Positions 1 through 32,220 of a DNA stretch of 32,220 nt are shown here, one piece after another (within the stretch, counting starts at the first letter, position 1; each line of letters opens with the position of its first letter). The translations under genes were made by a program, and so were the position numbers. Under the pieces are notes generated by a model. That model was not told the DNA's origin and did no database searches. It was given only the letters and a program-made list of their open reading frames with translations. Source of the stretch: Methanothermococcus sp. GTDB taxonomy: Archaea > AGJL01 > Methanococci > Methanococcales > Methanococcaceae. Location: assembly GCF_015523155.1 (NCBI RefSeq), contig NZ_WAKW01000052.1, forward strand, positions 1-32,220, written 5' to 3'.

Positions 1-146
1 AGAGCCCCTGTTGGACATACTTCAACGCATTGCATGCATAGTGTGCATGTCTTAAAGGGGGCTATCTCTATGGCATCTGTTGGACAGACAGCCTTACATG
101 CATTGCATACTAAGCATGCATCCTCTTGAATCTTTATTCCTTCCAA
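1..146 (-). CDS. vhuB: Polyferredoxin VhuB, N-terminal part (runs off window)
   Basis: The 48 visible codons carry two 4Fe-4S binding motifs, [12 protein letters not shown] and [12 protein letters not shown], each followed by the usual PT(D/G)A turn. This is how the methanogen polyferredoxin linked to the F420-non-reducing hydrogenase begins; the family has about a dozen clusters and is thought to carry electrons. The start is taken as TTG at 146 because a GGGGGT sequence lies six bases upstream and no in-frame ATG is near. The gene is last in the hdrA-vhuD-vhuG-vhuA-vhuU-vhuB order, the arrangement known for vhu operons. The rest of the gene lies outside the window. Identity is firm; the start codon is less so. 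Confidence 0.85.
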
Positions 147-233
147 TGTAAGACCCCCGTTGATTTTTTGATTAATAAAGCCGAATTTATATATTATTCG
201 ACTATACGAGGAGCATTTTTATATAATTATATT

Positions 234-251
234 ACCTTCTGCATAGAAGGT
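234..251 (-). other. Perfect 7-bp hairpin between vhuU SECIS and vhuB
   Basis: ACCTTCT and AGAAGGT form a perfect 7-bp stem around a 4-nt loop. It lies three bases beyond the SECIS stem of vhuU, on its 3' side in the transcript, and about 90 bases before vhuB. It could be a processing or termination signal or a stabilising 3' end. No function is shown. Confidence 0.5.
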
Positions 252-254
252 ATA

Positions 255-288
255 TCCTACAACCTCCCATCTGGGTTCGGTTGAAGGA
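255..288 (-). promoter_or_regulatory. Archaeal SECIS element of vhuU (3' UTR)
   Basis: In the minus-strand transcript, UCCUUCAACC and GGUUGUAGGA form a 10-bp stem with one U-U mismatch. Above it is an asymmetric bulge with GAA on the 5' side and a single A on the 3' side, then CCC/GGG closing an AGAU loop. GAA/A above a long stem is the archaeal SECIS signature. It starts two bases after the vhuU stop, where archaeal SECIS elements sit, and should direct UGA decoding in vhuU. Confidence 0.92.
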
Positions 289-290
289 AT

Positions 291-428
291 TTATTCGTCT
301 TTAACTAATTCAAATATTACTTCGCCCTTTTCATTTTTAACTATCATATGGGCAGCACATGAATATCACGGGTCGTAAGCCCTTAAAACTATTTCTATTA
401 AATTTAATGTTTTTTCATCTATTTCCAT
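291..428 (-). CDS. vhuU: VhuU, selenocysteine mini-subunit of F420-non-reducing hydrogenase
   Basis: This 45-residue protein is read through a TGA at 366-368 (residue 21). The sequence DPUYSCAAH is the C-terminal nickel-binding motif DPCxxCxxH of NiFe hydrogenase large subunits with the first Cys replaced by selenocysteine. In Vhu hydrogenases this end of the large subunit is a separate gene, and the residues after the His (MIVKN onward, 18 here) are expected to be removed by the maturation protease. A GGTGAT site precedes ATG 428. The gene follows vhuA by 72 bases and has a SECIS immediately downstream. It is too short and too interrupted to appear in the ORF track. The call is nearly certain. 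Confidence 0.95.
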
Positions 429-500
429 ACCTATCACCAAGGAATGGTTCTATAAATTTTAAAATTTAAATAGTTTATGTTTTATATTATTTTATTTTAA

Positions 501-1757
501 TTATTTTAATAATTCTGCTGCTGCCTGCTGGATTGCTTTTTCCATTGTAGGCACATTGTGTGTTGTCGCTACAATCATATTTGCCTTTACAACAATTCCA
601 TTGTCGTCTGTTTCATAATTGTGTATCAACACACCTCTTGGAGCATCTACCACACCTACACCGTTTCCTGCCTTTGGCTCTACCTCTGCTTTTACATCTG
701 TTGATGTGATTTCACTATCGTTTAAGAGTTCTTTGGTTCTTTCACATGCTGCAAGCAATTCTATCAATCTAGCATGGTTGTATGCCAAAGACTGATTTGC
801 TGGATTTCCGAATATCTCTATAAATTCATTTCTAGCCTCATCCGCCAATGGTGTTGCCATACCATCACATACATTTATCATTGCCAATGGACCTACTCTG
901 TAAATGCCTTCTGGATATCCAACTTTTTTATTATATGGGTATTTTACATAGTTGTGAGAAACAACATGTTCACCGATGTAATTTAAATAATCAGCAGGTT
1001 TGAATTCCATTTTTTCTTTACCATCTGGTGAAACAAACCTAAGGGTGTCATCATAAAAGTTATGTTTTCCATCTTTTACCAATCCCAAATACCAGGTGTC
1101 AATAACACCCAATGACTTTGCTATATTCATATATTTTTCATTTAATGATTTTATAAGCTCTATACCATCTTTTGCATATTCTATCAGGGTATCTACTTCG
1201 TTTAATAATTCATCCCTTTCTTCTTCTTTCAATGGTTTTGATATTCCACCAGGTATTCCAGAGACTGGGTGAACTGGTCTTCCTCCTGTTTTTTCAACAA
1301 TGGTTTGACCGAATTTTCTTAATGCTATTGCCTTTTTGGCTACTTCGGGAGCTTTATCTATAATTCCAATTATATTTCTAACAGCAGGGTCTGCATCTGG
1401 ACCCACTACGAAGTCAGGAGCCACTAAATAGTAAAAATGTAAAGCATGGCTGTGTATCATATTGCCCATATGCATTAATTCCCTGAGTTTATTGGCAGCA
1501 CTTGGTATTTCTGCTCCCCATGCTGCATCAACTGCCTTAACACTTGCAAGGTGGTGAGCTGTTTGACATATACCACAAATTCTTGGAACGATTCTCGGGA
1601 CTTCCTCAGCAGGTCTGCCTACAACAAATTGCTCAAACCCTCTCAGTGCCGTAATATGCAGCTTAACATCTTTTGGCTTTCCTGACTCATCCAATGTAAT
1701 TGTAACTTTTCCGTGTCCTTCCACACGGCTTATTGGTTCTATTGTAATCTTGCCCAT
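501..1757 (-). CDS. vhuA: VhuA, large subunit of F420-non-reducing NiFe hydrogenase
   Basis: The 418-residue NiFe large subunit supplies the N-terminal half of the nickel site: RVEGHG near residue 12 and RICGICQTAHH near 59-69. The usual C-terminal DPCxxC motif is absent and the protein ends at AAAELLK, because the missing nickel ligands are encoded by vhuU downstream. VhuA, VhuU and VhuG form the H2-oxidising module that passes electrons to VhuD and then HdrA in the cytoplasmic HdrABC-Vhu complex. A GGTGACT site precedes ATG 1757. The gene lies 63 bases after vhuG. Confidence 0.96.
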   Translation of the reverse strand: MGKITIEPISRVEGHGKVTITLDESGKPKDVKLHITALRGFEQFVVGRPAEEVPRIVPRICGICQTAHHLASVKAVDAAWGAEIPSAANKLRELMHMGNMIHSHALHFYYLVAPDFVVGPDADPAVRNIIGIIDKAPEVAKKAIALRKFGQTIVEKTGGRPVHPVSGIPGGISKPLKEEERDELLNEVDTLIEYAKDGIELIKSLNEKYMNIAKSLGVIDTWYLGLVKDGKHNFYDDTLRFVSPDGKEKMEFKPADYLNYIGEHVVSHNYVKYPYNKKVGYPEGIYRVGPLAMINVCDGMATPLADEARNEFIEIFGNPANQSLAYNHARLIELLAACERTKELLNDSEITSTDVKAEVEPKAGNGVGVVDAPRGVLIHNYETDDNGIVVKANMIVATTHNVPTMEKAIQQAAAELLK

Positions 1758-1820
1758 TTTAGAGTCACCATATTCACTTTATTTTACAAAATGTATTAAA
1801 TTAAGGTTTATATTATTATA

Positions 1821-2687
1821 TTATTTTTCTATTTTTTTGGGTATCAATGCAGCAGCCATCGAAAACCTATTGAATAATGCCACTTTATCTGGAATTTTTA
1901 AGGCTGCCTTTCCTGATGCAGCATACGCATTTGCCGCCGCTGCCCCTTGGTCAAGAACTGCACTAGTTTTTCCAAAGCATCCTCTACATGGCACACCTGC
2001 CTTTGGACACATAGCTCCACATCCAGATTTTGTAGCCATGCCCATGCAGGTGTATCCTTGTTCAAACAAGCATCTTTCAGGGTCTGGTGTTCCTTCAAAT
2101 GTTCGTTTAAATTTCTCAGGATAGGTGCCTTCCTTTTTCCTTGGACAATCATCACATACAATTTTTGTTGATAATTTAGGTTCTCTACCTTCTAAAAGTG
2201 CAACAATAGCTTCTGCGTTATGTTCCGGTCTTGGAGGGCATCCTGGTAATACTAAATCAACCTTTATTATATCAGATATTGGTTTTACAGTATCCAACAA
2301 TTCAGGTAATTCTTCATTAGGGATTTCTCCTGGATTATCTGTTGATACTGTACTATATATTGTATTCAAAAATTCATCTTTACTGTATAAATTACCAAGT
2401 CCGGGAATACCTCCATACGCCGCACAAGTTCCCCAAGCAATTACTATTTTTGATTTTTCTCTAATTTCTTCAACTAGATGTTTGTCGTGTTCATTTCTAA
2501 TGCCTCCCTCAACACAAAATACATCAATGTCATTGGGTATTTCTTTTACATCTGCTACAATAGGTGCATAAACTATTTCCAAGTTTGGGAGAACATCGAG
2601 TAGTTTTTCATGCAAATCCAACAATGACATGTGGCATCCAGAACATCCGCATAATTGTATCAGTCCTATTTTAACTTTGTCTGCCAT
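1821..2687 (-). CDS. vhuG: VhuG, small (FeS) subunit of F420-non-reducing hydrogenase
   Basis: The 288-residue small subunit opens with LCGCSGCHMSLLDLHE, the proximal-cluster CxxC of methanogen hydrogenase small subunits, followed by EGG..NEHD, WGTCAAYGGIPGL and LPGCPPRPE. Further Cys-rich segments (CDDCPR; CLFEQGYTCMGMATKSGCG; CPKAGVPCRGCFG) bind the remaining FeS clusters. It lacks a twin-arginine signal, in line with a cytoplasmic enzyme. AGGTGATTAA directly precedes ATG 2687. The vhuD SECIS lies in the gap between vhuD and vhuG, so this gene is translated from the same message downstream of that element. Confidence 0.96.
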   Translation of the reverse strand: MADKVKIGLIQLCGCSGCHMSLLDLHEKLLDVLPNLEIVYAPIVADVKEIPNDIDVFCVEGGIRNEHDKHLVEEIREKSKIVIAWGTCAAYGGIPGLGNLYSKDEFLNTIYSTVSTDNPGEIPNEELPELLDTVKPISDIIKVDLVLPGCPPRPEHNAEAIVALLEGREPKLSTKIVCDDCPRKKEGTYPEKFKRTFEGTPDPERCLFEQGYTCMGMATKSGCGAMCPKAGVPCRGCFGKTSAVLDQGAAAANAYAASGKAALKIPDKVALFNRFSMAAALIPKKIEK

Positions 2688-2750
2688 TTAATCACCTGAT
2701 ATATGGAATAAAATTTAAAAAAGTAATTACCTCCCACGTTGGAGGCAGTC

Positions 2751-2782
2751 ATTCCACAGGTCCTGCTGGTTCCCTGTGGAAT
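2751..2782 (-). promoter_or_regulatory. Archaeal SECIS element of vhuD (3' UTR)
   Basis: The transcript carries ATTCCACAGG and CCTGTGGAAT, a perfect 10-bp stem. Above it is the GAA (5') / A (3') asymmetric bulge, then CC/GG closing an AGCA loop. This is a textbook archaeal SECIS. It begins 18 bases past the vhuD stop and would have to serve both UGA codons of that gene. Confidence 0.95.
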
Positions 2783-2799
2783 TCATCCTTTTTATAGAA

Positions 2800-3204
2800 T
2801 TAAGCCTTGAGAGGGTTTGGACCTAATTTTTTAACCCTTTCAGTCATGTCATTTACTGCTTTAACAAACTTATCAGCTTCGGCACCACTCATGAAGTACA
2901 TTTCAATCCTTTCTCCACCTATACCAAGCTCATCTAAAAGTTGTTTTGTAAGTTTAACCCTCTCTTCAGCTTTGAAATTTCCACTTTCGAATGCACATTC
3001 GTAAGGTTTTCATCCTGCAACAAATACCGCATCAGCACCTTTTTGGAATGCCCTTAATGCATAAGTAATATCAAATTTGCCTGTACATGGTATTCTTATA
3101 ACTCTAACTGTTGCAGGATATTGCATTCTGCTTGTTCCAGCCAAATCTGCTGCACCATATCCTCACTGGTAGCACACAAATGCTATAATGACTGGTTCAG
3201 TCAT
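2800..3204 (-). CDS. vhuD: VhuD, selenoprotein electron-transfer subunit with two Sec codons
   Basis: The reading frame gives 134 residues if TGA at 3163-3165 (residue 14) and 3010-3012 (residue 65) are read as selenocysteine. The motifs CYQUGYGAADLAG, RIPCTG and VAGUKPYEC match the MvhD/VhuD [2Fe-2S] family, in which these positions are normally Cys (C11, U14, C40, U65, C70 here). VhuD links the NiFe hydrogenase VhuAG to HdrA. GGTGATAAT precedes ATG 3204. A SECIS follows the stop. The ORF track shows nothing here because both TGAs were taken as stops. The overlapping plus-strand 65-aa ORF is a shadow. Confidence 0.94.
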
Positions 3205-3272
3205 ATTATCACCAGGTTATTTTTATTAATTAGATATAATTAAGACCATTAAGAGCAACATAGCTCCCATCA

Positions 3273-3303
3273 GCACCACCCTGGCAAAGCCTTCGGGTAA
3301 TGC
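3273..3303 (-). promoter_or_regulatory. Archaeal SECIS element of hdrA (3' UTR)
   Basis: GCATTACCC and GGGTGGTGC pair as nine base pairs (two G-U). They are followed by a GAA/A asymmetric bulge and a GGC/GCC upper stem with a UUU loop. It lies about 110 bases downstream of the hdrA stop and upstream of vhuD, so it is assigned to hdrA. It could in principle be read in the 5' leader of vhuD, which has its own SECIS. Confidence 0.94.
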
Positions 3304-3415
3304 CTCATCTGATAAATCTTAACCACCCATTTATATTTTGCTGAGGTATTTTAATTATAAAATTTATTTTATTAATTATTATTTTATTTTATATGCCATC
3401 CCAATATTTTATTTT

Positions 3416-5401
3416 TTATTCATTAACCATTTTATGGGCTTCTAACATTCCATCTATTGCAGATATTATCTGACTATCTCTGTAATATCTCAACTGCATA
3501 GCTCCACTTGGACAAGCTCCTGCACATGCACCACAGCCTTTACATGCAATATCATCTACAACAGCTATCAAATGGTCATCATTATTATCTTTCTTCTTAT
3601 AGGATATTGCATGATATGGGCACATAGCACCACAAATTTCACATCCACCACATATATCTTCATTCACAAGAGCCCTTATCATCTCAATCTCAAACTGTCC
3701 CTTAGCCATTGGAATTGCAACGGCACTTGCTGCACCTTTTGCCTGGGCTACTGTATCTGGTATATCTTTAGGTCCCTGAGCTACACCTGCAATAGCTATA
3801 CCATCAACCTTTGTATTAACTGGAGCCAATTTTGGGTGAAGTTCCTTGTAGAATCCATCTGGTCCTACATCAAGACCCATCATTCTAGCCAAGTTTTTGG
3901 TTTCAGGTTTTGGTACAAGTCCAGCTGATAAAACAACCAGATCAGCTTCAATTTCAAGGATTTCTCCCATTAATGTGTCTTCAACCATAACTGTTAAGTT
4001 TTTGGTTTCTGGGTCTTCTACAATTTGTGCAGGTCTTCCTCTTATGAATCTAACTCCAAACTGTTCCTGAGCTCTTTGGTAATATTCTTCATATCCTTTA
4101 CCAAAGGACCTAATATCCATATAGCAGATATAAACTTCTGTATTTGGATCGTGCATTTTTATTAATTGAGCATTTTTTAATGCAAACATACAGCAAATTC
4201 TTGAACAGTATGGATTCCCTACTTTTAAATCCCTAGAACCTACGCACTGTATAAATACAATTCTGTGTGGATGTTTTCCATCGCTAGGTCTTATTTCATG
4301 ACCCCCTGTGGGTCCAGCTGGATTTAGTAGTCTTTCCAATTCCAAAGTAGTGATGACATTGTCGTAAACCCCATATCCATATTCTTCTTTCAATGAGGCA
4401 TCGAATTCGTCATAACCTGTTGCTGTAATTATTGTTCCTGCTTTTATCTTGATTTCTTGTGGTTTCTGGTTGTAGTCTATTGCATGAGGACCACATACTT
4501 TTGCACATAATCCACAGTCAATACAGTGCTCTTTATCTATTGTATATACCAGTGGAACGGCTTGAGGGAATGGCACATAAATAGCTTTTCTAGTACCTAA
4601 TCCTAAATCAAATTCATTAGGCACTTCAATAGGACAAGCTGCGGCACATGCACCACATCCAGTACATATATTTTCATCCACATATCTTGCCTTTTTTTCG
4701 ATTGTTATCTCAAAATTACCAATATATCCAGAAATTTCTTTTACCTCAGCATAAGTAATTGTTTCAATGTTAGGGTGGTTTGCTGCTGTAACCATTTTAG
4801 GTGCAAGGATTCACATAGCACAATCATCGGTAGGGAAGGTCTTGGCAAGCTGTGCCATTCTTCCTCCGATAGATTCTTCTTTATCTACTAAATAAACCTT
4901 ATAACCTTGATCTCCTAAATCAAGAGCTGCCTGTATTCCAGCAATACCTGCTCCAATAATAAGACAACTTTTATCTACTTCTACAACTTTCTGAGGAACA
5001 TCTTCTAATCTCTTAGCTCTCTCTACCCCTCCAGCAACCAATTCCATAGCTTTTTTAGTTGCCGCCTCTACATTGCCCATATGGACAAATGCGTCCTGTT
5101 CTCTAATATTTACAAACTCTAAATAATATGGGGATATGCCTGCTTCTGCGAGACAATTTCTAAATGTTGGTTCGTGAATTTTTGGAGTACATGCTGCAAC
5201 AACTACCCTATCCAAACCATATTCTTTAATGGCATCTTTAATTAACTTCTGACCTGGGTCAGAGCACATGAATGGATAGGTGGCAGCATACACTACACCA
5301 TCAAGTTTGGAAGCAAATTCTTTCACTGCTTCACAATCCACAGCACCATTAATATTAGCACCGCAGTAGCAAACAAATACCCCAACTTTGGGGTCGCTCA
5401 T
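3416..5401 (-). CDS. hdrA: HdrA, selenocysteine-containing heterodisulfide reductase subunit A
   Basis: The ORF track splits this gene in two (206 and 459 aa). An in-frame TGA at 4811-4813 joins them into one 661-residue protein: the junction DDCAM-U-ILAPKM is the conserved HdrA Cys region with Sec at residue 197. The domains are an N-terminal HdrA segment (VFVCYCGANI), an FAD/NAD Rossmann motif (GAGIAGIQAALDLG), and four 4Fe-4S motifs (CTGCGACAAACP, CIDCGLCAKVCG, CGGCEICGAMCP, CKGCGACAGACP). HdrA carries the bifurcating flavin that splits hydrogenase electrons between heterodisulfide (via HdrBC) and ferredoxin. The start is set at ATG 5401 (MSDPK) because AGGAGGTGA lies just upstream; the track's start 30 bases earlier has no such site. 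hdrB and hdrC are not in the window. Confidence 0.96.
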
Positions 5402-5560
5402 ATATTCACCTCCTGGTGTATTATTTATCAATACAATATACGTATATAATTAACTCAATATTATTATAAAAATATATACTCTTAAATTTTCTAATATTAC
5501 ATATCAATATTATTATATCTGATTAATATATAGAATAAAATGTAATCTAAATAAATTAGC

Positions 5561-5577
5561 GAAAAGTATATATATAA
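5561..5577 (+). promoter_or_regulatory. Archaeal BRE/TATA promoter for the ncRNA candidate
   Basis: GAAAAGTATATATATAA is a purine-rich BRE followed by a strong TATA box. Transcription would start about 25 bases downstream of the box, near 5597-5600, exactly where the structured element begins. Confidence 0.65.
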
Positions 5578-5597
5578 GTTTTTAATATTATAGTTAT

Positions 5598-5694
5598 GCA
5601 CGGTGTGGGATAGTGGCAAAGTTATTTTACACCCCCCATATAGCTGCTGATAACACCGTGTAGGAGAAGTCTCCTAAATCCCATTCCCACCCCC
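5598..5694 (+). ncRNA. Candidate structured ncRNA or leader RNA
   Basis: This GC-rich island in AT-rich intergenic DNA has nested complementarity. CACGGTGT (5601-5608) pairs perfectly with ACACCGTG (5653-5660). GGGAT (5609-5613) pairs with ATCCC (5678-5682), crossing the first helix as in a pseudoknot. The bases between the two 3' strands form a separate 6-bp hairpin, TAGGAG-AAGT-CTCCTA (5661-5676), leaving one free base. An alternative outer stem GTGGGA/TCCCAC (5607-5612 with 5685-5690) would compete. There is no ORF and no T-loop, so it is not a tRNA. It could be a free small RNA or a distant leader of carS about 250 bases downstream. I do not recognise the family. No T-run marks the end, so the 3' boundary is a guess. 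Confidence 0.55.
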
Positions 5695-5952
5695 TCATAC
5701 CCCCAAATAAATACGGAAATGAATGGTTGAGATTTAAGACATAGATTTGATGAAATTTTAACTATTTTAAACCCCTCCCCATTCTATTTTACCCCCTATT
5801 TTAAATTTAGTTTATAAAATTTTTAGTTTATAAAATTAATTTTATATTTATTAATATTTATATATTTAAATCAATTATGTTATTTTAAGATATATTTAAA
5901 TATTATTTAAAAGAATATTTTAAAAATAATTTTTAATCAAGAGAGGGATTTT
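5695..5952. other. AT-rich intergenic stretch before carS
   Basis: I see no ORF or convincing RNA here. Several AT-only runs near 5815-5880 could hold a TATA box for carS. A TTGATGA at about 5748 resembles box C of a C/D guide RNA, but no box D partner is found. Confidence 0.4.
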
Positions 5953-6489
5953 ATGAATATAATTCAATTATTATACAATTCATTGGTATATATCTTACCT
6001 GCATATATTGCAAATGCTTCGGCATGTATATTTGGTGGAGGCACACCATTAGATGCAGGAAAACATTTTATCGACGGTAAAAGAATAATTGGAAATGGAG
6101 TGACATATAAGGGAACTTTTTTTGGATTATTATGTGGGACTATTGTAGCTGTTTTAGAAGGTATAATCATAAATTTAAATATTATGGGAACTGCTGCATT
6201 TTATTTTAACACTTTTGAATGGGCATATGTTGGTTTTTTATTATCACTTGGTGCCCTTTTTGGAGATATGTTTGGGAGTTTTATTAAAAGAAGAATAGGA
6301 CTTGCACAAGGAAGGCCCGCACCAATTCTTGACCAGCTTGGTTTTGTTGTGTTTGCCATATTATTTGCATACCTTATCGCTCCTATCTCTTTTGAAATGG
6401 TTGTTATGTTGATAATTATAACCCCGATAATTCATTTATTTGGCAACATTGTGGCATATAAATTAGGATTTAAAAAAGTGTGGTGGTAA
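5953..6489 (+). CDS. carS: CDP-archaeol synthase (CarS, DUF46)
   Basis: This 178-residue integral membrane protein has four to five hydrophobic segments. Family motifs are visible: ANASACIFGGGTPLDAG, GKRIIGNGVTYKGTFFG and SLGALFGDMFGSFIKRR. CarS transfers CTP to unsaturated archaetidic acid (digeranylgeranylglyceryl phosphate), the step that activates archaeal lipids for head-group attachment. Length and motifs fit the full family. A GAGAGGGA site precedes ATG 5953. It begins a plus-strand run with the ACT-domain gene and hom, but the 108-base AT-rich gap makes co-transcription uncertain. Confidence 0.9.
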   Translation: MNIIQLLYNSLVYILPAYIANASACIFGGGTPLDAGKHFIDGKRIIGNGVTYKGTFFGLLCGTIVAVLEGIIINLNIMGTAAFYFNTFEWAYVGFLLSLGALFGDMFGSFIKRRIGLAQGRPAPILDQLGFVVFAILFAYLIAPISFEMVVMLIIITPIIHLFGNIVAYKLGFKKVWW

Positions 6490-6597
6490 TTATAATTTTT
6501 AAATATTTTAAAAAATAAAAAGAATAATTACATGAAAAATAATAAAAAACAAAAATATAATAATTTTAATAAAACTCTCTATTATTATGGTGAAAAC

Positions 6598-7074
6598 ATG
6601 ATTACTCTCGATTTGGAATTAAAGGATATTCCTGGTGAGTTAATAAGGGCATTAACACCCATATCAAATATGGGAGTTAATATATTTAGTGTGATACATT
6701 TAAGAGAAAAGAAAACAGATGGTAGGGTTCCTGTGAGGGTTGTTATAAGCGATGCAGGTAATAGATTAAATGAGGTAATAAATAAACTTGAAGAGATGGA
6801 TATAATAATTACAAAGGTAAATGAAACAACCCGAAAAACAGATATTGACATAGTTGTTGTTGGCCATGTGGTTGATACGGATGTAAGGGATACAATTGAT
6901 AGATTGAATAAATACGGGCTTGTTGTAGATTTAGACCTTTCAATGCCTGACCCATTTAAAGAATCTTCTGCAAGAATGAAGGTAATAATAGAAACTGATA
7001 AATTGGATGATTTATGCAAGGAGCTCGACAAGATATCAGAGGAAAAGAATTTGTTGTTTATTAAATCCTTTTAA
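6598..7074 (+). CDS. ACT-domain protein, probable regulator linked to homoserine dehydrogenase
   Basis: The 158-residue protein starts MITLDLELKDIPGELIRALTP, an ACT fold (amino-acid-binding) with the characteristic DIPG..L turn. A second ACT-like half follows, around DIVVVGHVVDTDVRDTIDRL. The start is placed at ATG 6598 because GGTGA lies just upstream; the track's start at 6532 adds 22 Asn/Lys-rich residues with no SD. The gene ends 25 bases before hom, so the two are probably co-transcribed. By inference it could sense threonine or another aspartate-family amino acid. The role is not demonstrated by the sequence. Confidence 0.75.
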   Translation: MITLDLELKDIPGELIRALTPISNMGVNIFSVIHLREKKTDGRVPVRVVISDAGNRLNEVINKLEEMDIIITKVNETTRKTDIDIVVVGHVVDTDVRDTIDRLNKYGLVVDLDLSMPDPFKESSARMKVIIETDKLDDLCKELDKISEEKNLLFIKSF

Positions 7075-7099
7075 TATAATAAACTTATGAGGAGAAAAT

Positions 7100-8116
7100 A
7101 TGAAGGTAATATTGGTCGGTTTTGGAGTAATAGGCAAAGGAGTAGTAAAAGTCATAGATAAAAAAAAGAATCATTTAAAAAGTAAGTATGGTCTTGATTT
7201 AAAAATAGTAGCTATTTGTGATAGAAGTGGTGCGGCAATAGATGAGAATGGTTTGGATTTAAAAACTGCATTAAAGGTTAAGGAAGAAACTGGAAAAATA
7301 TCAAATTATCCTGAAAAAGGAAAAAATATGTCCATTGTTGATGTTATAAAAACAGTTGATGCCGATGCCATTGTTGAAGCCACCCCTACCAACATAGAAA
7401 CAGGAGAGCCTGCAAAAACCCATATGATTGAGGCATTTAAAAACGGAAAACATGTAATTACTGCAAATAAAGGACCTCTTGCATTGTATTTTAATGAATT
7501 AACATCATATGCTGAAAAATACAATAAAATATTTAGGTATGAAGCCTCTGTTGGAGGAGCAATGCCTATAATAAATTTGGCAAAGGAGACACTTGCGGGA
7601 AATGAAATAACTGAGATAAAAGGAATACTGAATGGAACTACGAACTATATATTAACAAAAATGGAGAAGGAAAAACTTGATTTTGATACGGTATTAAAAG
7701 AGGCACAGGAGCTTGGCATAGCGGAGACTAACCCACATCAAGATATAAGCGGACTTGACACTGCTGCGAAAATAGTAATACTTGCAAACTCAATCATGAA
7801 TAAAAATGTTAGCATAAAGGATGTTAAACTGGAAGGAATTACAAGAATTACGCCTGAGGCATTAACAATGGCCAATAAAAGCGGATATACAATAAAACTC
7901 ATCGGGGAAGTAAGTGAAAATAAACTTGAAGTGGGTCCAAAATTAATACCAATCGATGACCCCATGAATGTAAAAGGTTCCCTAAATGTTGCAATGTTAA
8001 ATACCGACCTTGCAAAGGAAGTTGTTGTAGTTGGTAGAGGTGCTGGAGATATAGAAACCTCATCTGCTATTTTAAGTGATATTATAAGCGTATATTTAAG
8101 AACTAAAAATGAATGA
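7100..8116 (+). CDS. hom: Homoserine dehydrogenase
   Basis: The 338-residue monofunctional enzyme reduces aspartate-4-semialdehyde to homoserine, the branch point to threonine and methionine. The nucleotide-binding motif GFGVIGKG is at residues 7-14. [29 protein letters not shown] and [11 protein letters not shown] are conserved active-site segments, and a substrate-site Glu/Asp cluster occurs in [18 protein letters not shown]. It lacks an aspartokinase domain and a C-terminal ACT domain; the separate ACT gene just upstream may supply regulation in trans (inference). GAGGAG lies ahead of ATG 7100. It is convergent with hemL. Confidence 0.95.
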
Positions 8117-8180
8117 AAAATTAATTTTTAAATTTAAATCTACCATTAAATCTAAATTATTTTTTAAATAATTAAAAAAT

Positions 8181-9476
8181 TTATTTCAATGTTTTAAATA
8201 CTTCCTCAATAGCATTCAATGTTTTTTCAACAACTTCATCGTCATGCTTCATAGAGGTGAAACAGCATTCAAACTGTGATGGTGCTATGAATACACCGTT
8301 ATCCAAGAGACCATAGAAATACTTCATAAATCTTTCTATATTGCTCTTTTTGGCAGTTTCATAATCAACAACTTCATTTTCGTTGAAGTATATTTGGAAC
8401 ATCGAGCTCACATTATATACTCGATTTGGTATTTCGTATTTTTCAGCAGTTTCCCCTATAAAGTCGCTTATTTTTTTGGCAGTTTTTGAAGTGTAGTTGT
8501 AAAACTCATCGTCAAGGTTCTTCAACGTCTCAATACCTGCGGTAACTGAAATTGGATTTCCGTTAAATGTCCCTGCCTGATAGATGGTTCCATTTGGTGA
8601 GAAGTTTTCCATGAGCTCCTTCTTACCAACAATTGCACCAATTGGGAAACCTCCACCTACTATCTTACCAACAGTTGCCAAGTCTGGAACAACGCCGTAG
8701 TATTCCTGAGCTCCTCCTGGTGCTATTCTAAATCCTGTAATTACCTCATCGAATATTAATATTATATCGTTTTCCTCAGTAATTTCTCTTAAAAATTCCA
8801 AATATCCATCTTTTGGTGGAATACATCCTACATTGCCCATCACTGGCTCAACAATGAGACAAGCAATTTCACCTTTATTTTCAGTAATTACCTTTTTAAC
8901 AGCATCTTCATCGTTGAATGGAATTAAAAGGGTGTTTTTTGTAGTTTCCTCTGGAATACCTGGTGAGTTAGGGGCTCCATGTGTGAGAGCTCCGCTTCCA
9001 CTTTTAACAAGCACATAGTCATGAGCTCCGTGGTATGCACCATCGAATTTTATAATTTTATTTTTCCCAGTAATTCCCCTCGCAAGTCTAATGGCACTCA
9101 TGGTAGCCTCTGTTCCGGAATTTACAAACCTTACCATCTCTGCACATGGCATCCTATTTATTATTTCCTTTGCAAGGGTAATTTCCTTTTCAGTAGGGCA
9201 TCCATAGGCAGTTCCTAATTCAAGCTGTTTTTTCACGGCATTTGCTATGTCCTCATTTGCATGACCAAGCACCATAGGACCATAGGCTAAACAGTAATCG
9301 ATATATTTGTTTCCATCTACATCAAACAAATAACAATCCTTTGCCTTTTCAACGAAAAATGGATATGGTTTGAAGTATCTTACTGGACTATTTACACCTT
9401 TTACAAGATATTTCTGTGCCTCTTCAAACAATTTCTTTGATTTTGACAGATTTATATTTTTGAACTCCTCATACAT
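8181..9476 (-). CDS. hemL: Glutamate-1-semialdehyde 2,1-aminomutase
   Basis: The 431-residue class-III PLP aminotransferase converts glutamate-1-semialdehyde to 5-aminolevulinate, feeding the tetrapyrroles needed for F430, cobamides and sirohaem. Motifs: [18 protein letters not shown]-like entry, [47 protein letters not shown] and the PLP lysine in [14 protein letters not shown] (near residue 270). Length is typical. AAGGGATAA precedes ATG 9476. The gene lies 21 bases downstream of a small membrane-protein gene and is probably the last gene of that transcript. Confidence 0.96.
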
Positions 9477-9497
9477 ATTTATCCCTTCTTATATTTT

Positions 9498-9776
9498 TTA
9501 AAATAATACTCCATTATACACCAAGACCCAAAAAACAATTGCAGTGAAAAAATAAGGAACAACTCCACTTCCAAGCCACTGTTTTTGACTTAGGCTTTCT
9601 TTGCCGAATATCATTGCAGTTATATGTCCAGTTATTATAAGTCCTACGAATAGAAACAGCAAGGATGCAATACCGCTGAAAATCCCAAGACCTGCGGTAT
9701 ATATATAGTTAGTTAATAATCCAAATATTATTCCTCCAATCGTATGAATTACTGCTGATTTTCCTTCTAAATCCAT
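9498..9776 (-). CDS. Small conserved membrane protein, function unknown
   Basis: The 92 residues form three hydrophobic segments: roughly 10-30 (IGGIIFGLLTNYIYTAGLGI), 35-57 and 70-90. A short polar loop with KESLSQKQW separates the last two. There is no signal-peptide cleavage pattern and no recognisable motif. AAGGTGCAATT precedes ATG 9776. It lies 21 bases before hemL and about 80 bases after the 80-aa gene, so it probably shares a message with hemL. Confidence 0.7.
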   Translation of the reverse strand: MDLEGKSAVIHTIGGIIFGLLTNYIYTAGLGIFSGIASLLFLFVGLIITGHITAMIFGKESLSQKQWLGSGVVPYFFTAIVFWVLVYNGVLF

Positions 9777-9859
9777 AATTGCACCTTTTAATTTTAAAAT
9801 TTCATTTGTTTTATATAATTTTTGTATTATAGTATTGTTATTTTATTATTATTTAGTTA

Positions 9860-10102
9860 TTACTCCTTTATCAATTCTTTAATTTTATATATATTAATTG
9901 ATTCCTTTGGTCGTTTGCTTTTTTCTGTGTAAGAATAGTCAATTAATACCTCAACTTCTTCATTTACATCCATAGTTCTATTTATTAGAATTACATCCCC
10001 TTCTTCAAGCAAAAAAGCAAATTTTCGTTTTGTTTTTAAAGAGCCTTTATCGATTAATAGCTTTTCTTCATCTACAATCGGTTTTATTGTTGAATAGTGC
10101 AT
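9860..10102 (-). CDS. Small protein of unknown function (80 aa)
   Basis: The track starts at 10141, but that would overlap the stop of the preceding gene. ATG 10102 (MHYSTIKPI) with GTGAT upstream begins 8 bases after that stop and is preferred. The product is soluble and charged, with a beta-rich middle (FAFLLEEGDVILINRTMDV) that suggests a small barrel-like fold. No family is recognised. Tight spacing to the 144-aa gene and the methanogenesis-marker gene suggests a shared operon and related role. Confidence 0.7.
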   Translation of the reverse strand: MHYSTIKPIVDEEKLLIDKGSLKTKRKFAFLLEEGDVILINRTMDVNEEVEVLIDYSYTEKSKRPKESINIYKIKELIKE

Positions 10103-10110
10103 AATATCAC

Positions 10111-10545
10111 TTAAACAAATATATAAACCGTTTTTCCACAAATATCAATAGTTTCAAAGTCTTCTGAGTCCAATTTCTCATCCAAAATTTCAATTTTATC
10201 TTTATTTGTAATATCATTTGATATCATTCCTATTGCTAATTTTAAGTCTTCATCATCAGTATATACTTTAACCTTTGTTTTAAACCTTCTGGCAAGTCGT
10301 GCAATATCCCTCAATGCCAGTTTTGCCTCGGTGAATAATATTAAATAGCTTTTTGCGTTTTCTATATTTTCCTTTTCACCATAAAGTACGGGATATTCTT
10401 TATCGAATAATTCATATTTTTTTACCTCATAATTAACTCCACAGGTTTCTATGACTCTAACAATAATGGATTGTGGAATTCCAGGTGGAATTGGAATTTC
10501 TACAATGTTATTTAATACATCATCAAAATTTTTTGCCTCGTCCAT
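10111..10545 (-). CDS. Conserved protein of unknown function in methanogenesis-marker cluster
   Basis: The soluble 144-residue protein has segments IPIPPGIPQSIIVRVIETCGV, YLILFTEAKLALRDIARLARRF and DDEDLKLAIGMI. AAGGAGGAG precedes ATG 10545. It follows the marker-7-like gene by 53 bases and is followed 8 bases later by the 80-aa gene. It may be one of the methanogen-specific marker proteins, but I could not match it to a numbered family (it does not look like markers 5 or 6). Function is left open. Confidence 0.7.
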   Translation of the reverse strand: MDEAKNFDDVLNNIVEIPIPPGIPQSIIVRVIETCGVNYEVKKYELFDKEYPVLYGEKENIENAKSYLILFTEAKLALRDIARLARRFKTKVKVYTDDEDLKLAIGMISNDITNKDKIEILDEKLDSEDFETIDICGKTVYIFV

Positions 10546-10598
10546 ATTTCTTCTCCTCCTTGTAAATTATAAAAATAATAAAAATAGTAGTTATATAT

Positions 10599-11495
10599 TT
10601 ATTCAACCTCAGAGGTTGGTTTTATTTTAACAAGTATATAATTTTTCATTTCAGATTTTGAGATATATGCTATATCTTTTAATAAATATTTTCCAACTTT
10701 AACATTTTCTATTTTTTCATGGTATGTGTCGTAATCCAATTTTACCCTCAAACCATCCAGTTGGGTTACAATAGGCATTGGTGAAAGAATGTTGCATATT
10801 TCATCAACCTTTTTTTCTAGTTCATCCTTCAACACAACAGGGGGAATTATTGGGGGGTCGTATGAGAGTTCCTCTCTTTTTCTATTAATCAATTTTGTAA
10901 TCTCATCCACCATCTTTTTTAATGCCTGCCTCTCTTCACTATGTCTTAGTCGGTGAGCTCTTCTTCCTAAATTTCCCACATATGGGTAAGGTATATCCAG
11001 TTTTTCAGGACCTCCTGTTATTACAACGGGGATATCCACATCAAATAAATGGGTTTTATCCAATAGACAGCTTTCAAAATTTCCCATGACATAAACGGCA
11101 ATATCGTGTTCTTCTATTAATCTTTTTTCTTTTTCCTTGATAAGGCTTATATTTTTTCCCGCACCATGGGATAATCCTATCATGTTTGGTTTTGCTCCAA
11201 ACCGCCTAACGAACTCTGAAATATCGCATGCTGTATGGGGAAGATGGTGCCTCGATAAACTGGGAGCCACCACTGCAATTTCCGTTCCTGCAAGTGGGGT
11301 TTCAACGACCTTTCCCTTATACTTTTTGGATTCTATTTTAAAGTTTTCTATTTCATTCTGGGGTAATGCAACTGTCATATACACATCCAACTGCATTATA
11401 TGTTCCTGTATTATAAAACCCCCTACATCTTCAATCCATTCTTTGAGTATGTTGTTTTTATAAACTCCACCTTCATATCTAACGATTTCATACAT
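10599..11495 (-). CDS. Methanogenesis marker protein 7-like
   Basis: The 298-residue soluble protein has AGTEIAVVAPSLSRHHLPH, CDISEFVRRFGAKPNMIGL, SHGAGKNISL, YVMGNFESCL, PVVITGGPEKL and GRRAHRLRHSEE. The order and length match what I recall of methanogenesis marker protein 7, a family restricted to organisms with methyl-coenzyme M reductase and reported as part of the ATP-driven assembly that activates MCR. That assignment is from memory, not from a search. TTGGTGGAAAA precedes ATG 11495. The gene follows a CBS-domain gene by 45 bases and leads two small unknown genes. Confidence 0.68.
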   Translation of the reverse strand: MYEIVRYEGGVYKNNILKEWIEDVGGFIIQEHIMQLDVYMTVALPQNEIENFKIESKKYKGKVVETPLAGTEIAVVAPSLSRHHLPHTACDISEFVRRFGAKPNMIGLSHGAGKNISLIKEKEKRLIEEHDIAVYVMGNFESCLLDKTHLFDVDIPVVITGGPEKLDIPYPYVGNLGRRAHRLRHSEERQALKKMVDEITKLINRKREELSYDPPIIPPVVLKDELEKKVDEICNILSPMPIVTQLDGLRVKLDYDTYHEKIENVKVGKYLLKDIAYISKSEMKNYILVKIKPTSEVE

Positions 11496-11540
11496 TTTTC
11501 CACCAAGATTTGTGATACGGCATAGCCTATAAAATTATTC

Positions 11541-12494
11541 TTAGAAATCAGACCTAATAGTGACTGTTCCAAATGTTTTTTTGCTATCTTTAAATGATGT
11601 TACATCAGTTATAATCCTTTGAATCGCTGATTTTTCATCAATAAGTGTTATATGGTCCGTGATTACAATTTCTTCAAAACTGTACTTTTCTATGGTTTTT
11701 AAAATTTCATGAATAATATTCATCTGCAAGATATTTATTGATTTGGTTGTTATAGATATATGGTCTATATTATCCCCACTTTTCATTATTTTAGCCAGAG
11801 GTTCCCAATCTCGTGTTAGTATCTCTATATAGTCATCTTTTTCAGATACTATGTAATCCCTTCCACCAAGCAATACTATTAAATCTTCTGCAAGTTTTTT
11901 TAATTTTGAATTCTTATCTTTGTCGTAAAAGTAAAAGTTTGTTATTCTGGAACATTTCTGGATTTTTGAAGTTTTTTCACTATATATTCTGTATGTTTTT
12001 ACGATATCTCCTCTACTTACAATACCCACAAGGTTTCCATTGCCATCCACGACTAAAAGCCTTCCAATATCATTTTTTGCCATTATCTTCTGTGATTCTG
12101 ATGCAGAGGTTTCAGGAGATATTAGTATAAGTTGGTCTTTTGGAGTCATTATATCTTTAATTGTTTTTTTATTTTTCTTTTCCAAGTCTTTAAATGTAAC
12201 TATCCCTATTAACTTTCCATTTTCATCTAAAACTGGGTATCCCATGTGTCTGTATTGTTCAATATATTTTTTTAATTTATCTATGTTATCCCCGCTATTA
12301 ATTGTTATAATATGTTTGGTCATGATGTCTTTAACAGGTATTTTTTCTAGAATTCTTAAATCATAAAGTTTTATTAAGTCCCCTTCGGCCTCCTTTACAA
12401 AGATATTGATATTGTCAAATATATCGATTAGTGAGCTCTGCTCCAACCCGATATTATATACCCTTTCAACTGTTGAAAGCTTTTTAAATAACAT
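11541..12494 (-). CDS. CBS-pair protein with C-terminal domain of unknown function
   Basis: The start is moved from TTG 12506 to ATG 12494, because TTGGTGG just upstream is the ribosome site, giving 317 residues. Residues about 50-170 hold two CBS motifs (VKDIMTKHIITINSGD..YPVLDENGKLIGIVT and IKDIMTPKDQLILISPE..LLVVDGNGNLVGIVSRGD). These fold as an adenosine-nucleotide-sensing Bateman module. The C-terminal 130 residues (LLGGRDYIVSEKDDYIEIL onward) are not recognised and could be the output or a nucleic-acid or ligand domain. The position ahead of the marker-7-like gene hints at energy-state regulation (inference). Confidence 0.8.
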   Translation of the reverse strand: MLFKKLSTVERVYNIGLEQSSLIDIFDNINIFVKEAEGDLIKLYDLRILEKIPVKDIMTKHIITINSGDNIDKLKKYIEQYRHMGYPVLDENGKLIGIVTFKDLEKKNKKTIKDIMTPKDQLILISPETSASESQKIMAKNDIGRLLVVDGNGNLVGIVSRGDIVKTYRIYSEKTSKIQKCSRITNFYFYDKDKNSKLKKLAEDLIVLLGGRDYIVSEKDDYIEILTRDWEPLAKIMKSGDNIDHISITTKSINILQMNIIHEILKTIEKYSFEEIVITDHITLIDEKSAIQRIITDVTSFKDSKKTFGTVTIRSDF

Positions 12495-12602
12495 ATTAAC
12501 CACCAAATATAAAAATTAATTAATTTTCCTTATATATAAAATCATAATTATATTGATGATATTAATATTTAAAATTTTATATTTAAAAATAAAAAGTTAA
12601 TA

Positions 12603-12701
12603 TTATTTCATGTTTTTAAATGATTTCCATAAAAAATATGCTGAACCTCCCCATAATACTATTGCTCCAAATAAAAACATTACTATTGCCGATGTATTCA
12701 T
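12603..12701 (-). CDS. MetS-like small subunit of NSS transporter (32 aa)
   Basis: This is a short ORF absent from the track. It encodes MNTSAIVMFLFGAIVLWGG followed by SAYFLWKSFKNMK, one membrane helix with a basic C-terminus. Its ATG is directly abutted to the transporter stop (TAAATG), with GGGGTGATTAA in the transporter's last codons acting as ribosome site. Small one-helix proteins (MetS type) are known partners of NSS-family methionine/alanine importers in bacteria, and their genes follow the transporter as here. The length, the GGSAYFLWKS pattern and the coupling support the call. Confidence 0.8.
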   Translation of the reverse strand: MNTSAIVMFLFGAIVLWGGSAYFLWKSFKNMK

Positions 12702-14201
12702 TTAATCACCCCTATTTAATTCATCCCATGATTTTATCTTTCTTTTCCAAGGTATTTTGGAGAATAATACCGAGCTCAAGAAACCAACAACTACAAGTAA
12801 TATACCCATGTCTAAGTATTTCCATGGATATCCCCCATAAGGAGCCTTTGTTAAACTGAATATATCCAATCCAACAATTGTTAATAATAATATCGGGGTT
12901 AGTATTCCAGCAAACATTTTCCAGTATTTTCCCAATTTTATATCTGACAACTTATTTAAGTAGTTTAGTAATTTATCACCCTTAAATATCCAAAGTGCTA
13001 CTATTGCCTCAGCACATCCTACAATTGGCAGTAAATAGCCTGATGCAAAATGATCTGTAATATCAAGCCAATATAACCCTGCTTTTGTTGTAAATACTAA
13101 GCTTCCTAAAAATCCAAAAGTAGTTACAGTTGTTATAGCTTTTTTTCTGCTTATTTCGAATTTTTCCATAATTGAAGAAGTTACAGCCTCCACCAAAGAT
13201 ATCGATGATGAGAGGCCAGCCACTATTAATGCCAAGAAAAATACTATTGCCAATATCCATCCCACATAAGGTATCATAGATAATGCCTTTGGAAATACCA
13301 CAAAAGCTAAAACTATGCCCTTATTTACGACTTCGTTTAATGGAAGGCCTGTGGTATATGCCATATAACCTAATGTACTAAAAACGGCAAGTCCTGCTAA
13401 AAATGAATATCCACAATTTAAAAGTGCTACTGTAAAAGCACTTGTAGTTAAATCAACTTTTTTAGGTAAATAACTGGCATAAACAATCATAACACCAAAA
13501 CCCAATGTTAAAGAGTAAAATATCTGAGAAAATGCACTTATCCACACATTAAAATTTAACAGAGCCCCAAAGTTTGGAGTTAAATACCAATTTAAACCTT
13601 CAAATGCCCCTGGTAGGGATATACCTCTTATCAATAAAATCAGCGTAAGTATAAATAGCGTAGGCATAAAAATTTTATTGGCTTTTTCAAGCCCATTTTT
13701 AACCCCTAGCCTTATAATGACATAGTTGATTAACCATAAAATCCCAGTGGATACTAAAACACCCATCGAAAAACCATCTATACTTCCAGCACCTGGTGAT
13801 ATAGATAATATGTTTCCAAAAAAATAATTTTTAAAATTTAAAGGAAATCCATTTAACAATATGTTATATAAGTAATACAAACACCAACCTATGATAACCA
13901 TATAATATGTGGTTATTGTAAATCCAGAGAATACAGCAAGCCAACCTACCCATTCACTCTTTTCATTTATTCTTTTAAATGCAAGAGGTGCAGAACCTTT
14001 TGTTGAATGTCCTACGGAGAATTCAAGTAATAACAATGGTATCCCCACGCAAAATAATGCCACGAAATAAGGTATTAAAAATGCACCCCCTCCATTACTA
14101 TATACCATATATGGAAATCTCCAAATGTTTCCCAAACCTATGGCTGAACCTACTGCTGCTAATATAAAACCTAATTTAGAGCCCCATAATTCCCTAGCCA
14201 T
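12702..14201 (-). CDS. Sodium-dependent amino-acid transporter, NSS/SNF family
   Basis: The protein is about 499 residues with roughly 11-12 membrane helices. Helix 1 carries the family signature WGSKLGFILAAVGSAIGLGN-IWRFP, which forms the Na+ and substrate site, and GGGAFLIPYF follows. Such LeuT-fold symporters import amino acids with Na+. The MetS-like partner downstream suggests methionine, alanine or related substrates (inference). The start is taken as ATG 14201 (MARELWG) because GAAGGTGA lies six bases upstream; the track start 14219 overlaps nearly to the kinase stop and lacks an SD. It follows the nucleoside kinase gene by 14 bases. Confidence 0.93.
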   Translation of the reverse strand: MARELWGSKLGFILAAVGSAIGLGNIWRFPYMVYSNGGGAFLIPYFVALFCVGIPLLLLEFSVGHSTKGSAPLAFKRINEKSEWVGWLAVFSGFTITTYYMVIIGWCLYYLYNILLNGFPLNFKNYFFGNILSISPGAGSIDGFSMGVLVSTGILWLINYVIIRLGVKNGLEKANKIFMPTLFILTLILLIRGISLPGAFEGLNWYLTPNFGALLNFNVWISAFSQIFYSLTLGFGVMIVYASYLPKKVDLTTSAFTVALLNCGYSFLAGLAVFSTLGYMAYTTGLPLNEVVNKGIVLAFVVFPKALSMIPYVGWILAIVFFLALIVAGLSSSISLVEAVTSSIMEKFEISRKKAITTVTTFGFLGSLVFTTKAGLYWLDITDHFASGYLLPIVGCAEAIVALWIFKGDKLLNYLNKLSDIKLGKYWKMFAGILTPILLLTIVGLDIFSLTKAPYGGYPWKYLDMGILLVVVGFLSSVLFSKIPWKRKIKSWDELNRGD

Positions 14202-14215
14202 TTTTTTCACCTTCT

Positions 14216-15142
14216 TCATTTTATATTTTTAAGTCTTTTCTCCATTTTATCCCACGATGGAAAATTGGTTTGACAACCTTTTTTCTCTACAATAAAGGAA
14301 GCTACGCATGATGCAATAAGCCCACAATCTTTTAAATCATATCCTTTTAAATAGGCAGTTAAAAATCCTGCTCTATAACTATCTCCTGCTCCTGTTGGGT
14401 CTATAACCTTCGTAGGAATTGCAGGAACTTTTATTTTATCGCCATTATGGTAAATAATACTTCCATCTTTACCGTAGGTTATTATTAAAGTGTTTATTTT
14501 TTCCATGAGCTCCTCCGAATCTATATCCAATAACTTCAAAACTCTTTCATACTCGTGGTTGTTCATAAACATAAAATCCAAATGGTTTATTATTGATTCC
14601 ATATCTCCTTTACTATACAAAGGTAAATCCTGTCCAGGGTCAAAGGACACCAACGCTCCGCAATGTTTTGCTTTTTTCGCACATTTCACATTAAATTTTG
14701 GATCACCTGTTGCTAAATGAACAACATCTGCATCAAAATTTGGAGGATTTAATTCCTTATAATGTTTAGCAGCCCCCCATAAAAAAAAGGTTATCTGATT
14801 GTTATTGGGGTCTGTAAAAATCCACGCCTTTGGTGTTTCCTCTTCATCGGAGTGATACACATTGGATACATCAATATTTAAATTTTTTAAATAGCTGTTG
14901 TATCCTGAGTTTATAAAATCATAACCTACGCATGAAACAATGCCTGATTTTAATCCTAATTTAGCCACCCCGACTGAAACATTGCAGGCGGCTCCTCCGT
15001 AATATTTTTTAGCAGAAGGTATCTGAACAGAGGTATTTGGTTCAGGGAAGCTTTTAACATTAAATATATAATCAAGTGCTATATGCCCCACAGAAATTAT
15101 TTTTTTATTATTGGTTTCATCGGTATCCATATATTCACTCAT
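14216..15142 (-). CDS. PfkB-family nucleoside kinase (MJ0406-like)
   Basis: The 308-residue ribokinase-fold kinase has an N-terminal substrate segment VGHIALDYIFNVKSFPEPN, GGAACNVSVGVAKLG, and the catalytic anion-hole/base motif DPTGAGDSYRAGF. It closely resembles what I recall of the Methanocaldococcus MJ0406 protein, characterised as a broad nucleoside kinase, for example in ETPKAWIFTD and FFLWGAAKHYKELNPP. It would phosphorylate nucleosides with ATP in salvage. GGTGATAAATT precedes ATG 15142. It lies 6 bases after hisA and 14 before the NSS transporter, a tight operon of unrelated-looking functions. Confidence 0.85.
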   Translation of the reverse strand: MSEYMDTDETNNKKIISVGHIALDYIFNVKSFPEPNTSVQIPSAKKYYGGAACNVSVGVAKLGLKSGIVSCVGYDFINSGYNSYLKNLNIDVSNVYHSDEEETPKAWIFTDPNNNQITFFLWGAAKHYKELNPPNFDADVVHLATGDPKFNVKCAKKAKHCGALVSFDPGQDLPLYSKGDMESIINHLDFMFMNNHEYERVLKLLDIDSEELMEKINTLIITYGKDGSIIYHNGDKIKVPAIPTKVIDPTGAGDSYRAGFLTAYLKGYDLKDCGLIASCVASFIVEKKGCQTNFPSWDKMEKRLKNIK

Positions 15143-15148
15143 AATTTA

Positions 15149-15865
15149 TCACCTGCAAATTTTAATGGCTTCGCTTAGGTCTATAAGATTTTTATAAATT
15201 GCAGAACCTACAACTACGCCTTCAACTCCTATTTCTTTTAATTTTAAAAGGTCATCGTAGGTAGTTATTCCCCCAGAGGCTATAATTGGTATATTGAGTG
15301 CATCCACAAGCTCTTTAACGGGTTTAATGTTAATGCCCTTTAAGAGACCTTCAACATCCACATTTGTAAATAAAATACTTCCAGCTCCTTTTTCTTCCAG
15401 TATTTTTCCAATTTCAACAGGTGAATGTTTGGTTTTTTCTTTCCATCCTTTTATTACAACCTTTCCATCCTTTGCATCCAGAGCAACCATTATTTTTTCT
15501 TTTCCAACCTTTTTTGATAACTCTTCTACGATATCGGGATTTTCAACTGCTGATGTTCCCAAAATAACTCGTTCTGCCCCAATATTTATAAGGTTCAACG
15601 CATCATCAACTGTCCTTATACCTCCGCCAATCTGAACAGGGACGGATACTGACTTTATGATTTCCTTTATTATTTCTTCGTTCGTATTTGTTTGATATAT
15701 TGCTTTATCCAAATCAACTAAATGAATCATCGGAGCTCCTTTACTTATCCATTTTTCTGCAATTTCTAATGGATTGTCGAGCTCTAAATGCTTTTGGTCT
15801 GGGTTTCCCTGTATTAACTGAACACATTTTTTGTTTTTTATATCTACTGCTGGAATCACCATCAT
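15149..15865 (-). CDS. hisA: ProFAR isomerase HisA
   Basis: The 238-residue beta/alpha barrel carries out the Amadori isomerisation of 5'-ProFAR in histidine biosynthesis. Motifs: [19 protein letters not shown] with the catalytic Asp at strand 1, [22 protein letters not shown] (phosphate site), [37 protein letters not shown] (second catalytic Asp), [13 protein letters not shown] and VVVGSAIY. Length is standard. GGTGAAATA precedes ATG 15865. The other his genes are not in the window; scattering of his genes is normal in methanococci. Confidence 0.97.
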
Positions 15866-16036
15866 TATTTCACCATGAAAATACTTTTTAGATAGTTAAT
15901 ATTATATAATGATTTCGGGATAGTTTAAAGAAAATTATAAAATTTATTAAAAAGGTATGTTATGTTTTAAGTTGTTATGTTTTAAAGTTAATATAAAAAT
16001 AATTTCTATGGGGCATATCTTAGATTACTATGTATG

Positions 16037-16678
16037 TTATGATATTCCAGAACTTTTTATCAATCCAAAAATACCGCTTGATATAATTTCAATGGAAATT
16101 GCACTTAATATCAATCCCATAAGTCTTACTATTGCCTTTATTCCCGAGGTTTTTAGAATCGTGGCAATATTGTCTGATAAATAAAGTATTACCGCAGATA
16201 GTAGCGCCGCCAATATTATTGAAAGTAATATTGTTATTTTGTCATATATTGTAGTGCTATGCTCCATTAATATAATGCTCGTTGTAATGGTACCTGGGCC
16301 AGCCAATAAAGGAATTGCTAATGGCACTACTGCAATATCATCCAACTGCACCATTTCTTCTTTTTCCTTTGGAGTTTGCCTAGTTTTTGATATTTGGGCA
16401 TGAAGCATATCCCATGATATTTTCAATATTAAAAGACCCCCTGCAACCTTAAATGAATCTATTGTAATTCCAAAAAACTCAAATATCCATTTTCCAAAAA
16501 ATCCAAAGATTATTAATGTAAGTACAACTACAATCATAGACTTTTTTAACAGTTTTATTTTTTCCTTTTCGGTATTATTTGATGTCCAGATATAAAATAA
16601 TGGCACAAGACCTATGGGGTTCATAATAATAAACAAAGAGGTAAATGCATAAATAAAGAAGCTAATGTTGAATCCCAT
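16037..16678 (-). CDS. MarC-family (UPF0056) membrane protein
   Basis: The protein of about 213 residues has six hydrophobic helices. The family features are MNPIGLVPLFYIWT in helix 1, the GGLLILKISWDML segment, PLAIPLLAGPGTITTSIIL in helix 4 and a terminal amphipathic helix. MarC proteins are inner-membrane proteins of unknown transport role; the old link to antibiotic resistance was not upheld in bacteria. The start is placed at ATG 16678 (MGFNIS), six bases after GGTGA. It sits about 40 bases downstream of the Kae1-Bud32 stop and may share its transcript. Confidence 0.88.
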   Translation of the reverse strand: MGFNISFFIYAFTSLFIIMNPIGLVPLFYIWTSNNTEKEKIKLLKKSMIVVVLTLIIFGFFGKWIFEFFGITIDSFKVAGGLLILKISWDMLHAQISKTRQTPKEKEEMVQLDDIAVVPLAIPLLAGPGTITTSIILMEHSTTIYDKITILLSIILAALLSAVILYLSDNIATILKTSGIKAIVRLMGLILSAISIEIISSGIFGLIKSSGIS

Positions 16679-16717
16679 TTTTTTCACCATTTCATTAGAT
16701 AATAAATCTCTGACTTC

Positions 16718-18433
16718 TTAGAAATATCTTGCTCTTTTTTCAACATCTTCCATATGATTTATCACAGTTTTCCACTGAGAATATGTTTTATATCCTTCTA
16801 AAATTTTAACCCATATGTCCTCAAATCTATCGAAATGGATGCTTAAAATGGATTTTTTTAACACAATCAAATCCACAGCCTTATCTTCTATAAGATTTGA
16901 GAATTTTCCAAGCCCAAAATCTATAATATAGACTTTATTATTTTTGTTAATTTTTTTACCTTTCTTATTATTTTGATTATTTTGATTACATTCCTCATGC
17001 TCTTTAATATGCTCCTTATCGTTGTTATTATTTTTAACATCGTAATCCTCCCCTACTATAAAATTTGATGTTGTGAGGTCGTTATGTATTATGTCGTTTT
17101 CATGGAGTTTTCCAATAATTGCCCCTATGTAGTAGCAACAGTTTAGATTTCCATTTTCTATTTCTTCTTTTGCAAGTTTTCCATTTATGTAGCTCATAGT
17201 TATAATATTATTTTCCCTATCCACATCAAATATATATGGGGCACAAATATTAAAATCTTTAACAAGTGCTAAAAATCTTGCCTCTTTAATGATTCTTCTA
17301 TGCCTAATTAATTCATCGAGCTCATGTATTCTATAATTTTTTATTATTCTTTCCTTTGTGATGGTATCCCATCCTAAATAGGATGTTTTTTTAATATCTG
17401 CTTCGGCACCCTTTCCAATTAAATGCTCAGGTATCCTTCTTTTCTCACAGGTGCCATTTTCAATCCAATTTACCTCAACCATATCACTCCTGTAATTTGG
17501 AATTGGTTTTGTTTCATCAATGTTCATTCTTTTTCCATTTTTATACATTAAAAGCCCGAGCCATGCTATCATTGCCCCATTATCTCCGCAGAACTGTTTT
17601 TCAGGCACATAGAATTTTACATTCTGTTCCTTACACATAATATTAAGCATCTCTCTCAGTCGATTATTTGCGGCAACACCGCCTACAAGCATGACCTCAG
17701 GTTTGTTTGTGTGTGCAAGAGCTCTCTCAGTAATTTCTGTTATCATGGAAAATGCAGTTTCTTGAATAGAATAACATACATCTTCCAGTTTTTCCCCTCT
17801 TTCGTAGCTTTTTATTGCGGATGTAAGGAGCCCTGAAAATGTAATGTCCATACCTTTAACGCTATATGGTAGGTTTATTAATTTTTCCCCTTCTTTTGCA
17901 AGTTTTTCGACATAAACACCCCCGGGATGTGGAAGACCGCAGTTTCTTGCAAACTGGTCTAAACAATTTCCTATGGCAATATCGAGAGTTTCTCCAAAAA
18001 CCCTATATCTCCCACAGGTATATCCCAACACCTGAGTATTCCCACCACTTACATACAAAGTCAGCGGGTCTTTTGCTCCCGTAGTTAGCTTTCCAATCTC
18101 CACATGACCTATACAGTGATTTACTCCAATAATTGGCTTTTTTAATGATAAAGATAGAGCTCTTGCAGCAGTTGCAGTAACCCTCAAACTTGGACCTAAT
18201 CCAGGACCTTGGGAAAAGGATATTAAATCTATTTTCTCTTTTGGAACTATATTAAATGCCTCTTTTATCAATTTTGGAAATGTTTCTGCATGGTGGTCTG
18301 CTGCTTCCCTTGGATTTATGCCTTGAACAGGTGGTTTATATATTATGGTTTTGTTAAATAAAACATTTCCATCTGAATCTACAACCCCAACGCCTGTTTT
18401 TTCCGCTGTTCCTTCCAGACCTAAGCAAATCAT
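16718..18433 (-). CDS. Kae1-Bud32 fusion, KEOPS t6A enzyme and kinase
   Basis: Residues 1-325 are Kae1 (threonylcarbamoyladenosine transferase): [15 protein letters not shown], the metal-ligand motif [37 protein letters not shown] and GGVAANNRL. Residues from about 335 on are the Bud32 kinase: [13 protein letters not shown] (P-loop), [11 protein letters not shown] (catalytic loop) and [21 protein letters not shown]. Together with Pcc1 and Cgi121 they form KEOPS, which makes t6A37 in ANN-decoding tRNAs. The fusion is known in Methanocaldococcus. Unusual here is an Asn/Lys-rich stretch of about 39 residues between catalytic loop and DFG. ATG 18433 is preferred over 18436 because of spacing from GGTGA. 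Confidence 0.95.
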
Positions 18434-18569
18434 CATCTCACCAAAAAAATTATAAAATTATTATTGGCATATATTTCATATCCATATCGCATTTATGGTA
18501 TGTTTATAATGTAATAAATATAATAGTATTAGTTGTAAAGTATATATATTAATTCAAATAATATATTAA

Positions 18570-20069
<1,500 letters not shown>

Positions 20070-20117
20070 TTAAAAAATATTAATGGAAAAATATGTGAAA
20101 CTTCGATATATTTATTT

Positions 20118-20330
20118 TTAAACTCTTTTTTCATTTTCTTCTTCATAAATAAAAATATCTTCAATCTTAACATTAAAATATTTTGCAATTTTAAAAGCTA
20201 ATTTTATAGATGGGTCGTATTTTCCCTTTTCTATTGATATAATTGTTTGCCTACTAACACCTAATTTTTTTGCTAAATCTTCCTGTGTTAAATCATACAT
20301 AGCCCTATAAACTTTAATTTTGTTTTTCAT
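20118..20330 (-). CDS. XRE/Cro-type HTH transcriptional regulator (70 aa)
   Basis: The track ORF begins inside the preceding gene. ATG 20330 (MKNKIKVYRAM) lies 4 bases after that gene's stop and gives the standard compact XRE protein: LTQEDLAKKLGVSRQTIISIEKGKYDPSIKLAFKIAKYF contains the whole helix-turn-helix, ending in EDIFIYEEE. Such 65-70-residue proteins bind operator DNA as dimers. It is the second gene of a pair with a membrane protein, and repeats upstream of the pair are candidate operators, so autoregulation is likely (inference). Confidence 0.88.
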   Translation of the reverse strand: MKNKIKVYRAMYDLTQEDLAKKLGVSRQTIISIEKGKYDPSIKLAFKIAKYFNVKIEDIFIYEEENEKRV

Positions 20331-20334
20331 AGTA

Positions 20335-20949
20335 TCAACTATATTTTTTGGTATAATAGGCATAATACATATAATATGTTGTAATGGCATACATCGTTAA
20401 TAATCCAAGGGAATTTCCAGAAATTATTATTCCCCCATATGGTGCAATATATTTAACCAATATGCTATAAAGCGTAATAGTTACTAAAAATATCGTAATT
20501 GATTTAAATGCACTGTATCCGCTATTTTTTACTATTTCCATTTTTAACTCATCGATTTTTTCATTGTGATTTTCTATTAATATAGGAGGTATGATTTCAT
20601 TACGAGTTTCTATCAACATAGGGGTTATCACTATATTAATGAAAACAATTGTGGAAAATATAAACTGCATAGTCTCGAAGCTCCCAGAAAATATATACAA
20701 AATTCCCATAACTGCACCATAAATAGATGGAACATAAACTTCATAAGGATTGTAGAATTCTCCAAATTTTTCCCTGAGCTCACCTTTTTTAATTATTAAA
20801 ATTAAATACAGTATAAAATATGCCAAAATGCCTACTATTGAGCCAAAAACCGATAAATTTGGATTATTATTTGAGATATATGCAAATATAAAAAATCCAA
20901 AAATCATTGATACAACCAATCCAAAGATATTTTTTAAACTTTTAGCCAT
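20335..20949 (-). CDS. Multi-pass membrane protein paired with XRE regulator
   Basis: The 204-residue protein has about five to six hydrophobic helices in two groups: residues 8-52 and 70-115, then 150-195. They are separated by charged loops (KKGELREKFGEFYNP; IENHNEKIDELKMEIVKN). No enzymatic motif is seen. It resembles the DUF2178 type of membrane protein often found next to a small XRE gene in archaea and Gram-positives, but I only hold that loosely. GGGGGAAT precedes ATG 20949. The regulator follows by 4 bases. Confidence 0.75.
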   Translation of the reverse strand: MAKSLKNIFGLVVSMIFGFFIFAYISNNNPNLSVFGSIVGILAYFILYLILIIKKGELREKFGEFYNPYEVYVPSIYGAVMGILYIFSGSFETMQFIFSTIVFINIVITPMLIETRNEIIPPILIENHNEKIDELKMEIVKNSGYSAFKSITIFLVTITLYSILVKYIAPYGGIIISGNSLGLLTMYAITTYYMYYAYYTKKYS

Positions 20950-20992
20950 ATTCCCCCTTTATATACTATTATAAATATGATAATAATGTTTT

Positions 20993-21017
20993 ACTTTATG
21001 TTAAATATACTTTACAT
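20993..21017. promoter_or_regulatory. Repeated ACTTTAYRT motifs, candidate XRE operator
   Basis: ACTTTATGT (20993) and ACTTTACAT (21009) are direct repeats 16 bases apart, with a weaker third ACTTTTTA near 21035. A TATA-like TTTATATATC on the minus strand lies at about 21022-21031. The repeats therefore overlap the predicted transcription start of the membrane-protein/XRE pair, a typical place for an archaeal repressor. Confidence 0.4.
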
Positions 21018-21102
21018 AATGATATATAAATTTTACTTTTTAATAATTTAAGTATATATTGGTTTAAATATAAATTAATTCAAATATAAATTAAAATGAA
21101 AA

Positions 21103-21795
21103 TTATAAATATTCCTCCCCATAATAATCATAATAATATTCCTTAACAATCCACAATTTATTTTTATATTTCTTTGAGAGCTCTAATGTTTTTTCAGCCA
21201 AATCCTTATTTTTTCTCTCAAATATTTCCGAAACAATCATTTCCACAATATCGATGGTATCTTTATCATCTGCCTCTAAATGCTCAAAAGCTCCAATTTC
21301 CTTTAAAAGTTCCAATAATTCATCATCCTTGGAATTTTTTAAAAATTGATTTCTTAAAAAGGACTTAAAGGTAAATATATTTTTCTTTTCAATAGGAATA
21401 AGTTTTAAAATGGATTTTCCCTTTTCCACAAGATTGTTTTTATTTTGGGTGAGCTCATCCCACAAATTGTATTTTAAAATTATATTCTTTAAAACATTTA
21501 ATATGTCGTCCTTTGATTTATTTTTTAAATTATTGAATAATTCATCCCCGTCAATGTAATTATTGTTATTGTATGCTTCAATTAAAGCATAGGAGTGCTT
21601 ACAGTTATATTTATATGGGCAAGAGCATAATCCTGTCCTATCATTCAAATCTACAACCGTATTATATTCATCCCCTCCCATTACCTTACCATATAATTTA
21701 TTTTCAAATCTTACGCAAAATTTAACGAGATTATTTTTATAATAATCCTTTCCTCTTTCTATAATCTTTTTATCGTATATGCTTTCATAATCCAT
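21103..21795 (-). CDS. SWIM zinc-finger domain protein
   Basis: The protein of about 230 residues starts at MDYESIYDKK (ATG 21795, GGGATAT upstream); the track start adds 15 residues without SD. Residues 40-75 hold the SWIM motif CxCx(n)CxH as CSCPYKYNCKH after a strand VVDLNDRTGL. The rest is helical and Lys/Glu-rich with DELLELLKEIGAFEHLEADDKD. SWIM domains bind nucleic acid or protein in SWI2/SNF2, MuDR transposases and Sws1-type recombination factors; stand-alone archaeal copies are of unknown role. It is divergent, 62 bases from the DUF131 gene. Confidence 0.82.
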   Translation of the reverse strand: MDYESIYDKKIIERGKDYYKNNLVKFCVRFENKLYGKVMGGDEYNTVVDLNDRTGLCSCPYKYNCKHSYALIEAYNNNNYIDGDELFNNLKNKSKDDILNVLKNIILKYNLWDELTQNKNNLVEKGKSILKLIPIEKKNIFTFKSFLRNQFLKNSKDDELLELLKEIGAFEHLEADDKDTIDIVEMIVSEIFERKNKDLAEKTLELSKKYKNKLWIVKEYYYDYYGEEYL

Positions 21796-21857
21796 AAATA
21801 TCCCATTAACATAAATTATATTGATATATCTTAAAATCATTAAAAAAGGTTATTATT

Positions 21858-22142
21858 ATGAAACCTATCCTTGTAATATTGGGCATGTTCTTAATTACCA
21901 TAGGATTGTTTGTGCTAACTCTTGGAATGATATATCCCAGCAAATCAGTGAAAAATCAGCAGGATGAATATAATGAATACAATGAAAAACAGGATGTAGG
22001 GTTTTCAGGCGTTGTAATGATAGGACCTATCCCAATAGTGTTTGGAAATTCTCCATCATTGGTAATATTATCTGTTTTAATTGTCATTGCAATGATGATT
22101 TGGATATTTTTATTTTATAGTAATATCGTAATTAATAAATAA
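21858..22142 (+). CDS. DUF131 / TIGR00304-type small membrane protein
   Basis: The 94-residue protein has one hydrophobic helix at each end (residues 4-27 and 68-90). The middle contains the family hallmark GVVMIGPIPIVFGN. This family is widespread in archaea and of unknown function. A polar stretch QQDEYNEYNEKQD follows helix 1. It shares a very short divergent promoter region with the SWIM gene and converges on ilvE 26 bases downstream. Confidence 0.82.
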   Translation: MKPILVILGMFLITIGLFVLTLGMIYPSKSVKNQQDEYNEYNEKQDVGFSGVVMIGPIPIVFGNSPSLVILSVLIVIAMMIWIFLFYSNIVINK

Positions 22143-22168
22143 AATTAAAATAAAAGAAGTAAAAATAT

Positions 22169-23032
22169 TTACTCATAAACCTTTGTTCCCATAACTTTTC
22201 TTATTTTCTTGAACTCTTCACTTAGTTTTTTTGTAATTTCTCCTATTTCTCCGTTGTTTATAACTCTTCCATCTATTTCAACAACAGGCACGAGCTCAGC
22301 CGCAGTTCCAGTTATGAATAATTCATCGGCAACATAGAGCTCATGTAGTGTGAGCCTCCCCTCCACAACATTATAGTCCAATTCTTTTGCAAGCTCAATT
22401 ACGGTATCTCTTGTAATACCTCTCAAAACACTTGAATATACTGGTGGAGTTTTTATGAGACCATTTTTAACTACAAATATATTGTCCCCTGTCCCCTCTG
22501 CAACATACCCTTCGCTATCCAATAAAAATGCCTCATGAACTCCTGCATAATTTGCCTGGATTTTTGCTAAAATACTGTTTAAGTAGTTTAATGATTTCAC
22601 AGCAGGGTTTAAAACATCAACAGGCAATCTTCTAACTGATGATGTAATTACTTTTATACCATCCTCTCCAAGTAGGGGGTTCATAGGTTCTGCAATACAG
22701 AATATTGTTGGTTTTTTACATTTTCTCGGGTCAAGTCCCAAATCTCCAACTCCTCTTGTAATTACGAGCCTTATATATGCGTCCTTTAAATTGTTTATTT
22801 TAATGGTATCAACAACAACCTTTTCCATCTCTTCCTTTGTCATAGGTATTTCCAAAGTAATGGATTTTGCAGAATCATATAATCTGTCGATATGCTCCTT
22901 TAATTTAAAAACAACGCCATCATAAGCTCTTATTCCTTCAAATATTCCATCACCGTATAAAAGACCATGGTCATAAACTGAAATCTTTGCGTCCTCCTTT
23001 TCAACAAATTCGCCGTTTAAATATATTTTCAT
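22169..23032 (-). CDS. ilvE: Branched-chain amino acid aminotransferase
   Basis: The 287-residue class-IV PLP aminotransferase performs the last step of Val, Leu and Ile synthesis. Motifs: YLNGEFVEKEDAKISVYDHG, LLYGDGIFEGIRAY, the Arg-containing VITRGVGDLGLDP, the PLP lysine preceding SLNYLNSILAK, EAFLLDSEGYVAEGTGDNIF, and LRGITRDTVIELA. GAGGTGAATTC precedes ATG 23032. It stands alone between intergenic regions. D-amino-acid aminotransferase is a related alternative, but the overall pattern fits IlvE. Confidence 0.93.
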   Translation of the reverse strand: MKIYLNGEFVEKEDAKISVYDHGLLYGDGIFEGIRAYDGVVFKLKEHIDRLYDSAKSITLEIPMTKEEMEKVVVDTIKINNLKDAYIRLVITRGVGDLGLDPRKCKKPTIFCIAEPMNPLLGEDGIKVITSSVRRLPVDVLNPAVKSLNYLNSILAKIQANYAGVHEAFLLDSEGYVAEGTGDNIFVVKNGLIKTPPVYSSVLRGITRDTVIELAKELDYNVVEGRLTLHELYVADELFITGTAAELVPVVEIDGRVINNGEIGEITKKLSEEFKKIRKVMGTKVYE

Positions 23033-23162
23033 GAATTCACCTCATAAAATCAAAATATAGCATAAATTTTTATTTCAAAAATATTTAAATTATTTAGATA
23101 TAAATGTTTCCAATTTATCAAATTATATATTTAAATTATTAATTAACTATTTATTTATTTAA

Positions 23163-24299
23163 TTAATTAGATTCCCCAACTCCAACAAATAATCGATTTC
23201 CTCCGCATCTTCCCTTGCCTGTGGAATATAAGGATATGTTATTATTTCTCGCATACTCTTCAACTTTTTTTCTCCCGCTGTCGGCTGTTTTTTCTCCAAA
23301 TGATATTACTACAACCACATCATCTATCTTTTTAGAGCCAATTATTGGCTGTTTTATATTCATATTTGACAATTCGCTTATATCACTTAAATGGGATATT
23401 ATGCTGTTTGCATCGTCAATAAATGGGAAATCTTCTAAATATTTTGCAATAAATTCTATATTCTTTCCCCTTTTCTGACCGTATTTTTTTACCTTCATAG
23501 GATAGTAGTTAAGTTTTCCATCTTGATAATCTTTTATTATGGATTTTGCCGTTCGTTTCATATCGATTATCCCGTTTTTTCCCAAATAATTTAATTTTTT
23601 ACCTATTTTTTCTATAAACTCTTCATTTATATCCTCTGTATTATTTATCTCAATACCATAGTATTTTTTGATAATATTCTCATCAAATGCGTATAAGTTT
23701 TTTAATATCTTTATAGCAGGTTCAACAGGATTTTCGATTTTTTCATACCTGAAAGCTCCTATCATCACCAGTTCATCCTCATCCTTAGGTTCAATTACTC
23801 CCGGTGTATCAAGTAATTTTATATTTTTTGTGAGTTTTATCCATTGTTCTCCCTTTGTAAGTCCCGCAACAAGCCCACTAGCCGCACTTTTCTTTCCAGT
23901 TAGGGCATTTATTAGGGATGATTTCCCAACATTTGGATAGCCTATAACTCCAACTTTTCCCTCTTTAATTCCCTTTAATTGAAGATATTTTTTAATGTTG
24001 TCTCTTAATATCTTTGTTCCCTTTTTATGTTTGGAGCTCACAAAAACCACAGATACCTCTGGATTTTCACTTTTAATTATCTCCTTCCATCTTTCAAGTA
24101 TTTTTACAGGGACTAAATCTGCTTTATTTAACACATAAATCAGTTTTTTATTTGATTCTTTTATTTTATCTTCTAAATTTTTATTTCTCGTGCCTTCTGG
24201 ATTTCTTGCATCCAATACTGCTAAAATAATATGGCACTCGTTTATGATTTTGTGTGCTATCTTTTTTGCAGGAACTCTTTTAATTTTCTTACCACTCAT
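23163..24299 (-). CDS. Circularly permuted YlqF/RbgA-type GTPase
   Basis: The 378-residue protein has its G motifs in permuted order: G4 (NKAD, near residue 57), then G1 GYPNVGKSSLINAL (near 120), then G3 DTPGV. This order defines the YlqF/YawG family, whose members act in late large-subunit ribosome assembly. The C-terminal 70 residues (DDVVVVISFGEKTADSG..TGKGRCGGNRLFVG) form an extra domain that may be an archaeal addition. GGTGATTTT precedes ATG 24299. Confidence 0.9.
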   Translation of the reverse strand: MSGKKIKRVPAKKIAHKIINECHIILAVLDARNPEGTRNKNLEDKIKESNKKLIYVLNKADLVPVKILERWKEIIKSENPEVSVVFVSSKHKKGTKILRDNIKKYLQLKGIKEGKVGVIGYPNVGKSSLINALTGKKSAASGLVAGLTKGEQWIKLTKNIKLLDTPGVIEPKDEDELVMIGAFRYEKIENPVEPAIKILKNLYAFDENIIKKYYGIEINNTEDINEEFIEKIGKKLNYLGKNGIIDMKRTAKSIIKDYQDGKLNYYPMKVKKYGQKRGKNIEFIAKYLEDFPFIDDANSIISHLSDISELSNMNIKQPIIGSKKIDDVVVVISFGEKTADSGRKKVEEYARNNNISLYSTGKGRCGGNRLFVGVGESN

Positions 24300-24559
24300 A
24301 AAATCACCATAAAATAGGATTTTAAATTAATTAAATATATATTATAAGTAAATTGCACTAAAATAGATCAAAAATTAAAGCAAAAGGAATTTTACATTAA
24401 TTTTTTATGTCAAAGGCAGAACTTTATAGCTATTAACTCACATCCCAAAGAACTGAGTAATGCTTACAGTTTCACGCAATAAAAATGAAATAACATTAAG
24501 TTAATAAATTTCATCGTTTAAATTTAGCATATTAAACTCTACAATTTTTTTCATTATTC

Positions 24560-24979
24560 TCATTTATCCATCTCATCATTTATCTCTTCATCTTCATCAA
24601 TAATCTTTCCATTCTTTGTTTTTGGTGCAATATCTTTTATTAGTTTCATTAAATCCTTATCTTCCTCAGCTATTAGTTTTACAAATATTCCGCCGTGTAT
24701 GTCTTTATCAAAATTAACAAGACCTGCAAAAGCCGCCTGTTTGTTTATCTTGAATTTTGTAGAGTTTCCTACAATCCCTTTTTCAAGAACCATTCTTGCA
24801 GTGTCCAATATTGCCTGACTTCGTAGGAGCTCCTTAAATCTACTTATATCCTCAGCTTCTCCAATTAATTGATTATCTTCTATAACAACTTTTGCATCCT
24901 TAAATATGTTTTTTACTGCCATTATTACTTTTTCCTCATCTTCTGTTGGTTTAATTCTGGATTTTAATTTGATTATCAT
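24560..24979 (-). CDS. UPF0201 family protein, probable RNA-binding
   Basis: The 139-residue protein has an alpha/beta fold with KSRIKPTEDEEKVIMAVKNIF, FKELLRSQAILDTARMVLEKG, NKQAAFAGLVNFD and GGIFVKLIAEEDKDL. These match the archaeal UPF0201 (DUF54) family, annotated as RNA-binding by fold resemblance only. The C-terminus is acidic (DEDEEINDEMDK). AAGGGATATT precedes ATG 24979. It lies 19 bases after the aminotransferase stop, so the two are probably co-transcribed. Confidence 0.85.
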   Translation of the reverse strand: MIIKLKSRIKPTEDEEKVIMAVKNIFKDAKVVIEDNQLIGEAEDISRFKELLRSQAILDTARMVLEKGIVGNSTKFKINKQAAFAGLVNFDKDIHGGIFVKLIAEEDKDLMKLIKDIAPKTKNGKIIDEDEEINDEMDK

Positions 24980-24998
24980 AATATCCCTTTAAAATGTT

Positions 24999-26123
24999 TT
25001 AAAAAATATCTTCCATTATTTCCAATGCTTTTTCTATATCTTCGTATTTTGTAGCGTATGAAAATCTAATATTATATTTACCGCCATCACCAAATGCAAC
25101 GCCAGGAACACATAATATTTTATTCTCTATTAGTTTTTGGGAAACTTCCATTCCATCCCCGTATTCCTCAACATTTGGGAATACATAGAATGCACCATTG
25201 GGAGTAGTTAATTTAAATAATTTTTTTAATCCCTTAACTATTAAATCCCTTCTTCTTCTAAATTCTTCAACCATTTCATAAACACAACTTTGGTCTCCAT
25301 TTAAGGCCTCCAATGCCCCATATTGAGCAAAGGAAGTTGCACAGGCAAATCCATACTGGTGTATTTTTATCATATTGTCTATTAAATTATATTTATTGTT
25401 TAAATTATCATTGACTGCCAAATATCCGATTCTCCAACCTGTCATGGCATATGCCTTTGAAAATCCGTTTATTAATATACAGTTGTCTGTAAATTCCATA
25501 GGGGAATAATGTTTTTTATCGTAAATTATTTTTTCATAGATTTCATCGGATATTATAATAATATTATTATCTTCTGCTATATCACATATTGCCTTTATCT
25601 CGCTTTTATCCATAACTTTTCCAGTTGGATTTGAAGGGGAATTTAATATGATGCATTTTGTTTTATCTGTAATGCTGTTTTTTACATCCTCAATATTTAT
25701 ATTAAAATCTTCATCAAGTTTCATAGAAACAGGTTTAGCCTCACACAATTTAGTTAAGCTTTCATAGGATACAAATCCAGGGTCAGATATTAAAACCTCC
25801 TCTCCCTTATTAATTATTGCCATTAAGGACAGCATCAAAGCCTCAGAAGCTCCGCAGGTTGTAATAATATTATCTGAGCTCACATCAAGGTTATTGTCAT
25901 TTTTTAATTTATTGCTTATGCTTCCCCTGAGCTCAGGTATTCCATTATTTGGAGTGTAATGTGTTTTTCCCTCATCAAGTGCCTTTTTTGCTGCATCTAT
26001 TATATGTTGGGGCGTGTCAAAATCTGGCTCCCCTATACCTAAATTTATGGAATCCTTTGTAGCAATGTTAAATATTTTCCTTATTTCCGAAGGTTCTATG
26101 TTTTTGCATCTGTTGGAAATCAT
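24999..26123 (-). CDS. Class I/II PLP aminotransferase, aspartate type
   Basis: The 374-residue fold-type I aminotransferase has INLGIGEPDFDTP, THYTPNNGIPELR, TCGASEALMLSL, NSPSNPTGKVM, ISDEIYEKI, the PLP lysine in GFSKAYAMTGWRIGY, and the substrate Arg in YNIRFSYAT. It most resembles archaeal aspartate/branched aminotransferases of the MJ0001 kind; aspartate with 2-oxoglutarate is the likely pair, but aromatic or other substrates cannot be excluded. GGTGATATT precedes ATG 26123. It is divergent from the Ehb-like genes. Confidence 0.87.
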   Translation of the reverse strand: MISNRCKNIEPSEIRKIFNIATKDSINLGIGEPDFDTPQHIIDAAKKALDEGKTHYTPNNGIPELRGSISNKLKNDNNLDVSSDNIITTCGASEALMLSLMAIINKGEEVLISDPGFVSYESLTKLCEAKPVSMKLDEDFNINIEDVKNSITDKTKCIILNSPSNPTGKVMDKSEIKAICDIAEDNNIIIISDEIYEKIIYDKKHYSPMEFTDNCILINGFSKAYAMTGWRIGYLAVNDNLNNKYNLIDNMIKIHQYGFACATSFAQYGALEALNGDQSCVYEMVEEFRRRRDLIVKGLKKLFKLTTPNGAFYVFPNVEEYGDGMEVSQKLIENKILCVPGVAFGDGGKYNIRFSYATKYEDIEKALEIMEDIF

Positions 26124-26193
26124 AATATCACCAAATATATAAATATATTTATATTTTATGTTAATTTTCCATTAAATATTTATATATAGAAAC

Positions 26194-26213
26194 TATAATG
26201 ATTAATCATTATA
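26194..26213. promoter_or_regulatory. Perfect 20-bp palindrome in divergent promoter region
   Basis: TATAATGATTAATCATTATA is fully self-complementary. It lies 71 bases upstream of the aminotransferase start and 76 bases upstream of the Ehb-like gene. A TATA box (TTTATATATA) just before it places the palindrome over the probable plus-strand transcription start, as expected of a repressor site. It is not the NrpR nitrogen operator (GGAA-N8-TTCC). Confidence 0.5.
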
Positions 26214-26288
26214 ATACTATCTTACCTTTAATGTTTGTTTTTATATAAGTTTATACCCATTGATATATATGATAGTTAGGTGAGGATG

Positions 26289-26573
26289 ATGATTATGTAT
26301 GATGTTTCAATAATCAAGGACATTGTGTTGATAGTGGTTTCAATAGGAATATTGTTGGCATCAATTAGATTGTGGATTCAAAAGGACAGTAAAAACATGG
26401 TTTATGCTCGTCTTCATATTGCGGGAGTAATAGATATTGCCTGCATAGTTATACTACTGGTTTTAAACCAACCATTATTGGCATTAATATATTTGGTTCT
26501 CTGCCCCTTTGCAGCACATGCTATTGCCAATGCCGATTATTACGATGAATTGAAGGAAAGTGGAAATAGTTAA
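26289..26573 (+). CDS. Small membrane subunit, MrpG/MnhG-like, probable Ehb hydrogenase
   Basis: The protein of about 94 residues has three membrane helices. The second and third carry the MnhG/PhaG pattern VYARLHIAGVIDIACIVIL and LALIYLVLCPFAAHAIANA, found in Mrp antiporters and in membrane-bound energy-converting hydrogenases. With its neighbour it probably belongs to methanogen Ehb (Na+/H+-driven ferredoxin-reducing hydrogenase for anabolism), whose genes are scattered in methanococci (inference). Starts at GTG 26280, ATG 26286, 26289 and 26295 are possible; 26289 has the best spacing from GGTGA. Confidence 0.78.
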   Translation: MIMYDVSIIKDIVLIVVSIGILLASIRLWIQKDSKNMVYARLHIAGVIDIACIVILLVLNQPLLALIYLVLCPFAAHAIANADYYDELKESGNS

Positions 26574-26656
26574 AAAATATAAAAACGAAGAAGAAAAGTA
26601 AGATAAAAAATAATAAAAAGCAAAATAAATATAAATAAATAAATTGGTGATGATGC

Positions 26657-26908
26657 ATGTATTTAAATATTGTTGATTTTATAGTATTGGCGTTAATTGT
26701 TATGTCATATATCGGAGCTCTGATTCAAAAGGACTTAATTAAATGTGTGGTATTAACTGGATTGGGTGGATTGGGTCTAGCATATATATTCAGCTCACTT
26801 CTTGCTCCTGATGTTGCACTTACCGAGGCAATATTGGGCGGTGCAGTGCTTCCTGCATTCTTTGCATTCACAGTTAAAAGAACCCAAAGACTGGATGAAA
26901 TCGATTAA
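26657..26908 (+). CDS. MbhD/MrpB-N-like membrane subunit (DUF4040), probable Ehb
   Basis: The 83-residue protein has three helices. It carries the DUF4040 signature APDVALTEAILGGAVLPAFFAF after GLGGLGLAYIFSS, known from MbhD, MrpB N-terminal parts and Ehb. It would form part of the ion-translocating arm of an energy-converting hydrogenase. GGTGATGATGC precedes ATG 26657. It follows the MrpG-like gene by 83 A-rich bases and the two are likely co-transcribed; the catalytic subunits are elsewhere. Confidence 0.8.
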   Translation: MYLNIVDFIVLALIVMSYIGALIQKDLIKCVVLTGLGGLGLAYIFSSLLAPDVALTEAILGGAVLPAFFAFTVKRTQRLDEID

Positions 26909-27374
26909 AGATATGGATATAATATAAAAAGATATAAAATGGTAAAATGATATATATAATATAGAAATCTTTTTTGATTATTACTTTAAAATTTTAATTT
27001 TAACATTGTTGTTTGGAAATAAGGTTTTTAACATAATAATATAATTTGGATAATTTTAATATACATCCTAATTTATTGATATTAATATTAAACTATAAAT
27101 ATTATTTTTTATAATAACTTCATAAATCGTTTTTAAATTAATATAATGTAGTAATGTAGTAATACCTCTTTATGAAGGCTCATGTATAATAAAAGTCCAT
27201 TTAATAGGTGCAATAATTGAAAATATTATATATCCTTTAAAGTTAAATATCCACATTATATATCGAAATTATTAAAAAATATTTGAAGTATATTCTTTAT
27301 ATATAATATATAAAAAATTATAGAATTATTTTTAAAGTAATTTTAAAATTATTAACCTTAAAACGAGGGATATA
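26909..27374. other. Intergenic region upstream of thrS
   Basis: No gene is seen. CTTCATAAA (27118) and TTTATGAAG (27169) are a 9-bp inverted repeat 42 bases apart, enclosing a tandem GTAGTAAT duplication near 27148-27163. A TATA-like TATATATAATATATAA near 27297-27313 is the probable thrS promoter, giving a short leader. Confidence 0.4.
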
Positions 27375-29270
27375 GTGAAAGTATTGTTAATTCATTCCGA
27401 TTATTTGGAATTTGAGGCAAAACAGAAGACAAAAATTGCAGAAGATACCGATATATTACAGGGAAAAATGGATGAATGTTTAACTACGTTCATAGCCGTT
27501 GAAAAAGAGGATGAAGAAAATCCAGAAAATGTAATAAAAAATACTGTAAATGAGATTATAAAAACTGCGGAAAATTTAAAGGTAAATAATATTGTAGTTT
27601 ATCCTTATGCACATTTATCAAGCAGCCTGTCATCCCCAGAAGTTGCAAAGGATGTTTTAAAAGGAATAGAAGAAGATTTAAAAGAAAAAGATTACAATGT
27701 GTTGAGAGCTCCTTTTGGATGGTATAAGGCATTTAAAATAAGCTGTAAAGGGCATCCATTAAGTGAGTTATCAAGGAAAATAACCGCAGATATAAAAGAA
27801 GTAAAAGATGAAAAAGAAGTAAAAGAAAAAGAAAAAAAGGATGAAAAATCCAAGTTATATCTATTAAATGGAGAAACAAGAAAATTAATCGAATTAAATG
27901 AGAAAAATGTAAAAAAATTGGAAGATGAAGGATTAAAAGCATTAGCAATGCATGAGATGGGAATAAAACATGCAAAGAAAGAGGAAACAGAACCGCCACA
28001 TGTAAAAATTATTACAGAAAAAGAGATTTGCGACTATGAACCATCATCAGATGCTGGTCATTTCAGATGGTATCCAAAGGGAAAACTCATAAGAGACATT
28101 TTACAGGATTATGTTTATAATATGGTAGTTGAAAACAACGGTATGCCTGTTGAAACACCTGTAATGTATGATTTAGGAAACAAGGCAATAAGGGAACATG
28201 CAGATAAATTTGGGGAAAGGCAGTATAGATTCAAACAGGGAAGCAAGGATTTAATGCTTAGGTTTGCTGCATGCTTTGGGCAGTTTATGATGAAAAAGGA
28301 CATGTATATCCTTCCAAAACATTTGCCTTTAAAGTTGTATGAGCTCTCAACATACAGTTTCAGATATGAGCAAAGAGGTGAGCTCGTAGGATTGAAGAGA
28401 TTAAGAGCATTTACAATGCCTGATATGCACACAGTATGTTTGGATATAAAGCAGGCTATGGAAGAATTTGAAAACCAATTCTGGATGTGCTTAAAAACGG
28501 GGGATGACTTTAATACGCCCTATTCAGTAATATTTAGATATACACAGGACTTTTTCGATGAGAATAAGGAATGGTTCTTTAAAATAGCAAAGGACTATAA
28601 GGAAAAATACGGAAAGGATGTAATTCTCGAATTGCTTCCAGAGAGAAAACACTACTGGGTTGGAAAGGTAGATATGGCAGTAATAGATAGCTTTGGAAGA
28701 CCTATCGAGAACCCAACAGTCCAGATAGATGTGGAAAGTGCAAAAAGATTTAATATCGTTGTTCATGAAGGAAACGAAAAAGTTCATCCAATTATACTCC
28801 ACTGCTCACCAACAGGAAGTATAGAGAGGGTATTGTGTGGGTTGTTGGAAAAGGCTTATATGGACGCTGAAGCAGGAGCTCCTCCTATGTTGCCAGTTTG
28901 GTTATCCCCAATACAGGTGCGAGTAATACCAGTTTCAGATGCCCATAAGGATTATGCATTAAATGTTGCTAAAAAACTCAGAGAAAACAATATAAGGGCA
29001 GATTACGATGATAGGGAGGAAAGCGTAGGTAAAAAAATAAGAAACGCTGGAAAGAACTGGGTGCCTTATGTGGTGGTAATTGGCGATGAGGAAGTTGAAA
29101 ACAATATATTAACCATTACAGTAAGGGAAAAATCCACACTAAAAAAGCCAGTTAAAGAAAAAATGACTGTTGAAGAGCTAATCGAAAAAATAAAAGAAGA
29201 ATCAAAAGGATTTCCATACAGACCTTTAAGTTTGCCATTATACTGCTCATTACAGCCAATATTTAGATAA
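27375..29270 (+). CDS. thrS: Threonyl-tRNA synthetase, archaeal type
   Basis: The 631-residue class II synthetase charges tRNA-Thr. The N-terminal about 145 residues are the archaeal D-aminoacyl deacylase-like editing domain (MKVLLIHSDYLEFEAK.., VVYPYAHLSSSLSSPEVA) that removes mis-charged Ser. A Lys/Glu-rich linker follows (VKDEKEVKEKEKKDEK). The catalytic core shows motif 2 RYEQRGELVGLKRLRAFTMPD and motif 3 GSIERVLCGLLE. The last 110 residues (PVWLSPIQVRVIPVSD.., DDREESVGKKIRNA) are the anticodon-binding domain. The start is GTG 27375 with GAGGGA upstream; no nearby ATG is in frame. Confidence 0.96.
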   Translation: MKVLLIHSDYLEFEAKQKTKIAEDTDILQGKMDECLTTFIAVEKEDEENPENVIKNTVNEIIKTAENLKVNNIVVYPYAHLSSSLSSPEVAKDVLKGIEEDLKEKDYNVLRAPFGWYKAFKISCKGHPLSELSRKITADIKEVKDEKEVKEKEKKDEKSKLYLLNGETRKLIELNEKNVKKLEDEGLKALAMHEMGIKHAKKEETEPPHVKIITEKEICDYEPSSDAGHFRWYPKGKLIRDILQDYVYNMVVENNGMPVETPVMYDLGNKAIREHADKFGERQYRFKQGSKDLMLRFAACFGQFMMKKDMYILPKHLPLKLYELSTYSFRYEQRGELVGLKRLRAFTMPDMHTVCLDIKQAMEEFENQFWMCLKTGDDFNTPYSVIFRYTQDFFDENKEWFFKIAKDYKEKYGKDVILELLPERKHYWVGKVDMAVIDSFGRPIENPTVQIDVESAKRFNIVVHEGNEKVHPIILHCSPTGSIERVLCGLLEKAYMDAEAGAPPMLPVWLSPIQVRVIPVSDAHKDYALNVAKKLRENNIRADYDDREESVGKKIRNAGKNWVPYVVVIGDEEVENNILTITVREKSTLKKPVKEKMTVEELIEKIKEESKGFPYRPLSLPLYCSLQPIFR

Positions 29271-29329
29271 TTAAATAATTATTTTTATTTTTTTATTATG
29301 AATGTGATTGTAATAGGAGCTCCGTTATA

Positions 29330-30126
29330 TTAATCATTTAAATACATATTTACACGGTCATAAGTGTGTATTATTTTTATAATCTTATTAACTAATGTAG
29401 GATTATTACGATTGGAGTATAATGCCCTAATCAATAAATCTAGCAATAGTTCTGGATTTTTATTTAAACCATAATAAATTGGAGAGCGTCCTATTATCTT
29501 TACATTTAAATCTTTGCTGTTATTTTTACAGGTTCGTCAAGAACAAATGAAAGTTCCTTTTTCCCAATTATATCCTTAAAGGTTTTAAGTTTAGGATTAT
29601 GCGGGCAAACATATTGGTGAAATAGCGTATCGGCATCAGGATTATTTTGTATATGATTTACAATGGGCGGTAATAAATTGTAATATATTATTTTCTGTAT
29701 CAAAGATAATAGCTCTTATTGCCATCATGCAAAAAGTATGCGTCATATATAAACCAATAAAATAAAAATTTCCATCGTATATGTTTTTTGAAATAAATGT
29801 TATAATCCCCCCTTCAATGTCTAGATTATTTGGTGAACACCTGTGAGCATTTATAAAATCCAATGGACGCTTATCTATTTTCAAAATATCCATAATACCA
29901 ATCATTTGGATTATATGGAATCTATTTGAATTTATTCGTTTAACCTCTTCCCAATTTTGATAGTTTCCATCTGGAACATCGTTAAAGTTCCACCATTCAT
30001 AAGCAAATCCTACAACCTTAATAAATAAATAGCCATATTATTCCTGTTATTAAAGTTTTGTATATTCGGCCGTCTCCATTGAGATGAATTCCATGCAATT
30101 TTTGCTACCATTATATTTCTTGGCAT
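29330..30126 (-). pseudogene. Multiply frameshifted gene, family not recognised
   Basis: Three minus-strand reading frames join into one protein. It starts at ATG 30126 (MPRNIMVAKIAWNSSQWRRP) and shifts frame between about 30050 and 30015 into VVGFAYEWWNFNDVPDGN. It runs through the 87-aa track ORF (GGIITFISKNIYDGNFYFIGLY), shifts near 29690 into the 65-aa track ORF (NLLPPIVNHIQ..FKDIIGKKELSFVLDEP), and shifts again near 29520 into DLNVKIIGRSPIYYG, ending at TAA 29330. The joined product would be about 260 residues. Trp-rich KIAWNSSQW and EWWNF segments are notable. No function is assigned; the three shifts indicate a dead gene. Confidence 0.7.
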
Positions 30127-30231
30127 ATTGTTCAACTCTACATTCTTATAAATTCACTTAATACTTAATTTAATATCTCTCCCTAAATTTAGATAATTAT
30201 TTATTTTTTATATTTAATGGGTAAATAGTTA

Positions 30232-30480
30232 TTATAATTTAAAATTATTATTCATAAAAAATATTATAAGATATTGTAGGAGCTCAGGCTTATTTTCCAT
30301 ATTTTCTTCAAATATGGATTTGTCAAAATGTATTTTTTTATTTTCTAATATAGCATTTAAAGCATTGAATATTGGCATTATCTTCCATAATTTCCCCATA
30401 TAATAATAATTTTATTAATTTAATTCTCCAAATAAACCAAAAGTCTTTGCATCGGTTATTATTTTTATGTTTCTAAACTC
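30232..30480 (-). pseudogene. Short degraded coding remnant
   Basis: Two or three minus-strand frames give protein-like pieces: FRNIKIITDAKTFGLFGEL, then LIKLLLYGEIMEDNANIQ, then a 55-residue ORF MGKLWKIMPIFNALNAILEN..LLQYLIIFFMNN ending at 30232. No ribosome site precedes the 55-residue ORF. The tail ENKPELLQYLIIFFMNN loosely resembles KNPELLLDLLIRALYSN at the end of the neighbouring pseudogene, so it may be a related remnant. Weak evidence. Confidence 0.4.
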
Positions 30481-30520
30481 TAATTTATGTTTTTATATTC
30501 ATTCCTAACATTTAAATAAC

Positions 30521-30540
30521 TTTCACTATATATAGTGAAA
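30521..30540. promoter_or_regulatory. Perfect 20-bp palindrome before DUF4143-type ATPase pseudogene
   Basis: TTTCACTATATATAGTGAAA is fully self-complementary and ends two bases before the ATG at 30543. It contains a TATA-like core. It could be an operator or a mobile-element boundary. Confidence 0.45.
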
Positions 30541-30542
30541 CT

Positions 30543-31812
30543 ATGAGAGAAACTATAAAGGCAATAATAAAGAATATCGAGAAAAAAGAAAATATATAAA
30601 ATCCAAAGGGATGTAAAACTGCCAAAATCCAAAATTAACAAAGTGGTATCAGTTATAGGGATTAGAAGATGTGGAAAAACCATATTGTTATTTGATTTAT
30701 TCAAAAAAACAGAGAATTCCATATTCTTTCCATTAGATGATGATAGAATATATCCTCCAACAATAAAAACTCCTCAAGAAATCATAAAAATAGGCAAAGA
30801 AATATATCCCAATGAGCAAATAACATTCTTTTTTGATGAAATTCAAGAAATAGAAAACTGGGAGGTTGTTATAAAAAGATTGGCTGAGGGGGAAGGGCAT
30901 AAAGTTTATTTAACTGGTTCATCATCTAAATTACTGTCGAAGGAAATTGCAACGCAGTTAAGGCGAAGGAGTTTAAGTGTGGAATTATTTCCATTATCAT
31001 TTAAAGAATATTTGAAATTTAAGGATTTTGAAATGGATGAAGTTCTTACTAAGCAGGAAAAGGCACTGCTTTTAAAATACTTAGATGATTATTTATTATA
31101 CGGCGGTTTTCCAGAGGTTGTTTTGGAAGATGAAACAGAGAGGAGATTTTAAGAGAATATTTAAGAACGATAATTGGGGATATTGTTGAAAGGCATAATG
31201 TAAAAAATATTCAAGTTTTGAAACTTTTTATCAAATTTTTAATCAATTCTCATACGAAGAAAGTTTCTATAAATAAACTATTTAATTATTTTAAATCAGT
31301 TGGAGTAAGTGTTGGTAAAAATACACTTTATGAGTATTTGGGTTATCTTAATGATTGTTATTTTGTTTTTTCATTAAAAAAGTTCTCACATAGTTTGAAA
31401 GAGATAAATCAAAGTTTATAAACCATATATTATTGATAATGGTTTTATCAATATTTTCAACATTAAGCATTCAGAAGACAAGGGAAATATTTAGAAAATG
31501 CCGTTTTTGTTGAATTGGAGGCGAGGTTTTGTTGAAAATGAGAATCTATTCTACTATGAAGATACCATTGGAGAAGTTGATTTTCTGATTAAGAAGAATG
31601 ATAAAATTAAATGCTTAATAAATGTCTGTTATGAATTGAATTTTGATAATTATAATAGAGAAGTTAAAAAATTTGTAAAAATTGGCAAAAAATTAAACTG
31701 CAAAAATTTGATATTAATTACTTTTAATGAGGAGAATATTATTGAAGAGGAAGATTTGAAAGTTAAAGTAATTTTATTTTGGAAATGGATTTTTAGCGAT
31801 AAAAAATATTAA
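30543..31812 (+). pseudogene. AAA_14/DUF4143-type ATPase, broken by about five frameshifts
   Basis: Joined frames give a typical archaeal/bacterial ATPase of this class, about 415 residues. It begins MRETIKAIIKNIEKKENI (stop at 30597), shifts into QRDVKLPKSKINKVVSVIG with Walker A GIRRCGKT, Walker B ITFFFDEIQ and the sensor YLTGSSSKLLS, then DDYLLYGGFPEVVLED. It shifts near 31143 to LREYLRTIIGDIVERHNVKN, near 31410 to KPYIIDNGF, near 31485 to KYLENAVFVELEAR, and near 31530 to YYEDTIGEVDFLI, the DUF4143 nuclease-like end. Intact members are selfish-type or defence-linked ATPases of unclear role. The number of shifts argues against sequencing error. Confidence 0.88.
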
Positions 31813-32129
31813 TAAATATTTTGTGGTTAGATAATACAAAACCTCTAAGACCTTCATATAAAGATATAATGAGGTTATAGCTAAAAGAATTTTTTACGAA
31901 TATAACCTTTTTATATTTCAATGCTTATATGAAATCTTTTAATATAATTTGCTATTAATTCTTCTTATCCTAAAAATTTCCTTTGGAATTTTTCAAAGCA
32001 ACTTCTTAGCTTCATAATATATCGTTTTTTATGATTTTATAGATAGTATAAGTTATATATTTTAACCTACACTAGAAGTTAATATATAGTATAAAAAAGT
32101 TTATTTTATAAAATTCATAAGGTGAAACC
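31813..32129. other. AT-rich gap with possible minus-strand coding traces
   Basis: No intact gene is seen. Short minus-strand pieces such as EELIANYIKRFHISIEI and MKLRSCFEKFQRKFLG are interrupted by stops every 15-20 codons and could be a very old remnant. TATA-like AATATATAGTATAAAA near 32080-32096 is a plausible promoter for the gene at 32130. Confidence 0.3.
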
Positions 32130-32220
32130 ATGAAATTTTATAACAGGGAAAAAGAGATTAGTAAAATCTTATCTATATTAGAGGGGGAACCTAATATATC
32201 TTATCTATGGCTCCATAAAC
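32130..32220 (+). pseudogene. Archaeal ATPase (ATPase_2 family) N-terminus, apparently frameshifted, runs off window
   Basis: GGTGAAACC precedes ATG 32130. The first residues MKFYNREKEISKILSILEGEPN are the standard opening of archaeal ATPases of the ATPase_2 (PF01637) kind. The expected continuation is a strand leading to Walker A of the form (F/L)IYGPINSGKT. In the open frame the sequence reads SYLWLHK instead, but one frame over it reads LIYGSIN, so a frameshift near 32195 is likely. The gene continues outside the window, so its state downstream is unknown. Confidence 0.65.

Follow-up and report, generated by a model that had tools for sequence, protein, structure and literature searches.

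A screen by Klein et al. in 2002 reportedly searched AT-rich hyperthermophiles for GC-rich RNAs, and the hgc RNAs (Rfam HgcC, HgcE, HgcF and HgcG) are said to belong to it. Regulatory sRNAs of archaea whose seeds are C-rich or anti-Shine-Dalgarno, of the Methanosarcina sRNA154/162 type, form a second relevant group; sRNAs that target G-rich Shine-Dalgarno regions are usually built with C-rich single strands carried on stable hairpins. The third is the methanogen SECIS element. How does the RNA considered here, encoded in a 32,220-nucleotide stretch of Methanothermococcus DNA (the window), compare with them? The hgc RNAs of AT-rich archaea are likewise GC-rich structured RNA genes in AT-rich genomes, some of them of unknown function, but neither the window copy nor the Methanocaldococcus copies of our RNA match the Rfam hgc families. 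With the Methanosarcina type it shares a predicted stand-alone promoter, stable hairpins and unpaired C-rich stretches, the likeness shown being one of layout. The SECIS element occupies the same neighbourhood, being linked to Sec-HdrA; by contrast, our RNA has no GAA/A kink-turn-like motif, is encoded on the strand opposite to hdrA and forms no part of its mRNA, and several genomes that encode Sec do without it. The features of the locus in window coordinates are these:

3419 to 5401, minus strand: hdrA with an in-frame UGA (Sec197), the divergent neighbour
5560 to 5574, plus strand: BRE/TATA promoter element (CGAAAAG TATATATA), 31 nt before the first helix
5598 to 5790, plus strand: predicted full small RNA gene of ~190 nt, both of its ends being placed by homology (P1 begins at a fixed distance from the TATA box, and the 3' C-tract and then U-tract are kept)
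5598 to 5606, plus strand: 5' strand of P1 (9 bp), with two-sided changes in 6 of 9 pairs and 98.2% of cells paired
5607 to 5610, plus strand: GGGA, 5' side of the internal loop, invariant in 23 aligned sequences
5611 to 5617, plus strand: 5' strand of P2, with two-sided changes in 3 of 7 pairs and 99.2% of cells paired
5632 to 5637, plus strand: C-tract of the apical loop, CCCCC being invariant in 23 aligned sequences
5643 to 5649, plus strand: 3' strand of P2, covarying with 5611-5617
5650 to 5652, plus strand: AUA, 3' side of the internal loop, AUA in most sequences and AUG or AGG in two
5653 to 5661, plus strand: 3' strand of P1, covarying with 5598-5606
5661 to 5676, plus strand: P3 hairpin (5661-5666/5671-5676), whose pairing is restored through A-U/G-C exchanges in 14 Methanococcaceae
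5680 to 5704, plus strand: C-rich tail CCCAUUCCCACCCCCUCAUACCCCC, with CCCAUUCCCACCCC nearly invariant in Methanococcaceae
5772 to 5790, plus strand: terminal CCCCUCCCC and then a U-tract, the probable 3' end, conserved in both families
5953 to 6489, plus strand: carS-like gene, named by resemblance, the downstream neighbour outside the RNA

In an initial DNA search of relatives, 14 Methanococcaceae genomes each gave a single clear match, and a covariance model built from Methanococcaceae copies retrieved six more from Methanocaldococcaceae, three further copies being recognised by eye in regions upstream of hdrA. In an oriented alignment the conserved block starts with GCACGGTGT and ends with the C-rich tail, its flanks being poorly conserved except for the promoter. 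Across 23 aligned copies of the 5' domain, the pairs of P1 and P2 show two-sided changes at 12 of 19 positions with 96.9% of cells paired, which supplies the compensatory changes across Methanococcales that the earlier note had named as the check on its proposal; shuffles matched this covariation in 0 of 500 cases on three of five measures and in 1 of 500 on the other two, and slid controls fell far below it. The sequence of P1 differs almost wholly between the families (GCACGGUGU versus GGCGCUGGU or GGUGCGGGU), with pairing always kept; in most relatives, three further apical pairs of P2 covary as well, and this helix ranges from 7 to 10 bp. U-G and G-U pairs occur at alignment columns 1-80, 14-68, 17-65 and 18-64, and because these wobbles would be A-C mismatches on the opposite strand, the plus-strand RNA is the one that folds and is under selection. 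P3 follows P1 directly on the 3' side and is shorter or absent in Methanocaldococcaceae; its pairs were counted on individually folded stems, since MAFFT misaligned it. The C-tracts in the P2 loop and the tail are conserved and unpaired, and several recur in each molecule, their number and spacing varying widely between lineages.

This architecture retains the outer helix of the earlier model, whose 5' strand had been placed 2 nt too high, and adds the nested P2, strongly supported here and missing there. That model instead had the GGGAU segment pair with AUCCC in a crossing, pseudoknot-forming helix, exchanging with an alternative GUGGGA/UCCCAC stem in the manner of a switch. The crossing helix, at the corrected positions 5607-5611/5678-5682, shows no covarying pair among 14 sequences, 2 of which break its fourth pair and 7 its fifth. 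The alternative stem (corrected 5605-5610/5685-5690) does not covary either, but 97.6% of its cells are pairable in Methanococcaceae, and because it is invariant, covariation is silent for or against it. GUGGG is present in 22 of 24 copies, and nearly all tails contain CCCAC or a close match, whereas two sequences in which U9 became C lose the last pair of P1 and the alternative stem together. Taken together, the pseudoknot or switch seems improbable to us, and a tertiary pairing through the conserved GUGGG/CCCAC complementarity is possible.

Where would such an RNA begin and end? The BRE/TATA element foreseen upstream of the first helix was borne out, and a TATA-like 8-mer begins at -32 to -29 from P1 in 24 of 24 genomes, the chance of such a box in shuffled upstream DNA being about 1% per genome; given this fixed distance, the transcript is expected to begin with the first base of P1 or close to it. 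GC content rises from 0.10-0.17 upstream in the window to 0.42-0.48 inside the block, in line with the GC-rich block in AT-rich DNA that the earlier note described. The earlier note closed its block at 5694, which homology confirms as lying within the RNA but not as its limit: most Methanococcaceae carry a longer form that ends with the terminal CCCCUCCCC and U-tract (about 5790 in the window), whereas three genomes (G017, G020 and G021) have a short form that has lost both and ends soon after the first C-rich tail. In Methanocaldococcaceae the RNA measures about 113-121 nt, its end being a U-tract that follows ACACCCCUCCCCCACA or a near variant of it. In M. maripaludis, U-tracts mark transcript ends, those of non-coding RNAs included (PMC7515710, PMC8716108), and 38 non-coding RNAs of this species are listed in supplementary tables of the former study (PMC7515710). 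A promoter and a terminator of its own, as befits a trans-acting sRNA, are thus present by prediction, through the TATA box at fixed distance and the U-tract end.

Could the block nevertheless be a chance hairpin or an element acting at the DNA level, with no functional RNA? Folded by itself, the window copy surpasses its shuffles by a moderate margin only (z -2.66, 2 of 200), as such a reading would have it, but in three relatives the folds of the copies lie well beyond chance (z -5.4, -4.4 and -5.4), and the strand-asymmetric wobbles, the two-sided changes across the order and the promoter at a fixed distance make it scarcely credible. Covariation in both families of Methanococcales speaks strongly for a structured RNA, and we are highly confident that a real structured RNA gene occupies window positions 5598 to about 5790 on the plus strand; comparison shows it to be stand-alone and non-coding, and it is predicted to be transcribed divergently to Sec-hdrA from its own putative promoter and to end at the U-tract. 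The earlier proposal of a structured RNA with its own promoter therefore holds in outline, with the covariation and the fixed TATA box behind it, and its pseudoknot and its link to carS fall away.

To which known class might this RNA be assigned? Rfam 15 returned no family at or above the gathering cut-off for the window copy or its relatives, only weak matches at chance level, and ARAGORN detected no tRNA or tmRNA, in agreement with the earlier view that it is not a tRNA. Methanogen SECIS elements, which lie in the UTRs of selenoprotein mRNAs and set GAA opposite A between two GC clamps, differ from an RNA that has a GGGA/AUA internal loop and runs divergent to hdrA. Archaeal H/ACA guide RNAs have a conserved ANA box directly 3' of the stem, whereas the sequence after P1 reads AGGAGA, GUGGGA, AUAAGG or UUUUUA according to lineage. 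For C/D box sRNAs, with their paired C/D and C'/D' boxes, only one conserved CUGA-like element was found by reading, and the kink-turn of L7Ae-binding RNAs, which has a 3-nt bulge and tandem G.A pairs against the NC stem, does not fit the register, a Y-G pair separating the GA from the stem. The family is thus apparently uncatalogued with respect to Rfam 15, although a transcript at this locus may have been noticed earlier. As a separate observation, an Rfam flpD match (RF01737), annotated as cis-regulatory, lies at window positions 3267-3312 on the minus strand, just after the Sec-hdrA stop; its layout, ACCC-GAA-GGC-UUU-GCC-A-GGGU, is that of the methanogen SECIS (PMC11881835). On account of this layout and position, it looks like the SECIS element of hdrA.

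With the 5'-domain model, 24 of 36 Methanococcales genomes gave a single copy each, the 261 genomes searched outside the order gave none, and widening the search to 'phylum' added no genomes. There is no such RNA near hdrA at the Methanopyri and Asgard loci. In the 23 copies with intact synteny the RNA lies upstream of a divergent hdrA, and the 24th sits at a contig end. In that genome (G022), the RNA and hdrA occupy the ends of separate contigs (L093, C44; L066, C31:1-327), and another reading frame begins in the short stretch left upstream of hdrA, owing either to an insertion or to an assembly break. Since both families have the RNA at one syntenic position, it seems to date back to the ancestor of Methanococcales, with several losses since. 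Eight genomes with Sec-HdrA have lost it (L067, L070, L071, L061-L065), most of them small, and several such genomes have other genes directly upstream of hdrA. The selenoprotein neighbour named by the earlier note is conserved, but carS is not: the downstream gene is, depending on lineage, carS, a gene for a 301-314 aa protein or one for a 277-284 aa membrane-like protein. Because it changes in this way, the RNA cannot in general act in cis on carS, and a cis riboswitch, which calls for a conserved downstream gene function, was rejected. One could still picture the RNA as a riboswitch or attenuator in the leader of whatever gene follows, carS in the window, since that gene lies on the same strand and begins some 160 bases after the point where the RNA is predicted to end, and the C-rich tail could pair with a Shine-Dalgarno sequence. 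However, with three unrelated genes downstream, a U-tract closing the block ahead of them, and hdrA as the conserved neighbour, such a cis-acting leader appears very improbable.

Does the persistent proximity to hdrA point to selenium? An in-frame UGA for selenocysteine is found in HdrA of the window genome and of 31 others, and the RNA is present in 12 of 12 genomes in which a Cys-HdrA paralogue accompanies Sec-HdrA, versus 12 of 20 with Sec-HdrA alone (Fisher p 0.014), an association to be read as a hint and not as evidence in view of the relatedness of the genomes and the draft state of some. One genome with Cys-HdrA only (G019) has neither a LysR/HrsM-type gene nor the RNA. That the RNA might follow LysR/HrsM was rejected, this gene being present in nearly all Sec genomes, as was a role as essential Sec-insertion factor; at least eight Sec-encoding genomes do without the RNA, so Sec insertion does not depend on it. 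According to the literature, it is not known how cells perceive selenium and pass the signal on through HrsM (PMC11097638). The co-occurrence with both HdrA forms hints weakly at selenium or energy metabolism. We give little credence to the specific proposal that the RNA belongs to a Methanococcales selenium response, in which it would be made together with the Sec-HdrA operon and would silence the genes for Cys isoforms or otherwise report selenium or energy status.

How, then, might the RNA act? In the mechanism that we prefer, the rigid P1/P2 and P3 hairpins would protect the molecule and keep the C-tracts of the apical loop and the tail unpaired, these tracts would pair in trans with G-rich RNA, chiefly Shine-Dalgarno regions, the pairing would lower translation of the target mRNAs, and the divergent promoter would tie expression of the RNA to the Sec-HdrA operon. 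In a 400-kb sample of start regions from one genome (G028), the strongest complement of the tail falls at the start region of a coiled-coil gene, whose orthologue in G027 has a perfect 14-nt tail complement at its start region; the complement is missing in G023, G024, G026 and G030. Upstream of this 186-aa coiled-coil gene (L242-L246), 14-18 nt are a near-perfect tail complement in G027 and G028 and partly in G029, and not in other Methanocaldococcaceae. Two further genes, one acyl-CoA-synthetase-like and the other for a small membrane protein, also have near-perfect complements at their start regions (G023, G028). Any Shine-Dalgarno sequence is complementary to C-rich tails, and tail-complementary sites in Methanocaldococcaceae show no clear enrichment (about 34 versus about 29 for a reversed control pattern); the pattern was run over the order and yielded candidates without exceeding that control. 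The start regions of the local hdrA and of the downstream gene are unexceptional as tail complements, and in the Cys-hdrA leaders no local complement stands out, the long duplexes calculated for them not being meaningful. A second well-folding intergenic element was seen in three genomes (L295 529-640 in G028, L292 around 530-620 in G024 and L314 around 1545-1640 in G027); it has a z of -2.98, no Rfam match and a 5' GUGGGGGAGGG that complements the tail of our RNA.

Base pairing is thus plausible as a mechanism, with candidate targets that do not rise above background, and its main rival is protein binding. The RNA could serve as an RNP scaffold or sponge that holds or titrates a protein recognising the C-tracts or the internal loop, as CsrB or 6S RNA do in bacteria. 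The GGGA/AUA loop, invariant or nearly so together with its flanking pairs, the several C-tracts in one molecule and the lack of enrichment of tail targets would all suit such a role; on the other hand, no candidate protein has emerged, and the number and spacing of the C-tracts differ widely among lineages, which leaves it rather unlikely in our judgement. For pairing through the C-tracts taken by itself our support is tentative, and the combined reading, a real structured sRNA gene acting in trans through C-tract pairing with G-rich RNA, strikes us as quite possible, if somewhat short of probable.

What is the significance of these findings? They add a well-supported, apparently uncatalogued RNA family to genetically tractable methanogens and offer a defined case for the action of archaeal small RNAs without known Hfq-like systems. 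The RNA adjoins the gene of a selenoprotein central to methanogenesis, and it thereby bears on the question of selenium sensing and signalling in these organisms (PMC11097638).
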